A stretch of DNA of 64,000 bases from Persephonella sp. KM09-Lau-8 (GTDB taxonomy: Bacteria; Aquificota; Aquificia; Aquificales; Hydrogenothermaceae), in the NCBI RefSeq assembly GCF_000703085.1, contig NZ_JNLL01000001.1:434001-498000 (forward strand), written 5' to 3'. The position numbers were made by a program, and so were the translations under genes. The notes below the pieces were generated by a model. It did no database searches. It was not told the origin of the DNA and worked only from the letters and a program-made list of their open reading frames with translations. Positions 1 to 64,000 of this stretch are shown here, in pieces. Every line of letters begins with the position of its first letter. Positions within the stretch are counted from its first letter, which is position 1.

Positions 1-2
1 AC

Positions 3-698
3 AAACAGTGGATAGATGAATATCAGGTTGATATAGATGATAGAACCACAATTATAGAAGCCTTAATGAAAATACATGATACACAAGACCCATCTCTTTC
101 TTTCAGGGTTCAATGCAGGGCTGCAATATGCGGAACCTGCGGAGTAAAAGTAAATAATGAAAAGCATGTTCTCGCCTGCAAAACAAAAATAAAAGAACAC
201 CTACAAAATGGAGAAATATTAATCCAGCCCCTTTCAAATATGCCTGTTATAAAAGACCTTGTTGTTGACCATAAAGAGTTTTTAGATAAGTTAAAGGATG
301 CAAAAGCATGGTTTGAACCCCAAGAAGAATTCCAGCCTGTATATCCAGAGGACTTACAGAAATTTGATAAGGAAACTGATTGTATTCTTTGTGGTATTTG
401 TTATTCAATTTGTCCGGCATTTGAGATGGATAAAGATTTTGGAGGTCCAATAAATTTTGTTAAGATTTTCCGTTTCTGGAAAGATAAGAATGATGCTTTA
501 AAAGACCAGCGTATAGTAATTGCAGACCAGAACCATATAACAAGCTGTGTCCATTGTAAATACTGCACATTCTCCTGTCCAAAACAAATTCCAGTTGAAC
601 AGGATATAATGCAGATTGAGTTTTACGGCAAGCAAAAAGGTATTATAAAGCAGCAACAGGAAGGTTTCGGCGGATTTTCTACACCTTTTGGGTTTTAA
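3..698 (+). CDS. Fumarate reductase / succinate dehydrogenase iron-sulfur subunit (5' partial)
   Basis: The electron-transfer subunit of a fumarate reductase or succinate dehydrogenase; it passes electrons between the flavoprotein and the membrane or an NADH-linked partner, and in autotrophic Aquificales serves the reductive TCA cycle (family knowledge). The reading frame is open from base 3, so the true start lies outside the window. Counting from the Met at 66, the [2Fe-2S] ligands are C17, C22, C25 and C38. The second cluster motif is C106-x2-C-x2-C-x3-CP. The third is C161-x2-C164-x2-C167-x3-CP, which has one more Cys than the usual [3Fe-4S] site of SdhB/FrdB. Its stop overlaps the convergent permease gene by 4 bases. 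Whether it works as Frd or Sdh cannot be told here. Confidence 0.88.
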   Translation, partial: KQWIDEYQVDIDDRTTIIEALMKIHDTQDPSLSFRVQCRAAICGTCGVKVNNEKHVLACKTKIKEHLQNGEILIQPLSNMPVIKDLVVDHKEFLDKLKDAKAWFEPQEEFQPVYPEDLQKFDKETDCILCGICYSICPAFEMDKDFGGPINFVKIFRFWKDKNDALKDQRIVIADQNHITSCVHCKYCTFSCPKQIPVEQDIMQIEFYGKQKGIIKQQQEGFGGFSTPFGF

Positions 699-1759
699 TT
701 ATTGGTTATGTATTTCTCTTTAAAAAGAAGAAGCATATTATCTATCATCACGACGATAATAGGAGCAAGGAATAGTCCAATAAAACCAAATAGTTTTAGG
801 CCTCCCAGTATAGCAAAAACCAGTATCATGGGATGAATGTTTGTTTTATCACCGATAACAACAGGCTTGATTATATTATCTATGGTGCTTATCACAAATG
901 TTCCGTATAGGGCAAATAAGAATGCTGTTATAAAGCCCTTTGAAAACAGAGTATAAATAGCCACAGGTACCCATACAAGAGAAGCACCACCTATTGGAAT
1001 AAATGCTGCCAGAAAAGTGATAAAAGCCCAAAAATAACTCATTTCCAGACCAAGAGCAAAATATCCAATAAAGGACAAAATCCCTTGAGCTATAGCAGTT
1101 AAAACAGAACCTAAAACAACCCCCTGAATTGCCCTGTAGCTTTTGGATACCAGAAAATTTTTATCCTTATCAGGCAGAGGAATTATATTGTATATACGGT
1201 TATAAAGGGCATCTCCATCTTTGAACAGGAAGAATATAGAAATAATCATCATAACAATACCTATAATCAGAAGAGTTACGTTCAGAAACAATCCTTTTCC
1301 CTGCTCAATAATAAAGGAAACAAATTGATTGATTATATTTTTTAATGCGTCACTTAAATCAACATTGATATTTAAAGATTTAAGGGCATCCATTACTATG
1401 TTATAAGCATGGGAAACGACAGGAATTTCCCTGACAATCTGGTCAATATTTTTGTATTTTGAGATAAATTCAAGTGCTTTTGGATAAACAGCAACAATCT
1501 GGTCAACAAAGAAAGCAATTAAAACAATAGATGGAATGATTATAAAAATCAAAATTATGAATGTCATTAAAAGAGAAGCTACAGTTTCACTTTTAAGCTT
1601 TTTTTTCAGTTTTATGTATGGATTATAAAAGATAATAGTGATGAGAATAGACAGAATAATAACATTTAAGAAAGGCTCAAAAAGAAGATATCCTAAAAAA
1701 AGTAAAAAAGATAGGAAACCAAAAAAGAAAAAGTTTCCTATCTGCTCATTAAAATTCAA
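695..1759 (-). CDS. AI-2E family transporter (PerM/UPF0118-type permease)
   Basis: A polytopic inner-membrane protein of the AI-2E/PerM family, whose members export small molecules or act as cation/proton antiporters; the substrate here is unknown. The 354 residues contain several long hydrophobic segments: two near the N-terminus, one pair near residues 60-90, and a cluster in the C-terminal half. The middle region carries a DALKSL-type amphipathic stretch typical of the family. The chosen start is TTG at 1759, preceded by AAGGAT. A 32-residue membrane peptide ends 10 bases upstream, so the two are probably one transcript. The gene converges on the iron-sulfur subunit with a 4-base tail overlap. 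Confidence 0.82.
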   Translation of the reverse strand: MNFNEQIGNFFFFGFLSFLLFLGYLLFEPFLNVIILSILITIIFYNPYIKLKKKLKSETVASLLMTFIILIFIIIPSIVLIAFFVDQIVAVYPKALEFISKYKNIDQIVREIPVVSHAYNIVMDALKSLNINVDLSDALKNIINQFVSFIIEQGKGLFLNVTLLIIGIVMMIISIFFLFKDGDALYNRIYNIIPLPDKDKNFLVSKSYRAIQGVVLGSVLTAIAQGILSFIGYFALGLEMSYFWAFITFLAAFIPIGGASLVWVPVAIYTLFSKGFITAFLFALYGTFVISTIDNIIKPVVIGDKTNIHPMILVFAILGGLKLFGFIGLFLAPIIVVMIDNMLLLFKEKYITNN

Positions 1760-1769
1760 CTATCCTTAA

Positions 1770-1868
1770 TTATTCTTCTCCTTTCTTAAGTGCACCAGCA
1801 ACAAAAGCAAGAATTGCAGTTAAAATTGCAAAAGCTGTCATAATAATAAAAGCCAGCCATGTTTCCAT
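1770..1868 (-). CDS. Small single-span membrane peptide (32 aa)
   Basis: A 32-codon reading frame starting ATG-GAA-ACA-TGG, beginning METWLAFIIM and ending in a basic/acidic KKGEE tail. An almost perfect Shine-Dalgarno sequence (GGAGGAGC) lies 5-6 bases before the ATG, and a promoter-like TTGACT/TATAGA pair lies 55-80 bases upstream. Roughly residues 4-26 form one hydrophobic helix rich in Ala, Ile and Phe. It sits directly upstream of the AI-2E permease and could be an accessory peptide for it or for an unseen complex. No family was recognised. Strong RBS, promoter and hydrophobic pattern argue that it is translated. Confidence 0.65.
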   Translation of the reverse strand: METWLAFIIMTAFAILTAILAFVAGALKKGEE

Positions 1869-1922
1869 CTTAGCTCCTCCAGATAGGATTTTATATCTTA
1901 TATGCCCGAGTTAGTTATTTAC

Positions 1923-1950
1923 TCTATATTATTTTTTGTATATCAGTCAA
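1923..1950 (-). promoter_or_regulatory. Candidate sigma70 promoter for small peptide / permease
   Basis: On the minus strand TTGACT (1945-1950) is followed after 16 bases by TATAGA (1923-1928). It lies between the end of the aldolase gene and the 32-residue peptide, leaving a leader of about 50 bases before the strong ribosome binding site. Confidence 0.45.
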
Positions 1951-1952
1951 GT

Positions 1953-2753
1953 TTAACTTTCTAATATTTTTAATGCTTCATCAACAGTTGCATTTTCATG
2001 AACAATTTTAGAAAGAGCTTTTGTTATTTTTGCTACATCATCATGCTGGAATACATTTCTTCCTACAGATAATCCTGCACATCCTGCAACCACAACAGCA
2101 TCATAAATCATCTGGAGCAGTTCTCTGTCTGAGTTTACTTTTGGACCCCCTGCAATAACAACAGGAACAGGGCAGCCTTCAACAACTTTTCTAAAGCTTT
2201 CTGGGTCTCCGGTATATGGAACTTTTACGATATCTGCTCCCAGCTCTGCTCCAAGTCTTGCTATATGTGCTATTGCATCTGGGTCAAATGGATTTTTAAC
2301 CTCTGGACCCCTGTAATAAAGCATTGCGACAAGAGGCATCTGCCATTCAAGGCAGGCTTTAGAAACAGCCCCAAAATCCTTTAACATCTGTTTTTCATCT
2401 TCTGCACCGATATTCACATGTATAGAAACCCCGTCTGCACCTAATTTTATAGCCTCTTCTACTGTGCAGACAAGGACTTTGTCATTTTTACGGAGGGAAA
2501 GGTCTGTTGATGCTGACATGTGTATTATAAGTCCAACATCTTTTCCTTTTCCTCTGTGTCCCTGTTCAACAATACCTTTATGTAAAATTATTGCGTTTGC
2601 TCCACCTTCTGCTATTTTTTCAACAGTTTCTTTTATATTTATTAATCCTTTCATTGGTCCTGAACTAACTCCATGATCCATAGGAACAATAACAGTTTTC
2701 CCTGTATCCCTGTTCATTATTCTTTCCAGTCTGACCCTTTTACCGATACCCAA
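1953..2753 (-). CDS. Class I aldolase of the ADH synthase / archaeal FBP aldolase family
   Basis: A DeoC/LacD-fold class I aldolase. Members either cleave fructose 1,6-bisphosphate or condense sugar phosphates in the alternative aromatic pathway (2-amino-3,7-dideoxy-D-threo-hept-6-ulosonate synthase). The 266-residue protein has the N-terminal block [11 protein letters not shown] (residues 23-33), the HxGIVxxGHRG stretch, the YYRGP segment (146-150) and the Schiff-base lysine in VKVPYTGD (about K177). The sequence resembles methanogen ADH synthases more than classical FbaB by eye. The start is TTG with AGGAGGG about 8 bases upstream. It is the last gene of a HIT - LapA - small protein - aldolase run. 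Which of the two reactions it catalyses is unresolved. Confidence 0.8.
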
Positions 2754-2774
2754 TTTTTCCCTCCTGAAACACTT

Positions 2775-2918
2775 TTATATAATTTTACCTAAAATAAATC
2801 CTAAAATAAAAGCAATTATCACGGCAATTATCAATTTTGTGTTATCTCCAGATGGTTTCTGGCCTGAATAACCACCAGTTTTTCTTTCTCTCATGTAATC
2901 TCTGTCATATAGTCCCAT
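2775..2918 (-). CDS. Small membrane protein with N-terminal GLYDRDYMR motif (47 aa)
   Basis: A 47-residue frame whose ATG overlaps the stop of the LapA-like gene by one base (TAATG), so it is probably translated by coupling. The N-terminus carries a conserved-looking MGLYDRDYMRERK peptide, followed by a short Gly/Ser/Pro linker and one hydrophobic C-terminal helix (about residues 29-47). Similar YDRDYMR peptides occur at the cytoplasmic N-termini of some bacterial membrane proteins including rhomboids, from memory. No function can be assigned. The aldolase TTG start follows 21 bases downstream. Confidence 0.65.
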   Translation of the reverse strand: MGLYDRDYMRERKTGGYSGQKPSGDNTKLIIAVIIAFILGFILGKII

Positions 2919-3298
2919 TAAGCTTCACCTTCCTGTTTAACTGTGATATTTTCTTTATTTTTCATTACTTCAAGTTCAATTTTAAGTTCTTCTATCTTTT
3001 TATCTTTTTCTTCAAGCTGTTGTTTGCATTTTGCCAGTTCCTTTTCTGCACTTTTTAGATTTCTGCTTAACTTCATTTTGTCTATCTTGTAAGCTATCCA
3101 GTCTGTGATGGCAAAAATGATAATTAATGCTGCTCCAATTATAATACTGGCAATTATTATAAGAGCCAGAGGTATTTCAGGTGTCTGAAGTGTCGGAAGT
3201 ATCTTAACAGACACATTTGGGGATGTGTTCATAGAGACGAAATAGGCTACTGCCAATAGAATGATAAGCCATAGTATTAATTTAATCTTATTCCACAT
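2918..3298 (-). CDS. LapA domain protein (lipopolysaccharide assembly protein A-like)
   Basis: A 126-residue inner-membrane protein with two hydrophobic helices (about residues 5-23 and 43-68) separated by a short loop containing NTSPNVSVKILP, followed by a Lys/Glu-rich coiled coil (about 75-115). This layout and the MNTSPNVSV loop fit the LapA/DUF1049 family, which in proteobacteria cooperates with LapB in controlling LPS synthesis. No LapB-like TPR protein is adjacent. It lies 3 bases downstream of the HIT gene and overlaps the next small gene, so it sits inside one operon. Confidence 0.75.
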   Translation of the reverse strand: MWNKIKLILWLIILLAVAYFVSMNTSPNVSVKILPTLQTPEIPLALIIIASIIIGAALIIIFAITDWIAYKIDKMKLSRNLKSAEKELAKCKQQLEEKDKKIEELKIELEVMKNKENITVKQEGEA

Positions 3299-3301
3299 GT
3301 T

Positions 3302-3799
3302 TTATTCTCCTTTTAACTGCTCAATGGCATTTTTTAATTTGTTATAAATATCTTTTAAATCCTGTGAAATAACTTTAACTTCTCCAATAACAGGCATAAA
3401 GTTTGTATCCCCATTCCATCTTGGGACAATATGATTATGCAAATGGTCTTCCAGTCCAGCACCGGCAACCCTACCAAGATTATATCCCAGATTAAATCCA
3501 TGGGGATTTAAGGATTTTTGTAAAGCTTTTATGCCAAGTTGGGTAAGCTGTGATATCTCACAAAGGGTTTCTTTGTCAAGGGCTGTGTAATCCCCTATAT
3601 GTTCATAAGGAGCAACCATTAAATGACCAGCATTATAGGGATACAAATTCATTATGATAAATGCTTTTTCCCCTCTATATAGAACCAGTCTTTTTTCATC
3701 TTCTTCTGGATTTTTTGCAGCTGCACATAAAAAACATTCTTCCATCTTATCGTAGGTTTCTATATACTGACTCCTCCACGGAGAGTAAAGCCTTTCCAT
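3302..3799 (-). CDS. HIT family nucleotide hydrolase/phosphorylase
   Basis: A histidine-triad protein of 165 residues. Members act on nucleoside phosphates such as diadenosine polyphosphates or AMP conjugates. The catalytic triad region reads DHLHNHIVPRW, giving H-x-H-x-H followed by a hydrophobic residue, and the N-terminus begins MERLYSPWRSQYI as in the AP4A-phosphorylase-like branch. A CFLC motif near residue 22 may be half of a zinc site. A perfect AGGAGG lies just before the ATG. It is the first gene of the leftward operon; the 167 bases upstream are AT-rich and hold its promoter, but no clear -35/-10 pair could be picked. Confidence 0.85.
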   Translation of the reverse strand: MERLYSPWRSQYIETYDKMEECFLCAAAKNPEEDEKRLVLYRGEKAFIIMNLYPYNAGHLMVAPYEHIGDYTALDKETLCEISQLTQLGIKALQKSLNPHGFNLGYNLGRVAGAGLEDHLHNHIVPRWNGDTNFMPVIGEVKVISQDLKDIYNKLKNAIEQLKGE

Positions 3800-3966
3800 A
3801 TTTCCTCCTAAAAACCACTTTTTATTTATTATAAATCAATAAAAACTTTTGAAATTTAAAAGTCTAAAAGCTTCTGATTTATTTGGAATATCGGCTTGAT
3901 ATCAAATTTTTATCTCTAAGAATTTACTTTTTTCGTTTTTGAATTATAATAATTTAAAAACGAATT

Positions 3967-6048
3967 TTAGTATGTCTGTCTTGGGTCAACATCAATAATC
4001 AGTTTTATGCTTTTTTTACTGCACAGGTTATACAGCTCTTTTAATTTCTCTTTTTCTTTGAAATTTCTCAACAAGATTTGGAATCTATTTTTCTCTCTAA
4101 CTTTTGAAAAAATAGCAAAAAAAGGTCCTTCATACTCAATTGAGCTTATTTTTTCTTTTTTAATCCATTCCTGAAAAATCTGTTTTACCTTATCCAGCTC
4201 CAGACCTTTTTTTTCAAATGTAAGCAGTATCAGCTTACTATAAGGTGGCATACCAGTTAGTTTTCTATTTTCCAGTTCGTATCTATAAAAAATAGAAAAG
4301 TCTCTTTTATCCAGAGACTGAAAAGCTATATGCTCAGGATGATTTGTGAAAATAATATATTTAGAAGATACTTTAAAATAAGGTAAAGCAATACTCCTGA
4401 AAAAACTCTCTTCCCCTCTAAAATCCGGAATATTCAGGAAAAAATCAGGATAAATATTGAGTATCCTATCATAAATTCCAAAAATAAAATCTCTTGAGGT
4501 TACCGATGTTGTAATGGTTATACTGGCATTTTTTTCAGGGTCTATAGAAACGTTGTCTCCAAACTTTTCTTTTAGTATCTTCTCAACCTTTTCTATCCCA
4601 AATCCAATCTCTTCCAGTTTATGCTCACATTCAGGACAGGCTTTTATGTAAGGATATTTTTTTTCGCATATCTCACACTGGAGATATTTATGCTCTGCAG
4701 TTGAATGGATTTTTAAAGGAATATCACATCTTTCACATTTAATCTCTTCCTCACATACAGGACAGTATAAAAATGAGGCATACCCTTTTCTGTTGACTAT
4801 TATCAAGTTTTTTTCTTCAGGTTTAATAGCTTTTATCAGCTCTTTTTTCAAATCTTTATATGAAAAACTCTTAAGCGTAATTTCCGGCTTTTTATTAAAA
4901 TCCTTGAATATATCCTTTCTGGACAGGGATTTTGCTTTTTTTGTGTAAAGCATATACATACCTTCAACAGATGGGATTGTTGCAGCATAAATCAACGAGA
5001 TATCTTTTTTTACCTTAAATATCTCAAATGCCACTCTCCTTGCATCAAATCTGGGGGTTCTGTCTGCTTTGTATGCCTGTGAATATTCTTCCTCAATGAC
5101 AATTGTTTTTAGATTTTTTATGGGTATAAATAAAGCACTATAAGTGCCTAAAACTATTTTTTTAGACGTTTCTTTCAAGCTAAACCAGATTTTAATCTTT
5201 TCTTTCTCTGGAATTGCATCATGATAAACAAAAACCCTTTCGCCGAATATTTTTTTAAACTCTGGGTAAATTTTCTGTATAGTGGCAATATTAGGAAGAA
5301 TTATAAGCAGGCTTTCCCCATTTTTTATGGTTGATAATCCCAGCTTTATGTATTGTTTTAGCCTGTTTGCTGCTATCTGATTTTTATAAAGGTATATTCC
5401 TGATTTTAGGTTGATGGACTGATATTTTATTTCCGGTTGTTTAACAGATTTTTCTTCTCTGAATATAAACCTTTCTTCCTGAACAAGTCCCTTTTTGATT
5501 AATGTTTTAAGAGTATTCAGTGAAAATCCAGCTTCTTTAATTTGATTTCTATCTACCTCCCCTTTTTCCAGTATAAACTCAAGGAGTTTTCTGGCTTTTT
5601 CTGATAAATGGGGGATGTCTGAAAGGGTTACAACTGCCGGACGGTATATTTTCTCTTCGGAAACTCCTTTGAGCCAGTTTCCTGTTTTTCTGTTTAGTTT
5701 CCATCTCAAGCCTTCGGGCATTGCATAATAGGTTGTTATTCCAATGGGAGATACATAATATTCTGAAATATTTTTCAGGATTTGAATGTAATCCTCAGAC
5801 CATACAGGTTTTTTGTCGGGTATCTGGTATATTTCTCTTATTGATTTGAGGTCTTTATTTTCAGAAAAGCCTGTTATTATCCCTGTCAGCCCTAAGTTCC
5901 TAAGAGGAACAAGAACCCTTCTGCCTATTAGTTCTTTGTTTTCAAGCTGGTCTATATAGGAAACAGGAATTTTGTATGTAAATGTCATAAAAAGGGCTAC
6001 AGGAAGAGCAACATCTACGTAAATATATCCTTTGTCATCGGCTTTCAC
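3967..6048 (-). CDS. priA: PriA-like primosomal protein N' with degenerate helicase motifs
   Basis: Corresponds over 693 residues to PriA, the superfamily 2 helicase that reloads DnaB at stalled forks. The N-terminal DNA-binding domain, the paired zinc Cys motifs (CPVC, CERC, CEIC, CPEC) and the C-terminal domain are recognisable. The ATPase core is not intact: the Walker A position (GVTGSGKT in typical PriA) reads YKNQIAAN near residues 221-228, and the DEEH box reads EEEY at 319-322. The SATPS motif is AATIPS. It may therefore be a structural primosome protein without ATPase activity. The start is GTG, overlapping the hslV stop by one base. The gene is full length with no stop, which argues against simple decay. 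Confidence 0.8.
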   Translation of the reverse strand: MKADDKGYIYVDVALPVALFMTFTYKIPVSYIDQLENKELIGRRVLVPLRNLGLTGIITGFSENKDLKSIREIYQIPDKKPVWSEDYIQILKNISEYYVSPIGITTYYAMPEGLRWKLNRKTGNWLKGVSEEKIYRPAVVTLSDIPHLSEKARKLLEFILEKGEVDRNQIKEAGFSLNTLKTLIKKGLVQEERFIFREEKSVKQPEIKYQSINLKSGIYLYKNQIAANRLKQYIKLGLSTIKNGESLLIILPNIATIQKIYPEFKKIFGERVFVYHDAIPEKEKIKIWFSLKETSKKIVLGTYSALFIPIKNLKTIVIEEEYSQAYKADRTPRFDARRVAFEIFKVKKDISLIYAATIPSVEGMYMLYTKKAKSLSRKDIFKDFNKKPEITLKSFSYKDLKKELIKAIKPEEKNLIIVNRKGYASFLYCPVCEEEIKCERCDIPLKIHSTAEHKYLQCEICEKKYPYIKACPECEHKLEEIGFGIEKVEKILKEKFGDNVSIDPEKNASITITTSVTSRDFIFGIYDRILNIYPDFFLNIPDFRGEESFFRSIALPYFKVSSKYIIFTNHPEHIAFQSLDKRDFSIFYRYELENRKLTGMPPYSKLILLTFEKKGLELDKVKQIFQEWIKKEKISSIEYEGPFFAIFSKVREKNRFQILLRNFKEKEKLKELYNLCSKKSIKLIIDVDPRQTY

Positions 6049-6581
6049 TATAATTCTTCAATGGTAAAGTTATCATTTGTATAAATACATATCTCAGAGG
6101 CAATTTTCATTGCCTGTTCAACAATCTCTCTGGCAGACATGTCTGTGTTTCTATAAAGGGCAAGTGCTGCAGACCTTGCAAAATCTCCACCTGAACCTGT
6201 GGCAAGGACAGGCTCATCAGGTTCAATAACATCTCCGTTACCGGAAATCAAGAACATATTATTTTTATCTGCAGCAAGTAAAACAGCTTCCAGTCTCCTT
6301 AAAAATTTATCTGTCCTCCAGTCTTTTGCAAGTTCAACAGCAGCTTTCAGGAGATTTCCTCTGTATTTATTCAGTTTTTCTTCCAGTCTTTCCATAAGTG
6401 CCAGTCCGTCAGCTGCAGCTCCTGCAAAACCAACAACCACTTTGCCGTCCATCAGTTTTCTAACCTTTTTGGCAGAGGCTTTCATAACGCTATGACCAAG
6501 GGTAACCTGTCCATCACCAGCCATTACAGTTTTTCCGTCTTTTCTGACTACCAGTATTGTTGTGCTTCTACTTTTTTGCAT
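6048..6581 (-). CDS. hslV: HslV, peptidase subunit of the HslUV protease
   Basis: The proteolytic subunit of the ATP-dependent HslUV (ClpQY) cytoplasmic protease, an N-terminal threonine hydrolase. After the short propeptide MQKSRS come the catalytic TT and [19 protein letters not shown], then GFAGAAADG and GSGGDFA, all diagnostic. The length of 177 residues is normal. The partner ATPase HslU is not in the window. The gene lies between the NlpC/P60 peptidase (14-base overlap upstream) and priA (one-base overlap downstream), so the three are translationally coupled. Confidence 0.95.
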
Positions 6582-7125
6582 ATTTTTCCCCTACTATCTG
6601 TTTAGGGTCATACAGGAAAATTCTTTTTGCAAATAGAAATCTTTTTTCATAATAAGGTTTATGGATACTGCTTATTATAATCCTTTTTCCTGCAGATGAT
6701 GCGTGTATCATCTTTCCATCTCCAACATATATTCCAACGTGGGATGGATATCTGGCATAGGTCTGGAAAAATAAAAGGTCTCCAGGTTTAAGGTCTTCTT
6801 TGTTTACAAAGACACCATATTGAGCCTGTGCCCTTGCTGTTCTTGGAAGGTTTATACCGGCCATTGCATAAACTTTCTGAACAAATGCCGAGCAGTCCAT
6901 TCCCCAGATAGACTGACCACCGAATCTGTATTGAATACCAAGCAGACCTATTGCAAACTCAACAATACTTTCCTGAAATTTTGGAGCTGGAATGCCATCA
7001 TCTAACATAACGGCTTTGTATCTTTCTTTTGCGTAAGAATATTCAGGAATATTGCTGTTATTTAAATCCAGTGCAAATGCTGTGGCTGAAAGGAAAACAC
7101 CGGCAGCAGCTAATAATCTCTTCAT
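6568..7125 (-). CDS. Secreted NlpC/P60 family peptidoglycan endopeptidase
   Basis: A 185-residue exported cysteine peptidase that should cleave peptide stems of peptidoglycan in the periplasm. It begins with a signal peptide ([18 protein letters not shown], cleavage near residue 18). The catalytic Cys is in MDCSAFVQ and the catalytic His in [25 protein letters not shown] and GDLLFF are family hallmarks. It is the promoter-proximal gene of the leftward NlpC/P60 - hslV - priA operon; the 74 bases to the divergent rsmD must hold both promoters. Confidence 0.88.
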
Positions 7126-7199
7126 GGCCTCTAACCCTTTTTTTCATATTATAAGCTTTAAGATTACTTTTCGTAAAGCTTTTTGATATTATTAGTGTT

Positions 7200-7661
7200 A
7201 TGAAAGAAAAGGACTTAAGACCTACATCTTCAAAAGTAAGACAGGCTCTCTTTAATATTCTGTATGATGTTTCTGGAGAAAGATTTTTAGACCTGTTTGC
7301 AGGGACAGGGGAGATAGGCATAACAGCTTTAAAAAAAGGTGCTGAGTTTGTTTATTTTGTTGAAAAAAACAGAAAAAGAGCAGAAGAGATAAAGAGAAAA
7401 GCATTAAAATTCTCAAAAAACTTTAAAGTAGTGCCTGTGGATGCCTTGAAATTCCTGAAAACATACAAAGACCAGCCATTTGATATTATTTTTGCCGACC
7501 CGCCTTATAACTACAAAGAATATGATAAATTAATAGATATGGCACTTAAAAAACTGGCTGATGGTGGGGTTTTTATTCTTGAACACAGAAGTGATAAACA
7601 CTTTGGTGCAGATGAAGAAAGAAAATATGGGGATACAGTTTTGTCTTTCTGGAGAAAGTAG
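7200..7661 (+). CDS. rsmD: 16S rRNA (guanine966-N2)-methyltransferase RsmD
   Basis: An SAM-dependent methyltransferase modifying G966 of 16S rRNA. The 153 residues include the substrate-binding LRPTSSKVRQALFNIL block (7-22), the SAM motif DLFAGTGEIGI and the catalytic DPPY (about residues 100-103). It is slightly short for the family, which usually has around 180 residues. Its stop is followed immediately by the coaD ATG, the gene pair rsmD-coaD being common in bacteria. It heads the plus-strand run that continues to ruvB. Confidence 0.9.
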   Translation: MKEKDLRPTSSKVRQALFNILYDVSGERFLDLFAGTGEIGITALKKGAEFVYFVEKNRKRAEEIKRKALKFSKNFKVVPVDALKFLKTYKDQPFDIIFADPPYNYKEYDKLIDMALKKLADGGVFILEHRSDKHFGADEERKYGDTVLSFWRK

Positions 7662-8147
7662 ATGATAACAAAGATATGTGTATATCCAGGGACTTTTGAC
7701 CCTGTTCATTATGGGCATCTGGATATAGTAAAAAGAGCTTTAAATATATTTGAGTATGTTGTGGTGGCTATAGCTACAAATCCAAAGAAGAATCCCCTTT
7801 TTTCAGTTGAAGAAAGGGTGGAAATGTTCAGAAAGTCTGTTGAGTCTTTTGGCAAAGACAGGGTAATTATTGAGCCTTTTGATGGGCTGCTGGTTAATTT
7901 TATGAAAAAGTATGATACGAAGATAATAGTCAGGGGAGTTCGCCTGTTTACTGATTTTGAGTATGAGCTTCAGATTGCAATGACAAACTATAATTTAGAC
8001 CAGGTGGAAACTCTATTCCTTATGCCTTCCCAAGAACTGATTCATATAAGCTCTTCAATCGTAAAAGATGTGGCAGCCCACCATGGAGATGTGTCAAAAA
8101 TGGTTCATCCTTATGTGGAGAAAAAATTAGAGGAGAAATTCCTGTGA
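7662..8147 (+). CDS. coaD: Phosphopantetheine adenylyltransferase CoaD
   Basis: Catalyses the fourth step of coenzyme A synthesis, joining 4'-phosphopantetheine and ATP to dephospho-CoA. The nucleotidyltransferase signature PGTFDPVHYGHLDIVKRA is at residues 9-26, and IVRGVR and the C-terminal ISSSIVKDVA segment (the ISSTxxR-type motif) follow. The length of 161 residues is typical. The ATG abuts the rsmD stop, and the end overlaps the next gene by GTGA. Confidence 0.95.
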   Translation: MITKICVYPGTFDPVHYGHLDIVKRALNIFEYVVVAIATNPKKNPLFSVEERVEMFRKSVESFGKDRVIIEPFDGLLVNFMKKYDTKIIVRGVRLFTDFEYELQIAMTNYNLDQVETLFLMPSQELIHISSSIVKDVAAHHGDVSKMVHPYVEKKLEEKFL

Positions 8148-8620
8148 GGGTATTGCTTGTTTTAATTCTCGCTTTTTTTGTTTCCTGTGGATATAAACCT
8201 GTGTCCTATGACACGCAAAAGAAAGAGGTTTATTGTATAAAAAGAATACATTTTCCCCGTGCAGAAGCAACAGCTCTGGATGTTTTTACAAGAGCAGTTT
8301 CTGATGCTGTTATATCCTCAGGTAATATCCTTGAGTGTTCAGGCCGCACCACAAGATTTATTATCGTAAATATAAAATCTTTGAACATTTCTCCGATAGG
8401 ATACTCACGGGCACAAAGGGCAAGTATTTATAAAGTTACTGTTGATCTTGATTTTATTATCCAAAACAGAAAAAATGAAGAAACATTCAGGAAAAATATT
8501 AAAGAGATTGCCCAATATACAGGAGCAGGTCTAAGGGGAGATGTGGAGAGAAGATACGCAATTGAAGAAATCGGGAAACTTGTAAACATTAGAATTTATT
8601 CTATATTATCAAAACTATAA
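8144..8620 (+). CDS. LptE-like outer-membrane lipoprotein
   Basis: A 158-residue lipoprotein with signal peptide MRVLLVLILAFFVSC and a lipidation Cys at residue 15 followed by GYKPV, the typical mature start of LptE, which forms the LPS translocon with LptD. The rest is alpha/beta, with a C-terminal stretch AQYTGAGLRGDVERRYAIEEIG that fits LptE. Its position just before holA is the classical lptE-holA order. It starts with GTG inside the coaD stop. Assignment rests on context plus lipoprotein features. Confidence 0.72.
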   Translation: MRVLLVLILAFFVSCGYKPVSYDTQKKEVYCIKRIHFPRAEATALDVFTRAVSDAVISSGNILECSGRTTRFIIVNIKSLNISPIGYSRAQRASIYKVTVDLDFIIQNRKNEETFRKNIKEIAQYTGAGLRGDVERRYAIEEIGKLVNIRIYSILSKL

Positions 8621-9612
8621 TGGCAGAAAAAAGTATTGTCCAGCTTATTAAAAATTTTGACCTTAAAGAGCTACAGCCTGTTGTCCTTGTTTACGGGAGT
8701 GAAGATTTTTTAAAAAAACAGCTTGTTGATAAACTAAAAGAAAAAGCAGATGTCCATATTTTCTGGGGAGATGAAACTACATATTCACAGGTAAAAGAGG
8801 TCTTTGCCAGTTCATCTCTGTTTTCAGATGGGAATATAGCTGTAATTTTTGATTTTGATGCATTTCTATCTAAAATCTCAAAAGATGAACAAAAGCAGTT
8901 AATAGATTTAGTTAAAAATTTTTCTCCGCCTGATAGGCTTTTTCTTATTTCAAATAAGGAAAAACTCCCTGCAAAAGAGCCTTACAAAACCATTAAATCT
9001 GTTGCAGATATCGTTGTATCCCAGAAATTAACCCCTAAAGCTTTTGCAATATCAATAAAAAAGAAGCTGGAAAGGGAAGGCAAAGAGATAGACGATGAAA
9101 CATTAAAATATCTGGTATCAAAGCTAAAAAATGACCTTTGGTATGCAAAACAGGAGATAGAGAAACTCCTGCTCTATGCTTCCGATAAAAAGCAAATCAC
9201 AAAAGAGGATATTGACGCAGCTATAAATCCAAAGATTGAGGAAAATGTCTTTGTTTTTCTGGATAAATTTTTTGCAAAGGATAAAGATGCAGTAAGAATA
9301 TTCAGGCAACTGATAGAAACAACCCATCATCCCTTTGAGATACAATCATTACTGCTTGGACAGATAAACAGACTGCTGTTATTTAGAACATACATAGAAA
9401 AAGGAAAACCTACAGAAACAGCATTTTCTCTTATGAATGTGAAACATCCTGCAATGAAAGGAAGCATTCAAAAACAGGCTTCCAAAACAACAATTAGAGA
9501 ACTAATCCAGCTAATAAAAGACCTTTACCAGCTGGAAAAAAACCAGAAAATAAACTATCTGGATATAAACAGCTCCCTTGAGGAATTTATATTAAAAAGA
9601 GTTCTGCAATGA
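8620..9612 (+). CDS. holA: DNA polymerase III delta subunit HolA
   Basis: The clamp-loader delta subunit that opens the beta clamp. The 330-residue protein starts with the delta N-terminal pattern (VVLVYGSEDFLKKQLVDKLK) and has the lineage-typical order of a Rossmann-like domain, a lid, and a helical C-terminal collar domain ending in LEEFILKRVL. Like other delta subunits it lacks a Walker A. ATG overlaps the preceding stop by one base, and the end overlaps ruvB by ATGA, implying tight coupling. It follows the LptE-like gene as in many bacteria. Confidence 0.87.
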   Translation: MAEKSIVQLIKNFDLKELQPVVLVYGSEDFLKKQLVDKLKEKADVHIFWGDETTYSQVKEVFASSSLFSDGNIAVIFDFDAFLSKISKDEQKQLIDLVKNFSPPDRLFLISNKEKLPAKEPYKTIKSVADIVVSQKLTPKAFAISIKKKLEREGKEIDDETLKYLVSKLKNDLWYAKQEIEKLLLYASDKKQITKEDIDAAINPKIEENVFVFLDKFFAKDKDAVRIFRQLIETTHHPFEIQSLLLGQINRLLLFRTYIEKGKPTETAFSLMNVKHPAMKGSIQKQASKTTIRELIQLIKDLYQLEKNQKINYLDINSSLEEFILKRVLQ

Positions 9613-10568
9613 ACAATGAAACATCTTTTGAACTTGGCTTAAGACCTAAAAGGCTTAACGAGTATATAGGACAGGAAAGGATAAAACAGCAGATAGCTGT
9701 TTTTATAGAAGCAGCAAAGAAAAAAGATGGTATTTTAGACCATGTGCTAATTTCAGGTCCAGCCGGTCTGGGTAAAACCACACTGGCACAGGTTATAGCA
9801 AATGAGCTTGGGAAAAATATTGTTTTTACATCAGGGCCTATCCTTGAGAAAAAGGGAGATTTAGCCGGAATTTTATCCTCACTGGAAGAAGGGGATATTT
9901 TGTTTATAGATGAAATCCACAGGCTAAATCCTTCTGTTGAGGAGGCTTTATATCCGGCAATAGAGGACTTTAAACTGGATATTGTGATAGGAAAAGGAAA
10001 CTCTTCACGGAGTATCAGAATAGACTTGAGCAGATTTACCCTTATTGGAGCTACAACACGGACAGGAATGCTAACCTCTCCCTTAATTTCCAGATTTGGA
10101 ATAATTCTTAATATGGAATATTACGATAACGACTCTCTTGCACAGATAATAAAACGCTCTGCAGATATTCTTTCTATAAAAATCACCGATGAAGGAGCTT
10201 TTGAAATAGCAAAACGTTCCAGAGGAACTCCAAGAATAGCAAACAGATTGCTTAAAAGGGTTCATGATTATGCTATAGTCCACGGTAGAGAGATAATTGA
10301 TAAAGAAGTTGCAGATAAAGCCCTGACCTTTTTGGGAATAAATGAGTTTGGTCTGGATGAAACAGATATAAAGTATCTATCGGCTCTGATTGAAAAGTTT
10401 GGCGGCAGACCTGTAGGCCTTACAACCATATCCTCAGCAATTTCAGAAAGCAAAAACACCATAGAAGAGGTAATAGAGCCTTATCTCCTTAGAGAAGGCT
10501 ATATCCAGAAAACCCCAAAAGGCAGAATCCCCACCGAAAAGGCAATAAAACTAATTTCAAGTTTATGA
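9609..10568 (+). CDS. ruvB: Holliday junction branch migration helicase RuvB
   Basis: The AAA+ motor that drives Holliday junction migration with RuvA. The N-terminus carries LRPKRLNEYIGQ, Walker A GPAGLGKTT near residue 50, Walker B FIDEIHRL, sensor I GATTRTG followed by SPLISRFG with the arginine finger, and the C-terminal winged helix with RGTPRIANR. The 319-residue length is normal. RuvA and RuvC are not in the window. It is translationally coupled to holA. Confidence 0.96.
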   Translation: MNNETSFELGLRPKRLNEYIGQERIKQQIAVFIEAAKKKDGILDHVLISGPAGLGKTTLAQVIANELGKNIVFTSGPILEKKGDLAGILSSLEEGDILFIDEIHRLNPSVEEALYPAIEDFKLDIVIGKGNSSRSIRIDLSRFTLIGATTRTGMLTSPLISRFGIILNMEYYDNDSLAQIIKRSADILSIKITDEGAFEIAKRSRGTPRIANRLLKRVHDYAIVHGREIIDKEVADKALTFLGINEFGLDETDIKYLSALIEKFGGRPVGLTTISSAISESKNTIEEVIEPYLLREGYIQKTPKGRIPTEKAIKLISSL

Positions 10569-10569
10569 A

Positions 10570-11061
10570 ATGAGACCAAAGATTTACGTTAAAGAGTTCT
10601 ATTTTGAAATCTTACCAAAAGAAATAAAGGAAGAATATTATCCCTATGACAACATTTTTTCTGATATGGATTTGATAGACATCTATATAAACGGCAAAAA
10701 GCTAATTGAATATGTATATGAATATGAAAAAGAATATATATTTAAAGATATAGAACTTGATGATGAGACTCCTTATGATAGGTTTTCACCAATTCCTTTA
10801 AATAAATGCCTTTTAGATAATTGCAATAATGAAAGATTTAAAAGAGTATTAGGAATACTAATGTGTTCTTGTCAAACTTTTGATTGCTGGGATTTGGATT
10901 TTAGAATTTTCTTTGGAGATAAATATATAATCTGGTTTGATTTTACAAATTTTCATAGAAAGGAGGAATATAAAAATTTTCCAATATACATTTTTCCAAA
11001 AGAAATTTATAAAGAAGGTATTAAAAATCTGGAGTGCTTAATAAAGAAAGATGAGACCTAA
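10570..11061 (+). CDS. Unknown protein, first of two tandem paralogues (163 aa)
   Basis: No family was recognised. The protein begins MRPKIYVKEFYFE and shares with the next gene the blocks IYINGKKLIEYVYEY, a CxCx5C element (CSCQTFDCWD near residues 98-107), YIIWFDFTNFHR and FPIYIFPKEIY. It has no signal peptide or membrane helix, and its length is about that of the shared domain. It starts one base after the ruvB stop and overlaps the second copy by 11 bases, so both are probably co-transcribed with ruvB. The tandem copies point to a local duplication. The clustered Cys and Trp residues might bind metal, which is only a guess. Confidence 0.7.
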   Translation: MRPKIYVKEFYFEILPKEIKEEYYPYDNIFSDMDLIDIYINGKKLIEYVYEYEKEYIFKDIELDDETPYDRFSPIPLNKCLLDNCNNERFKRVLGILMCSCQTFDCWDLDFRIFFGDKYIIWFDFTNFHRKEEYKNFPIYIFPKEIYKEGIKNLECLIKKDET

Positions 11062-11902
11062 AATCTATGTTAAGGATTTTTATTTTGAATCTGTTTCTTC
11101 TGATATCGCAGATGGAGAAAGGTTTACACAAGAAGACATTCAAGGTTTAGTTGATATTTATTTAAACGGAAAAAAGCTGATTGAATATGCCTATGAGTAT
11201 GATATGGAGAATAATATTTTAGACAGGGAGACCTTTCCAACCCCTTATGATGAGTTTTTGCCAAACTATGCAGAATACTATTTCTTGAAACTTAACAACC
11301 ACTGCGGCGAAAAATTAAAACACATAGGAGAGGGGTTAACCTGCACATGTCAGGTTTTTGGCTGCTGGGATTTTGGATTTATGGTTTATTTTGGAAATAA
11401 GAATGTAATCTGGTTTGATTTTAATAATTACCATAGGGAAGGAGAATACAAAAATTTTCCTATTTTTATTTTCCCAAAAGAAGTTTACCAAAAAGGACTT
11501 AAACAGCTGGAGAATCTGCTCCGAGAAAAACCGCAAATTGATTGTGAGGAAGAAAAACAACACAATATAAAAAGATTAAAAGAGTATCTAAAAGAAACCG
11601 TTCAGGAATATCTAACTGCAAAACTTGCACTGGAAAACACACCATCAAAATCGGATATTAAAAAAGCAATGTCCCTTTTATTTCAGGATTTAAGGCAGCT
11701 TTCATATTTTTATGACCTCTGGGGATTAGACGAAAAAAGAATAATTTTTTACCTGCGAACGCTAAGGGAACTCTCCAGAGAAGAAAAAGAAAATCTCCTT
11801 TATCTGCTAAATTCTGACAGGAATAAAATAAAAACCAAAATTCTCCTTAAAACTCTCAAATCAACAAGATACAAACTTCTAAAAAAAGCAGGAATATTTT
11901 GA
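11051..11902 (+). CDS. Unknown protein, second tandem paralogue with helical extension (283 aa)
   Basis: The N-terminal 160 residues are a diverged copy of the preceding protein: MRPKIYVKDFYFE, LVDIYLNGKKLIEYAYEY, CTCQVFGCWD, VIWFDFNNYHR and FPIFIFPKEVYQKGL. A Lys/Glu-rich helical C-terminal extension follows (about 170-283), including LFQDLRQLSYFYDLWGLDEKRII. The gene overlaps the first copy by 11 bases. The toxin-antitoxin pair starts 68 bases downstream. Function unknown; the extension may provide partner or nucleic-acid contacts. Confidence 0.7.
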   Translation: MRPKIYVKDFYFESVSSDIADGERFTQEDIQGLVDIYLNGKKLIEYAYEYDMENNILDRETFPTPYDEFLPNYAEYYFLKLNNHCGEKLKHIGEGLTCTCQVFGCWDFGFMVYFGNKNVIWFDFNNYHREGEYKNFPIFIFPKEVYQKGLKQLENLLREKPQIDCEEEKQHNIKRLKEYLKETVQEYLTAKLALENTPSKSDIKKAMSLLFQDLRQLSYFYDLWGLDEKRIIFYLRTLRELSREEKENLLYLLNSDRNKIKTKILLKTLKSTRYKLLKKAGIF

Positions 11903-11970
11903 CAAACTTGCATTGGCAAACATAAAGGTTTATATTAATCAATAAATTACTTAAAATTTTAAGGAAAAAA

Positions 11971-12213
11971 ATGAAAACAATTACTTTAAAAACAGGAGAA
12001 GAGTTTTTTGAATATTTAGAAAACCTTAGCAAAAAATTAGGAAAACCAAAATCTCAGATTATTAGAGAAGCTGTTATTGAGTATGGAGAAAAGATAAAAA
12101 GAGAAAAAATCCATCAAAAGATGGAAGAACTCGCAAGACAGCTAAGTAAAGATAAAAACTATCTAAAAGAAATCAGAGAGTTTGAAGAATTAAGCGAGGA
12201 TTTTATTGAATAA
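11971..12213 (+). CDS. Ribbon-helix-helix antitoxin (CopG/MazE-like)
   Basis: An 80-residue DNA-binding antitoxin. The N-terminus has the RHH pattern: a short strand MKTITLKTGEEF, then a helix FEYLENLSKKLGK, a turn with PKSQ and the helix IIREAVIEYGEK. The C-terminal half is charged and likely wraps the toxin. It has AAGGA before its ATG and overlaps the downstream MazF-type gene by 8 bases, the normal antitoxin-first order. It probably represses its own operon (family knowledge). Confidence 0.82.
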   Translation: MKTITLKTGEEFFEYLENLSKKLGKPKSQIIREAVIEYGEKIKREKIHQKMEELARQLSKDKNYLKEIREFEELSEDFIE

Positions 12214-12541
12214 GGGTGATATATACCTGGCAAAATTAAATCCTACAAAAGGTTCCGAACTTAGTAAAATTAGACCTGTAATTGTTTACCAATCTAATTA
12301 CCTAAAAGACCTTCCAACAGTAATAGTTATTCCCTTATCAACGGATTTAAAAGATAACTGGTTCCCATTAAGAGTAAGAATTTCCAAAAGGGGAAAACTT
12401 GAAAAAGACAGCGACGCCGTCGTGGAACAAATCAGAGCTATAGATAAAAGCAGAATTATAGGAAACCCTATAGCTTCTTTGTCAAAAGAGGAATTAAATC
12501 TTTTAGATGAAGCTGTTTTGTTTGTTTTAGGAATTAAGTAA
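12206..12541 (+). CDS. MazF/PemK-family mRNA interferase toxin
   Basis: A 111-residue endoribonuclease toxin. The signature is GDIYLAKLNPTKGSELSKIRPVIV near the N-terminus, then VIVIPLST and the region VEQIRAIDKSRI, as in MazF/PemK proteins. The start is TTG with a GAGGA five bases upstream, embedded in the 3' end of the antitoxin gene so that toxin translation is coupled to antitoxin synthesis. Sequence motifs look intact, so the module should be functional. It ends the rightward run beginning at rsmD; about 120 AT-rich bases follow. Confidence 0.88.
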   Translation: MNKGDIYLAKLNPTKGSELSKIRPVIVYQSNYLKDLPTVIVIPLSTDLKDNWFPLRVRISKRGKLEKDSDAVVEQIRAIDKSRIIGNPIASLSKEELNLLDEAVLFVLGIK

Positions 12542-12586
12542 TTTTTTCATTATTTAATATTATTTATTAAATTTTTCCCTTCCTCA

Positions 12587-12615
12587 TTGAAAAATAAAAA
12601 CATATTGTATATATT
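12587..12615 (+). promoter_or_regulatory. Candidate sigma70 promoter of nadA
   Basis: TTGAAA (12587-12592), a 17-base spacer and TATATT (12610-12615) lie 50-78 bases before the nadA ATG. Spacing is ideal and the region is otherwise free of genes. Confidence 0.55.
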
Positions 12616-12631
12616 TTATTACCATTTAATA

Positions 12632-12652
12632 AAATCAAACGATGTTTGATTT
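12632..12652. promoter_or_regulatory. Perfect 9-bp inverted repeat, candidate operator of nadA
   Basis: AAATCAAAC and its exact complement GTTTGATTT are separated by GAT. The element sits between the predicted -10 box (ending 12615) and the nadA ribosome binding site (GGAGG at 12656-12660). This is where a repressor or an attenuating hairpin would act. The sequence does not match NAD-regulator sites I know. Confidence 0.5.
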
Positions 12653-12664
12653 GAAGGAGGAGCA

Positions 12665-13609
12665 ATGGCAACAGCAGTAGAAAACAAACAAGAGCAATTA
12701 ATAGAAAAGATAAACAGGCTCAGAAAAGAAAAAAATGCAATAATACTTGCCCACTACTACCAGAGAGGAGAAATCCAGGATATAGCCGATATAGTTGGTG
12801 ATTCTCTGGAACTGGCAAGAAGAGCACAGGAAACAGATGCAGATATTATAGTCTTTGCTGGTGTTAAATTTATGGCTGAAACTGCAAAAATCTTGAACCC
12901 AGAGAAAAAAGTTCTCCACCCTAACCCTGAAAGCGGCTGTCCAATGGCAGATATGGCAACCTATGAAGGTGTCAAGAAACTAAAAGAAGAGCATCCAGAT
13001 GCTATGGTTGTTGCCTATGTAAACACAAACGCAGATGTTAAAACACTGGCAGACGTGATAGTTACCTCAAGAAATGCCGTTAAAGTAGTTAAAAAATTAG
13101 ATACCAAAAAAATTATATTTGTTCCTGACCAGTTTTTAGGTTCTTTCATAGCCCAGCAGGTTCCGAAAAAAGAGTTTATTCTGTGGAAAGGTTTCTGTCC
13201 TCCGCATTTTAACCTTACTCCAGACCAATTACTTGCTTTAAAAGAAAAATATCCTGATGCAAAAATAGCTGTCCACCCTGAATGTAATACTGAAACAGTG
13301 AAAATTGCTGACTTTGTAGGTAGCACATCCCAGATAATTGAATTTGCAACAACCTGCGATGCCCAGAATGTTATTATCGGAACAGAGGTAGGACTGAAAC
13401 ACTGGCTTGAAAAGGTAAATCCAAATAAGAATTATATATTCCCTGTCAATGCAGACTACTGTGGAACAGTCCACTGCTGTGATATGAAAAAAAATACACT
13501 TGATAAAATTGCAGATGTTTTAGAAAAAGAAACTAATGAAGTTATTTTACCTGAGGATATTATAGAGAAAGCAAGGAAACCACTTGAGCGTATGCTTTCA
13601 ATAGTATAA
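12665..13609 (+). CDS. nadA: Quinolinate synthase A
   Basis: Condenses iminoaspartate with dihydroxyacetone phosphate to quinolinate in de novo NAD synthesis; a cytoplasmic [4Fe-4S] enzyme. The 314 residues contain IILAHYYQRGEIQDIADIVGDS, GVKFMAETAK, and the three cluster Cys in SGCPMAD, HPECNTE and the C-terminal YCGTVHCCDMK. Preceded by GAAGGAGG six bases before the ATG. NadB and NadC are not in the window. A promoter and palindrome upstream suggest independent regulation, and a strong terminator follows. Confidence 0.95.
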   Translation: MATAVENKQEQLIEKINRLRKEKNAIILAHYYQRGEIQDIADIVGDSLELARRAQETDADIIVFAGVKFMAETAKILNPEKKVLHPNPESGCPMADMATYEGVKKLKEEHPDAMVVAYVNTNADVKTLADVIVTSRNAVKVVKKLDTKKIIFVPDQFLGSFIAQQVPKKEFILWKGFCPPHFNLTPDQLLALKEKYPDAKIAVHPECNTETVKIADFVGSTSQIIEFATTCDAQNVIIGTEVGLKHWLEKVNPNKNYIFPVNADYCGTVHCCDMKKNTLDKIADVLEKETNEVILPEDIIEKARKPLERMLSIV

Positions 13610-13611
13610 AA

Positions 13612-13634
13612 AAAGCCTCCTTTAAGGAGGCTTT
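13612..13634. terminator. Bidirectional intrinsic terminator between nadA and rhodanese gene
   Basis: A 9-bp GC-rich stem (AAAGCCTCC / GGAGGCTTT) with a five-base loop lies between the convergent genes, flanked by A-rich sequence on the left and T-rich sequence (CCTTTT) on the right. It can serve both strands. Confidence 0.8.
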
Positions 13635-13638
13635 CCTT

Positions 13639-13989
13639 TTAATATTTTCTAACCGTTGGGTCTATATAATCACTCCAGGCAAGAATTCCACCTTCAACGT
13701 TTTTCACATTATCAAATCCATGTTCAAGGAGCCATAATGTTGCCTGAAGGCTTCTGTTTCCACTTCTACATAAAACATAAATAGGCTTGTCCTTTGGAAG
13801 CTGGTTAACAACAGAAGGTAGTTTCATAAGAGGAACCAGCATAGCTTCTTTTTCTTTAATTCTGGAAAAGTTATACTCCTGAGGCTCTCTCACATCAAGG
13901 AGAACAAAATCCTCTCCTTTATCAATCTTTTCCTTGAGCTCCTGAACTGAAATATGAATTTTTTGATAGGTATCTCTGTCTAAAAACAA
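13639..13989 (-). CDS. Rhodanese-domain sulfurtransferase
   Basis: A single-domain rhodanese of 116 residues that can carry persulfide sulfur. It has the N-terminal VLLDVREPQEY block and the active-site loop CRSGNRS, followed by the helix QATLWLLEHGF. No signal peptide, so cytoplasmic. The start is TTG with AAAGGAGG eight bases upstream. It shares a terminator with nadA; a link to cysteine-dependent or Fe-S assembly sulfur transfer is possible but unproven. Confidence 0.9.
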   Translation of the reverse strand: MFLDRDTYQKIHISVQELKEKIDKGEDFVLLDVREPQEYNFSRIKEKEAMLVPLMKLPSVVNQLPKDKPIYVLCRSGNRSLQATLWLLEHGFDNVKNVEGGILAWSDYIDPTVRKY

Positions 13990-14140
13990 TCTCTTTCCTC
14001 CTTTTGATTTTATTTAAATAATATAATATCAATATGTGCAGATATTTTTATGACATAAATCCACCTGTGATGATTGTCATTTCCAGAAATAGCTTAAATT
14101 GATAATATTTATTAACAAATTTTTTAAACAGGAGCGAAAA

Positions 14141-15547
14141 ATGTTTGAAGCAAAACAAAGGGAAGTAATAAAAGTTCCAGATAGAGTTAAAAGAGCACTT
14201 AGAGAGATTTTAGGAGCTGAAAACTGCCTTGATGATGAGATGGATAGACTTCTGTATTCTTATGACGCTACCAGAATAAAAATGCTTCCTGACGTTGTAG
14301 CAATTCCGGAAAATCAGGAACAGGTTCAGAAAATAGTTCAGATATGCTATGAAGAAGGTATTCCTGTTACTCCAAGGGGAGCCGGTTCAGGATATACAGG
14401 TGGAGCACTGCCGGTAAAAGGCGGGGTTGTGGTTTCATTTGAAAAAATGGATAAAATTCTGGAAATAGATGAAGATAACGCTATAGCAAGGGTTCAGCCG
14501 GGGGTTATAACATACAGGCTCCAGAAAGCCGTTGAAAAGGTAGGGCTATTCTATCCACCAGACCCTGCAAGCTACAAATACTGCACCCTCGGTGGAAATG
14601 TAGCTGAAAACGCAGGCGGTCCCAGATGTGTAAAATACGGAGTAACCAGAGAATATATAATGGAGCTTAATACTGTTATTCATACAGGAGAGATTATCCA
14701 CACAGGCAGGCCAACACTCAAAGATGTTGCAGGATACGATATAACAAGACTTTTTATAGGTAGTGAAGGAACACTGGGATTATTTACAGAAATCACAGTT
14801 AAGCTAATACCAAAACCACAGGCAGCAAAAACTGTAATGGCAATATTCTCAGATATAGCTGCCGTAGGAAAAACAGTAAAAGATATATTCAAAGCAGGAA
14901 TACAGCCTTCTGCACTGGAATTTATGGATAAACTGGCAATAAATGCTGTTGAGGATTTTGGTCATTTTGGTCTCCCAAGGGATGCGGAAGTGCTACTTCT
15001 GATTGAAGTTGATGGACATCCAAGAGCTATAGATGACCAGATTGTTGAGGTTGCAAGAATATGTGAGCAAAACGGAGCAAAAGTCCAGATTGCAAAGACA
15101 GCAAAAGAGGCAGAAAAACTCTGGGAAGCAAGGAGAGCATTATCCCCTGCGGTCTCAAAACTGGGAAGGGTAAAAATAAACGAAGATATAGTATTCCCAA
15201 GAAGCTATCTGCCGGAAGCCCTACCAAGACTGAGGGAAATAGGTAAAAAATACAATCTAAAAATGGTTAATTTTGGACATATCGGAGATGGAAACGTTCA
15301 CGCAAACTTTATGATAGATGGAAGAGATGAAGATGAGCTTAAAAGAACAGAAAAAGCAGTGGAAGAAGTTTTTGAACTGGCGCTTTCCTATGGTGGTTCA
15401 ATAACAGGAGAACACGGAGTTGGCATAACTAAAGCCCCATTTATGAAAAAGCAGTTTAGACCTCCAGAGCTTGAAATAATGAGAGGTATTAAAAAAGTAT
15501 TTGACCCTAAAGATTTAATTAACCCGGGAAAAATGGATATAGATTAA
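14141..15547 (+). CDS. FAD-linked 2-hydroxyacid dehydrogenase (GlcD-like)
   Basis: A VAO-family flavoprotein of 468 residues oxidising glycolate or D-lactate. It has the FAD-binding block PRGAGSGYTGGALPVKGGVV, GGNVAENAGGP and VAGYDITRLFIGSEGTLG, and the C-terminal NFGHIGDGNVHANF and GEHGVGITKAPF motifs. An upstream in-frame TTG at 14099 would add 14 residues, but a good SD (CAGGAGCG) is placed for the ATG at 14141. Glycolate oxidase partners GlcE and GlcF do not follow, so D-lactate dehydrogenase activity is equally possible. Confidence 0.87.
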   Translation: MFEAKQREVIKVPDRVKRALREILGAENCLDDEMDRLLYSYDATRIKMLPDVVAIPENQEQVQKIVQICYEEGIPVTPRGAGSGYTGGALPVKGGVVVSFEKMDKILEIDEDNAIARVQPGVITYRLQKAVEKVGLFYPPDPASYKYCTLGGNVAENAGGPRCVKYGVTREYIMELNTVIHTGEIIHTGRPTLKDVAGYDITRLFIGSEGTLGLFTEITVKLIPKPQAAKTVMAIFSDIAAVGKTVKDIFKAGIQPSALEFMDKLAINAVEDFGHFGLPRDAEVLLLIEVDGHPRAIDDQIVEVARICEQNGAKVQIAKTAKEAEKLWEARRALSPAVSKLGRVKINEDIVFPRSYLPEALPRLREIGKKYNLKMVNFGHIGDGNVHANFMIDGRDEDELKRTEKAVEEVFELALSYGGSITGEHGVGITKAPFMKKQFRPPELEIMRGIKKVFDPKDLINPGKMDID

Positions 15548-15596
15548 TAAATATGCTAAAATATTTTTTTCGTTAATTAACCTGTGGAGGAAGAAA

Positions 15597-15791
15597 ATGG
15601 CAGTCTGTCAAATATGCGGAAAGAAAACTGCACATGGAAACAGAGTTGCGCACTCTGCAACAACGTCTAAAAGAGTATGGAGACCTAATCTTCAAAGAGT
15701 TAGAGCTGTTATGCCAGACGGTTCTACAAAAAGAATATATGTATGTGCAAAATGCCTGAAAGCAGGTAAAGTTAAAAAAGCGGTCAGATAA
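15597..15791 (+). CDS. rpmB: 50S ribosomal protein L28
   Basis: Large-subunit ribosomal protein of 64 residues. The N-terminus AVCQICGKKTAHGNRVAHSA and C-terminal YVCAKCLKAGKV give two CxxC pairs, the zinc-binding form of L28. GTGGAGG lies upstream of the ATG. It is a monocistronic gene closed by a hairpin directly after the stop. Confidence 0.96.
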   Translation: MAVCQICGKKTAHGNRVAHSATTSKRVWRPNLQRVRAVMPDGSTKRIYVCAKCLKAGKVKKAVR

Positions 15792-15815
15792 GGTATTCCT
15801 GTCTGACCTTTCTCC
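15782..15815 (+). terminator. Probable terminator after rpmB
   Basis: GGTCAGA (15782-15788) can pair with TCTGACC (15803-15809), overlapping the rpmB stop codon and followed by a T/C-rich run. The loop is long (about 14 bases), so strength is uncertain. Confidence 0.5.
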
Positions 15816-15873
15816 CTCTTGCCTTTCTCCCCCTTTTCCTTCATATTTATCTTAAAAACTATTCAGGAATAAT

Positions 15874-17817
15874 ATGAAAATACTAAAAAAAGAAGAGATA
15901 TACCCTGTTTTAAAGCAACTATTTTCCTCAGCACAGAAAGAGGTAAAAATATCATCACCCTGGATAAAATCCGAAGTTTTAACAACACTTTTAGGTGATA
16001 AAAAAATAGATATTCAACTAATAATTAGAGGCTCTGAATTAGAAGATTTCTCAATAACAGATATAGATATTCTTAAAAAGATAAAATCTATCGGCGGCAA
16101 AGTTTATCTAAATCCAGACATACACTCAAAATTTGTAATCATAGATAATCAGAAAGCCGTTATAGGCTCTGCAAATATCACAAAATCAGGTCTTTATGAA
16201 GACGGAAATATAGAGACAGCAGTTTTAATTGAGAATAAACAGGAGATAAAAGAATTACTCCAGCAATTTGAGGAAATAAAGAAAAAATCAATAAACCTGT
16301 TTGAAAATATAGCCGGTATTGTCCTTAACAGCCTTAGTTCAATAACCGTTGAAGCATTTTTGTTTGAGGAACTTCCCCAGCAGACATACATAAAAATCCC
16401 GACCTCTGAAACGGCTTTTTTACTGGGAAGAATAGCCGTGATTAAAGAGTTAAACAGTTCTTTGTTCTCAACATTTTATAATTTTGCATCCCGTTCAATG
16501 CTGTCAGAAGCCCAGAAAATAGAAACTGTTCTGGAGCAGAAAGATGAACTTTTCAGAAAAGCCTTGCTATTTGCCTATCTAAATGAAAAAAATCAAAACC
16601 TACGGATAGCCCAGATAGAGATACTTGCAGAATTTAATCCTGAAAAAATCCAAGAGAAAGAAAGTATTTTAAAAACCCCTATGACACCGCCCCAGGCCGG
16701 TTCATTGATTTACACCCTTCATGATGAAAAAGAGATAGAAGATATCATGCAGATAAACCATGCAGGATACCAGATGGGTAAGCCTGTAAAATTTGGGAAA
16801 CTGTTTAATACATCCCTTAATGCTTTTATTGATTTGGAAAAGATATACACAATGCATATGGCTGTGCTGGGAACTACAGGTTCAGGAAAAACAACATTTG
16901 TCCGGAGGATGCTGGAAAATCTAAAATACTCAGATATTCAGACATTTATAATAGACCTTTACGGTGAATATAAAAAATCAGTTAAAAATCCCCATATCTT
17001 AGAAATTCCGGACATACTTTATCCTGTTAATTTTGACGATATAAAAAATCTGTTTAAAGAATACGGAATAAACTTTCAGGAAAAATCTTATGAAGAAAAA
17101 AAAGTAGCGGCATATTTCAGGAAACTCCTTAAACCCGACCTCCAGATAATTGGTTTTAGAGAAATCTCCCTTGAAGAAGCAATATTAAATGCAGTAGACA
17201 TGACAGAGCTAAAAGGAGAGCTAAGGTCTGAGCTTTTGACTTTTCTGGATATGCTAAAGAGAGATTACCCTGAAGAAGCCCTTAGATACCATACAAATCT
17301 TACACAGGAATTATTTGAGGCAATTAACAGCAATAAAAACTTTATTATCTTTGATTTTGAAAAAATAGAAAATCCTACAACAAGGGTAAATATAGCCGGT
17401 CTTGTAATGAAAGAGATATTCAGAAAGGCAAAATCAGACAATAAAAAGCGGGTTGTTATTCTGGAAGAAGCCCAGAATTTTGCCCCAGAAAAGGGATTTG
17501 GGGAAATTCAGGCAGGCTCTTCAAATATTTCTTATGTAATGGCAAGGAAGATAGCTACAGAGGGAAGAAAGTTTGACCTTGGCCTTATTGCAATAACCCA
17601 GAGACCTGCAAACATAAGCAAGTATGTCCTTTCACAGCTAAACACACAGGCAGTTTTCAAGCTGATTAACAGAAATGACCTTGAGGCTGTATCTGTGTTT
17701 TTTGAGTATTCAAAAGAGGATATTTTTAATATCCTGCCATTTTTAAAACCCGGAACAGGATTTATCACAGGTCTTGCTGTTCCTTTTGGTATTCTAACCG
17801 AGATAAAATTAGGATAA
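15874..17817 (+). CDS. PLD-like nuclease domain fused to HerA-type ATPase
   Basis: A 647-residue fusion. Residues 1-125 form one phospholipase-D-like unit with the HKD motif H84-x-K86-x4-D91 and a following GSANITKSG; such single-motif proteins work as dimers and include nucleases. After a helical linker, a beta-barrel-like HAS segment (about 270-315) precedes a FtsK/HerA ATPase with Walker A GTTGSGKT at 333-340, Walker B VVILEEAQN (E531/E532) and the HerA C-terminal block AITQRPANISKYVLSQLN. HerA hexamers pump DNA for the nuclease NurA; a NurA homologue lies 2.4 kb downstream on the same strand. A role in DNA end processing or phage defence is inferred. Confidence 0.82.
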   Translation: MKILKKEEIYPVLKQLFSSAQKEVKISSPWIKSEVLTTLLGDKKIDIQLIIRGSELEDFSITDIDILKKIKSIGGKVYLNPDIHSKFVIIDNQKAVIGSANITKSGLYEDGNIETAVLIENKQEIKELLQQFEEIKKKSINLFENIAGIVLNSLSSITVEAFLFEELPQQTYIKIPTSETAFLLGRIAVIKELNSSLFSTFYNFASRSMLSEAQKIETVLEQKDELFRKALLFAYLNEKNQNLRIAQIEILAEFNPEKIQEKESILKTPMTPPQAGSLIYTLHDEKEIEDIMQINHAGYQMGKPVKFGKLFNTSLNAFIDLEKIYTMHMAVLGTTGSGKTTFVRRMLENLKYSDIQTFIIDLYGEYKKSVKNPHILEIPDILYPVNFDDIKNLFKEYGINFQEKSYEEKKVAAYFRKLLKPDLQIIGFREISLEEAILNAVDMTELKGELRSELLTFLDMLKRDYPEEALRYHTNLTQELFEAINSNKNFIIFDFEKIENPTTRVNIAGLVMKEIFRKAKSDNKKRVVILEEAQNFAPEKGFGEIQAGSSNISYVMARKIATEGRKFDLGLIAITQRPANISKYVLSQLNTQAVFKLINRNDLEAVSVFFEYSKEDIFNILPFLKPGTGFITGLAVPFGILTEIKLG

Positions 17818-17873
17818 TTAGCAAAAAATTGCCGCAGGAATAAATTATTCCCAAAAAAGACTGAGGGAGAAGT

Positions 17874-18890
17874 ATGAAGTTTGTAGATAAAGCCAAGATT
17901 TATGTAAAAGGTGGAGATGGTGGAAATGGCTGTGTTGCTTTCCGCAGGGAGAAGTTTGTTCCTTTAGGTGGCCCAGCAGGTGGTAATGGCGGAAAAGGTG
18001 GAGATGTGATACTACAGGCTGATGATAGACTGACAACACTGCTGGATTTTAAACATAAAAGGCATTACAAAGCACAAAGAGGGCAACATGGTTCAGGAAG
18101 TAATAAACATGGAAAAAATGGGGAAGACCTTATCATAAAGGTTCCTGTCGGAACAGTTGTAAAAGATGCAGAAACAGGAGAGATAATAGCTGACCTTACA
18201 AAAAATGGACAGACGGTTGTTGTGGCAAAGGGTGGTAAAGGTGGTAAAGGAAATGCAGCATTCAAAACCTCAACAAACCAGTCCCCTGATTATGCAGAAG
18301 AAGGGCAACCTGGAGAGGAAAAATGGATAGAGCTTGAGCTTAAGCTGATTGCTGATATTGGTATAGTAGGATTTCCAAATGCCGGAAAATCAACTCTTAT
18401 ATCTGTTTTATCCAATGCAAGACCTAAGATAGCAGATTATCCATTTACAACCCTTGCTCCGGTTTTAGGTGTTTTAAAACTGGATTATGGAAAAAATGTT
18501 GTTATAGCTGATATTCCCGGACTTATAGAAGGAGCAGCAGAAGGACACGGTCTTGGACATGAGTTTTTAAGACATATAGAAAGAACAAAGGCTTTAATCC
18601 ATATGATTGATATATCTGATTATAGAGAAAGGGAGCCTGAAGAGGCATTTGAGGTAATAAACAAAGAAATGGAAAAGTTCTCCCCACAGCTACTTGAAAA
18701 ACCACAGATTGTTGTAGGAAACAAAATAGATATCCTGTCAGACAAAACAGAGATAGACAGGCTAAAAAAATATTTTGAAGAAAAAGGATATACATTTGTT
18801 CCAGTTTCCCTTGCAACCCTTGAAGGAGTTGATAAACTTAAAGAAGAGATATCAAAACTTTATGAAAAAATTACGGGAGAGGGGAAATGA
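17874..18890 (+). CDS. obgE: Obg family GTPase
   Basis: An essential ribosome-assembly GTPase of 338 residues. The N-terminal glycine-rich Obg fold (GGDGGNGCVAFRREKFVPLGGPAGGNGGKGG) is followed by the G domain with G1 GFPNAGKST, G2 YPFTTLAP, G3 DIPGLIEGA and G4 NKID. GAGGGAGAAGT leads to the ATG. The variable C-terminal domain is absent, as in several bacteria. It overlaps the next gene by ATGA. Confidence 0.96.
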   Translation: MKFVDKAKIYVKGGDGGNGCVAFRREKFVPLGGPAGGNGGKGGDVILQADDRLTTLLDFKHKRHYKAQRGQHGSGSNKHGKNGEDLIIKVPVGTVVKDAETGEIIADLTKNGQTVVVAKGGKGGKGNAAFKTSTNQSPDYAEEGQPGEEKWIELELKLIADIGIVGFPNAGKSTLISVLSNARPKIADYPFTTLAPVLGVLKLDYGKNVVIADIPGLIEGAAEGHGLGHEFLRHIERTKALIHMIDISDYREREPEEAFEVINKEMEKFSPQLLEKPQIVVGNKIDILSDKTEIDRLKKYFEEKGYTFVPVSLATLEGVDKLKEEISKLYEKITGEGK

Positions 18891-19798
18891 ACAAAAAACT
18901 GATAGCGATTGGAGCAGTTGTTTTAATCCTGCTGGGGATATCCGGAACATATCTTTATGCAAAATGGACAGGGATTCAAAAGGTTAAAGAAACGGTTGAT
19001 AAAATACTTTCTCAGGATAAGCTGAAAGAAAAAATAACAATAGGTGAATATGATTTTGAGCCAATAACAAACACAGCCATTTTAAAAAATATCACCATAA
19101 AGGATTACCCTGAAAAGGGATACACAGGAAAGATAAAAGAGATAAAAGTTTATGATTTTGGAGAGAACAAGGATTTTAAATTCCCAATAAAACTGACTGC
19201 AGAGGTTAAAGATTTTGAGGCCAGTTCAAAGGATTTTCATATAAATCTTAACCTGAAACAATCCTATATTTATCAACCTGACCAAAAAATATACCATCTG
19301 AAATATTCTGAAATTTACAATGACAAGTTCCATCTGAAATTTTCATTTAGTCTAAAAGATGTTGACCCAATTATCTTTAATTACGATTATGATAAGCAGT
19401 CAAATCCTGCAGATTATATGATGCTTTTTAGCAAATTACTCCAGATAAAGCCGCAGTTTTTGAGTATTGAATATGTAGACAGAGGGGCCACACAACAGCT
19501 GATTGAAGATATGGCAAAAAGGGAGCATAAATCTCCTGAAGAAATAAAATCAAAGATAATAGCTGACTTGCAAAAAGAGCTTGCTAAAGCCACAAATCCT
19601 GTAGAAAAAGAGCTTATAAAAGGATTTATTTCTATAATAAAAAAAGGAAAAGGTAGGATAATCATAGACATAAAAGCAAAAAATGATGTGGCATTTCAGG
19701 ATATGATGGTGCTTATGATGGTAGCTAATAAACCTGATGACTTATTCAGCTATTTAGGTAAATTCTTTGATATAAAAGTCAAATATCAGGAGAGATAA
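18887..19798 (+). CDS. Unknown membrane-anchored periplasmic protein (303 aa)
   Basis: Unrecognised. One N-terminal hydrophobic helix (residues 3-25) is followed by a soluble region likely in the periplasm. The pattern of alternating strands (ITIGEYDFEPITNTAILKNITIKDY) and the C-terminal helices recall DUF945/YdgA-like or AsmA-like proteins, but the match is weak. Tightly coupled to obgE (ATGA overlap) and to the next gene (adjacent stop and start), so it belongs to the HerA-obgE-NurA transcription unit. Confidence 0.7.
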   Translation: MNKKLIAIGAVVLILLGISGTYLYAKWTGIQKVKETVDKILSQDKLKEKITIGEYDFEPITNTAILKNITIKDYPEKGYTGKIKEIKVYDFGENKDFKFPIKLTAEVKDFEASSKDFHINLNLKQSYIYQPDQKIYHLKYSEIYNDKFHLKFSFSLKDVDPIIFNYDYDKQSNPADYMMLFSKLLQIKPQFLSIEYVDRGATQQLIEDMAKREHKSPEEIKSKIIADLQKELAKATNPVEKELIKGFISIIKKGKGRIIIDIKAKNDVAFQDMMVLMMVANKPDDLFSYLGKFFDIKVKYQER

Positions 19799-20242
19799 AT
19801 GCTGGTAAACAGATTTCCTAAAATGGCTGCCCTCCAAAAATACAGAGCATTAAGACTGGGATACCCTGAAGACCTTGCAGAAGCAATAGGAATAGCAGAA
19901 GCCCTAAAATATGCCATATTCAAAAGACTTGCCCATTCAGAAAGGAGATATCACGAAGAAGAAGAAAAAAGAAAGAAAAAAGAGGAACAGCTGGACTGGG
20001 AAACATTTAAAACATTTAAACTTGCTGCTTATAATGGCTGGCCTTATGTGGCAGGAAAGGTGGAAACCCCTGAAGAATACAAAAAGAATATTTTTTGGCG
20101 TTTTGGAGAAGAAGGAGGCAAAAAGATAGAACAATGGGCAGAAAATATAATCAAAAAAGTTCCTGAGGACTATCTAAAAAACGAACAAAAATTTTTCCGT
20201 GAGGTCTGGGTTCCTCACAGAGATGACCCGATTGATGTATAA
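19799..20242 (+). CDS. Unknown cytoplasmic protein (147 aa)
   Basis: No family recognised. An N-terminal helical part (ALQKYRALRLGYPEDLAEAIGIAEALKYAIFK) precedes a highly charged EEEEKRKKKEEQ stretch and a C-terminal half rich in Trp and aromatic residues (WPYVAGKVETPEEYKKNIFWRFGEEGGKK). No signal peptide or membrane segment. GGAGAG lies before the ATG. It sits one base after the preceding stop and 24 bases before NurA, possibly a lineage-specific partner in the cluster. Confidence 0.65.
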   Translation: MLVNRFPKMAALQKYRALRLGYPEDLAEAIGIAEALKYAIFKRLAHSERRYHEEEEKRKKKEEQLDWETFKTFKLAAYNGWPYVAGKVETPEEYKKNIFWRFGEEGGKKIEQWAENIIKKVPEDYLKNEQKFFREVWVPHRDDPIDV

Positions 20243-20266
20243 TATCCTCAAAAAGAGGGGATACAC

Positions 20267-21415
20267 TTGAGACCCGAACTTTTAAATAAAACTTACCGTT
20301 TAAAACAGGAATTATCCCAGCTTGCAATAACGCTTTCTGATGAAATAACAAAAGAAGAAGTTTCTTCAAAATGGAATTCTTATGAACCATCTCCGGTATT
20401 TAGAACAACAGCGGCAGAAGACGGCTCCCTGAACAAAAAACATTATCTTGGTTTTTATCTATATTCAGTTGCAGGTTATGCAATAAACTTTCATCAGGAG
20501 CAGGAATACTCAGAAGAGGTTGTAGGTGAAATAGGCCTTTCCGTGATTAAAAAAACAGAGCTTATTGACCAGTATCTCAGGATGTTGATGTTTTTGTGTG
20601 AGCTGAAAGCCCTGCTAAAGCTTGCTTTAAAGGAAAAACCTGAATTTTTGCTTATAGATGGAACACTCAGCAGCAGATTTATAACAATATTTCCTAAAAC
20701 AGACTGGTTTTCAGGGGAAGAGTTTGAAGGAAAAATAGCAAATGTTGCAGGTGAGTTTATAAAAGAGCTAAAGGAAAATCTATTTGATGAGGATATAGCT
20801 GCTTTCTCAATAAAAAATAAAGTAATTGCAAGGCTTATTGAAGTTCTGGGAAATAAAGGAAATAGAACAGATGTTATTGAAGCAACACTGGCAAAACTTG
20901 CATATTTTGAGTATCTGCTACTTCTTCATAAATTATTTTACGGACTTGACTGGAAGCCTGTTGTTATTGGAATAGCAAAAACTTCCCATTCAACAGAGCT
21001 GTTTAATAAATCATTACCTGATATCAGAATTTTGCACCAGCATATTACCGAAGAAGGATATACAAAACCGGTTTATCTTAATCTTGAAGAGACCAAATGG
21101 GAATTTTCTGAAATATTTGAAATGGTAGAAAGGGAGATAGCCTTTCAGCTTAAAGAAGTGAGTATAAAATATTTTTACTCTAAATATGATGAAGGCAGAA
21201 CAATATCTCTGATAGAGGTTTATGAAAATCCTGAACATACAGATATAACCCCTGAGTATATAATGGACACCTTGCATTATTTTGCTGTCTCAGGATATCC
21301 TTTCCCATTAAGAAAAGCAGATAACGAAGTGAGAATAACACACAAAGATATGGAACTGATAGAAAATCTACTGGGTCTTCAGAGGGAGCTTCATGGCAGA
21401 GAGGGTCTTACTTAG
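20267..21415 (+). CDS. NurA-domain nuclease
   Basis: A 382-residue protein of the NurA superfamily, RNase H-like nucleases that form a translocating complex with HerA and resect DNA ends in archaea. Evidence is the N-terminal AAEDGSLNKKHYLGFYLYSVAGYAI, containing the DGS acidic motif, and the second acidic motif FLLIDGTLSSRF, plus a late conserved helix. The start is TTG after AAGAGGGG. In bacteria NurA usually accompanies HerA or Sir2/PLD systems; here the HerA partner is the PLD fusion upstream. It overlaps the ComEA-like gene by 23 bases. Confidence 0.78.
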   Translation: MRPELLNKTYRLKQELSQLAITLSDEITKEEVSSKWNSYEPSPVFRTTAAEDGSLNKKHYLGFYLYSVAGYAINFHQEQEYSEEVVGEIGLSVIKKTELIDQYLRMLMFLCELKALLKLALKEKPEFLLIDGTLSSRFITIFPKTDWFSGEEFEGKIANVAGEFIKELKENLFDEDIAAFSIKNKVIARLIEVLGNKGNRTDVIEATLAKLAYFEYLLLLHKLFYGLDWKPVVIGIAKTSHSTELFNKSLPDIRILHQHITEEGYTKPVYLNLEETKWEFSEIFEMVEREIAFQLKEVSIKYFYSKYDEGRTISLIEVYENPEHTDITPEYIMDTLHYFAVSGYPFPLRKADNEVRITHKDMELIENLLGLQRELHGREGLT

Positions 21416-21689
21416 ATATCAGGTATTGCTGGTGTTGTTGATAGTTGGTTTATCCTTTGGGATAAATAAGATTTTTTTACAGAAAGGAAAAGTATTTTCA
21501 CCTGATAGATTAAAGGTTAATATAAACACAGCAGATATAAATACTTTGATAAAAGTCCCATATATAAAAGAAAAAACTGCAACGAAAATAATAAAGCTAA
21601 GGGAAGAAAACGGCGGCTTTACAAATTTAAATCAGCTAAAAAATTTGAGATACTATAAAAAATTTAAATACTTTTTGAAGGTGGAATGA
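21393..21689 (+). CDS. ComEA-like helix-hairpin-helix protein
   Basis: A 98-residue protein with an N-terminal membrane anchor (about residues 10-28) and a C-terminal double helix-hairpin-helix typical of ComEA, the DNA receptor of competence: VNINTADINTLIKVPYIKEKTATKIIKLREENGGF. The INTA sequence is the family hallmark. GAGGGAG precedes the ATG, inside the 3' end of nurA. It could bind incoming DNA; other competence genes are not nearby. Confidence 0.82.
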   Translation: MAERVLLRYQVLLVLLIVGLSFGINKIFLQKGKVFSPDRLKVNINTADINTLIKVPYIKEKTATKIIKLREENGGFTNLNQLKNLRYYKKFKYFLKVE

Positions 21690-22432
21690 TGCTGCTGGAA
21701 AATCTATCTTATGTGGAAGTAGAAGCATATTTAGTGGAAAAGGATATTGTTATTATCCCTATTGGTTCAACGGAGCAGCATAGCCCTTACGGCCTTATTG
21801 GGACTGATTTTATTACAGCTGAGGCTATTGCCAGAGAGGTAGGAAAAAGACTTGATATTTTGGTGGCACCTACACTGACCTATGGTATGTCCCAGCATCA
21901 TATGGGATTTAAAGGCACAGTAACACTTTCACCTGAAACGATGATAGGTGTAATAAAGGATATTGTCAATTCATTTTTAGACCATGGTTTTAGGAGAATT
22001 GTTTTTATAAACGGACATGGCGGAAATATAGAGCCTGTGAAAACGGCTTTTACACAGCTAAAATATGAAAATAAAAAAGGAATATTTGAAATTATATCCT
22101 GGTTTTTACTCCCTGAGGTTCAAGAGATAGAAAGGGATATATTTGAGGATAAAAATGGGTATCATGCTACTCCATCTGAAGTTTCAATAACAAAATTACT
22201 TAGACCTGAGGCTTTCAAAACAAAACCATCAGAGAAAAAAAGATTAACCAAACCAAGAAATCAGATTTATTACCCACTTTCCCGTGAAGAATTCAAACAG
22301 GCCTATCCAGATGGTAGAATGGAATCAGCCCCATGGCTTGCCAAAGAAAAATACGGAAAACTAATTATGGAAGAAGCCGTCAGAGTAATCTCAAACAGGA
22401 TTAGAGAAATTCTAAAGATGAAAATTTTGTAA
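21686..22432 (+). CDS. Creatininase family amidohydrolase
   Basis: A 248-residue member of the creatininase superfamily, which includes creatinine amidohydrolase, formamidopyrimidine amidohydrolase (ArfB) and mycofactocin MftE. Metal-binding motifs are IGSTEQHSPYGLIGTD near residue 25, the FINGHGGN segment (about 108-115) and a later conserved Glu. Substrate cannot be deduced; a riboflavin/F420-related role is possible by family. Overlaps the ComEA gene by ATGA and ends the cluster. Confidence 0.82.
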   Translation: MMLLENLSYVEVEAYLVEKDIVIIPIGSTEQHSPYGLIGTDFITAEAIAREVGKRLDILVAPTLTYGMSQHHMGFKGTVTLSPETMIGVIKDIVNSFLDHGFRRIVFINGHGGNIEPVKTAFTQLKYENKKGIFEIISWFLLPEVQEIERDIFEDKNGYHATPSEVSITKLLRPEAFKTKPSEKKRLTKPRNQIYYPLSREEFKQAYPDGRMESAPWLAKEKYGKLIMEEAVRVISNRIREILKMKIL

Positions 22433-22474
22433 AAATATTTCTTGTTTTAACTTGTGAGTAGATTTATATTTTAA

Positions 22475-22843
22475 GTGAAAAGAATTTTAGTATTCTGTTT
22501 AGGGAAGATGAAGGGAATATATGAAAGTAGTCTTACAAATATAGAAAAGGAAGCATTAAAAACAATTAAGGATTTTGTTTATAAGAATTTTATGGGAAGT
22601 GAAATTTTCATTTACGGTTCAAAAATTCATGGGGAATTTACACAAGAAAGTGATTTAGATTTACTAATAATAATTCCAGATTTAAATTGGAAAATGAAGA
22701 AAAAAATCATTAATAAAATAACTGAAGTTAATTGGAAATTTAATACCAATATAAGCCCTGTAGTTGTTTCAAAAGAAGAATGGATTAAGTATCCTTTAAT
22801 ACCGTTGTTCCAAGAAGTCAGAGAAAAGGGATTAATAATTTGA
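22475..22843 (+). CDS. Minimal nucleotidyltransferase (MNT) of a MNT/HEPN toxin-antitoxin module
   Basis: A 122-residue protein with the nucleotidyltransferase core IFIYGSKIHGEFTQESDLDLLIIIP, that is GS-x-x-x-G followed by the D-x-D catalytic pair. MNT proteins of this class antagonise a neighbouring HEPN ribonuclease, often by adenylylating it. The start is unclear: GTG at 22475 has no good ribosome site; an ATG at 22508 would give a shorter protein. The HEPN frame follows directly. Confidence 0.8.
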   Translation: MKRILVFCLGKMKGIYESSLTNIEKEALKTIKDFVYKNFMGSEIFIYGSKIHGEFTQESDLDLLIIIPDLNWKMKKKIINKITEVNWKFNTNISPVVVSKEEWIKYPLIPLFQEVREKGLII

Positions 22844-22853
22844 AGGAAATATA

Positions 22854-23222
22854 ATTGATTATTGGATAGAAAAATCTAATAAAAGTCTAAAATCTGCAAT
22901 CTTAGAATATCAGCAAGGATATTTAGATTTTGCAGTAAACCGTTTATACTATGCCATTTTTTATATTACAAGTGCTTATTTCTTTCAAAATAATAGGTAC
23001 TTTAAAAAGCACTCCGGATTAAGAGCGAATTTTCATAAGGAACTGATTAAGAAAGGCAAAATAGATAAGATTTATGGAAAACTTTATGATGAGCTATTTG
23101 AAGCACGAGAAGAAGGAGATTATAAACCTTTTGTTAATTTTGAAAGAGAACAAGTTGAAGAATGGATAAGGCTAACAGAGGAGTTCTTAAAGAAAATGGA
23201 AAATTTAATCAGGAATGCTTAG
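22854..23222 (+). CDS. HEPN-domain protein (UPF0332-like), no canonical start codon
   Basis: An open frame of about 122 codons reading DYWIEKSNKSLKSAILEYQQGY, then VNRLYYAIFYITSAYF, KKHSGLRANFHKELIKKGKI and AREEGDYKPF, which matches the HEPN/UPF0332 pattern by eye. It ends at TAG 23220-23222. Between the upstream in-frame stop and the conserved region there is no ATG, GTG or TTG. The best position is ATT at 22854, six bases after AAGGAA, 11 bases beyond the MNT stop. Either translation begins at ATT/ATA, or the gene is damaged at its 5' end. The body of the frame is undamaged. As the likely toxin, weak initiation could be a safety feature. Confidence 0.68.
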   Translation: MDYWIEKSNKSLKSAILEYQQGYLDFAVNRLYYAIFYITSAYFFQNNRYFKKHSGLRANFHKELIKKGKIDKIYGKLYDELFEAREEGDYKPFVNFEREQVEEWIRLTEEFLKKMENLIRNA

Positions 23223-23289
23223 GCAGCATTATTTCTTTAACTTATGAAATAGCGTAAAATATTTTGGAACATAAATAAAGTTATTCGCT

Positions 23290-24132
23290 ATGGATTTAGA
23301 AAAAAACATCCAGCAAGCTAAAGAGGTTTTAAAAGAGGCAGATGCCCTGCTGATTACTGCAGGGGCAGGTATGGGAGTTGATAGTGGTCTGCCTGATTTC
23401 AGGGGAACAGAGGGTTTCTGGAGGGCTTATCCTATTGCCAAGAAGCTGGGGCTTAGATTTGAAGAGCTTGCCAATCCAAGATGGTTCAAAGAAAATCCAA
23501 AGCTGGCATGGGCTTTTTATGGACACAGACTTAATCTATACAGGAAAACACAGCCCCATGAAGGATTTCATATACTCAGAAAATTAGGTGAAAGCAAAAA
23601 AGGAAAATATTTTGTTTTTACCTCCAATGTTGATGGTCAGTTCCAGAAAGCCGGTTATGATGAAAAAAGAATTGTTGAGATACACGGCTCAATCCATCAT
23701 CTCCAGTGCACATTACCCTGCACAGATGATATATGGCCTGCAGATAATGTGGAAGTTGAGATAGATATGGAAAAATTTGAGGCAAAAGAACCTCTACCAA
23801 AATGTATCCATTGTGGAGAAATAGCACGGCCGAATATACTGATGTTTGGAGACTGGGAATGGATTTCCCATAGAACGCAGGGACAGGAATTTAGATTTGA
23901 AAACTGGCTTGAGCATATATACGACATGGATTATAAGCTTGCAATTGTTGAGATAGGAGCTGGAAAAGCAGTTCCAACGGTGAGAGTAACATCTGAAAGT
24001 ATTGCTTATAGATACAATGGAACACTTATTAGAATAAATCCACGGGATTATGATGTCCCATCTTCAAAGCATATATCCCTCCCAATGAAAGGACTGGAAG
24101 GGATAAAGGCAATAACAGAAGGGCTGATATAG
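23290..24132 (+). CDS. Sir2-family NAD-dependent protein deacylase
   Basis: A 280-residue sirtuin. NAD-binding motifs GAGMGVDSGLPDFRG (residues 25-39) and TSNVDGQFQKAG, the catalytic His in IHGSIH, and two CxxC-like zinc pairs (CTLPC, CIHC) are intact; MFGDW and VEIGAGKAVP follow. It probably removes acyl groups from lysines in the cytoplasm. The start ATG at 23290 lacks a strong SD. It ends two bases before the convergent pyk gene. The structure is that of a stand-alone sirtuin, not a Sir2 defence effector. Confidence 0.86.
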   Translation: MDLEKNIQQAKEVLKEADALLITAGAGMGVDSGLPDFRGTEGFWRAYPIAKKLGLRFEELANPRWFKENPKLAWAFYGHRLNLYRKTQPHEGFHILRKLGESKKGKYFVFTSNVDGQFQKAGYDEKRIVEIHGSIHHLQCTLPCTDDIWPADNVEVEIDMEKFEAKEPLPKCIHCGEIARPNILMFGDWEWISHRTQGQEFRFENWLEHIYDMDYKLAIVEIGAGKAVPTVRVTSESIAYRYNGTLIRINPRDYDVPSSKHISLPMKGLEGIKAITEGLI

Positions 24133-24134
24133 TA

Positions 24135-25553
24135 TTATTTGCCAAGTAGCTGTTTAAGGTCTTTGTCTCTTATTATCCTGACTATGCTGGTTGAGCCTGT
24201 AAGCCCTCCAACATAACCCAGCAGAGCAACAATAATATCCTTTTTGCTGAAATCTTTTTTGTAAGCCTGTTTAACAAATTTTCTGAGCATATCATCTGTG
24301 TCCAGCTCCTCTTCTATTACCATATAAGGCTCAACTCCCCAGACTATATTCAGTCTTCTTAAGACCTTTATATCATGTGTAATCCCCAGTATTCTACAGG
24401 CAGGTCTGAATTTAGCAACATTTATAGCTGTTCTACCTGACTTTGTAAATGCCACTATTGAGCTTGCGTTAACGTCTTTTGCAAGTGAGCTACCTGCAGA
24501 AGCTATGGCTGTTGTTGTATCCTCAACAGGTTTATCCTGATAAAATGGATATATCTTTTCTGTTTCCTCAATGGTTCTTTTCATTACCTTTACAGCTTCT
24601 ACAGGATATTTCCCCACTGCCGTTTCATCAGACAGCATTACCGCATCTGTTCCATCTAAAACAGCATTGGCTATATCTGAAACCTCAGCCCTTGTCGGTC
24701 TTGGTGAAGTAAGCATTGAGGTTAGCATCTGGGTTGCTGTTATAACAGGCTTACCTTTTTCATTACATTTTTTGATTATCATTTTTTGAAGGACAGGGAC
24801 CTTTTCCATATCTATCTCAACTCCCAAATCACCTCTGGCAACCATTATTCCATCAGCTTCGTCTATGATTTCATCTATATGTTCTATTGCTTCATGTTTT
24901 TCTATCTTTGCAAATACAGGAACATCTCCGCCGAATTTTTGGACATACTTTTTGGCTTCCTGAACATCCTTTGCTGTTTTTACAAAGGAAAGGGCAACAA
25001 TATCAATTCCAATCTCAATACCAAATTTCAGGTCTTTTTTGTCCTTTTCTGTTAAAGCCGGAATATCCAGTTTTATATTTGGAAAATTTACACCTTTACG
25101 GGAGGAAACCATTCCACCTACAAGGACTTTACATAAAACTCCTTTCTTAGTTTTTTTGATTACTTCCAGTCTGATTGTTCCATCAGCTATATATATTCTG
25201 TCGCCTTTTTTGAGTTTGTCTAATATTTCAGGGTGGTTTATTGTTATTTTTTCTTTGTTTCCTACGATATTATCTTTAACTATCCATATCTCATCTTCAT
25301 AATGTAGATAAAAAGGTTCTTCTACTTCTCCTACTCTTATTTTTGGACCTGATAAATCCTGCAGGATGGCCACCTCTTTTTTCAGTTTTTTTGATACCTT
25401 TCTGATTTTTTCCAGATTTTTTTTATGGGTTGGATGGTCTCCATGGGAAAAGTTAAATCTAAAAACATCTACACCACTTTTGATTAATTCTCTTATTTTG
25501 CTTTCAGTGTTTGTTGCTGGACCCAGTGTAGCTACAATTTTAACCCTTTTCAT
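24135..25553 (-). CDS. pyk: Pyruvate kinase
   Basis: Converts phosphoenolpyruvate and ADP to pyruvate and ATP. The 472 residues begin KIVATLGPAT, with FRFNFSHGDHPTH, the active-site ARGDLGVEI, VITATQMLTSMLTSPRPTRAEVSDIANAVLDGTDAVMLSDETA, and a C-terminal allosteric domain (IVAFTKSGRTA). The length is normal. A 120-base divergent region separates it from the perR-like gene. Confidence 0.96.
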   Translation of the reverse strand: MKRVKIVATLGPATNTESKIRELIKSGVDVFRFNFSHGDHPTHKKNLEKIRKVSKKLKKEVAILQDLSGPKIRVGEVEEPFYLHYEDEIWIVKDNIVGNKEKITINHPEILDKLKKGDRIYIADGTIRLEVIKKTKKGVLCKVLVGGMVSSRKGVNFPNIKLDIPALTEKDKKDLKFGIEIGIDIVALSFVKTAKDVQEAKKYVQKFGGDVPVFAKIEKHEAIEHIDEIIDEADGIMVARGDLGVEIDMEKVPVLQKMIIKKCNEKGKPVITATQMLTSMLTSPRPTRAEVSDIANAVLDGTDAVMLSDETAVGKYPVEAVKVMKRTIEETEKIYPFYQDKPVEDTTTAIASAGSSLAKDVNASSIVAFTKSGRTAINVAKFRPACRILGITHDIKVLRRLNIVWGVEPYMVIEEELDTDDMLRKFVKQAYKKDFSKKDIIVALLGYVGGLTGSTSIVRIIRDKDLKQLLGK

Positions 25554-25674
25554 ATTGCCTCCCTGATGTTTTATAATATATTGGTTATGTTTCCTGTTTT
25601 ATATCATACTTTAAATCAGGTTTGATTACTATTAATATTTTTAACATAGGTAAAACTTATAACAGGTGAGGTAA

Positions 25675-26070
25675 ATGAAAGAGATTAAAAGAAGAAACAC
25701 CCAGCAAAGAAAGGTTATTCTGGATATTTTAAGGTCTACTGATATTCATCCAACAGCAGACTGGATATATGAAAGGGCAAGGGAAGTTATCCCTAATATA
25801 AGCCTTGGCACTGTTTATAGAAACCTGAAAATCCTTAAAGAAGAAGGGCTTATATTAGAGCTGAATGATGGAAAGCAAAGCAGATTTGATGGGAGAATAG
25901 ACAGACATTTCCATTTCAAATGCACACAGTGTAATAGCATCTATGATATAGAAACAGAAGGAATTGTCCAGGTAAATGCCGATATCCTTAATAAAAAAGG
26001 CTACTCGGTGGAAAGCTGGGATATAGTATTTACAGGAATATGTCCTGCCTGTGGTGGTAAGCAAAGTTGA
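25675..26070 (+). CDS. Fur/PerR-family metalloregulator
   Basis: A 131-residue Fur-superfamily repressor. It has an N-terminal winged helix (QRKVILDILRSTDIHPTADWIY, with LGTVYRNLKILKEEGL as recognition region), a regulatory site SRFDGRIDRHFHFKC supplying Asp/His ligands as in PerR, and two CxxC zinc motifs (CTQC, CPAC). Hence a peroxide-sensing PerR-type repressor is likely, with target genes unknown. GGTGAGG precedes the ATG. The TTGA overlap with the oxidoreductase gene indicates co-transcription and, presumably, co-regulation. Confidence 0.88.
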   Translation: MKEIKRRNTQQRKVILDILRSTDIHPTADWIYERAREVIPNISLGTVYRNLKILKEEGLILELNDGKQSRFDGRIDRHFHFKCTQCNSIYDIETEGIVQVNADILNKKGYSVESWDIVFTGICPACGGKQS

Positions 26071-26657
26071 GAAGAATAATCAGCCCGATAAACAGTAGGC
26101 CTGATAGACTACCTCCGGGACAACACTGGACAAGTAAACTTCATATCCTTGGCATATCTGACCCTCCTGATATAGATTTATCTTCTTACAGGTTAAAAAT
26201 CTTCGGAGAGGTTGAAGAACCTGTAGTTTTAACCTGGGATGATATTCTGGAACTGGAAAAAGTAGAACTGATAGCTGATTTTCATTGCGTTACCAGATGG
26301 AGCTATCCTGATGTTGAATGGATAGGCTTTCATGTTGATGAAATTAAAAAATTAGTAAATATAAAAGATACTGCAAAGGCAGTGATGATACATTCTTTAG
26401 ATGGCTATACTACTAATATCCCCCTTGAATATTTCTTTGATGAAGATGTGATATTTGCTTATAAACTATTTGGCAAACCTTTGCCAGCAGACCACGGTTA
26501 TCCATTGAGGCTTATTGTTCCCAAACTATACTCATGGAAAAGTGCAAAATTTGTGTCAGGTATTGAGTTTATGCCTGAAAATAGACCTGGATTCTGGGAA
26601 CAGAGAGGATATCATATTCTTGGAGACCCATGGAGAGAGCAGAGATACTCAGTTTAG
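26067..26657 (+). CDS. Molybdopterin-dependent oxidoreductase of the sulfite oxidase family
   Basis: A 196-residue compact protein with the oxidoreductase molybdopterin-binding fold (YedY/MsrP-like). The Mo-ligand Cys lies in ADFHCVTRWSYPDVEWIG; GKPLPADHGYPLRLIVPKLY and SWKSAKFVSGIEF are family motifs. No signal peptide or Tat motif, so probably cytoplasmic, which is unusual compared with MsrP. The start is TTG overlapping the PerR stop. The downstream peptidase begins 28 bases before its stop. Confidence 0.85.
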   Translation: MRRIISPINSRPDRLPPGQHWTSKLHILGISDPPDIDLSSYRLKIFGEVEEPVVLTWDDILELEKVELIADFHCVTRWSYPDVEWIGFHVDEIKKLVNIKDTAKAVMIHSLDGYTTNIPLEYFFDEDVIFAYKLFGKPLPADHGYPLRLIVPKLYSWKSAKFVSGIEFMPENRPGFWEQRGYHILGDPWREQRYSV

Positions 26658-27706
26658 AAAAAAGGCTTAAAGATGAGCTTTTTAAACTGATATCTATACC
26701 TTCCCACAGGGATTGTTCACAGATACAGGAATATATAAAAGACAGGCTAAGTTTTATAAAATTTGAAGACCAGAAAATAAATAAAAATAATCTCTACAAC
26801 ATTTACAGCATTTCTCCTGAAAAGCCAATTTTAGTTAATACCCATGTTGATACTGTTCCACCTATTAATATGAAAGACCCTTTTAAGCCTTATGAAAAAA
26901 ATGGCAAAATATACGGTAGAGGTGCTGCAGATACAAAAGGCTTAATAGCAGCCCTTATAATAGCCCTTGAGGATTTTTATAAAAAGTATGGTTTTGTCCC
27001 TGTATCCATTGCTTTTACTGTGGATGAGGAGCAGAACACTGCCTTTGGTTCACAGGAATTAATAAAGGTTTTAGAGCCAATTAAAAGCATTCTTGTTTTA
27101 GAACCAACCTACGGTAAGCTTTGCACTGCCCAGATGGGAACCTATGAGTTCCGCTTTAAGATAAGTCTACCATCTGCCCACGCCTCTGAGTTTGAAAAGT
27201 TCAAAAATCCTGCAAAAGAAGCCTTTAAGGCAATAAATCTTATTGAAAAAGAGTTAAACAGACCTGTGAATATTCTCCGATTTAATAGCGGCTGGGAACA
27301 TTATGCTGTTCCTGATAAAGCAGAGGTTTTGTGTGAGTTTAAGATATTTGAAAATGAGCTTGTTTCTGACATAGAAAGTAGGCTTATAGATGTTATAGAT
27401 AATATGGACACACAGATAGAAATTATTGTTGAGGATTATGAAGAGTTTAACAGATTTAAAAAAGGACAGCTAATTGGTCTATTGGAAAAAGCATATCAGG
27501 ATGAATTTAACACCGAAGCAAAAGAAGGTATTATGCCTTCATGGACGGATGCTTCCAATTACCATAAAGCAGGGTTTGAATGTGTAATTTTTGGTTTTGC
27601 AGATTTATCAATTTCCCATTCAGACAGGGAAAGTATTTCTGTTGAGGAATTAATAAATAACTATAGGTTTCTTTACAGATTTTTCTCCATTCTTACCCAG
27701 CCGTAA
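26630..27706 (+). CDS. M20 family metallopeptidase / deacylase
   Basis: A 358-residue zinc-dependent amidohydrolase of the M20 family, which includes acetylornithine deacetylase, succinyl-diaminopimelate desuccinylase and LysK. Metal ligands are in VNTHVDTVPP, GRGAADTKG (bridging Asp), and TVDEEQNT (catalytic Glu); the C-terminal His is in the ISHSDRE segment. The dimerisation domain lies about residues 165-265. Likely an arginine or lysine biosynthesis enzyme, but the substrate is not determined. Its 3' end overlaps the convergent GNAT gene by 34 bases. Confidence 0.85.
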   Translation: MERAEILSLEKRLKDELFKLISIPSHRDCSQIQEYIKDRLSFIKFEDQKINKNNLYNIYSISPEKPILVNTHVDTVPPINMKDPFKPYEKNGKIYGRGAADTKGLIAALIIALEDFYKKYGFVPVSIAFTVDEEQNTAFGSQELIKVLEPIKSILVLEPTYGKLCTAQMGTYEFRFKISLPSAHASEFEKFKNPAKEAFKAINLIEKELNRPVNILRFNSGWEHYAVPDKAEVLCEFKIFENELVSDIESRLIDVIDNMDTQIEIIVEDYEEFNRFKKGQLIGLLEKAYQDEFNTEAKEGIMPSWTDASNYHKAGFECVIFGFADLSISHSDRESISVEELINNYRFLYRFFSILTQP

Positions 27707-28137
27707 TACTTTATCCCTGTTTCTTGAAACCCATGTTTTTTATAAAAATCTATTGCCCGTTTATTTTTTTCTCCCACCCACAGTCCAGATTTTTTTAATC
27801 CAAGCTCTTTAAAATGTTGCAGAACCTTGTTTAAAAGGAAATCTCCTAATCTTTTGCCCCAGAATTTCTTTTTTACAGAAAGTTCATGGATTTCTCCTAC
27901 ATGTTTCCCTTCAATATCAATCCAGTTTCCATCCCCCACAATAAAAGCTGCAGGCTCATCTTCATAAAATAATATTTTGAAAAATGTTGAATGTTTTTTT
28001 AGCCATTTGATATATCTTTTAGCCTGTTTACGATTGGCCTCCCCATATTCAGGAATGTCCTGATAGGCATCCATCAGTATATCAATAACTGTGTCCAGAT
28101 ATTTATCTTCAAAATCTTTTAGCTTAATCTTTTCCAT
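27673..28137 (-). CDS. GNAT family N-acetyltransferase
   Basis: A 154-residue acetyl-CoA-dependent acyltransferase. The core motif A reads ELSVKKKFWGKRLGDFLLNKVL, with the pyrophosphate loop (K/R)xxGKRLG, and motif B ends in KRAIDFYKKHGF. Substrate unknown; it could be a protein or small amine. It shares 34 bases with the convergent M20 gene. Upstream, 84 bases separate it from the divergent AAA-SPOR gene. Confidence 0.88.
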   Translation of the reverse strand: MEKIKLKDFEDKYLDTVIDILMDAYQDIPEYGEANRKQAKRYIKWLKKHSTFFKILFYEDEPAAFIVGDGNWIDIEGKHVGEIHELSVKKKFWGKRLGDFLLNKVLQHFKELGLKKSGLWVGEKNKRAIDFYKKHGFQETGIKYYGWVRMEKNL

Positions 28138-28221
28138 AAGAAATATTATAAATTCTGGAAAGCAAAAATAAGCAACGAAAATGTTAAAATTTATTAAATT
28201 TTTAATCTGTAGGGAGATTTA

Positions 28222-29427
28222 ATGCTCTCAAAGATATACGGGCAGCAAAAAAAGGATATATATCTGCTTATATTTAATCTTCTAAAAGATAGCAACATAT
28301 TTGGAATTCTTTATGGCAAAAAAGGTATAGGCAAAAAATATGTTGTAACCAGTGCAATCAATAATCTTTCTTCATCATTTGATAAAAAAATCTTTATTGA
28401 AGCTACACCTTTATGGAAAAATGAAATCCTTTCAGCCCTTGGGATAGAAGCGGATGCAGGAATATCAAAAGAAGAATTTTTAATTAAATTTATAGATTTT
28501 TTGGAAGATTTTGATGGCAGAGTGTTTATTGTTATAAACAATGCACAGAATTTGACAGAAAAGGAACTGTCAGAACTTGCACATCTATTAAATATAAAAG
28601 AGAAATTATCTGTTTTTGTGATAGGCACACCACAGCTCAAAGAAAAGTTAAACCCCTTTAAAATAGGAAAAATAGAAGGTAGCATAAACTTTATTCTTGA
28701 GGTTGAACCCCCTGAGTTTGAAGAGTTCAAAAAATATTTCACAGATAAATATGGTTCCCAGATTGAAGAAAAAGCCTTGAAAATACTTTACAAAATGACA
28801 GGTGGTTCTATAGAAGAGGCAGAAAATACCATCCTGAGAGTAGGCAAATTTCCTATAGAACCAAAAGATTTAGGATATAAACCGAACTTTTTAAAACCTG
28901 TTTTGGTTGGGATTGTTGTTTTTGCAATTATAGGTGTAATTTCATACGGAATTTATTACGGATTTAATTATTTTAATTCTCCAAAAGAGAAAGAAATAGT
29001 AGAAAAAATCAAAAAATTAGACAAAAAACTACCGGAAGAAGGGATAATTACAGAAGGTTTACCTATTAAGCCTAAACCGAAAAAAAATAAAAAACCTGTT
29101 ATTAAAAAGATAAATTTTGATGAAAAAAGTATTATTCAGGAGATTAATCAACAGTTAGATAGCCTTTCTTTTGATATACCTGAAATAAAGTTTTATCAGC
29201 CAGTTTATAATTATCTTGTTCAGGTAGCTGCATTCAGGAATTTTGATAATGCAAAGAAATTTGCTGATAGGCTAAAAAAAGAGTTTCCAAATATAAGTGT
29301 AATTAAGACAAAAAAAGGACTTAGTCTTGTTGTAATCAAAGCCGAGGATAAGAAAAAAGCCATTAAGATAAAAGATAAACTAAAAAAGTATAAGATAACT
29401 GCAATAGTCAGAAGGATAGGAAAATGA
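28222..29427 (+). CDS. Membrane-anchored AAA ATPase with C-terminal SPOR domain
   Basis: A 401-residue protein. Residues 1-210 resemble the GspA/ExeA-type AAA domain, with a P-loop GKKGIGKK in which the usual Ser/Thr after Lys is Lys, and a Walker B-like VFIVINNAQN with Asn replacing Asp. A membrane helix spans about 225-248, a Lys/Pro-rich linker follows, and the last 75 residues are a SPOR domain (YLVQVAAFRNFDNAKKFADRLK), which binds denuded peptidoglycan. The architecture resembles DamX. It overlaps the downstream ExeA-like gene by 4 bases, and the degenerate P-loop suggests it is a partner subunit. Confidence 0.78.
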   Translation: MLSKIYGQQKKDIYLLIFNLLKDSNIFGILYGKKGIGKKYVVTSAINNLSSSFDKKIFIEATPLWKNEILSALGIEADAGISKEEFLIKFIDFLEDFDGRVFIVINNAQNLTEKELSELAHLLNIKEKLSVFVIGTPQLKEKLNPFKIGKIEGSINFILEVEPPEFEEFKKYFTDKYGSQIEEKALKILYKMTGGSIEEAENTILRVGKFPIEPKDLGYKPNFLKPVLVGIVVFAIIGVISYGIYYGFNYFNSPKEKEIVEKIKKLDKKLPEEGIITEGLPIKPKPKKNKKPVIKKINFDEKSIIQEINQQLDSLSFDIPEIKFYQPVYNYLVQVAAFRNFDNAKKFADRLKKEFPNISVIKTKKGLSLVVIKAEDKKKAIKIKDKLKKYKITAIVRRIGK

Positions 29428-30638
29428 TGGATTTTTTAGAGTTTTTTAATTTAAAGGAAAATCCTTTTAAACTTACTCCGGATGTGGATTTTTTCTATAT
29501 GTCATCTGTTCATCAGGAAGCCCTTGCTTCACTTGAGTATTTACTTAATTCTGAAGAAGGATTTGCAGTAATTATAGGAGAGCCCGGAACAGGAAAAACA
29601 ATAACAATTCGCAAATTCCTCAGTCAGATTCCTGAAAATGTAGAATATGCTTATATTCTTTTTCCCAATCTGTCTCCTGAAGAGCTATTTATGGCCATAT
29701 TAGAGGATTTTGGCATACACCTATCTGATAAGGTTTCCAAAAACAAACTTTTCTCAACATTAAGAGATTTTCTGATACAAAAAAGAAAAGAAGGCAAAAA
29801 AGTTCTTGTGATTATTGATGAAGCCCAAAATTTACCTGTGGAAACCCTTGAAGAACTTAGAATTTTATCAAATCTGGAAACTGACAAAGAGAAATTATTA
29901 CAGATAATACTTCTTGGTCAGCCTGAATTAGAAGAAAAACTGAACTCATCAGAACTTAGGCAACTCAGACAAAGGATAAGCATTTTGACCCGTTTATCAA
30001 ATCTGGATTACAGGGAAATGGTTGATTATATCAACTACAGGCTATCAAAGGCAGGTAATTCAACTATAAGAATAACTGAAAAGGCGTATAAAGCCATTTA
30101 CAAATATACACAGGGTAATCTAAGACTGATTAATCTGCTAATGGAAAGAGCCCTTATGTCAGCTTTTGTTGAAAATAAACACCAGATTGATAAAGAAAAT
30201 ATAGAAAGTGCAGCAGAAAGTCTGGCTTTAAGGAAGGAGACAGGGAATAAAAAATATCCTGTTTTAATAGGTATTTTTGCACTTGTGGTTTTTATATTTG
30301 CAGGTGGTTTTGCTTATTTTTATTTAAATGAAGAAAAAGAGGTTAGTTATAAAAAAGAGAATACTGAAAAAATTAATAATTCTAAAACCTATACCATTTC
30401 TAAGAAAAATGGAATTGTTATTGCAAATATATTAAATGTAAGAGAAAATCCATCTATAAACTCAAAAATTATTAACAAATTAAGAAAAGGTGATAAAATA
30501 GAGATTGTAGAGGAAGCAGGAGATTGGCTGAAAATCCAGAAAGGTACACTTCAGGGTTGGGTTAAAAAGGAGTTTGTAAAGATAAACAATGGAGCAGCTA
30601 AGGAAACGAATAAATCAGATAATAGGAAAGAACTTTAA
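29424..30638 (+). CDS. ExeA/GspA-like AAA ATPase with transmembrane helix and bacterial SH3 domain
   Basis: A 404-residue protein. The N-terminus FFNLKENPFKLTPD is the hallmark of ExeA-type ATPases; Walker A GEPGTGKTIT (about 52-60) and Walker B VLVIIDEAQN are intact, and the LRQRISI segment follows. One membrane helix (about 278-296) leads to a periplasmic tail with a bacterial SH3b domain (ILNVRENPSINSKIINKL). ExeA uses ATP to help pass secretin through peptidoglycan; no secretin or GspB-like gene is here. The paired SPOR ATPase suggests a hetero-oligomer across the inner membrane. Confidence 0.83.
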   Translation: MMDFLEFFNLKENPFKLTPDVDFFYMSSVHQEALASLEYLLNSEEGFAVIIGEPGTGKTITIRKFLSQIPENVEYAYILFPNLSPEELFMAILEDFGIHLSDKVSKNKLFSTLRDFLIQKRKEGKKVLVIIDEAQNLPVETLEELRILSNLETDKEKLLQIILLGQPELEEKLNSSELRQLRQRISILTRLSNLDYREMVDYINYRLSKAGNSTIRITEKAYKAIYKYTQGNLRLINLLMERALMSAFVENKHQIDKENIESAAESLALRKETGNKKYPVLIGIFALVVFIFAGGFAYFYLNEEKEVSYKKENTEKINNSKTYTISKKNGIVIANILNVRENPSINSKIINKLRKGDKIEIVEEAGDWLKIQKGTLQGWVKKEFVKINNGAAKETNKSDNRKEL

Positions 30639-30942
30639 ACATATTGAGGCTATTTTTGTATATAAGGATAATAGTTTAGTTTCATATGGATTTGCTCCAT
30701 TTATTGAGGACAATCCAGATAATTTTTACAAATACAATTCCCATATAGAAAAAATACTTGAATATAAAGATAGATTAAGAGAAAAAGTTTTATATTATTA
30801 CAAAGTTAATCTCGGTAAAAAATATGTTTATTTATTTGTTTATAAAATATATGATATGTATTTTTTCATTTTTACAGATGAGCTTAATCTGGATATTGCC
30901 CCTATTATTTATGAACAGATTTTAAAGCCTATTACCCTCTAA
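30589..30942 (+). CDS. Unknown small protein after the ATPase pair (117 aa)
   Basis: No family recognised. The frame begins inside the 3' end of the ExeA-like gene (50-base overlap) and converges on lipA with an 11-base overlap. The sequence shows an N-terminal helix (MEQLRKRINQIIGKNF), then alternating strands (AIFVYKDNSLVSYGFA) and aromatic strands (YVYLFVYKIYDMYFFIFTDELN), a pattern like a Roadblock/LC7 or PAS-like fold. Overlap lowers confidence in the start. Confidence 0.6.
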   Translation: MEQLRKRINQIIGKNFKHIEAIFVYKDNSLVSYGFAPFIEDNPDNFYKYNSHIEKILEYKDRLREKVLYYYKVNLGKKYVYLFVYKIYDMYFFIFTDELNLDIAPIIYEQILKPITL

Positions 30943-31774
30943 GTTGATAAAAGATTTCATCAGCATGGAATGAACTTCTGACCAGTATTCCGCTAAAAAC
31001 CTGTTTAAAGCCCACTTCATATCCTATTTTCTCCAGCTCTTTGAACTCTTCTTCTGTATAGTATTTTTTAACAGGATAATGGTTTTTTGATGGCCGGAGA
31101 TACTGTCCTATTGTTAGTATCTCGCAGTTTACTTTTACCAAATCTTCCATTACTTGCACTATCTCTTCTTTTGTTTCCCCAAGCCCAACCATAATGCCTG
31201 ATTTTGAGGTTATATTTTCGTCAAGCTCTTTAATCCATTTTATTACCTGTAAAGACCTTTGATAATCGCCTCTATGTCTAACTACTGGAAATAGCGAAGG
31301 AACTGTTTCAATGTTATGGTTGATTACCTCAGGTTTTGCATCTGCAACGATTTTGAGAGCTTCTTTATCTCCCAGAAAATCTGGAATAAGCACCTCTATA
31401 CTACAATCAGGCTTTTCTTCCCTGATTGCTCTGATAACCCGTGCAAAATGGGATGCTCCACCATCAGGAAGGTCATCTCTATTCACAGATGTTATGACAA
31501 CATGCTTCAGATTTAGATATTTTACGGCTTTTGCAATGTTGTATGGCTCAGAAGGGTCAAGGGGTAGTGGTCTATCATGGGAAACATCACAATAAGCACA
31601 ATTCCTTGTACATCTATCACCCATTATCATAAATGTTGCTGTTTTTCTGCCAAAACAATCTCCTATATTTGGACAGGATGCTTCCTCGCAAACCGTATGG
31701 AGATTAAGCATCCTGAGCATTGCTTTCATTTTTGTAACATCTTCAGATAAGAAATTTTTTACCTTTGGTTTCAT
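30932..31774 (-). CDS. lipA: Lipoyl synthase
   Basis: Radical SAM enzyme inserting two sulfurs into octanoyl groups on lipoyl domains. The 280 residues carry the auxiliary cluster [12 protein letters not shown], the radical SAM motif [23 protein letters not shown] and the C-terminal RSSFHADE. It supports 2-oxoacid dehydrogenases or the glycine cleavage system. AGGAGG lies before the ATG. The yjbQ gene diverges 46 bases upstream. Confidence 0.95.
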
Positions 31775-31820
31775 CTCTAAACCTCCTATAATAAAAATAA
31801 TAACAGAAGAGGAGGCTGCT

Positions 31821-32237
31821 ATGACAAAAGCTTATACAGAGTATCTAACCTTTAATACAAAAAATAGAAGGGAGCTTATAAAAATAACAGATAGAGTGCA
31901 GGAAGCTGTTGAAAAATCAGGGATAAAAGAAGGTTTATGTCTGGTTTCTGCAATGCATCTGACAGCCTCAGTCTTTATTCAGGATGATGAGGAAGGATTA
32001 CACGAGGATATCTGGCAGTGGCTTGAAAAACTTGCCCCGTTTAAGCCTGATTATAAACATCATTTGACCGGTGAGGATAATGCAGATGCCCATCTAAAAA
32101 ATCTCCTTACACATCTTCAGGTGGTTTTACCTGTTACAGATGGCAGGCTGGATCTGGGGCCCTGGCAGGAAATTTTTTATGCTGAATATGATGGACAGAG
32201 ACCAAAAAGAGTTATTATAAAAATATTGGGAATATGA
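31821..32237 (+). CDS. YjbQ family protein (secondary thiamine-phosphate synthase-like)
   Basis: A 138-residue UPF0047/YjbQ protein. Motifs are [39 protein letters not shown] and [19 protein letters not shown]. coli YjbQ has weak thiamine-phosphate synthase activity in vitro, but the physiological role of the family is unclear. AGGAGG precedes the ATG by 6 bases. A small membrane protein gene follows after 36 bases. Confidence 0.9.
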
Positions 32238-32273
32238 TATATTTTTATAAGAATATTTTTATATGGTGGGAAG

Positions 32274-32510
32274 ATGTTAGAGTTTATTTTAACTGCTGCT
32301 GCTGAGCAAGAAGTATTTAATAAACAATTAGAACAATGCGACCCGTATTCTGCCTTTGGTGTTTTTTGTAATGCAAATGGATTGATAGAAGGATTTTTAA
32401 TCATTGCTGGAGTTATTGTGCTTGTTGCAGGGACACTCTGGTTTGTTAAGAAAAACCAGGAAGCAAATGCAGAAAAACACAGGGAAAGGTACAAAAAATA
32501 TACTCAGTGA
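32274..32510 (+). CDS. Small membrane protein (78 aa)
   Basis: Unrecognised 78-residue protein with one strongly hydrophobic helix (about residues 37-56, GFLIIAGVIVLVAGTLWFV) and a charged C-terminal tail (KKNQEANAEKHRERYKKYTQ). Two Cys flank the N-terminal half (CDPYSAFGVFC). TGGGAAG precedes the ATG. Its 3' end overlaps the convergent cytochrome c gene by 7 bases. It may be a respiratory accessory subunit, which is only suggested by its neighbours. Confidence 0.65.
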   Translation: MLEFILTAAAEQEVFNKQLEQCDPYSAFGVFCNANGLIEGFLIIAGVIVLVAGTLWFVKKNQEANAEKHRERYKKYTQ

Positions 32511-32881
32511 AACTGAAAAGAGTCATCTAATATCTCTTCTATACTTTCTTCTTTTTTCTTATCCTTTTTACTTTTTAACTCCTTTATAGAATCAATCAGA
32601 ACATATTTTGCAAGGGCTTTAGCTTCTTCTAACGGGATGTCAAAAGGAGGCATATAAGCCATTCCTGGCCAGTTTTCAGGTTTGGGTTTTATGATGAGAC
32701 CTGCTACCTTTTCTATGGCTTTTTTACTCTGGCCGTATCTTTTGGATATTTCAAGAAAAGAAGGTCCTACCACCCTTCTGTCAGGTGCATGACAGGATGA
32801 GCAGTTATATTTATGAAACAGGGTTTTGCCATCAAGAGCAAATGTATGGATAGAGAGTATAAAGAATATAAAAAGCCCCAG
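32504..32881 (-). CDS. c-type cytochrome, start codon unclear
   Basis: The frame reads LGLFIFFILSIHTFALDGKT, a signal-peptide-like segment, then the heme site CSSCH, followed by VGPSFLEISKRYG and YMPPFDIPLEEAKALAKYV with the axial Met. A GTG after the heme motif would exclude heme binding and cannot be the real start. Upstream, the in-frame stop at 32894-32896 precedes any ATG, GTG or TTG. The only near-cognate is CTG at 32881, inside a transcription terminator hairpin. The 5' end is thus non-canonical or damaged. A charged Lys/Glu tail ends the protein. It follows another cytochrome c gene. Confidence 0.72.
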   Translation of the reverse strand: MGLFIFFILSIHTFALDGKTLFHKYNCSSCHAPDRRVVGPSFLEISKRYGQSKKAIEKVAGLIIKPKPENWPGMAYMPPFDIPLEEAKALAKYVLIDSIKELKSKKDKKKEESIEEILDDSFQFH

Positions 32882-32895
32882 ATAAGGGGGGCTTT
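32867..32895 (-). terminator. Intrinsic terminator after the upstream cytochrome c gene
   Basis: On the minus strand AAAGCCCC (32895-32888) pairs with GGGGCTTT (32879-32872), an 8-bp stem with an 8-base loop, followed by TTATATT. It begins 8 bases after the cytochrome stop and overlaps the possible start of the next cytochrome gene. Confidence 0.7.
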
Positions 32896-32902
32896 AAAGA
32901 TT

Positions 32903-33229
32903 TTATTTTGCCTGGAGCATGTATTCAGCAAGTGCTTTGAGTTCCTCATCAGACATAGATTTTGTTGTGTTAAGCTGTGGTTGCATTACGCTGAATTTAG
33001 CTGGATCAACTATTGCTTTTCCTTCACCTTTGAGGAATTTAATCAGTTCAGCTTCTTTTCCTTTGTAAGCTTCAGCAATTTTTTTGAGAGATGGTCCTAC
33101 AGTATCAACTGTTGCCTGGTGGCATGCTGCACATCCTTTTGATGCGAAAAGAGCTTTTCCGTCAGCTGCCATTGCTGCTGATACAGCCACAGCCAGTCCG
33201 AATGTAGCTGCTGCAACTAATTTTTTCAT
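32903..33229 (-). CDS. Small soluble cytochrome c (c-552/c-553-like)
   Basis: A periplasmic class I cytochrome of 108 residues with signal peptide MKKLVAAATFGLAVAVSAAMA, heme motif CAACH, GPSLKKIAEAY and the axial Met region (FSVMQPQLN), ending in a short helix. It probably shuttles electrons between the bc1 complex and a terminal oxidase. A longer in-frame ATG exists at 33244 but GGAGG sits between it and the ATG at 33229, which is therefore chosen. A promoter-like element lies upstream and a terminator downstream. Confidence 0.92.
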   Translation of the reverse strand: MKKLVAAATFGLAVAVSAAMAADGKALFASKGCAACHQATVDTVGPSLKKIAEAYKGKEAELIKFLKGEGKAIVDPAKFSVMQPQLNTTKSMSDEELKALAEYMLQAK

Positions 33230-33262
33230 CTGTCTAACCTCCATTAGTTTGGTTTAATCTTT

Positions 33263-33291
33263 TTATAATATAACCTATAGTTTAAAGTCAA
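33263..33291 (-). promoter_or_regulatory. Candidate sigma70 promoter of cytochrome c gene
   Basis: TTGACT (33286-33291) and TTATAA (33263-33268) on the minus strand with a 17-base spacer, about 35 bases before the SD of the cytochrome gene. Confidence 0.5.
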
Positions 33292-33420
33292 CTTTTATTT
33301 TATGTTTTATATCATATTTATTTTAATATATTCTAATTTCATATTTTTGCTAATTTTGAGAATTTTTGATATTAATCTAAGGTAGAATATTACTAAATAT
33401 TTGTAGAAAGAGAGGAGAGA

Positions 33421-34461
33421 ATGGAAAAACCTAAAAATGATTTGCTTTTGAGGGCAGCTCACAGGGAACCAGTTGAAAGAACTCCTATATGGCTTATGAG
33501 GCAGGCAGGTAGATATATGCCAGAATATAGAGCATTAAGGGAGAAAGCCGGTAGTTTTATGAATTTTTATAAAAATGTTGAGCTGTCAGTGGAAGCCACA
33601 ATACTGCCATATAAACTTCTTGGGGTTGATGCCTCAATAATATTTTCAGATATACTTACTCCCCTTGAAAGTATAGGAATGAGATTTGAGTTCAGGGAAG
33701 GTGAAGGACCTGTTTTCTTAAATCCTATTGAAAGTCCTGATGATATTCTAAAGTTAGAGAAATTTGACCCTGAGGATGTTTATTATGTAGGGGAAATAAT
33801 AAAAGGAGTTAATCAGGCTTTAAATAGAGCTATACCGACTATAGGCTTTTGTGGTGCACCTTTTACCCTTGCGGCTTATATGATAGAAGGAAGAACCTCA
33901 AGGGATTTCAAAAAGGCAAAATCTTTTATGTATAACTATCCAGATGCATTTAAAGATTTATTAGATAAGCTATCAGATATGCTTATTGAGTATCTTAACT
34001 TCCAGATTGAAAGTGGTGCAGATGCCGTTCAGATTTTTGATAGCTGGGGTGGATATCTGTCTCCTGATGATTACAGAGAGTTTGCACTGCCACCTGTAAA
34101 GAAAATAATAAAAGGAATAAAAAGGGATTATCAGCCTGTTATACATTTTACCAGGGGAGTAGCAGGATTTTTCGATGATATGATTACCTCCGGTGCAGAT
34201 GTATACAGTGTTGATTGGATGATAGATCTATCTGATGTTAAGAAAAAGCTAAATGGAAGGGCAGCAGCTCAGGGTAATCTTGATCCTATAGTTCTTTATG
34301 CAGATAAAGATGTAATAAAAGAAAAGGCAGTGGCTATCTTAAATAAATGGGGAAAAGATACAGGACATATATTTAATCTGGGGCATGGACTAATGCCTGA
34401 TATGGAAATGGAAAAGGTTCGATATCTTGTTAAAGTGGTTCAGGAGGAAAGCCGAAGGTAG
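33421..34461 (+). CDS. hemE: Uroporphyrinogen decarboxylase
   Basis: Decarboxylates uroporphyrinogen III to coproporphyrinogen III in heme synthesis. The 346 residues contain TPIWLMRQAGRYMPEYR, the active-site FSDILTPLESIGM, GFCGAPFTLAAYMIEG and QIFDSWGGYLSP. AGAGAGGAGAGA precedes the ATG. The 190-base AT-rich region shared with the divergent cytochrome c gene carries both promoters, linking heme supply with cytochrome expression. MDR oxidoreductase follows after about 75 bases. Confidence 0.95.
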   Translation: MEKPKNDLLLRAAHREPVERTPIWLMRQAGRYMPEYRALREKAGSFMNFYKNVELSVEATILPYKLLGVDASIIFSDILTPLESIGMRFEFREGEGPVFLNPIESPDDILKLEKFDPEDVYYVGEIIKGVNQALNRAIPTIGFCGAPFTLAAYMIEGRTSRDFKKAKSFMYNYPDAFKDLLDKLSDMLIEYLNFQIESGADAVQIFDSWGGYLSPDDYREFALPPVKKIIKGIKRDYQPVIHFTRGVAGFFDDMITSGADVYSVDWMIDLSDVKKKLNGRAAAQGNLDPIVLYADKDVIKEKAVAILNKWGKDTGHIFNLGHGLMPDMEMEKVRYLVKVVQEESRR

Positions 34462-34536
34462 AATCAATTATTAACTAATAAATGTATATAATAATTAAAA
34501 AGTTTTTAATAAAAGTGGGAGAGTGGAAATAATTAT

Positions 34537-35580
34537 ATGCTTGCTCTTAGATATTATGGGAACAGGGATATAAGACTGGAAGATATTCCTGTTCCAGAAG
34601 TTGGAGAAAACGAAGTATTAATCAAAGTAACCGACGCTGGACTGAGTCAGACACAGGTTAATGAGTTTATCGAAGGCCCTTTAATCATAAACACGCAACC
34701 TCATCCTTTAACAGGAAAAAGTATTCCCCTTATCCCCTGTCAGGAGTATGGGGGTATTGTTGAAAAAGTCGGTAAAAATGTGGACCCCTCATGGATAGGA
34801 AAACAGGTTGCAGTCTTACCTCTGGTTTATTGTGGTGAATGTGAGTATTGTAAAAAAGGAAAGCAAAATCTGTGTGATAAAAGGGCATACCACGGTTTAT
34901 TAGGATTAGACGGAGGTTTTGCAGAGTATTCTGTTGTAAATGTGAATAATATATTCCCAGTTGATAAAAAAGAATTGCTCACTTTTATTGAGCCTATTCT
35001 TGTGGGGATTAACACCCTTGATTTGTATAAAAAACATTCAGGATTAGATTCTGTAAAAGATTTGAAAGTTCTTATTCTTGGTGCTGGAGCAGTTGGCCTT
35101 TCTATAGCTGCAGTATGGAAGTTTTTTGCACAGGCAGATGTTTATATAAATGAAATTATAAATTTCAGGAAACAAAAAGCAGAAGAAGCAGGATTTAAGA
35201 CAATAGAAAAAAGCCAGTTGAAAGAAAATAACTTTGATGTTGTTATAGACGCTGCAGGTATGGATCCTCTCTCTCCACAGGTGGCCTTAAAAGAAGGCCT
35301 AAAATATGTCAAAAAAGGAGAATTTTTTATAAGTGTAGGTTCTTATTTTCATCCTATATCTTTTGTTCCTGTATATATAACTGCAAACGAAAAACATGTT
35401 CTTTCATCAATGGCATATAAACCCCATCAAGTAGATTTACTGCCAGAAGTTATAAAATCCATAAAACTGGATTTTTCAAAATTTATAACCGAAATTCCTT
35501 TGGAAAATATCATAGAAGATGGGTATTACAGGGCAGAGGTAGAAAAAGAAAGTTTCATAAGGATAGTTGTTAAATGTTAA
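34537..35580 (+). CDS. MDR-family dehydrogenase (butanediol dehydrogenase-like) with altered catalytic zinc site
   Basis: A 347-residue medium-chain dehydrogenase with Rossmann motif VLILGAGAVGLS. The HPLTGKSIPLIP segment resembles (R,R)-butanediol dehydrogenases. The structural zinc cysteines (C99, C102, C105, C113) are all present. The catalytic zinc ligands are not: the usual GICGxD reads GLSQTQ (Cys replaced by Ser37), and the GHE motif reads CQE (His replaced by Gln69). It may use another mechanism or have lost dehydrogenase activity. It overlaps the GGDEF-EAL gene by 7 bases. Confidence 0.75.
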   Translation: MLALRYYGNRDIRLEDIPVPEVGENEVLIKVTDAGLSQTQVNEFIEGPLIINTQPHPLTGKSIPLIPCQEYGGIVEKVGKNVDPSWIGKQVAVLPLVYCGECEYCKKGKQNLCDKRAYHGLLGLDGGFAEYSVVNVNNIFPVDKKELLTFIEPILVGINTLDLYKKHSGLDSVKDLKVLILGAGAVGLSIAAVWKFFAQADVYINEIINFRKQKAEEAGFKTIEKSQLKENNFDVVIDAAGMDPLSPQVALKEGLKYVKKGEFFISVGSYFHPISFVPVYITANEKHVLSSMAYKPHQVDLLPEVIKSIKLDFSKFITEIPLENIIEDGYYRAEVEKESFIRIVVKC

Positions 35581-37373
35581 AAGCCCTTGAAGATTGTTTA
35601 AGAGTTGGTTTTGACCTGAAAGATGTAAAAATTATTACTAAAAATGAGCTTTCTTCTTTTCAGGATTATAAAAGATTACCCCTTAATGATAAATATGTTC
35701 TGGTTGTAAAAGGGGAGCTCCCTTACAAAAAAGCCCATTATCTTCTGGAAACGGCCAGAGAGTTATTTCACAAGCTAATACAGGCTGAAGAAGCTATAAA
35801 GAAACTGCATCTATTACAGGAAGAAGTTGATATAGTTATAAAATCAAGTGAGTTATTTTTTTCTCAGGGAAATATAGAAAACTTTTTTATGTTTTTAAAG
35901 GATAAAAAGGTAGCCTTAATAGAAAATGGAAAAATTATTCTAAACACTGGCATAGATAAATTCACCATAGAAACTTCCATTAGAAAATTAAAAAAAATAA
36001 AAGAGTTTACCTCTCCATTTAAAGAAGGGGAGATTTATGGAGTGGAATTTGGGGCGTATCAACTTATAGTTCAGGATGAGAAAGAAAAATTAGATGAGTT
36101 TTCTAAGAAAATAATTAAGACAAGATTACTGTGGCTTGATAAATTATTCAAGGAAAGAAATGAATATTTAATAGATGATTTAACCGGATTATACACAAGG
36201 AAAAAATTTTTTTATGATTTAAAGAAAAATTATGGTAAGTCGGCTATATTCATAAATCTTAAACAGTTCTGGCTTATAAACAGTATCTATGGTGTTGAAT
36301 TTGGGGATAAATTTTTAAAAGAATTTGGACAATTATTGAAAAAAATCTCATATTCGGAGAATGTTTATAGAGTTTACGGAGAAAAATTTGCCGTAGTGTT
36401 TGATAATCCTGAAGAAGCTATAGAGTTTAGAGAGTTACTGTTATCAAAAGTCTCTCAGGGTATAAAGCTTTATAATGAAAAACTATCAACTTATTTTGAG
36501 ATCAAACCAGAAGTATCAACTGTTATTATTTTTTCCTTAAATGAGCTTTCCGTTGAAGAGGTAATGGTTACATTTAAGGGAAAATATACTGGCAATAGAA
36601 ATCATTCTATTTTAGAAATAGATATACTTCCTAAATTACAGAAAGAAAAAGAGATAATAAAAATTCTAGAAAAAGCAATATCAGAGAAAAAGGTAGTCCC
36701 CCATTATCAGAAAATTCAGAATTTACAGGACAAGAATGATTTTTATTTTGAATCTTTAATGAGAATAGATAACGGAAAGGATTTACTTTATCCTGCCCAG
36801 TTTCTAGATATATCCAGAATGCATGGTTTTTACCCTAAATTAAGCGAACTACTTTTGGAAAAGGTTATTTTAGACAGTAAGAAAACAAGCAAAAGGTTTT
36901 CTATTAATATTGAGGTTCTGGATCTTTTGAGAGAGGATTTTCTGGATTTTGTAAAAGGATTGGTTCAGGAGCATAGAATAGATGCCGGCAACATTATTTT
37001 TGAGCTTACAGAGAATGAAGATTTTGTTAAGGTTGTTGAAGATAAAAAGGATGTATTTTTTAAACTCAGAGATATGAATATCTGTTTTGCAATAGATGAT
37101 TTTGGTAAGGGATATTCAAATTTTAATTATCTGACAATATTACCAATATCTATAGTCAAAATAGATGGCTCTTTAATCAGTAGGATAACCTCAGACAGAA
37201 AAGTCCTTTTAATAGTTGAGAATATAAACTCTATTGCCCATGGTTTAGGGATTAAAACCGTTGCTGAATTTGTATCAGATGAAGAGATATACAAACTTGT
37301 AAAAGATATAGGTATTGACTATGCACAGGGATTTTATATTTCCAAACCAGAGTCTTTAGATAATCTTATTTAA
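35574..37373 (+). CDS. GGDEF-EAL protein, degenerate GGDEF with apparently intact EAL phosphodiesterase
   Basis: A 599-residue c-di-GMP signalling protein. The N-terminal 190 residues are a sensor of unknown type without membrane helices. The GGDEF box is YGEKF at 268-272, so cyclase activity is unlikely. The EAL domain keeps ESLMR (E393), FSINIEV, FELTENE, the DDFGKGYS loop, VKIDGSLI and the C-terminal AQGFYISKP, so phosphodiesterase activity is plausible. It overlaps the upstream MDR gene and converges on the CZB-GGDEF gene by 18 bases. Confidence 0.86.
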   Translation: MLKALEDCLRVGFDLKDVKIITKNELSSFQDYKRLPLNDKYVLVVKGELPYKKAHYLLETARELFHKLIQAEEAIKKLHLLQEEVDIVIKSSELFFSQGNIENFFMFLKDKKVALIENGKIILNTGIDKFTIETSIRKLKKIKEFTSPFKEGEIYGVEFGAYQLIVQDEKEKLDEFSKKIIKTRLLWLDKLFKERNEYLIDDLTGLYTRKKFFYDLKKNYGKSAIFINLKQFWLINSIYGVEFGDKFLKEFGQLLKKISYSENVYRVYGEKFAVVFDNPEEAIEFRELLLSKVSQGIKLYNEKLSTYFEIKPEVSTVIIFSLNELSVEEVMVTFKGKYTGNRNHSILEIDILPKLQKEKEIIKILEKAISEKKVVPHYQKIQNLQDKNDFYFESLMRIDNGKDLLYPAQFLDISRMHGFYPKLSELLLEKVILDSKKTSKRFSINIEVLDLLREDFLDFVKGLVQEHRIDAGNIIFELTENEDFVKVVEDKKDVFFKLRDMNICFAIDDFGKGYSNFNYLTILPISIVKIDGSLISRITSDRKVLLIVENINSIAHGLGIKTVAEFVSDEEIYKLVKDIGIDYAQGFYISKPESLDNLI

Positions 37374-38669
37374 TACCTCTACGAAAACTCTATTTTTACC
37401 TGCTTTCTTTGCCTTATACATAAGTGAGTCTGCCATTTTGATAACTTTTGATAGAGGAAGAACATGTTTTGTATAAATAACTACACCTCCTATACTTACA
37501 GATACATTTATCTGATTTCCATTTACTTTTATTGGAGTTTGGTTTATCCTTTTCCTGATTTTTTCTAATACTTTGTAGAAAGCATCTTTCGTAGTGGCAG
37601 GCACAATTATTACAAACTCTTCACCTCCATATCGGAAAATATAATCACTTCTTCTCAATGTATTTCTTAAGACTTCTGCCACCTTTTTAAGAACAATGTC
37701 TCCAGCATCGTGACCATAGGTATCATTTATTTTCTTGAAGTTATCAATATCAATAAATGCCACTCCAAAAGGTTCGCCGGTAATCATTGATATATCCAGA
37801 ACATTAACAAAAATTTCCTCAAGCGTTCTTCTGGTTAAAAGGTCGGTTAGTGGATCCCTCTGTAGTTCCTCAATTTCTTCATTAAATAAGAATGTTATTA
37901 AAGATGACATAAACAGAAGATTTTGCTTGATAAACTGGTTATATTCATCAAGTAATAGAGTATATTTATCTAATTTCTTGAAGGCAATTATGTTTTCAGC
38001 AATAAGATGAAGTTCATCATGTAGATTTTTCAGTCTTATAACAGACTCCGTATCCTTACTTTTTAAGTTTTCAAGCCATTTCCCCATTTCACATTTTGAG
38101 GAATCAAGCTGTATTTCTTTTTCCATAATATCGGTTGAAAGATATTTCAGAATGTTTTCTTCCCAGACTATATGTTTTTCTATAATTGATTTGATATTTA
38201 TAAATTTTTCTCCAAGGCTTTGTTCTATATAGGTTCTTATAATGTTATGTTTCCGTTTTATATGTTCAAGCATATATCCTTTTGCCACATAGTCCCTGAT
38301 TGTATCAAAAAATTTTGAGATAAATGGAAATTTATCTTCTGGATTTTTTTGTAAAAGAAACATTTTTTTAACGAAAATCAGTTCAAGTCTGTTTAATTTT
38401 TCTAAAAAGAAAGAAAATTCAATCTGTAAATTATAATGAAGTTTTCCTAACTCTGTTAATTCTTCTTTTAAGATCGACAAATTATTATTTATGAACATGC
38501 TATAAAATCTATTTATACCGTTTATTTCTTTTTCTTTCAGTTTTTGCGGGTCTCTGTTTTTAAAGAATCTGCATGCTATAGGCTCTTTCAAAAGCTCAGA
38601 AAAATATTCTTCATAAGCTAACTTCACTAAACTTTTAAAATCCTTTTCAGATAAAACTTTTTCTTTCAT
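37356..38669 (-). CDS. Diguanylate cyclase with CZB zinc-binding domain
   Basis: A 437-residue protein. A helical N-terminal part (1-155) is followed by a chemoreceptor zinc-binding (CZB) domain: H166-x2-W, C193-EMGKWL, and H217/H221 in LHDELH, giving the 3His-1Cys site. A GGDEF domain follows with GGEEF at about 348-352 and an inhibitory RxxD site just before it (RRSDYIFRY). By analogy with E. coli DgcZ it makes c-di-GMP under control of zinc. It is the last gene of the cimA-to-nfi chain, four bases overlapping nfi. Confidence 0.87.
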   Translation of the reverse strand: MKEKVLSEKDFKSLVKLAYEEYFSELLKEPIACRFFKNRDPQKLKEKEINGINRFYSMFINNNLSILKEELTELGKLHYNLQIEFSFFLEKLNRLELIFVKKMFLLQKNPEDKFPFISKFFDTIRDYVAKGYMLEHIKRKHNIIRTYIEQSLGEKFINIKSIIEKHIVWEENILKYLSTDIMEKEIQLDSSKCEMGKWLENLKSKDTESVIRLKNLHDELHLIAENIIAFKKLDKYTLLLDEYNQFIKQNLLFMSSLITFLFNEEIEELQRDPLTDLLTRRTLEEIFVNVLDISMITGEPFGVAFIDIDNFKKINDTYGHDAGDIVLKKVAEVLRNTLRRSDYIFRYGGEEFVIIVPATTKDAFYKVLEKIRKRINQTPIKVNGNQINVSVSIGGVVIYTKHVLPLSKVIKMADSLMYKAKKAGKNRVFVEVLNKII

Positions 38670-39355
38670 ACCATTTCCTTCCTGATTTTTTGTAAAAAGT
38701 TATGGGCAAGTCTGACTGGCTCAGGGAGTTTATATTTGTCTGTGGCTTTTATTGCCACTTTTAAACTGCTTTCTACAGAGATATTATTTCCTGGAGATAC
38801 AAAAACAGGATTTGCATTTTTTCTTGTCCTCAGGACATAGCCTCTGTGTTTCCCATCCACGTAAATAGGTTGGTAAGCAAATTTACGGTTTTCCGGTTCT
38901 TTGAACTCACCGATTAGTTTTGATTTTCCTATTCCAATACTAACCGTATTGGTTACCACTCCAAAATGAGCCGCAATTCCCATTTTTCTCGGATGGAGTA
39001 TTCCCATCCCATCCACCATAAAAACATCAACCTGACTTTTAAGCTTTTTGTAGGCTTCTAATATCACTGGAAGTTCCCGATATGCAAGAAATGTTGGTAT
39101 ATAAGGAAAATCTATTTCTTTTGTTGCATAAACAGTCTCAATAATTTCAAAATCATTCTCTATATCCACAACAACTATTGAGGATATTGCTGTTGTTGGA
39201 TTTTTCCATATATCTGTAAAAGTTGTATCAATACCTGCAACATATCTGACCTTATCAGGTGGTATTCTGTCTTTTAGATTTAGTTTTTTAGATAGCTTAA
39301 TTTGCTCAGCTTTCAGCTGCTCTATAAGTTCACGGGAAATATTTTCTGTTTCCAT
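38666..39355 (-). CDS. nfi: Endonuclease V
   Basis: Cleaves DNA (and often RNA) near deaminated adenine (inosine). The 229 residues show YVAGIDTTF (first catalytic Asp), FPYIPTFLAYRELP, VDGMGILHPRKMGIAAHFG and YVLRTRKNANPVFVSPG. Deamination repair suits a hot environment. It overlaps proB by one base and the GGDEF gene by four, so it is inside a long co-transcribed chain. Confidence 0.92.
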   Translation of the reverse strand: METENISRELIEQLKAEQIKLSKKLNLKDRIPPDKVRYVAGIDTTFTDIWKNPTTAISSIVVVDIENDFEIIETVYATKEIDFPYIPTFLAYRELPVILEAYKKLKSQVDVFMVDGMGILHPRKMGIAAHFGVVTNTVSIGIGKSKLIGEFKEPENRKFAYQPIYVDGKHRGYVLRTRKNANPVFVSPGNNISVESSLKVAIKATDKYKLPEPVRLAHNFLQKIRKEMV

Positions 39356-40458
39356 TAAAACACCACCAGATTATCCCTGTGTATAACCTCAGTAAACTTT
39401 CTATTTAATAAATTTTCTACCTCTGATGATTTTTTGCCTTTTATTTTTTCAATCTCTTTATAGGAGTAATTAATAATTCCTTTTCCGATGATTTTGCCTT
39501 CCTCGTTTAAGATGGCAACAACATCATTTTTAGAAAATATCCCTTCAAAGTCCTTTATACCTGCCGGAAGAAGACTTTTACCTTTACGGATTGCCTCTTC
39601 TGCGCCTCTGTCTATTATAATTCTTCCTTTTGGGGCTGACAGAAGTTTTAGCCAGCTTTTCTTTCTGGATAATTTTTTACTTTTCTCTGGATAAATAAAA
39701 CTTCCTGTTATTCTTCCGGCTAATGTCTGTGAGATTATATCTTCTTTTTTAGGGGAAATAATCACAGGAATACCATGGGAAGTTGCTATCTGAGCAGCTT
39801 CAAGTTTGCTTCTCATTCCTCCTGTGCCAAATTTAGATTTGGAAGTCCCTGCGTATTGAAGTGCCTGAGATACATCTTTTATCTCTTCTATAAGCTGGCT
39901 TCCTTCCTGTCCAGGTTCTCCTGTGTAAACTCCTCCTGCAGTTGAAAGAATAATAAGCAGGTCTGCATTTGTCAAAACTGCAACATGGGCAGCAAGGAAA
40001 TCATTATCCCCAAAAACAATCTCCTCAACAGCAATGGTGTCATTTTCATTGACAATAGGGACAACTTCCATATCAAGAAGGCGGTTTATAGTGTTCTGGG
40101 CAAGAACATATCTCTTTCTTTCCCGTAAACCTTCTACTGTAAGAAGTATCTGGCCGATATTTTTTCCGTATTTTGAAAAAATCCTGTCGTAAATTTGCAT
40201 AAGGTAGGCCTGCCCGACAGACGCAACAGCCTGTTTGTCTGTAATTGAGACAGGTTTCTGTTTAAGACCAAGTTTTTTTACACCTGCCAGAACAGCTCCT
40301 GAAGAAACAATAATAAACTCTTTGTCTGGGTTCTGGGCTATATTTTCTGCCAGATTTTCTATGAATTGGGTATCTATTGAGTTATTTTTTTCCAGAAGTT
40401 GAGAGCCTATCTTAACAACAATCCTATTTGCATTTCTTATTAACTGGGATTTTTCCAT
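39355..40458 (-). CDS. proB: Glutamate 5-kinase
   Basis: First enzyme of proline synthesis, phosphorylating glutamate. The 367 residues contain RIVVKIGSQLL, FIIVSSGAVLAGVKKLG, VPIVNENDTIA and GTGGMRSKLEAA of the amino-acid kinase fold, plus a C-terminal PUA domain (about 280-367, GRIIIDRGAEEAIRKGKSLLPAGI). ProA is not in the window. The gene overlaps nfi by one base and lies 12 bases after trmI. Confidence 0.95.
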   Translation of the reverse strand: MEKSQLIRNANRIVVKIGSQLLEKNNSIDTQFIENLAENIAQNPDKEFIIVSSGAVLAGVKKLGLKQKPVSITDKQAVASVGQAYLMQIYDRIFSKYGKNIGQILLTVEGLRERKRYVLAQNTINRLLDMEVVPIVNENDTIAVEEIVFGDNDFLAAHVAVLTNADLLIILSTAGGVYTGEPGQEGSQLIEEIKDVSQALQYAGTSKSKFGTGGMRSKLEAAQIATSHGIPVIISPKKEDIISQTLAGRITGSFIYPEKSKKLSRKKSWLKLLSAPKGRIIIDRGAEEAIRKGKSLLPAGIKDFEGIFSKNDVVAILNEEGKIIGKGIINYSYKEIEKIKGKKSSEVENLLNRKFTEVIHRDNLVVF

Positions 40459-40470
40459 ATATTTATTCTA

Positions 40471-41229
40471 TCAGCTATTAACTGCAAATATAAGATATCC
40501 TGTATGGGCAACCATTCTGTCTTCTGGCCTAAGTCTGTCTGGGACAGGTTTATAATGTCTTTCAAGGAGTTCAACAACTTCTGTTTTTATGAAATCGTTT
40601 TTTTCTAAAGCTTCAAGGGTAAGGCTTATCTGGTTAGTTGTTGGCACAAGAAAGCCTATGGGAGCTCCTTTTTTTAGTGCTTTTTTGATATTTTCAATAT
40701 ATAACCATGGCTCTCTAACATCTATAAATGCTGCATCAAAATCCTTTTCCGGCAGTTCTTCTGAAAGGTCATGGTGTTTTATCTCAACATATTTTTCCAG
40801 TTTTGCCAGTTTGAGATTTTCGTAAGCATTTTGTATATATTTTTCATTTTTCTCGTAGCAGTAGATTTTTCCGGAAGGTTTAACGGCATTTGCCATAACA
40901 ATGGTTAATGCTCCGCTTCCGACTCCTGATTCCAGAACTTTCATACTATCGGTTATACCAAGTTTTAGGGTAATATAACTGCTGTCTTTTGGGTATATAA
41001 TCTGGGTTTTTCTTTTTATACCGTGGAGAATAATATCAAAAAGGGTAGGGCGAAGTATAAGAAATTCATGACCCTTATGGGTTTTGATAGTCTGTCCATA
41101 ATCTTTCTTTAATAACTCATCATGGTTTATATTTCCCTTATGGGTTCCAAATACTTCGCCCTTTTTTACAACCAGAAAAAATGTATTTTTTTTATCCTGA
41201 AGCTGAACTGTATCCCCTTCTTTTATCAT
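40471..41229 (-). CDS. trmI: tRNA (adenine58-N1)-methyltransferase TrmI
   Basis: Makes m1A58 in the T loop, a modification important for thermostable tRNAs. The 252 residues have an N-terminal small beta domain, QIIYPKDSSYI, SAM motif VLESGVGSGALTIVMA and the acidic FIDVREPW. C-terminal RHYKPVPDRLRPEDRMVAHTGYL is typical of bacterial TrmI. It overlaps the upstream unknown gene by 4 bases. Confidence 0.9.
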   Translation of the reverse strand: MIKEGDTVQLQDKKNTFFLVVKKGEVFGTHKGNINHDELLKKDYGQTIKTHKGHEFLILRPTLFDIILHGIKRKTQIIYPKDSSYITLKLGITDSMKVLESGVGSGALTIVMANAVKPSGKIYCYEKNEKYIQNAYENLKLAKLEKYVEIKHHDLSEELPEKDFDAAFIDVREPWLYIENIKKALKKGAPIGFLVPTTNQISLTLEALEKNDFIKTEVVELLERHYKPVPDRLRPEDRMVAHTGYLIFAVNS

Positions 41230-41870
41230 CTTGTAAGCAGGTTCAGACTGAATTCCTTATTGTTATACAGGTCAATTGAGTAGTTGTCCCAGAAAACACA
41301 TGTTCCACCGGCTATAAACTTTCCACCTGATGGGTCAACATATTCAGCAAATAAAACAGTTTCTTCTTCAAGTTTTGATTCTGCCGTGTCTTCCCCGTGT
41401 ATAAGTGGTCTGACTTCAGGTCTTCTGGTAACAAGTGTATCTGTACAGGCAAGCATAACTTTTTGAATATTGTCTGGCAGGTTATAGGTGTCAGATGTAA
41501 CGATTAAAAGGTTGTCGTTGTCATAGTTGTTAATATTATCAATTACAATATCTCCATTGAAATGGATACCAAATCTTTCTGAAAGGGTATTACATGTATC
41601 GGCAATTCTGTCTTCATTTTTATAATAGCCAAAGATTCCTACTGTTTTTCCTTTTTTAACCAGTTCTTCTATGAAGGCAGCTTCTTCTTCGGAGAATGGT
41701 ATTTCCGGATAATTGAAAATAATTGCGTCGTAATCTGCAAATTTTTCTACCTCGTCTACCTCATCAATATGAATACCTGCTTCTTTCGCATATCTTTGGA
41801 GTTTTGAAAAATAATAATGGTCAGATATGATAAATTCCTGATGTGCTACACTCCATGCAACTTTTCTCAT
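41226..41870 (-). CDS. Unknown protein, possibly GATase-like fold (214 aa)
   Basis: Not recognised. The protein begins [27 protein letters not shown] and has alternating helices and strands (DYDAIIFNYPEIPFSEEEAAFIEELVKKGKTVGIFGYY) that resemble a Rossmann or class I glutamine-amidotransferase-like fold without the catalytic Cys. It shows no signal peptide. Flanked by overlaps with beta-HAD dehydrogenase and trmI genes, so it is probably a real co-translated gene. Confidence 0.65.
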   Translation of the reverse strand: MRKVAWSVAHQEFIISDHYYFSKLQRYAKEAGIHIDEVDEVEKFADYDAIIFNYPEIPFSEEEAAFIEELVKKGKTVGIFGYYKNEDRIADTCNTLSERFGIHFNGDIVIDNINNYDNDNLLIVTSDTYNLPDNIQKVMLACTDTLVTRRPEVRPLIHGEDTAESKLEEETVLFAEYVDPSGGKFIAGGTCVFWDNYSIDLYNNKEFSLNLLTR

Positions 41871-42751
41871 GACGCCTCCTCTATATTTGCTAATTTTTTA
41901 TATATTTCAATTATTGCCGAAAAATCCTTTTCTTCAAGATTGTTTGCCCGTGCACTGCTATAAAAATTAAGTGCCTGACCTGTAAAAATAGCAGGAAAAT
42001 TTAAATTTTTTGCTATATCCTGTGCATAACAGATATCTTTGTGAAGTAAAGCCAGTGAAAACTGGGTTGAATAATCATTTTTAAGTATTTTTTCCTTTTT
42101 TGTCTTTAATAATTCTGAATTTCCTGCACCTTTTCCAAGTATCTGGACTACCGTATCCAGAGGTATTCCTGCCTTTTTACCAAATAAAACTCCTTCCGAT
42201 AAAACCACCATCATTGAACCTAAAACAGCGTTATTAATCAATTTCATTGTTGAGGCTTTGCCATAATCACCCATGTAAAATATATCTTTCCCGAAATTTT
42301 TAAATATCTCCTCTGTTTTCTCAAATATTTCTCTATCTCCACTAATTAGGACAATAAGTTCTTTATTTTGTGCCGGGATTACACTGCCAATCACAGGGGC
42401 TTCAATAAATTCAGCTCCGTTGCTTATGAGCAATTCTGCTATTTTTCTTGCTGTTTCTGGATGGATTGTTGTAAGGTCTATAAATATTTTGCCTTTAAGG
42501 TTAGCTCCAGAATTAACTATTTCTTGATATACTTCCTCTGATGACTGGGAGCCAAAAAGCATTGTGATAATAATATCACTTTCCTTTATCAGTTTTACCA
42601 GATTTTCTTCGTAAGGAAGACCGCTTTCCCTTGCTTTTGATACGGTGCGATTCCATACTTTTATATCATATCCTGCTTCGTGCAGGTTTTTTGCCAGAAT
42701 CATTCCCATATGTCCAAGACCTATCCAGCCTATCTTCAATTTAGACTCCAT
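41867..42751 (-). CDS. Beta-hydroxyacid dehydrogenase (HIBADH/glyoxylate reductase family)
   Basis: A 294-residue NAD(P)-dependent dehydrogenase. The Rossmann motif is [17 protein letters not shown], and the catalytic Lys lies in [31 protein letters not shown] is the substrate-recognition region. Substrate may be 3-hydroxyisobutyrate, tartronate semialdehyde, glyoxylate or succinic semialdehyde; not resolvable. It overlaps cimA by 11 bases and the next gene by 4. Confidence 0.87.
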
Positions 42752-44315
42752 CCTTTACCAGTTTGTATATGAAGCTATCAACAACTGCCTGCCATGAAGC
42801 CTCTATAACGTTATCTGATACTCCCACTGTTCCCCATTTTTTCTCTTTGTCTCTACTTTCCACAAGAACCCTTATTTTTGCTGCTGTTCCGGCACTTTCA
42901 TTGACTATACGAACTTTGTAATCTATTAGTTCAACTTCTGCAAGGGATGGATATATATCAACAAGGGCTTTTTTCAGTGCTCTATCAAGGGCATTGACAG
43001 GACCATATCCCAGCGATGCTGTATGCTGGTAATGGTTGTCTATTTTTATTCTGACTGTTGCTTCTGATACAGGCTCTTTATCTGTATATCTTCTGGCAAT
43101 CAGAACCCTGTAAGCATCAAGGTCAAAATATTTTTTAAGCAGTCCAAGATGTTTTCTTATAAGCAGTTCCAGCGAAGCTTCTGCTGCTTCAAAATGGTAT
43201 CCATAATTTTCCAGTCTTTTAATTTCCTGAACAAGCTCTGCAATTCTTGGGTCTTTCTCGTCTATATCTATACCTAACTCTTTTGCTTTATAAATAATAT
43301 TTGATTTTCCTGCAAGGTCTGATACAAGGATTTTTCTGCTGTTTCCAACAGCTTCAGGGTTGATATGCTCATAAAGTTTTGGATTTTTAAGGACTGCTGA
43401 TGCGTGAACTCCACCTTTATGGGCAAATGCACTATCCCCAACATAAGGCATATTTTTAGGAACAGGAAGATTAACAATATCTGCGACAAAGTTGGAAACC
43501 TCTTTTAGCTTTTTGATATTTTCCTGTGGGATTGTTTCATATCCAAGTTTCAGTGTAAGGTTTGGAATAATAGAGCAGAGATTTGCATTCCCGCATCTTT
43601 CCCCAAAGCCATTTATAGTTCCATGAACCTGAACAGCTCCATTTAAAACAGCCACAATAGAGTTCCATACTGCTGTATCGCTGTCGTTGTGGGCATGAAT
43701 TCCAAGCCTTCCATCTAATCCTTTTTCTTTAAGCTCTTTTATTATTTTTTCTATCTCATTTGGTAGGGTTCCACCATTTGTGTCCGCAAGAACAAGAAAA
43801 TCTGCACCTGCTTCCTGTGCAGTTTTCATAACGGCGTAAGCATAATCAGGATTTGATTTATACCCATCAAAAAAGTGTTCCCCAATAAAAACAACCTCAT
43901 CGGTGTTTTTCTTTAGATACTGAACGGTGTCATAAACCATCTCAAGATTATTGTCTAAGGTTGTCTTAAGGGCTTCTATAACATGCAAATCCCATGCTTT
44001 TCCAAAAATTGTTATCACAGGTGTTTCAGCTTTTATAAGGTTCTGGATAAGGGGGTCTTCTTCTACCCTGAGATAAGCCCTTCTTGTTGAGCCGAAGGCT
44101 GCTATTTTTGAGTTTTTTAGATGGAGCTTTTTAACCTTTTTGAAATACTCATCATCCTTTGGATTTGAACCTGGCCAGCCACCTTCTATGTAATGGATAC
44201 CAAAATCATCTAACTTTTCTGTAATTCTCAGTTTATCTTCTACAGAAACACTGACTCCTTCAGCCTGCGTTCCATCCCTTAAAGTTGTATCATAGATAAA
44301 AACCTTTTTTTCCAT
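42741..44315 (-). CDS. cimA: (R)-citramalate synthase
   Basis: Condenses acetyl-CoA and pyruvate to citramalate, the threonine-independent route to isoleucine. The 524 residues begin [26 protein letters not shown], with [13 protein letters not shown] (as [11 protein letters not shown]), [23 protein letters not shown] and the C-terminal regulatory LeuA-type domain. The length fits the CimA group rather than 2-isopropylmalate synthase. It is the promoter-proximal gene of the minus-strand chain to the CZB-GGDEF gene; an 87-base gap separates it from hisF. Confidence 0.93.
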
Positions 44316-44402
44316 CTGTGTTTACCCCGTTTTTAAACCTGAAATTTAAATTTTAGCATAGCTGATTATTTTAGTTTTTATATTGAAAGGATTTATGATT
44401 TT

Positions 44403-45161
44403 TTACAGTCTAACAGGAATATTTCTTTCCTTAAGATATTCTTTGACTTCCTGAATGGTAAGCTCTTTAAAATGAAAAAGTGATGCTGCCAGTGCTGCAT
44501 CTGCTTTTCCTTCTGCAAATGCTTCGTAAAAATGCTCTTTTTTGCCTGCTCCACCTGAGGCTATAATAGGAATTGAAACTGCTTCGCTGATTGCTCTGGT
44601 TAGTTTTATGTCATAACCGCTTTTAGTCCCGTCTTTGTCCATTGATGTTAGCAGTATTTCCCCTGCTCCAAGGTCTTCAACTGCTTTTGCCCATTCAACT
44701 GCATCTATTCCTGTGGCTGTTCTTCCTCCATGTATATAAACTTCCCATTTATTTTCTCCAATCTGTTTTGCATCTATGGCAACAACAATTGTTGATGAGC
44801 CAAATCTTTTTGCTGCTTCTTCTACCAAAATAGGTTCTTTCACAGCTGCTGTATTTATAGAAACCTTATCTGCTCCGCTTTCAAGGAGTTTTCTAATGTC
44901 CTCAAGTGTTCTCACACCACCGCCGACAGTTAAAGGCATAAATACTGTTTCTGCAGTCGCTTTAACAACGTCAAGTATTATATCCCTGTCTTCTGCCGAG
45001 GCTGTTATATCCAGAAAAACCAGCTCATCTGCCCCTGCTTCATCATAGGCCTGTGCAGCTTCCACAGGGTCTCCTGCGTCCACAAGATTAACAAAATTAA
45101 CTCCTTTTACTACTCTTCCTTTATTTACATCAAGGCATGGAATAATTCTTTTTGCCAGCAT
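44403..45161 (-). CDS. hisF: Imidazole glycerol phosphate synthase subunit HisF
   Basis: Cyclase subunit of histidine synthesis. The 252 residues contain [22 protein letters not shown], the catalytic Asp pair D11/D130-region, [10 protein letters not shown] and [14 protein letters not shown]. It works with HisH, which is absent here. GAGGAG before the ATG lies inside the Toprim gene; the genes overlap by 32 bases. Confidence 0.96.
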
Positions 45162-45519
45162 CTATTTTCTCCTCTAAATTCACAGGTATATCTTCTATAT
45201 GTTTTATATCAAAGTTTTTCAGGTACTCTCTAAATTCTAAATCTACAGGAATTCCTTCCCTCTGGAACATACTGGATATTTTTGAGGATATCTTTTCTCC
45301 CTGTTTATCAAGGTCTGTAAGGATTATAACAAGGTTTTCATTTTCCAATTCTTCCAGAATATCGTAAAACTTTTTTCCTTTTATGGAGTATATATGGCTA
45401 ATACCAAATTTTTCTAATTTTTGCTTGTCCTTTTTACCTTCAACTAAAACAACTGTCTTTTCTTTTTCTGAGAACGCCTTTAATCTCTCAAGCCAGTCTT
45501 TTAGAGAGATAAATTCCAT
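45130..45519 (-). CDS. Toprim-domain protein (129 aa)
   Basis: A small Toprim protein like those of the RNase M5/DUF4093 or small-primase group. The core is [17 protein letters not shown] (conserved Glu), a glycine-lacking middle, and [18 protein letters not shown] with the DxD pair (here D and D separated by L). A C-terminal acidic helix follows. Function is nuclease-like or primase-like; not determined. It lies between the receiver-like protein and hisF, with one-base spacing upstream and a 32-base overlap downstream. Confidence 0.8.
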
Positions 45520-45999
45520 TTATTTCCTTTTAAAAAGGGATTTTAGGAAAGAGATAAGCTTTTCTATAATTTTTGCAAGAGCATTTTTGTCAACTTCCTC
45601 TTCTTCAAGCCTTTCTTTTATATATTCTTCTCCCTTAGTTTCTTTGAGGTGTTCAAGAATTTCTGTAAATACTTCTAGAGGATTAAATGGTTTTTCTAAA
45701 ATGGCTGTAACCCCCAGATGTTCATAAAATTCCCTTTCATCTGGAGTAAGTTTTTTGCTCAGGATAATAAATGGAATAAGCTTAAGGTGTTCATCTTTCA
45801 TATAGTTAATTATTTCCCATGTGGGTCTGCCTTTTAGTCTTTGTTCTGCAACTATCCCATCTATGTCGGTGTTCTGTTTTACAAACTCTTTAGCCTCTTC
45901 CATTGAGGTTATATGTATAATTTCAGAGCCGCTAAGCTGGGCTACCTCATTTAAAACTTCGTATGTTGCTTTATCTTCATCAAGCAGTAATATCCTCAT
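45520..45999 (-). CDS. Receiver-like domain without phospho-acceptor Asp
   Basis: A 159-residue protein with the CheY fold: acidic pocket DED (residues 7-9), Ser81 at the Thr/Ser switch position and K103 in EKPF. The phosphorylation site, D-x-V-x-x-D in normal receivers, reads DGIVAE, so Glu52 replaces Asp. It may therefore mimic the phosphorylated state. The C-terminal 40 residues form a charged helix (EERLEEEEVDKNALAKIIEKL). No histidine kinase neighbour; it lies between mqnD and the Toprim gene. Confidence 0.82.
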   Translation of the reverse strand: MRILLLDEDKATYEVLNEVAQLSGSEIIHITSMEEAKEFVKQNTDIDGIVAEQRLKGRPTWEIINYMKDEHLKLIPFIILSKKLTPDEREFYEHLGVTAILEKPFNPLEVFTEILEHLKETKGEEYIKERLEEEEVDKNALAKIIEKLISFLKSLFKRK

Positions 46000-46007
46000 T
46001 TTATCCC

Positions 46008-46850
46008 TTACACAAATTTTATTTCAGGAAGTTTGTCAATAAATCCTTTTTCATAAGCTTCCTTAAGGAATAACTCAATTGCTTTTTTACCCCTTTCACC
46101 ATAATCAACGGTAAGGTCATTAACATACATTCCTATGAATTTGTCTGCCTTTTCCTTTGACATATCCCTTGCAAATTTCAGAGCATATTCCACAGCTTCT
46201 TCTCTATGTTCAAGTGAATATTTGATACTTTCCCTGAGAATTTCTGAGATTTCTTTCATTGTTTCTTCGCCTAAGTCTTTGCGAATAACGTTTCCACCTA
46301 ATGGAAGTGGAAGACCACCAGTTTTTTCATACCACCATTTTCCAAGATCAACAACACATTCCAGGCCTTCATCTGCATAGGTCAGCTGTCCTTCATGGAT
46401 GATAAGACCTGCATCCACTTTTCCTTCTTTGACAGCTTTTATAATCTGGTCAAATGGTATTACTTCGTAATCAAAATCAGATGTTCCAAGGAATAATTCC
46501 AGTGCAAGGAATGCCGATGTTAATGTTCCTGGAACAGCAATTTTTTTGTTTTTTAACTCTGATGGGTCAAATTTTTCCTTTGCCACAATCATTGGACCAT
46601 AGTTGTCCCCCATACTTGCTCCGCTGGAGAGGAGAGCATATTTATCTGCAACATAGGGGAATGCATGTATGGAAATAGCTGAAACTTCATATTCTCCTTC
46701 AAGGGCTTTTCTGTTTAATGTTTCAATGTCAGAAAGAACATCAACAAACTCATAACCTTTTGTATCAATCTTTTTGTGGTTAATTGCATAAAACATAAAT
46801 GCGTCGTCTGAATCAGGGCTGTGTGCAACTCTAATAACTCTTTTTTCCAA
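46008..46850 (-). CDS. mqnD: 1,4-dihydroxy-6-naphthoate synthase (futalosine pathway)
   Basis: Converts cyclic dehypoxanthinylfutalosine to 1,4-dihydroxy-6-naphthoate in menaquinone synthesis. The 280-residue periplasmic-binding-protein-like fold shows AHSPDSDDAFMFYAI, SAISIHAFPYV, SSGASMGDNYGP, LIIHEGQLTY and GGLPLPLGGN, all typical of MqnD. The radical SAM gene mqnE lies 1.7 kb upstream on the other strand. Start is the ATG at 46850. Confidence 0.93.
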   Translation of the reverse strand: MEKRVIRVAHSPDSDDAFMFYAINHKKIDTKGYEFVDVLSDIETLNRKALEGEYEVSAISIHAFPYVADKYALLSSGASMGDNYGPMIVAKEKFDPSELKNKKIAVPGTLTSAFLALELFLGTSDFDYEVIPFDQIIKAVKEGKVDAGLIIHEGQLTYADEGLECVVDLGKWWYEKTGGLPLPLGGNVIRKDLGEETMKEISEILRESIKYSLEHREEAVEYALKFARDMSKEKADKFIGMYVNDLTVDYGERGKKAIELFLKEAYEKGFIDKLPEIKFV

Positions 46851-46882
46851 CTTTATTTACCTCTTTAAAGTTTTAATAAATT

Positions 46883-47704
46883 TTATAATAACCTTGTGAT
46901 TTTTCCAAAGTTTTCAAAGTCTGGAAAAGGTTTGGCTTTTATTAACACTTTTCTTTTTAGAAATGGATGGAAAAATGATATTGTGTAAGCATGCAAAAGC
47001 TGTCTTTTAACATTTTTCAGTAGTGGATTGTTTGTTTCTTTAATCCCGTAAGTTTTGTCTCCAACTATAGAAAAGCCTATTTTGGCAAGATGTATTCTAA
47101 TCTGATGTTTTCTTCCTGTAGGTATCTGGACTTTAAAAAGGGTAAATCCTGAAGATTTTTTCTGGGTGTAAACAATGCTTTTTGCATACTTTTTTTCTAC
47201 AGGAATATTTATGACTTTTTTCTTAAAAGGTGCTTCTCCAACTGATATTGCCAGATATATCTTTTCAACAGATTTGTCCTGCCATAGCTTTTTAAATTTC
47301 TCAAAGACCTTGTTATTTTTTGCAAACAAAAGCACACCGGAAGTTTCCCTATCAAGTCTATGGATTGCTCTGATTTTATGGTCTTTTTTGAAGGTTCTCA
47401 GTAAGTCCTCAACACTTCCTTTTTTACTTTCACTTTCTAAGAAAGGCGGTTTGTTTACTGCAATTATAAAAGGGTCTTCATAGATAATTGAGTTTTCAAT
47501 ATTCCAGTTTTTTGTTTCCTGATAAACAGGAAGTTCAACAATATCTCCAGCCTGTAGCTGATGGGATGCTATCCATATTCTTTTGTTATTTACAAAAACA
47601 AGTTTGTTGTCTATTAGCTCTTTTGCTTTTTTCTTTGAAATACCCAGCTGCTGTGCAACAAAATCCTTTAATGCCTGACTTTCTTTTACTTTAACCTTTT
47701 TCAT
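46883..47704 (-). CDS. RluA-family RNA pseudouridine synthase
   Basis: Isomerises uridine in rRNA or tRNA. An S4 RNA-binding domain (residues 10-60, AKELIDNKLVFVNNKRI) precedes the catalytic domain with IHRLDRETSGVLLFAKN (catalytic Asp) and GRKHQIRIHLAKIGF. The 273-residue length fits RluD/RluC relatives. Which position is modified is unknown. The ATG overlaps the alpha/beta-hydrolase stop by four bases. Confidence 0.9.
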   Translation of the reverse strand: MKKVKVKESQALKDFVAQQLGISKKKAKELIDNKLVFVNNKRIWIASHQLQAGDIVELPVYQETKNWNIENSIIYEDPFIIAVNKPPFLESESKKGSVEDLLRTFKKDHKIRAIHRLDRETSGVLLFAKNNKVFEKFKKLWQDKSVEKIYLAISVGEAPFKKKVINIPVEKKYAKSIVYTQKKSSGFTLFKVQIPTGRKHQIRIHLAKIGFSIVGDKTYGIKETNNPLLKNVKRQLLHAYTISFFHPFLKRKVLIKAKPFPDFENFGKITRLL

Positions 47705-48471
47705 TCTGAATTGGCTTTAATGTTTTTTAGGAATTCTAAGATATATCCTTTTACCTTTTTAAGCAATATTACACCGTGTCCTTTCCCTGAAACTATTAGC
47801 AAAGTTCCATTATTTGTTTCCCTCATATAGAATCTTGAATATTTTTCGCTACCAAGTGGGTCATCTAATGAAGATATAAACATTGCAGGATTCATATAAG
47901 AAGATAAAGACAACTTGATGATTTCTTCTCCTATTATAGCTGGAGAGCCAGGTGATATACATACAATTGCTGAAATATCATGCATGGATACAACGGGTAT
48001 GATTGAAGTTGCTCCTAATGATGCACCTATAAGAATTATCTGTTCTGGGTCTATCTTTTCATTTTCAATTAAATAATCTATCCAGAGGGCTATATCTTCA
48101 GGAATTTTGGAAAAATTTACTTTCCTGTTACTTTTTCTAAAGAATGAAATTAAATCAACAAGGGCAGAAAATTTTTCTTTAAATATTATTTTATTCTCTT
48201 TTCCATTTTGAATTATGGAAAGTCCATGACCTCTAAGGTCTATTAAAAGAGTCGCGTATCCTTTTTCTCTTAATTCTTTAGCAAATTCAGACCAGATGAT
48301 ATGAGTTGTTCCAAATTGGTGGGCAAAAACAATTACAGGATATTTATCTCTCTTGACGTCAGAGTAATAAATATAACCTTTAAGAACAAAACCATCATTT
48401 GATTTTATTGTAACTTCTTTTGAATACACCATTCCAAAAATTATAAAAAATATAAGTAAGATATTTTTCAT
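47701..48471 (-). CDS. Secreted or membrane-tethered alpha/beta hydrolase
   Basis: A 256-residue alpha/beta-hydrolase with an N-terminal signal peptide (MKNILLIFFIIFGMVYS). Motifs are FAHQFG (oxyanion region), LRGHGLS, nucleophile GASLG and a late GKGHG with the catalytic His. Likely an esterase or dienelactone-hydrolase-like periplasmic enzyme; substrate unknown. It overlaps the RluA gene by ATGA. Confidence 0.83.
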   Translation of the reverse strand: MKNILLIFFIIFGMVYSKEVTIKSNDGFVLKGYIYYSDVKRDKYPVIVFAHQFGTTHIIWSEFAKELREKGYATLLIDLRGHGLSIIQNGKENKIIFKEKFSALVDLISFFRKSNRKVNFSKIPEDIALWIDYLIENEKIDPEQIILIGASLGATSIIPVVSMHDISAIVCISPGSPAIIGEEIIKLSLSSYMNPAMFISSLDDPLGSEKYSRFYMRETNNGTLLIVSGKGHGVILLKKVKGYILEFLKNIKANSE

Positions 48472-48572
48472 AATGAATAATCATAAGTATATTTAAGATA
48501 TCTTGCAATATATCTTGCTTTTTCCAATTATTTATTTACCATATTAGTATCAAATAAGAAGAGGTTTAAAGT

Positions 48573-49697
48573 ATGAGAATAACCGATTTAGATAGGGCTT
48601 TATCCCTTGCCACAGATAAAGAGTTATTTCCAATTATAGATAAGGTTCTCTCAGATAAAAGGCTTTCCTATGAAGATGGAGTAAAGCTATTTAAAACAAA
48701 TGACCTGTTAACACTTGGAGTTCTGGCAAACTATAAAACAGAGAAGCTAAATGGAAAATATGCATATTTCGTGATTAACAGACAGATAAACCCTACAAAT
48801 ATATGTGCCCTTGATTGTAGTTTCTGTGCATTTGCCACAATGGACAAAAACGACCCTAAAGCCTATGAGATGAGTTATGAAGAAATCCTGTCTAAAGCAA
48901 GATATGCTGTAGAAAATGGTGCCTCCGAGGTTCATATTGTTGGTGGACTTCATCCTGACTGGAGTTTTGATATTTATCTGAATATGGTTTCTTTGCTGAA
49001 AAAAAATTTCCCACAACTTCATATAAAGGCCTTTACTGCCGTTGAAATAGATTATTTCTCAAGAATATCAGGCCTAAGTTATGAAGAAGTTCTGGAGAAA
49101 CTGAAAGAAGCCGGTTTAGGCAGTCTTCCTGGTGGTGGTGCAGAAGTTTTCTCACCAAGGGTTAGAAGAATTATTGCTCCAACCAAGATAGGCTGGAAAA
49201 AATACCTTGAAATACACAAAATTGCCCACAGGCTTGGTCTTCATTCAACAACAACAATGCTTTACGGACATGTGGAAACAGTAGAGGAAAGGGTTGACCA
49301 CATGATTAAGATAAGAGAGGCTCAGGATGAAACCGGAGGATTTACCTGTTTTATTCCGCTTGCATATCAACCTGAAAATAATGAACTGAATATAACAGAC
49401 CACACCCACGGGGTTGACGACCTTAAAACCATAGCCGTTTCTAGATTAATGCTGGATAATGTTCCACATATCAAAGCATACTGGGTAATGATTGGAGAAA
49501 AGATTGCACAGGTTGCCCTTAATTTCGGTGCAGATGATATGGATGGGACGGTTATGGAAGAAAAAATCGCCCACTTTGCAGGGGCAAAATCACCTACACA
49601 GCAGCAGAAGGAAAAACTTATCAGATTAATTAAAGAAGCAGGAAAAATACCTGTTGAAAGGGATACACTTTATAATCATATAAAAGTTTATAATTAG
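48573..49697 (+). CDS. mqnE: Aminofutalosine synthase (radical SAM)
   Basis: Radical SAM enzyme forming aminofutalosine from 3-enolpyruvoylbenzoate-derived chorismate product and SAM, first committed step after MqnA in the futalosine route to menaquinone. The 374 residues carry CALDCSFCAF (C-x3-C-x2-C), GGLHPDWSFDIYLNMV, IKAFTAVEID and LPGGGAEVFSPRVRR. These are MqnE rather than MqnC features. The gene diverges from the alpha/beta-hydrolase gene. GAGG precedes the ATG. MqnD is nearby; MqnA, B and C are not in the window. Confidence 0.92.
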   Translation: MRITDLDRALSLATDKELFPIIDKVLSDKRLSYEDGVKLFKTNDLLTLGVLANYKTEKLNGKYAYFVINRQINPTNICALDCSFCAFATMDKNDPKAYEMSYEEILSKARYAVENGASEVHIVGGLHPDWSFDIYLNMVSLLKKNFPQLHIKAFTAVEIDYFSRISGLSYEEVLEKLKEAGLGSLPGGGAEVFSPRVRRIIAPTKIGWKKYLEIHKIAHRLGLHSTTTMLYGHVETVEERVDHMIKIREAQDETGGFTCFIPLAYQPENNELNITDHTHGVDDLKTIAVSRLMLDNVPHIKAYWVMIGEKIAQVALNFGADDMDGTVMEEKIAHFAGAKSPTQQQKEKLIRLIKEAGKIPVERDTLYNHIKVYN

Positions 49698-49765
49698 TTA
49701 AAGTTTTAAAATTTTGCATCTGAACTTCTAAATTTTAAATAACCTAAAAAACTAAACGGAGTATT

Positions 49766-50014
49766 ATGGACAAAAAATTTCCTGTAGAAAAGAGAACCCC
49801 TTTTCAGTATTTTCTTGCTTTTGTGGTTTTATTACTTGTTGCACTGGTATTTCTTGTGGTGCTGTTGGCTGTTCCTTATCTGATATTTATCTTACTGCAA
49901 ATCCTGTTTAAAACACTCCAGTTTGGTATAGTTTTTATTGTGGTTTTCTGGCTAATAGTTGTTTTAATCCTGTGGATACTAAAGCTTTTAGAGGTTATGA
50001 CAAAGAATGGATAG
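49766..50014 (+). CDS. Small two-helix membrane protein (82 aa)
   Basis: An 82-residue protein with two long hydrophobic helices (about residues 17-40 and 44-72) and a short charged N-terminus (MDKKFPVEKRTPFQYF). Unrecognised. ACGGAG is placed 5 bases before the ATG. It overlaps the metallophosphoesterase gene by 8 bases, so a functional link is likely, perhaps membrane recruitment. Confidence 0.65.
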   Translation: MDKKFPVEKRTPFQYFLAFVVLLLVALVFLVVLLAVPYLIFILLQILFKTLQFGIVFIVVFWLIVVLILWILKLLEVMTKNG

Positions 50015-50744
50015 ACCTGTGGGAATAGAAACAGACAAGGAAGTTGTGATTATCGGTGATATTCATGGTTGTCTGATTGAGTTTCAAGAAATGGTTTCCA
50101 AAATCCAGAGCAGATATGGTGAAGATACAATTATTGTGTCTTTAGGAGATACAATTGATAGGGGAGATTATAATGTTGAAACCCTTGAATACTGCTTTGA
50201 GCTCCAGAAAACAGGTAGATTTATAGAAATCCAGAGTAATCATAATCTAAAGCTATATAGATGGTTTAAAGGAAGAAAAGTCAATATCAGTTCAGGAATG
50301 AAAAAAACCATTGACCAGATTATACAGATGCCTGAAAAAAAGCAGGAAGAGTTAAAAGAGAAATATATCCGTTATTATGAAAGTCTTCCTCTATATCTAA
50401 TTATAAATGGCAGTGTTGTTGTAGCCCATGCAGGAATAAAAGATGAGATGATTGGAAAAGTAAACAGAAAAATAAAGGATTTTGTTATTTTTGGAGAAAC
50501 AACAGGCAGATACACAGAAAAAGGTTTTCCAGAAAGACTGGACTGGACAAAAAACAGAAAGGTTGATAAATACTCTCCAATCATTGTTTATGGTCATGTG
50601 GTTTTTGAAAAACCTTACATAAATAATAAAGCCTACGGGATTGATACTGGTTGTGTTCTTGGTAATATGCTAACTGCTTACAATCCGTTCAGGGATGAAT
50701 TTTTATTTGTCCAGGCAAAAAAGCAGTATTTTTCCTTTGATTGA
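50007..50744 (+). CDS. Calcineurin-like metallophosphoesterase (ser/thr phosphatase type)
   Basis: A 245-residue di-metal phosphatase of the PPP/ApaH-PrpE group. Motifs: GDIHGCL (residues 18-24), VSLGDTIDRGDYNV, the SNHN variant of GNHE, VVAHAG (metal His) and IVYGHVV. The replacement of GNHE by SNHN is unusual. Could dephosphorylate proteins or diadenosine nucleotides. It converges on trpC with no gap. Confidence 0.87.
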   Translation: MDRPVGIETDKEVVIIGDIHGCLIEFQEMVSKIQSRYGEDTIIVSLGDTIDRGDYNVETLEYCFELQKTGRFIEIQSNHNLKLYRWFKGRKVNISSGMKKTIDQIIQMPEKKQEELKEKYIRYYESLPLYLIINGSVVVAHAGIKDEMIGKVNRKIKDFVIFGETTGRYTEKGFPERLDWTKNRKVDKYSPIIVYGHVVFEKPYINNKAYGIDTGCVLGNMLTAYNPFRDEFLFVQAKKQYFSFD

Positions 50745-51524
50745 TTATTTGCCCAGCAACTCCCTGAGTTTTTTCCCTATATCTTCCTCTCTCATCAATG
50801 ATTCGCCGATTAAAAATGCATCAACACAGTATTTTTTTAGCTCAAGAATTTCCTTTCTACTTGATATACCACTTTCAGCAACAACAACATGAGCCCCCAG
50901 ACTTTTGAGTTCAGGAGCAAGTTCCTTGGACAGATTAATATCCACTTTAAATGTCTCTAAATCCCTGTTGTTTATTCCAATTATAGTTGCCCCAGCATTG
51001 ATAGATTTTGCCCCTTCTTCAAGGCTGTGAATTTCTACCAGAGGTTCCATTCCAAACTCTCTGCCGTATTTTATTAACTCTTCCATCTCTTTTTCTGACA
51101 AAACTCTCGCTATCAGAAGAAAAGAATCTGCACCATAGGCATAAGCTTCCAAAATCTGTCTTTTGTCTATTATAAAATCCTTTCTAAGCAGCGGTATTGT
51201 TGTAACTTTTCTGACCATTTTGAGATACTGAATATCACCCTGAAAATAGGTTTTATCAGTTAAAACGGATATGGCGGCAGCGCCGTTTTCCTCATAGATT
51301 TTTGCAATTTTTACCGGGTCAAAATCTTCTCTGATTATTCCCTTTGATGGAGATGCCTTTTTTATTTCCGCAATAATATTTATCTCATCTCTAATTAAAG
51401 CAGCTTTAAAATCCCTTACTCTATCCCTTTCTACAACTTTTTTTTCAAGAAATTCTATATAATCAGGTGTATAATCAAGTAGCTCTTCCTTTTTGGTCTG
51501 AATTATCTTATCTAATATGTTCAA
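50745..51524 (-). CDS. trpC: Indole-3-glycerol phosphate synthase
   Basis: Tryptophan synthesis enzyme closing the indole ring. The 259 residues contain IAEIKKASPSKGIIREDFDP, LLRKDFIIDKRQI, the LIARVL and EIHSLEE segments, IGINNRDLETFKVD and AESGISSRKEI. A standard TIM barrel without fusion. It ends exactly at the convergent phosphoesterase stop. Other trp genes are not present. Confidence 0.96.
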   Translation of the reverse strand: MNILDKIIQTKKEELLDYTPDYIEFLEKKVVERDRVRDFKAALIRDEINIIAEIKKASPSKGIIREDFDPVKIAKIYEENGAAAISVLTDKTYFQGDIQYLKMVRKVTTIPLLRKDFIIDKRQILEAYAYGADSFLLIARVLSEKEMEELIKYGREFGMEPLVEIHSLEEGAKSINAGATIIGINNRDLETFKVDINLSKELAPELKSLGAHVVVAESGISSRKEILELKKYCVDAFLIGESLMREEDIGKKLRELLGK

Positions 51525-51634
51525 TTTTCTCTAAACTCCTTTTTTTAAATATTATAGCAGGGTTGATATCTATCATTGTTTAGATAATCTTTATATAATT
51601 ACAATCCTTATCAATAAAGCAGGAGGTTATTAAA

Positions 51635-52873
51635 TTGAATAAACCGGAAATACTTGCTCCAGTAGGACATTATGAAGGTCTTGCTGCAGTTATAAAAGCT
51701 GGAGCAGATGCAATATATATGGGTGTAGGAAAGATAAATCAAAGGGCTTTAAAGTCTAACTTTACTATTGAGGATGTAAAAGAAATCAGGAAAATAACTC
51801 AGGACGCAGGGGTAAGACAATACATTGTCTTAAACTCCATTGTGTTTGAGGATGACCTGCCATACATAAATGAAACCCTTGAACAGTTGAAAGAAATAGG
51901 CGTTGACGCTGTTATCGGATGGGATATGGCAGTTCTGTCAAAATCTATAGAGCTGGGAATTGAAACTCATCTTTCCACAATGGCGTCGGTATCAAACTCA
52001 CAGGCGGCAAAATTTTATGAAAAAATGGGAGTAAAAAGGGTTGTTCCAGCAAGGGAAGTAAAACTTGAAGGACTTTTAGACATAAAAAATAAAACAAATC
52101 TTGAGGTGGAAATATTTATCCATGGTGCAATGTGTATGGCTGTCTCAGGTAGATGTTTCCTGTCCCATGATGTATTTGAAAAATCAGGAAACAGAGGAGA
52201 GTGCTATCAGGTTTGCAGACATGAATTTGATGTAAAAATAGTATCCAAAAACACAGGAACAGAGTTTTATCTGGGTTCTGATTATGTTTTATCTGCAAGA
52301 GATTTAGTAACAATAAACTTTGTTGACAAACTTATGTGGGCAGACAGCTGGAAGATAGAAGGAAGAAACAAAAATGCAGATTATGCCTATATGGTAACTT
52401 CTGCATATAGAGAGGCAAGGGACAGAATACTAAATGGAGAATGGCACACAAAAGGCTGGAAAGACCTATGGGACAAACTTGAAAGGGTTTATCATAGAGA
52501 ATGGGATAGCGGTTTTTACTTTGGAGAAGGTCTGTTTGGTATGAACAAATCTATAGCCAAAGAAAAGAAATTATTTGCAGGAGAAGTTATAAAGTTTTAT
52601 CCAAAAATTAGTGTAGCCGAAGTAAAAATAGTAGATAATCCAATAAAAGTAGGAGATACCATCCATATAATAGGCAAAAAAACTGGGGTTGTCAGACAAC
52701 AAGTAAAATCAATGCAAATAGATGGAAAAAATATAACCGAGACAAAAAGAGGGGACCTTATAGGCCTGAAAACAGAGGATAGAGTTAGACCCGGAGATAA
52801 AGTTTATCTAATAAAAGAAGTGGATACAGCCGATAATAATTCGGAGGGAAATTTATTAACTTCTCGAGGATGA
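51635..52873 (+). CDS. U32-family peptidase-like protein (TrhP/RlhA type)
   Basis: A 412-residue protein of the U32 group, now known to act in tRNA or rRNA hydroxylation (TrhP, RlhA). Motifs are ILAPVGHYEGLAAVIKAGADAIYMG, FIHGAMCMAVSGRCFLSHDV and RGECYQVCRHEF with four conserved Cys, then an additional beta domain. The start is TTG with AGGAGG upstream. The 6-base gap to the GGDEF gene indicates an operon. Confidence 0.9.
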   Translation: MNKPEILAPVGHYEGLAAVIKAGADAIYMGVGKINQRALKSNFTIEDVKEIRKITQDAGVRQYIVLNSIVFEDDLPYINETLEQLKEIGVDAVIGWDMAVLSKSIELGIETHLSTMASVSNSQAAKFYEKMGVKRVVPAREVKLEGLLDIKNKTNLEVEIFIHGAMCMAVSGRCFLSHDVFEKSGNRGECYQVCRHEFDVKIVSKNTGTEFYLGSDYVLSARDLVTINFVDKLMWADSWKIEGRNKNADYAYMVTSAYREARDRILNGEWHTKGWKDLWDKLERVYHREWDSGFYFGEGLFGMNKSIAKEKKLFAGEVIKFYPKISVAEVKIVDNPIKVGDTIHIIGKKTGVVRQQVKSMQIDGKNITETKRGDLIGLKTEDRVRPGDKVYLIKEVDTADNNSEGNLLTSRG

Positions 52874-52879
52874 AACTGA

Positions 52880-53953
52880 ATGGCTGAAAATAAAATAAAC
52901 TGCAAATTCTACGAAAAACTTAAAAGTAGTAATAAGCTTGACCATGAAGATATAAAACTTTTGATGAATATTGTTAGAAAAGAACTTAGTTTTCTTATCA
53001 AACATAATATTCCACCTGTTCCTAAAAATTATGAGAAATGGTTTTATATCTTTTGTGCCCTTGCAGAAAGTCAGAAAGAGTTAGATGATTTAGAAATCAT
53101 TGGTATTTATAAAGATACCTATGATGATGATTACAAAAAAATAGATACCTCATCTGAAGAAGGAATATCCGAAAATATAGCTAATAAGCTCAGAGATGTC
53201 GCAGAAAAATTTGATGAAACACTCAAAGAAGTCATAAACAATATTGACAATTATCAGGACAAACTGGATTCCCATGCTGATAAGTTAGAACAGACGAAGG
53301 AAAAAGCAACTCTTGAAAATATTAACGAAGCTGTAATGGAAATCCTTGATGAACTGAAGCAACTTCGTGCTGAAAATGCCAAACTAAAAAGCGAGCTTAA
53401 AGCATATCATTCAGAGGTTATATCCCTCAAAGAAGAACTTTCTGTGGCTAAAAAAGAAGCCACTATTGATTTTCTTACAGGTCTTGTTAATAGAAGGAGG
53501 TTTGAAAGAGCCCTTGAGGATGCAATAAGAGATAGAAAGAAAAGAGGCTATCCTTCTTCTCTGATATTTGTTGACATTGATAACTTCAAGCAGATAAATG
53601 ATAAATACGGCCATATTAACGGAGATTTAGTCTTAAAAGAACTGGCAACAATTTTTAGGTTTTACCTCAGAGCAAATACCGTTATAGGTAGACTGGGAGG
53701 AGAAGAATTTGCGATCCTTCTTCCTGGAACAGAAGTTGAGGATGCTGTAAAAGTAGCCGAAAGGTTAAGAAAAATAATAGAAAACAGAGAAATAAAAATA
53801 AATCATGATGAATCGAAGAAAATTAAAATTACAGCAAGTTTTGGTGTTACAGATGTAAGACCAGACGATACAGTTGAGATTTTATTAAATAGAGCAGACG
53901 AAGCCATGTATGAGGCAAAAAAATCAGGTAAAAATCAAGTTAAAGTAAAATGA
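52880..53953 (+). CDS. GGDEF diguanylate cyclase with coiled coil
   Basis: A 357-residue c-di-GMP synthase. The N-terminal half is helical with a heptad-like coiled coil (about 100-190), suggesting dimerisation. The GGDEF domain has DFLTGLVNRRRFE, FVDIDNFKQINDKYGHINGD and an intact GGEEFAIL. The inhibitory RxxD site appears absent (RANT in its position). No membrane or signal segment. It overlaps the SDR gene by ATGA. Confidence 0.89.
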   Translation: MAENKINCKFYEKLKSSNKLDHEDIKLLMNIVRKELSFLIKHNIPPVPKNYEKWFYIFCALAESQKELDDLEIIGIYKDTYDDDYKKIDTSSEEGISENIANKLRDVAEKFDETLKEVINNIDNYQDKLDSHADKLEQTKEKATLENINEAVMEILDELKQLRAENAKLKSELKAYHSEVISLKEELSVAKKEATIDFLTGLVNRRRFERALEDAIRDRKKRGYPSSLIFVDIDNFKQINDKYGHINGDLVLKELATIFRFYLRANTVIGRLGGEEFAILLPGTEVEDAVKVAERLRKIIENREIKINHDESKKIKITASFGVTDVRPDDTVEILLNRADEAMYEAKKSGKNQVKVK

Positions 53954-54795
53954 GAATTCTTCTCACCGGAAGCACAGGTTTTGTAGGAAGTTATATCCTT
54001 GATTCCCTTGAAGGAAGATATGAATTAATTCTTCCGGTTAGAAATAAAGAAAAATTAAAAAAAGAAATCCCTAATGCCACGATAACTTCATTTAAAGAAC
54101 CTTTATCGGATATAGTTATCAAATATCAGCCTGATATAGTGATTAATACCCTTGGAATATTAATAGAAAATAAAAATATAACCTTTGAAAAAGTTCATGT
54201 TGAATACGTCAGACAGCTTGTTGAGGGCTCAGTAAAAAGTTCGGTGAAGAAATTTATTCATATCTCAGCCCTTGGTGCAGACAAAAATTCAAAAAGTAGG
54301 TATGCAAAAACAAAAGCGGAAGCAGAAGAAATCATAATTAGTTCAGGACTGAACTATCTTATCTTAAGACCTTCAATAATTCTTGGTAAAGGTCAAAAAC
54401 TATTTGATGATTTAAGAAAGTTATCGTTGATTGCTCCATTTTTATTTGCACCTAAAGGAAAGGTTCAACCTGTGCATATAAATGATGTGGTTGATATTGT
54501 TTTAAAGGGAATAGAGAACGGACTAAATAATGAAATTATTGAGCTTTGTGGAAATAGAATTGTATCTTATAAGGAGCTTTTTCAGTTTGCTTTAGGATAT
54601 ATAGGAAGAAAAAGACCTGTTTTTGAAATGCCTCTTTCTGTATTACAAATTATGGTTCCTTTTATGCAGATATTACCGGAGCCGCCTGTCACACAGGATC
54701 AGATTTATTTGCTTGAGAAGGATAATGTTTGCACAGGCAAACTAAAAACCCAGAAAGACATTCTGGGCTCTGTCCGAAACCCGTTTAAGTTTTAA
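53950..54795 (+). CDS. Atypical SDR, complex I NDUFA9-like NAD(P)-binding protein
   Basis: A 281-residue extended SDR of the NDUFA9/YbjT group. It has the nucleotide motif TGSTGFVGSYILDSL, RYAKTKAEAEEIIISSGLNYLILRPSIILG (SDR-like Tyr-x-x-x-Lys context), and lacks a catalytic triad in standard form. Such proteins may bind quinone-related metabolites or act as complex I assembly partners. It ends before the first CRISPR region. Confidence 0.83.
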   Translation: MRILLTGSTGFVGSYILDSLEGRYELILPVRNKEKLKKEIPNATITSFKEPLSDIVIKYQPDIVINTLGILIENKNITFEKVHVEYVRQLVEGSVKSSVKKFIHISALGADKNSKSRYAKTKAEAEEIIISSGLNYLILRPSIILGKGQKLFDDLRKLSLIAPFLFAPKGKVQPVHINDVVDIVLKGIENGLNNEIIELCGNRIVSYKELFQFALGYIGRKRPVFEMPLSVLQIMVPFMQILPEPPVTQDQIYLLEKDNVCTGKLKTQKDILGSVRNPFKF

Positions 54796-55033
54796 ATAAA
54801 ACATCTATGAATTTTTTAAAAATCTGACATCTAATCTGTACCGGATAGGAATATGATATAAATCATAAAATCCTCTCTAAGGGGCTTAAAATCTGGATTT
54901 TGTAATTGAGACAATATTGAGATTTTAAATTTGACAAAATTTAGAAAAATTAGTATTCTAATAACAGGTCTGTACAGAGCAAAGGTTTCTTGGAAGCTGA
55001 ATATGTTGATTTTCAAGGATTACAGAGGGGGCT
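54796..55033 (+). promoter_or_regulatory. AT-rich leader candidate of CRISPR array 1
   Basis: This 238-base stretch has no credible gene. It is AT-rich and abuts the first and least mutated repeat of array 1. It contains AATTGAGACAA at 54904 and AAAGGTTT at 54981, both of which recur in the same order upstream of array 2. It is a reasonable leader, though no promoter box was pinned down. Confidence 0.45.
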
Positions 55034-55356
55034 CTTGAAACTGACCCGCCTAATAAGGGTATTGCGACAACCTGTCCCCTTCTACCTGTATCCACCAGAA
55101 TTCTTGAAACTGACCCGCCTAATAAGGGTATTGCGACTCTTTTATCGTTTCATGTATTTTCAAATATCCTTCTCTTGAAACTAACCCGCCTAATAAGGGT
55201 ATTGCGACATGGCATTGACAAACTCAGCAAAATTCATTTCCGTTATACTTGAAACTGACCCGCTTGATGAGGGTATTGCGACTTAATCATATACCCAAAA
55301 TATTTTCCAAACCTATCTTCCCTTGAAACTGACCCGCTTAATGAGGGTATTGTGAT
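55034..55356 (+). CRISPR. CRISPR array 1, five 35-nt repeats
   Basis: Five repeats of 35 bases start at 55034, 55103, 55174, 55248 and 55322, beginning CTTGAAACTGACCCGC and ending GGGTATTGCGAC. Four spacers of 34, 36, 39 and 39 bases are all different. Repeats 1 and 2 are identical; repeat 3 has one change; repeats 4 and 5 share a CTT(G/A)ATGAGG variant, and repeat 5 ends GTGAT. Terminal decay on the right puts the leader on the left and transcription on the plus strand. No cas genes are adjacent. Confidence 0.88.
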
Positions 55357-55566
55357 AGTTGGTTATAAAAACTTTTTGACTAATTAATCGGGAATAGTCT
55401 TGAAAGTTAGAAACCAATTTGATTATTGAAAATTCCTCAAAATGCTTTTATTTTGCACGAAATCTGATAATATTCATCTTCCTGCCTTGAAGTAAAAAAA
55501 TGCACTTCTCCTGAAGCACCAAATAAACATCCCAATACAAAAAACTGATATCACAAAGAAAAAACT
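55357..55566. other. Non-coding region after array 1
   Basis: AT-rich, no supported gene. A CTTGAAA at 55399 starts a sequence that faintly resembles the repeat and could be a fossil sixth copy. The mtnP gene ends at 55567. Confidence 0.4.
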
Positions 55567-56409
55567 TTATATAGCAGCTCCTTTTAATACATCCTTACAA
55601 CTACAGTTTAGCTCTTCTGGAAGATTTTCTATAAACCTCAGAACAAGCTGTTTAATCTCTTCATTCTTTTGGTGCATCATCTGGATAACTTCATCTGAAG
55701 TCAATCTTTCCTCTGATATCCCTGCCGCAAGATTAGTAACCACGTTTACAGAAGCAAAATGCATAGCAAGTTCACGGGCTAAAACTATCTCTGGGACAAG
55801 AGTCATTCCCACAACATCTGCACCTAAAAGCCCAAGAGCTTTTATTTCAGCAGCCGTTTCAAGTCTGGGACCCTCTGTTGCTGCATAGGTTCCTTTAGTA
55901 TGGAAACGAATTCCCATATCTTTTAGAATATTTTTTAAAACATTTCTCATATCAGGACAGAAAGGATTTGTAACATCTATATGGACAACCCTATCATTTG
56001 ATAAATACTCGTTTACAAGGTCGTCTTGATTATCTTCCTCATCCTTTATTGTATAAATTCCCTCATAAAAAGTAACCGGTCTTACCTTTGTAAAATCTAA
56101 AAACTGGTCAGATAAAACAATATCCCCCGGTTTTAAAATTGAATTTATTCCGCCAACAGCACTAATTGATAAAATCCTATCAACGCCAAGCTTCCTAAAT
56201 CCCCATATATTTGCCCTGTAATTTATAAGATGAGGCGGGTATTTATGGCCTCTTCCGTGTCTTGGAAGAAATACAACTTTTTTGTTTTTGTATTCTGCGA
56301 TTATGTAGTTATCAGAAGGTTCTCCGTAAGGGGTTAAAATTCTTTTTTCTTCTAAGATTTTTATATCATCAATATTGTATAAACCACTACCACCTAATAT
56401 TCCGAGCAT
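55567..56409 (-). CDS. mtnP: S-methyl-5'-thioadenosine phosphorylase
   Basis: Phosphorolyses methylthioadenosine to adenine and methylthioribose 1-phosphate. The 280 residues have LGILGGSGLYNI, the phosphate site FLPRHGRGHKYPPHLINYRANIWG, SAVGGINSILKPGDIVLSDQFLDFTK, AATEGPRLETAAEIK and GADVVGMTLVPE. Trimeric family; a 6-oxopurine preference cannot be excluded but the MTAP-type motif is clear. Its start is ATG at 56409; gene reads leftward toward array 1. Confidence 0.94.
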   Translation of the reverse strand: MLGILGGSGLYNIDDIKILEEKRILTPYGEPSDNYIIAEYKNKKVVFLPRHGRGHKYPPHLINYRANIWGFRKLGVDRILSISAVGGINSILKPGDIVLSDQFLDFTKVRPVTFYEGIYTIKDEEDNQDDLVNEYLSNDRVVHIDVTNPFCPDMRNVLKNILKDMGIRFHTKGTYAATEGPRLETAAEIKALGLLGADVVGMTLVPEIVLARELAMHFASVNVVTNLAAGISEERLTSDEVIQMMHQKNEEIKQLVLRFIENLPEELNCSCKDVLKGAAI

Positions 56410-56533
56410 GGCTATCTCCTTATTTGTTTTAACTGAGATACAATTATATCCGAAAATTTATATATAATATTGCTATAACTTTACATTTTTATGAAAAGAC
56501 AATAAACTAAAAATAAAAAGGGAAGGGGATATT

Positions 56534-57136
56534 TTGCAAACTACAAAGAGAATTGCTCTTGTTATACTTGTGATTGTTGTAGCAATTATAGATATATTTT
56601 TGGCTAAAAATTTATTATTCAGAGAAAAAAGTCCTAAAAAAGAAATAATAATTATAGAAGAAGAAAATAATAATAATAGGCCTGTTGAAGAAAGTTCTGA
56701 AAAATCTATGAACGGCAAAACTACGCCAGTTCAAAACACAGAAAATATTCAAAACACTAATGTAGAGAACAAAGCACAGCAAAATATAAAGCAAAACCAG
56801 GAGACTGGAATCAAAAAAGAAACTCAAATTCAATCTGTTCCAAAAAATGAAAATAAAGAAAAATCAATAAAAGAAACAGAAAAACCAGAAGATAAATCTA
56901 AACCTACAGAAAAAGAATCTAAAACCGAATCAAAAAAACAGGTTACTAAACCTAAAAAAGAGCCTAAGAAAGAACAGAATTTAAACAAAAAAACACAAAA
57001 GAAAGTAACAGAAAAGGAAATTGAAGAACTGGTAAACAAGATAGTAGAAGAAGCAAAGATGGAATATGAGCTGTCAAAACAAAAGAAAGAAAAAAAGGGT
57101 TTTTTAGACAAGATTGAGAACTTATTCAATAAATAA
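56534..57136 (+). CDS. Membrane-anchored Lys/Glu-rich protein (200 aa)
   Basis: Unrecognised. One N-terminal helix (about residues 7-27) is followed by a long low-complexity region dominated by Lys, Glu, Asn, Gln and Pro, then a short C-terminal coiled coil (EKEIEELVNKIVEEAKMEYELSK). The architecture is like TonB-type or cell-wall-spanning proteins, but no TonB C-terminal domain is present. The start is TTG after AAGGGGA. A structural or scaffold role is a guess. Confidence 0.7.
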   Translation: MQTTKRIALVILVIVVAIIDIFLAKNLLFREKSPKKEIIIIEEENNNNRPVEESSEKSMNGKTTPVQNTENIQNTNVENKAQQNIKQNQETGIKKETQIQSVPKNENKEKSIKETEKPEDKSKPTEKESKTESKKQVTKPKKEPKKEQNLNKKTQKKVTEKEIEELVNKIVEEAKMEYELSKQKKEKKGFLDKIENLFNK

Positions 57137-57227
57137 GCACAGATGTATCCTTGATTTAAGTCATTGATAAAAATCTTAAATTGCCTTTTTATTGATAATA
57201 ATTGTTATTTAAACTTTGGAGGAAATT

Positions 57228-57650
57228 ATGCTTATACAGATAGAACAATTACCAAGAGTTGCCCTTGAAAGAATGAATAAAGTTCATGAAAAAGAGATAG
57301 AAATTATGAATGAACTTTATCAACTTTTGCAGGATTATAAGAAAGAAAATGCATCTATTGAAGATATAGATAAAGCCTTTAACGAGTTTTTGGAAGATGT
57401 TAAACACCATTTTTCGTCTGAGCAAGAGATGATGGAGCAGTATAACTTCTTTGCTTACCCGATGCACAGAGGCGAGCATGATATGGTTTTAGGACAGCTT
57501 CAAAACTTGCAGAAAAACTGGGAGAAAAACAAAAATCCAGAAATCATAAAAAGCTACCTTGAAAATCAGTTTCTCCCGTGGCTTATAAACCATATTCAGA
57601 CTATGGATACTGTTACAGCACACTTTTTATCCCATTTTATAAGGGAATAA
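57228..57650 (+). CDS. Bacteriohemerythrin-like protein
   Basis: A 140-residue hemerythrin-domain protein. Iron-ligand motifs are VHEKEIEIM, VKHHFSSEQEMMEQY, HRGEHDMV and the C-terminal HIQTMDT, giving the H-HxxxE-HxxxH-HxxxxD pattern. It may bind O2 or sense iron/oxygen. An upstream in-frame TTG at 57216 is less likely because GGAGG stands 6 bases before the ATG at 57228. Neighbouring genes do not indicate its role. Confidence 0.9.
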   Translation: MLIQIEQLPRVALERMNKVHEKEIEIMNELYQLLQDYKKENASIEDIDKAFNEFLEDVKHHFSSEQEMMEQYNFFAYPMHRGEHDMVLGQLQNLQKNWEKNKNPEIIKSYLENQFLPWLINHIQTMDTVTAHFLSHFIRE

Positions 57651-57748
57651 AATATCGTAAGTTCTAAAGTTTTAGTTATGTGATTTGAAATTTAGTTGGT
57701 GGATATTTTTCGGAGATGTTTTGTCTACTCGAAATTTTTCGGGTTCTC

Positions 57749-58354
57749 CTAAAATTCCACCCCTTCTTCTTTTAAAAGATTTTCAATATTGAGCTTTAAA
57801 TTGTCTATAACATCTATAGTATCGTTCCAGTCTGTTATAATCCATCTTTTACCTTTCTCTGCAACCCAGACTTTTTTATCCTGTGTAAAAATCCATATTA
57901 CTTTTTCAACTCCACTATCAAGTAAATCCTGAGTTTTTCTATGGAAGTAATCCTGTGGATTTTCAAATTTTCTGAGGTCTGCTTTAGTATCGATTTCTAT
58001 TACAACTTTTGGGGGAATTGTTAGATATTTATCTGATATTTTTTTGAGCTTGTCTTTTTCAATTATTGCTATATCAAGGTTATACCAGCTACGTGGAGCA
58101 AATTTGTAGCCGATTTCGTTTGGCGCTATAAAATATTTTTTGTCGTTAATTTGTTTATATAACCACTTTAAGATAATAGAAACAAAAATTGATTGTAATT
58201 CACTACTCCCCATAATTTCCTCCGTTGTTTTCTCCCCTGATATCACTTTGTCATAATCCCTGTAATAAATAGGTGAGCCTTTTCTCATCTCGTATATGAG
58301 ATATTTAGGAACTCTCTTTCTTGTTTTTGTTTTTTTACTTATTACAGCTTCCAT
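57749..58354 (-). CDS. Uma2-family (DUF820) putative endonuclease
   Basis: A PD-(D/E)xK-fold protein of 201 residues. It has NEIGYKFAPRSWYNLDIAII (catalytic Asp region), PPKVVIEIDTKADLRKF (E-x-D-x-K core), YFHRKTQDLLDSGVEKVIWIF and a C-terminal strand. A longer frame begins at 58414, but GAGGTG lies just before the ATG at 58354, so that start is preferred. Function unknown; the family is often linked with mobile regions. Confidence 0.82.
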   Translation of the reverse strand: MEAVISKKTKTRKRVPKYLIYEMRKGSPIYYRDYDKVISGEKTTEEIMGSSELQSIFVSIILKWLYKQINDKKYFIAPNEIGYKFAPRSWYNLDIAIIEKDKLKKISDKYLTIPPKVVIEIDTKADLRKFENPQDYFHRKTQDLLDSGVEKVIWIFTQDKKVWVAEKGKRWIITDWNDTIDVIDNLKLNIENLLKEEGVEF

Positions 58355-58426
58355 AAAATTCACCTCTATAAAAGGTTCTATATTTAATTCTAATCTTTTG
58401 CTCAGATAATACAATACAAGGATAAC

Positions 58427-60156
58427 TTATTTTGATAAATAATCTTTAATATTCTGGGCAACTTTTCTTGGAATGCCTAACTTTTCCAGTTCTTCAACTT
58501 TTGCCATGGCAATTCTGTCTATGGTTTTATAGGTTCTATACAGAATTTCTTTTCTTTTTTTGCCTATTCCTTTGATATTGTCTAAAACTTCCTTTAAACC
58601 TTCTTTCTCCCGTAGTTTTCTGTTATAAGAAATTGCAAATCTATGGGCTTCATCTCTGATAGTGGTAAACAATTTGAGTAGCTCTTTATGGTCAAACAGA
58701 TGAACCTCTTTGCCGTCATCTGTATAGATAATCTCTTCTTTTTTAGCTATTGAAAACACACGGAGATTTTCCAGTCCCAGAGCGTCTTTTACAATTAATC
58801 CCTGTTTAAGCTGTCCTTTTCCTCCGTCAATAAGCACAAGGGGGAGTTGTTCAAATTCTTTGTATCTTCTAAATCTTCTGTATAAAACTTCCCTTAAAGA
58901 TGCATAATCATCAACACCTTTGACAGTTTTTACTTTAAATCTTCTATATTCCTTTTTGTTCATCTCCCCATTTTCCCAGACAACACAGGAGCCGACTGTA
59001 AACTCCCCTTGCAGAGTTGAAATATCAAATCCTTCAATCCTTTCAGGCAGCTGGAAGCCAAAAACTTCAGCAAATTTTTTCTTAATGTCTGTTAAATCAA
59101 TAAATGAGAAATTTCTTTCTATGAAGTTTATTATCTGCTCAGGAATTTGGTATTCAATCTGGACTTGCTTGCCTTTTTTGTTAGATAGCCACTTTTGAAT
59201 GTTCTCTTTTTCTGATAGTGGTTGGTTTGAAATTATTATCTCAGGAATAAAATTTCCCCGTGAGTAATAGCCTGTTATGACTGCATCATAAAAGCTGTCT
59301 TCTAAGCCTTGCCGTGTGATATCAATAAAATTTTTTCCTACTATTCTGTGCCCTCTGATTATTACCAGCAAAACCTTATTTCCAGCAAAATAAAAAAGGT
59401 CTGCCTCTTCAAATGGTAGTCCTAAAACTTCCTGTGTTTGCACCAGATTTTCCATTGCTGTTATCTGGTCTCTGACTATCGCAGCTTTTTCAAACATCAT
59501 TTTTGATGTGTATTCCTCAATCCTGTCATAAAGCTGGTAGATAACTTTTTTCACATTTCCGGATAAAAATGCTTTTGCAGCTTTTACATCAAAGTTGTAA
59601 TCCTTTTTTGAGATTTTATTTACACAGGGAGCAGAACAAAGCCCAAGATGATAATCAAAACAAACAATATTCCTTTTTGGTAAAGGGTCACAGGTTCTAA
59701 GTTTAAATAGTTTATGAATTAAATCCTTCATAGCCCGTGCAGTTCTGGCAGGTAAAAAGGGCCCAAAATATTCACCTTTTATCTCTCCGTATTTTCTACT
59801 GATTAACACCGTTGGATATTCGTCATCAGTAATAACCAGCATAGGATAACCGGAGCCGGATTTCAGACGGATATTGTATTTAGGTTTATACTGCTTTATA
59901 AGTTCATTCTCAAGAACAAAAGCCTCATAATCAGATTTTGTGATAATCCATTCTATTCTTGAGCTTTCTTCAAAAATTCTTCTTTCTTTCGGGTCTAATT
60001 TTAAATTCTGCCAGTGTCCTTTTAGACGGGATTTTAAATTTTTTGCTTTACCTATATAAATATGCTTACCGGAGTTATCTTTAAATAGATAAACCCCGGT
60101 TCTTCAGGGGCTTTGTCTATATATTTTTTTAGTATTTGAAAGTTATTAGAGGGCAC
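58427..60156 (-). CDS. uvrC: Excinuclease ABC subunit C with apparent one-base frameshift near 60094
   Basis: Nucleotide excision repair nuclease; incises on both sides of lesions after UvrAB. From GTG at 60156 the frame reads PSNNFQILKKYIDKAPEEPG; it is then broken at the run of four C (60094-60097, plus strand), and the next frame gives GVYLFKDNSGKHIYIGKAKNLKSRLKGHW, the GIY-YIG nuclease domain. Adding one C would join them into a normal UvrC of about 576 residues. The rest has the CDYHLGLCSAPC-like zinc site, RNaseH-like domain (FDISTLQGEFTVGSCVV, LIDGGKGQ) and C-terminal HhH. Homopolymer sequencing error or true frameshift cannot be separated here. Confidence 0.85.
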
Positions 60157-60499
60157 AGCATCCTTCATCTTCTGCAAAGGATATCAGGTTCATTATTTCT
60201 TCAAAGGAAGGAACTTTGTCGCTTACATATTGAACCACACCATACTGGTCAATCAGGATGAATAAATCCCTGTTTTCATCAAGTCCAAAATGTTTTGCAA
60301 AATCCTTGGTTGTTATCTGGACATAATCAATCAGTTTTACATTTGCCCTTTCAAATTCGTCTTCATATTGTTCAAGCTGATCATCCTCAGCTTTATATAT
60401 AACAATATGATATTTTTGTTTCAGGTCATAAAGATTTTTCCCTTTTATTCCGTCTAAAAACTCAAAGTAAGGAGCCTGACTACCAATTTTTGTTATCAT
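60146..60499 (-). CDS. Thioredoxin-fold (peroxiredoxin-like) small protein
   Basis: A 117-residue protein starting MITKIGSQAPYFEF, an AhpC/Bcp-like N-terminus, followed by beta-alpha alternation and LFILIDQYGVVQYVSDK. The normal catalytic Cys of peroxiredoxins is missing at its usual place (YKAEDDQLEQ); a CC pair occurs only near the C-terminus (EDEGCCAL). So redox function is uncertain. GGGAGG before the ATG at 60499 supports this start over an in-frame TTG at 60526. It overlaps uvrC by 11 bases. Confidence 0.75.
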   Translation of the reverse strand: MITKIGSQAPYFEFLDGIKGKNLYDLKQKYHIVIYKAEDDQLEQYEDEFERANVKLIDYVQITTKDFAKHFGLDENRDLFILIDQYGVVQYVSDKVPSFEEIMNLISFAEDEGCCAL

Positions 60500-60580
60500 A
60501 ATACCTCCCTTTGCATAATTTGCCAAAGTTTATAATATATATGGGTTTTTAAACAATATCAAATTTAAGGAGAAACAAAT

Positions 60581-62386
60581 TTGAAACAGACACAAAAGGC
60601 TATTAGAGAAGATATCAGAAATATTGCGATTATTGCCCATGTTGACCATGGAAAAACCACCCTTGTTGATGCCCTTTTAAAACAAAGCGGAACATTTAGA
60701 GAAAATGAAGAAGTTGAAGAAAGAATAATGGATAACATTGATTTGGAAAGGGAAAGGGGCATCACAATAATGGCCAAGAATACGGCTATTTATTACAAAG
60801 GTATAAAAATAAATATTGTTGATACACCAGGACACGCTGATTTTGGCGGAGAAGTTGAAAGAACACTAAAAATGGTTGATGGGGTTATTCTCCTTATTGA
60901 TGCAGCAGAAGGCCCAATGCCCCAAACAAGATTTGTTCTGCAAAAAGCCCTTGAGGCAGGATTAACACCTCTTGTTGTTATAAACAAGATTGATAGACCC
61001 GATAGCCGTATAAATCAGGTTATTGATGAGATATACGACTTATTTATAGATTTAGATGCTACAGAAGAGCAGCTGGATTTTCCAATTATTTATGCAATAG
61101 GTAAGGATGGTATTGCCAAAAAAGAGCTTGATGATGAGAGTAAAGATTTAAGACCTTTATTTGAGGAAATCATAAATTATATGCCACCTCCAGAATACGA
61201 CCCTGAGAAAAAATTCCAGTTTTTAATCACATCCCTTGATTATGACAACTATGTTGGAAGACTGGCGATAGGTAGGGTTTTTAATGGCAGTGTAAAGGTC
61301 AACCAGCAAGTTTCTGTGGTAAAACCTGATGGCAGAATAATAAAGGGAATAGTCCGTAATATATACACCTATGAAGGTTTAAAAAGGGTAGAAACCAAAG
61401 AAGCAAAAGCCGGAGATATTATTGCAATAGCCGGTCTTGACGATATCCAGATAGGCGATACAATAGCCGATGCAGAAAATCCAGAAGCACTCCCACCTAT
61501 CACAGTAGAGGAGCCAACAATATCTATGATTTTTTCTGTGAATGACTCTCCATTTGCAGGTAGAAGTGGAAAGTTTTTAACCTCAAGACATCTAAGGGAA
61601 AGGTTATACAAAGAAACCCTTACAAATGTTGCCCTTAGAGTTGAAGATACAGACAATCCAGAAGCATTTCTGGTAAAAGGTAGAGGGGAGCTTCAGCTGG
61701 CAATCCTTGCAGAAATGATGCGTAGAGAAGGATATGAGTTTCAGGTATCAAAACCAGAAGTAATCATAAAAGAAGAAAATGGGGTTAAACTTGAGCCTGT
61801 GGAAAGAGTTTTGATTGATATACCGGAGGAATTTATAGGCAGTGTTACTGAAAAACTTGGTTCAAGAAAAGGGAAAATGATAAATATGATAAATCACGGC
61901 AGTGGTAGAGTAAGACTGGAGTTTCTTATCCCTTCAAGGGGATTAATCGGTTACAGGTCAGAGTTCAAAACGGATACCAAAGGAGAGGGAATAATAAACA
62001 CAATATTTGACAGCTGGCAACCATGGTCTGGAGATATAAGAATAAGACAAAATGGTGCCCTTGTTGCTGATAGAAAGGGGGTAGCGACCCCGTATGCAAT
62101 ATATTCATTGCAGGATAGAGGAATATTCTTTATTCCTCCGGGGACAGAAGTTTATGAAGGAATGGTGATAGGGGAGCATAACAGGGATAACGACCTTTGG
62201 GTAAATATTACAAGGGAGAAAAAACTTACAAATGTCCGTGCAGCTGCCAATGATGAGAACATAAAAGTCACTCCCCATAAAGTAATGGATTTTGAAAGGG
62301 CTATGGAATGGATTAATGAAGATGAGCTAATTGAAGTTACACCGGATGCAATAAGAATTAGAAAAAAACAACTAAAGAAACCATAA
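60581..62386 (+). CDS. typA: GTPase TypA/BipA
   Basis: A ribosome-binding translational GTPase. The 601 residues contain G1 [15 protein letters not shown], the switch region [36 protein letters not shown] and the C-terminal BipA-specific domain ([19 protein letters not shown]). Start is TTG after AAGGAG. Expected to support growth under stress. Its stop shares a base with the ATG of the DUF445 gene. Confidence 0.96.
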
Positions 62387-63072
62387 TGGATGAATTAGTT
62401 CAGTTATTAATACCACCAATTTTAGGAGCTTTCATAGGGTATATAACAAACTATTTAGCTATAAAAATGCTTTTCCGTCCTTACGAAGAAAAAAGGATAT
62501 TCGGGGTGAAAATTCCTTTCACCCCTGGATTAATCCCCAAAAGAAGAAAAGAAATTGCCATTTCCCTTGCCAAAACCATTGAGAAACATCTTTTTACCCC
62601 AGAAAAACTCCATAAACTTTTTGAGGAAAGCGGATATAAAGAAAGATTACAAAAGAGAATTGAAATAGTATTAGACCAGCTAATAGACGACATAATGGAA
62701 GATATAAGGGATACAATCAAATCAGGAATATCCCTTGGAAAGATTAATATAAAAACTACACTTATTGCAACAGCTCTGGAAAAGGCTCTTGAAAAGCTCT
62801 CAGAGAACCTTAAGGAGAAGCTTAAAGAAAAACTTCTTGAAAAAGCCTCTGATAACATAGAAAAAAACATAGAAGAAGAACTGCCACAGATTTTGTCCCA
62901 GCTTAATGTGGAAAAGATGGTTGTTGACACACTTATGGAAATGGATATCCAGACCCTTGAGGAGATTGTTATAGGTTTTTCCGAAAAACAACTAAAACAT
63001 ATTACCTATACAGGGGCAGTTCTGGGATTTTTAATTGGGTTATTACAGAGTATTTTATATTTGTTACACTAA
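62386..63072 (+). CDS. DUF445 family membrane protein
   Basis: A 228-residue YheB/DUF445-type protein with an N-terminal hydrophobic pair (residues 5-28: LIPPILGAFIGYITNYLAIKMLFRP), the conserved IPFTPGLIPKRRKEIA block and a long helical central region, then a C-terminal membrane helix (GAVLGFLIGLLQSILYLL). It is likely an inner-membrane protein of unknown function. Start overlaps the typA stop by one base (TAATG). It ends just before the leader of CRISPR array 2. Confidence 0.85.
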   Translation: MDELVQLLIPPILGAFIGYITNYLAIKMLFRPYEEKRIFGVKIPFTPGLIPKRRKEIAISLAKTIEKHLFTPEKLHKLFEESGYKERLQKRIEIVLDQLIDDIMEDIRDTIKSGISLGKINIKTTLIATALEKALEKLSENLKEKLKEKLLEKASDNIEKNIEEELPQILSQLNVEKMVVDTLMEMDIQTLEEIVIGFSEKQLKHITYTGAVLGFLIGLLQSILYLLH

Positions 63073-63336
63073 CCTTTGAGAAAAAATTTAAAAATTTGAG
63101 TCTGTCGATCGCAAATTTTTGACCTTTAATTGAGACAAAATCTCACAGAAAATTTGGCTAAAATTTAAATCTCGGCTTTGTATACCAAAGGTTTGTCGAT
63201 CCCTGGGGATTTTTGCGGGATTGGAGGTCGACTGAAAATTAATTTAATTTGACAGCAATTCAAATTTTTCGTATATTTATTTTCAACAAGATATATCAAT
63301 GGCTATTTGACAATAGAATATGAAATCAATTTCAGC
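63073..63336 (+). promoter_or_regulatory. AT-rich leader of CRISPR array 2
   Basis: No gene in 264 bases. AT-rich, immediately precedes the first repeat and, by orientation of the decayed terminal repeat, lies at the leader end. AATTGAGACAA (63128) and AAAGGTTT (63187) also occur in the same order before array 1. Contains several TTTGA/TTTGT stretches but no clear promoter could be fixed. Confidence 0.5.
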
Positions 63337-63967
63337 GTTTTTAGCGTGCCTATAAGGAATTGAAACATCAGGTAAAGAAACTACAGACCGGCACAACTGC
63401 ACGTTTTTAGCGTGCCTATAAGGAATTGAAACATAGAAAAAGAAATAGAAAAAGAAGATTTAAAAGACGGTTTTTAGCGTGCCTATAAGGAATTGAAACA
63501 CATTCACAGAACACTCTGGAGCGAACTTCAATGAGTGTTTTTAGCGTGCCTATAAGGAATTGAAACAAGAAATAAAAATAAATGAAGAGCAGAAAAAAGA
63601 AGTTTTTAGCGTGCCTATAAGGAATTGAAACTGAGGTGATAAGGAAAACCGATTGATTTCATTTTCCTGAAGTTTTTAGCGTGCCTATAAGGAATTGAAA
63701 CCGGTCAGGGTCTAACATCAACTGAGGCTGAGAAAAAGGTTTTTAGCGTGCCTATAAGGAATTGAAACACTAAATATATGTGGTCTTTTATCCTTTTCAG
63801 AATGTTTTTAGCGTGCCTATAAGGAATTGAAACAACACCCTGCCGAAATTTGCACCAACGGGCAGTCCTAGTTTTTAGCGTGCCTATAAGGAATTGAAAC
63901 AATCTTTTCCATTCTCCAGCCCATTCTAATCCTACTTGTTTTTAGAGTGCCTATGAGGAGCTGAGGT
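63337..63967 (+). CRISPR. CRISPR array 2, ten 30-nt repeats, last degenerate
   Basis: Nine identical 30-base repeats start at 63337, 63403, 63470, 63537, 63602, 63672, 63739, 63804 and 63871; each begins GTTTTTAGCG and ends GGAATTGAAAC. The tenth, at 63938-63967, has an altered middle and 3' end. Spacers are 35-40 bases, all different (36, 37, 37, 35, 40, 37, 35, 37, 37). The 3' ATTGAAAC end is the normal handle of type I-B/III repeats, so transcription is rightward and the decayed repeat marks the trailer. Cas genes must be outside the window. Confidence 0.97.
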
Positions 63968-64000
63968 AAAATCTTTATAAATTCTTTCTCAGTTTGGGGT

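Follow-up and report, generated by a model that had tools for sequence, protein, structure and literature searches.

Our analysis suggests that two adjacent genes in a 64,000-nucleotide stretch of the Persephonella sp. KM09-Lau-8 genome (hereafter the window; G000:C1:434001-498000 of a 2.07-Mb genome) serve the assembly of a pilus secretin. The best explanation, to which we assign a probability of ~60%, is that the second protein, P2, is a GspA/ExeA/MshM-type assembly ATPase for the secretin MshL and that the first, P1, is a catalytically dead partner in the same complex. The assignment of P2 to the MshM type of machine is fairly well supported, and the dead partner is the new element. In listings of the open-licence literature, we noticed no paper devoted to such a P1/P2 pair or to MSHA pili of Aquificota. 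The features of the two genes and of a third, P3, are collected in Table 1.

Table 1. Features of the P1, P2, and P3 genes and their products (positions in the window)
Feature	Position	Strand	Basis
P1, probable pseudo-ATPase (AAA_22) with TM helix and SPOR domain, 401 aa	28222..29427	+	frame, Pfam, alignments, model
P1 degenerate Walker A, GKKGIGKK	28315..28338	+	sequence, alignment
P1 Walker B position, NN replacing DE	28537..28542	+	sequence, alignment
P1 predicted TM helix, residues 227-245	28900..28956	+	hydropathy
P1 SPOR domain, residues 330-397	29209..29412	+	Pfam PF05036, 38.5 bits (cut-off 21)
P2, ExeA/GspA/MshM-type ATPase with TM helix and SH3b domain, 404 aa	29424..30638	+	frame, Pfam, NCBIfam, hydropathy
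P2 intact Walker A, GEPGTGKT	29577..29600	+	alignment
P2 intact Walker B, DEAQ	29817..29828	+	alignment
P2 predicted TM helix, residues 280-298	30261..30317	+	hydropathy
P2 SH3b domain, residues 337-386	30432..30581	+	Pfam PF08239 (SH3_3), 50.1 bits (cut-off 27)
P3, predicted roadblock/LC7 fold, 117 aa	30589..30942	+	frame, model, structure searches

The preliminary description had placed two membrane ATPase-type genes back to back, and their coordinates, frames, and order proved right: the P2 start overlaps the P1 stop (ATGA), and each product combines an AAA_22 domain (Pfam; 41.9 bits for P1 and 103.8 bits for P2, cut-off 27) with a single strong hydrophobic segment. The SPOR domain ascribed to P1 and the reading of P2 as an intact ExeA-like ATPase with an SH3b domain were borne out as well. 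Searches of the PDB by sequence matched P1 to SPOR, Cdc6, and RecA entries and P2 to SH3b domains, TnsC, MuB, and Cdc6. The AlphaFold model of P1 reached a pLDDT of 71.5 and a pTM of 0.49, with low values in the linker, and its AAA+ core matched Cdc6/Orc1, RFC, and TnsC in a VIA-align comparison that covered the AAA part and left the tail outside. A marginal Cas6b match of P1 (0.0096) and the TnsC-like (1.1e-10) and mad8-like (2.5e-5) matches of P2 in PADLOC were taken as general AAA similarity or chance. A promoter scan around the genes was uninformative (14 promoter-like sites vs 18.9 expected), and a terminator scan of the same surroundings found none.

The degenerate P-loop reported earlier for P1 is present, and Walker B is lost too. 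Among 10 aligned members of the genus, Lys or Arg replaces the Walker A Thr/Ser in every case, and NN stands for DE in nine, with DN in the remaining one (L018); the QLxxRI stretch of P2 is missing from P1. The comparison was extended to more genes: none of 18 first genes (14 P1 and four from genera g4/g5) has the Walker B Glu, and all 23 P2-type genes do. The QLxxR(I/V) stretch, the presumed site of the finger arginine judging by AAA+ proteins in general, is missing in 14/14 P1 and kept in the four g4/g5 first genes. With a branch 8.02 long and ENAH at the aligned Walker B position, E. coli GspA was excluded from these motif counts. Motif loss is graded among relatives: a Walker A GKT persists in three P1 (L060, L061, and L062), and Asp occupies the Walker B Glu position in four first genes (L060, L061, L063, and L097), so that catalysis is likely lost only in the window's genus and a few others. 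In the window's genus, P1 is likely a pseudo-ATPase. A single origin of P1 and the g4/g5 first genes received an AU p of 0.41 in a quick tree that left out GspA, L063_P1, and L099_P1.

Such a protein could be a leftover of gene duplication that has no role itself, leaving P2 to work alone, and both the long branch of P1 (3.25 changes per column) and its absence from G021 would fit. We regard this as improbable, given that the AAA part of P1 has dN/dS values of 0.03-0.15 in the five pairs computed, some with dS near saturation, and that a strong P1 match occurs in 12 of the 14 genus genomes. The corresponding values for P2 are 0.02-0.07 in the four pairs with usable dS, again with some dS near saturation. 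P1 thus appears to be maintained under purifying selection despite its lost catalytic residues. The P1 linker, otherwise variable, includes a periplasmic stretch after the TM helix, DKKLPEEG (window 29020-29043, residues 267-274), in which D267, K269, L270, P271, E273, and G274 are invariant in 10/10 genus members. Named P1 relatives come from Persephonella, Hydrogenothermus, Hydrogenothermaceae, and Aquificota MAGs, as obtained by scanning one 10-residue pattern (427 stretches matched, 7 confirmed).

The neighbourhood, whose conservation was proposed earlier as a check, was compared among relatives. P1-P2-P3-lipA is contiguous in 10 of the 14 genus genomes, and in G026 this stretch is split over contigs. 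P3 matches occur in 11/14, with a fragment in G026, and G029 is without P1 and P3. In G021, which has neither P1 nor P3, P2 is followed directly by lipA; since this genome keeps both MshL and P2, P1 and P3 are accessory. P1 runs straight into lipA in G020 (74% complete), where no P2, P3, or MshL matches were found, and P2 stands alone in the four g12 loci read (L100-L103).

Across 136 genomes, many of them fragmented, MshL-type secretins (A4 profile, at least 470 bits) were counted in 41 and P2-type ATPases (A2 profile, at least 430 bits) in 33. The two occur together in 30 genomes, with 11 having MshL only, 3 P2 only, and 92 neither (Fisher p 1e-17, uncorrected for descent); the 88 better genomes gave 18, 8, 1, and 61, respectively, likewise uncorrected for descent. 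Before counting, we excluded fragments of MshL (G019, G026, and G029) and of P2 (G060, G061, and G103), diverged secretins scoring 167-222 bits (five genomes, genera g25, g27, and g28), and partial ATPases of either possible type (G006, G007, and G034). P2 and MshL share a contig in 16 of the 30 genomes that have both, at distances below 6 kb in 11 of them, of 17 kb in one, and of 74-410 kb in four (including 104 kb in the window's genome), again uncorrected for descent.

Some of these counts speak against linking P2 to MshL. The three genomes counted with P2 only are G010 (96% complete), G090, and G019, the last with a fragment of MshL, and MshL occurs without P2 in the 11 genomes mentioned. 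In G064, G104, and G003 the contigs end near the expected P2 place, so absence there is unsure; P2 is missing from G050 with its expected place visible, and G037, G015, and G040 have MSHA-like sets with no MshN match and no P2.

That no secretin or type II secretion partner lies near the pair, as first described, is literally true within the window; gsp and MSHA-like sets are found elsewhere in the genome, and the inference drawn from the absence does not hold, as the genome does encode the secretin and relatives have its gene close by. Three secretins are encoded outside the window (434-498 kb), at C1 96, 569, and 1182 kb; by frame reading, one accompanies pilMNOP, one a gspC-N-like set, and one belongs to an MSHA-like set. 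The last scores 237.6 bits with the MshL model TIGR02519, just under the cut-off of 250.2, vs 164.5 bits for PilQ and 159.4 bits for GspD. We read its locus as mshI-J-K-L-N, pilins, E, and G, where the gene names other than MshL are a reading of gene order and similarity. The MshE-like protein matches the PilB and GspE models best, below both cut-offs, and its MshE-related c-di-GMP domain is over the cut-off. Frame reading revealed no MshM-type ATPase gene in this locus, and the 104 kb between mshL and the P1/P2 pair count against the connection with MshL. In the portions of the survey consulted, the published MSH system model treats mshM as mandatory, and MSH systems are named in Gammaproteobacteria, Chrysiogenetes, and Epsilonproteobacteria (PMC6668835).

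In relatives, the P2-type gene is found at the pilus locus itself. It is convergent with, and adjoins, the pilin ending the mshI-J-K-L-N-like set in G001, G004, and L100-L103 (g12), and is separated from the terminal pilin by one gene in G016 and by two in G002. Since genus g12 belongs to another family, this linkage spans families f1 and f2. The cell-envelope machine envisaged in the preliminary description is therefore best taken as one for pilus assembly, in view of the P2-type genes beside the MSHA-like locus in two families and the co-occurrence with MshL; for its other proposal, septum assembly, the one pointer is the SPOR domain type. Two further features of such loci were observed. In G029 (C63, L125), a 55%-complete genome that gave no P2-type match, the MSHA-like locus is disrupted into several frames. 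At L101:1144-2901 and L113:6240-8006 a large, apparently multi-membrane protein, by eye perhaps a pilin glycosyltransferase, is encoded beside MshA-like pilins.

The pair might assemble the type II secretion secretin GspD or the type IV pilus secretin PilQ, as GspA does in Aeromonas, rather than MshL: frame reading shows both a gspC-N-like set and pilMNOPQ in the genome, and ExeA is presented as a type II secretion protein in the published portion drawn on here (PMC4098917). We consider this unlikely, since a secretin profile in which GspD and PilQ are pooled matches 133/136 genomes, P2-type genes occur in 33 and track MshL, and the stretches of 16 kb that surround the gsp and pil secretins revealed no P1/P2-like gene.

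A search of the genome found a single further ExeA-type ATPase, a short paralog (C1:309.9 kb) that is 54% identical to P2 over residues 2-270 and present in 29/136 genomes. This paralog, 307 aa long, intact as an ATPase, and hydrophobic in a C-terminal segment, could itself be the pilus MshM, leaving P1 and P2 to do something else, and it is associated with MshL above chance. Its association (17 genomes with both, 24 with MshL only, 12 with the short form only, and 83 with neither; p 0.0004, uncorrected for descent) is nevertheless weaker than that of P2, it was found in no g12 (f2) genome though MshL occurs in 16 of 17 of these, and the copy in the window's genome lies beside aroA and other non-pilus genes, which together make this very unlikely. 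That copy (L054:10754-11677) is without SH3b and by eye has aroA-, lptA/lptC-, and hemA-like neighbours. Least probable of all, in our estimate, is an XrtA/PEP-CTERM or exopolysaccharide-associated ATPase: TIGR03015 is the best NCBIfam match of P2 (264.8 bits), but this score is below the cut-off of 324.5, the short paralog scores higher (276.4), and no exosortase match was found in the genome by a search that was positive in only 1 of 14 controls.

The comparison of P2 with GspA/ExeA and MshM draws on published assembly ATPases, in each case from excerpted accounts. An identity of 43% is given for V. cholerae MshM and ExeA (PMC4624765), the latter an ATPase with a peptidoglycan-binding tail that, with ExeB, is required for assembly of the ExeD secretin (PMC4098917); GspB works with GspA in Vibrio and Aeromonas, and in Dickeya its HR domain binds the secretin N0 (PMC9239104). 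P2 shares with GspA/ExeA an intact cytoplasmic AAA domain, one TM helix, and a predicted periplasmic domain of peptidoglycan-binding type, and an HR-like protein is likewise encoded in the associated locus. It differs from E. coli GspA in that SH3b replaces PG_binding_1 and no C39-like domain is present; moreover, the associated secretin is of the MshL type, the HR-like protein is encoded in the pilus locus, no gspB adjoins P1/P2, and there is an extra pseudo-ATPase with SPOR. Strict GspA membership fails on the missing adjacent GspB and the other tail domains. Like MshM, P2 is an ExeA-like ATPase, and in relatives its gene is linked to an mshI-J-K-L-N-like set; unlike MshM, P2 has an SH3b tail and is paired with P1, and its gene is convergent and outside the operon in relatives and 104 kb away here. 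The strongest contrary fact is that, in the available part of the V. cholerae study, deletion of mshM did not lower pilus production, the mutant being piliated like the wild type (PMC4624765).

A split GspA/GspB pair, raised earlier as a refutation, does not fit P1, which is itself ATPase-like, the second such protein of the pair; the match to a GspB-like domain lies in the MshK-like protein. The Pfam T2SSB (GspB) model matches 17/17 MshK-like proteins at E<=0.1, often weakly (best 6e-8), and neither P1 nor P3. Two T2SSB-like places occur in the window's genome, at 570 and 1184 kb. The MshK of this genome scores 16.2 bits against a cut-off of 28.4, and its GspC slightly better, at 18.6 bits. 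Of 14 control genomes, 10 also gave matches at E<=1, all of them below the cut-off. Given the weak MshK match, the GspC match, and those in controls, the MshK domain is HR-like and not surely GspB.

We infer a P1/P2 hetero-complex that would bind the wall, install the secretin, and be targeted to the septum. P2 would hydrolyze ATP in the cytoplasm, and the complex would be anchored to peptidoglycan by its two kinds of tail, SH3b in P2 and SPOR in P1. MshK, an HR-domain protein encoded beside mshL, would bridge the complex to the secretin and so allow MshL to be set into the wall or across it. P1 would contribute a structural subunit and, via SPOR, direct placement to the glycan-rich septal wall, with P3 as an accessory cytoplasmic roadblock-fold protein. 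The pair bears on how a secretin ring crosses the cell wall and on the role of the GspA/MshM ATPase in this, for which the published portions consulted report that ExeAB is needed for ExeD (PMC4098917) and suggest that mshM is dispensable for V. cholerae piliation (PMC4624765). A natural pair in which one ATPase is conserved despite its lost catalytic residues, with genus-variable tails and natural losses (G021 and G020), offers a direct means of separating ATP hydrolysis from wall anchoring.

The tails were compared with Pfam and with in-house profiles, that for SH3b being trained on ten P2 tails from g1, g4, g7, and g12. Among P2-type proteins, Pfam found SH3b in those of the window, L063 (g7), L097 (g5), and L100 (g12), and the in-house profile in L096 and L098 (g4), L097, L101-L103, and L107 (g17); by the latter, SH3b is absent from the four g2 proteins and from L105. 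The four first genes of g4/g5 also carry SH3b, which replaces SPOR there. With Pfam (SPOR cut-off 21), P1 of L063 (21.4 bits) and L062 (30.0 bits) score over the cut-off and that of L060 (18.2 bits) below it, and no SPOR was found in P1 of L099. SPOR matches in g2 P2 tails are weak (19.9 bits in L062, 15.5 in L060 and L099) and none was found in L106, the in-house SPOR profile supporting L062 only. The wall-binding-type tail thus varies between genera as the P2 ATPase core stays constant. At L105:7058-10589 (G016), a further P2-type ATPase, with a Cds6_C (NTF2-like, Csd6-type) tail replacing SH3b, is followed by a YkuD and Cds6_C protein and an M99 (Csd4-like) carboxypeptidase; at L060:6059-8199 (G002), a YkuD and Cds6_C protein and an M99 carboxypeptidase are encoded between the pilin and the P2-P1 pair.

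As P1 shares one TM helix and a SPOR domain with E. coli DamX, it might instead be a factor of the DamX kind, acting in cell division or at the septal wall and having nothing to do with pili. Pfam finds no AAA match in E. coli DamX, the aroK-aroB-damX-dam context is absent at P1, the g4/g5 first genes have SH3b and not SPOR, and P2-type genes lie beside the pilus locus in relatives, so this reading seems quite improbable to us. As to MshL installation, the part of PMC5285504 relied on here describes denuded septal glycan as bound by SPOR and AMIN domains and the PilQ AMIN domains as recruiting T4aP parts to future division sites; P1 might, by analogy, act like these septal binders. Doubtful but more specific is a mixed ring of active P2 and dead P1 AAA+ domains, whose two different wall-binding tails would serve as an address: the SPOR tail would direct MshL to septal wall that has just been denuded, so that it is already in place at the future pole, and P3 would tie the ring to a polarity GTPase.

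P3, whose gene overlaps the P2 end and is convergent with lipA, was described earlier as an unknown gene, and its product has no Pfam match at E<=1. Its model (pLDDT 89.2) has the order H-E-E-H-E-E-E-H. In the VIA comparison it scored 12.4 with a Mon1 longin-type domain, 11.1 with an archaeal roadblock protein, and 10.9 with MglB; the best rows had Z of 10-12 and covered 101-112 of the 117 residues, and longin- or roadblock-type titles made up most of the 50 rows. Foldseek gave no match to the model at E<=0.001 (best 0.0012), and the PDB sequence search gave only two beta-glucosidases at 0.06-0.07. P3 is thus predicted to have a roadblock fold, the fold of MglB, from which it differs in having no Pfam sequence match at E<=1. 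According to an excerpt of PMC9481161, the GTPase MglA and type IV pili of Myxococcus are regulated by the roadblock protein MglB. In G016, P3 lies beside lipA and ~58 kb from P1-P2; its tie to lipA is therefore no weaker than that to the pair. A roadblock (MglB-like) protein recognized by eye elsewhere in the window's genome (L054:18316-18672) is a possible relative or partner of P3.
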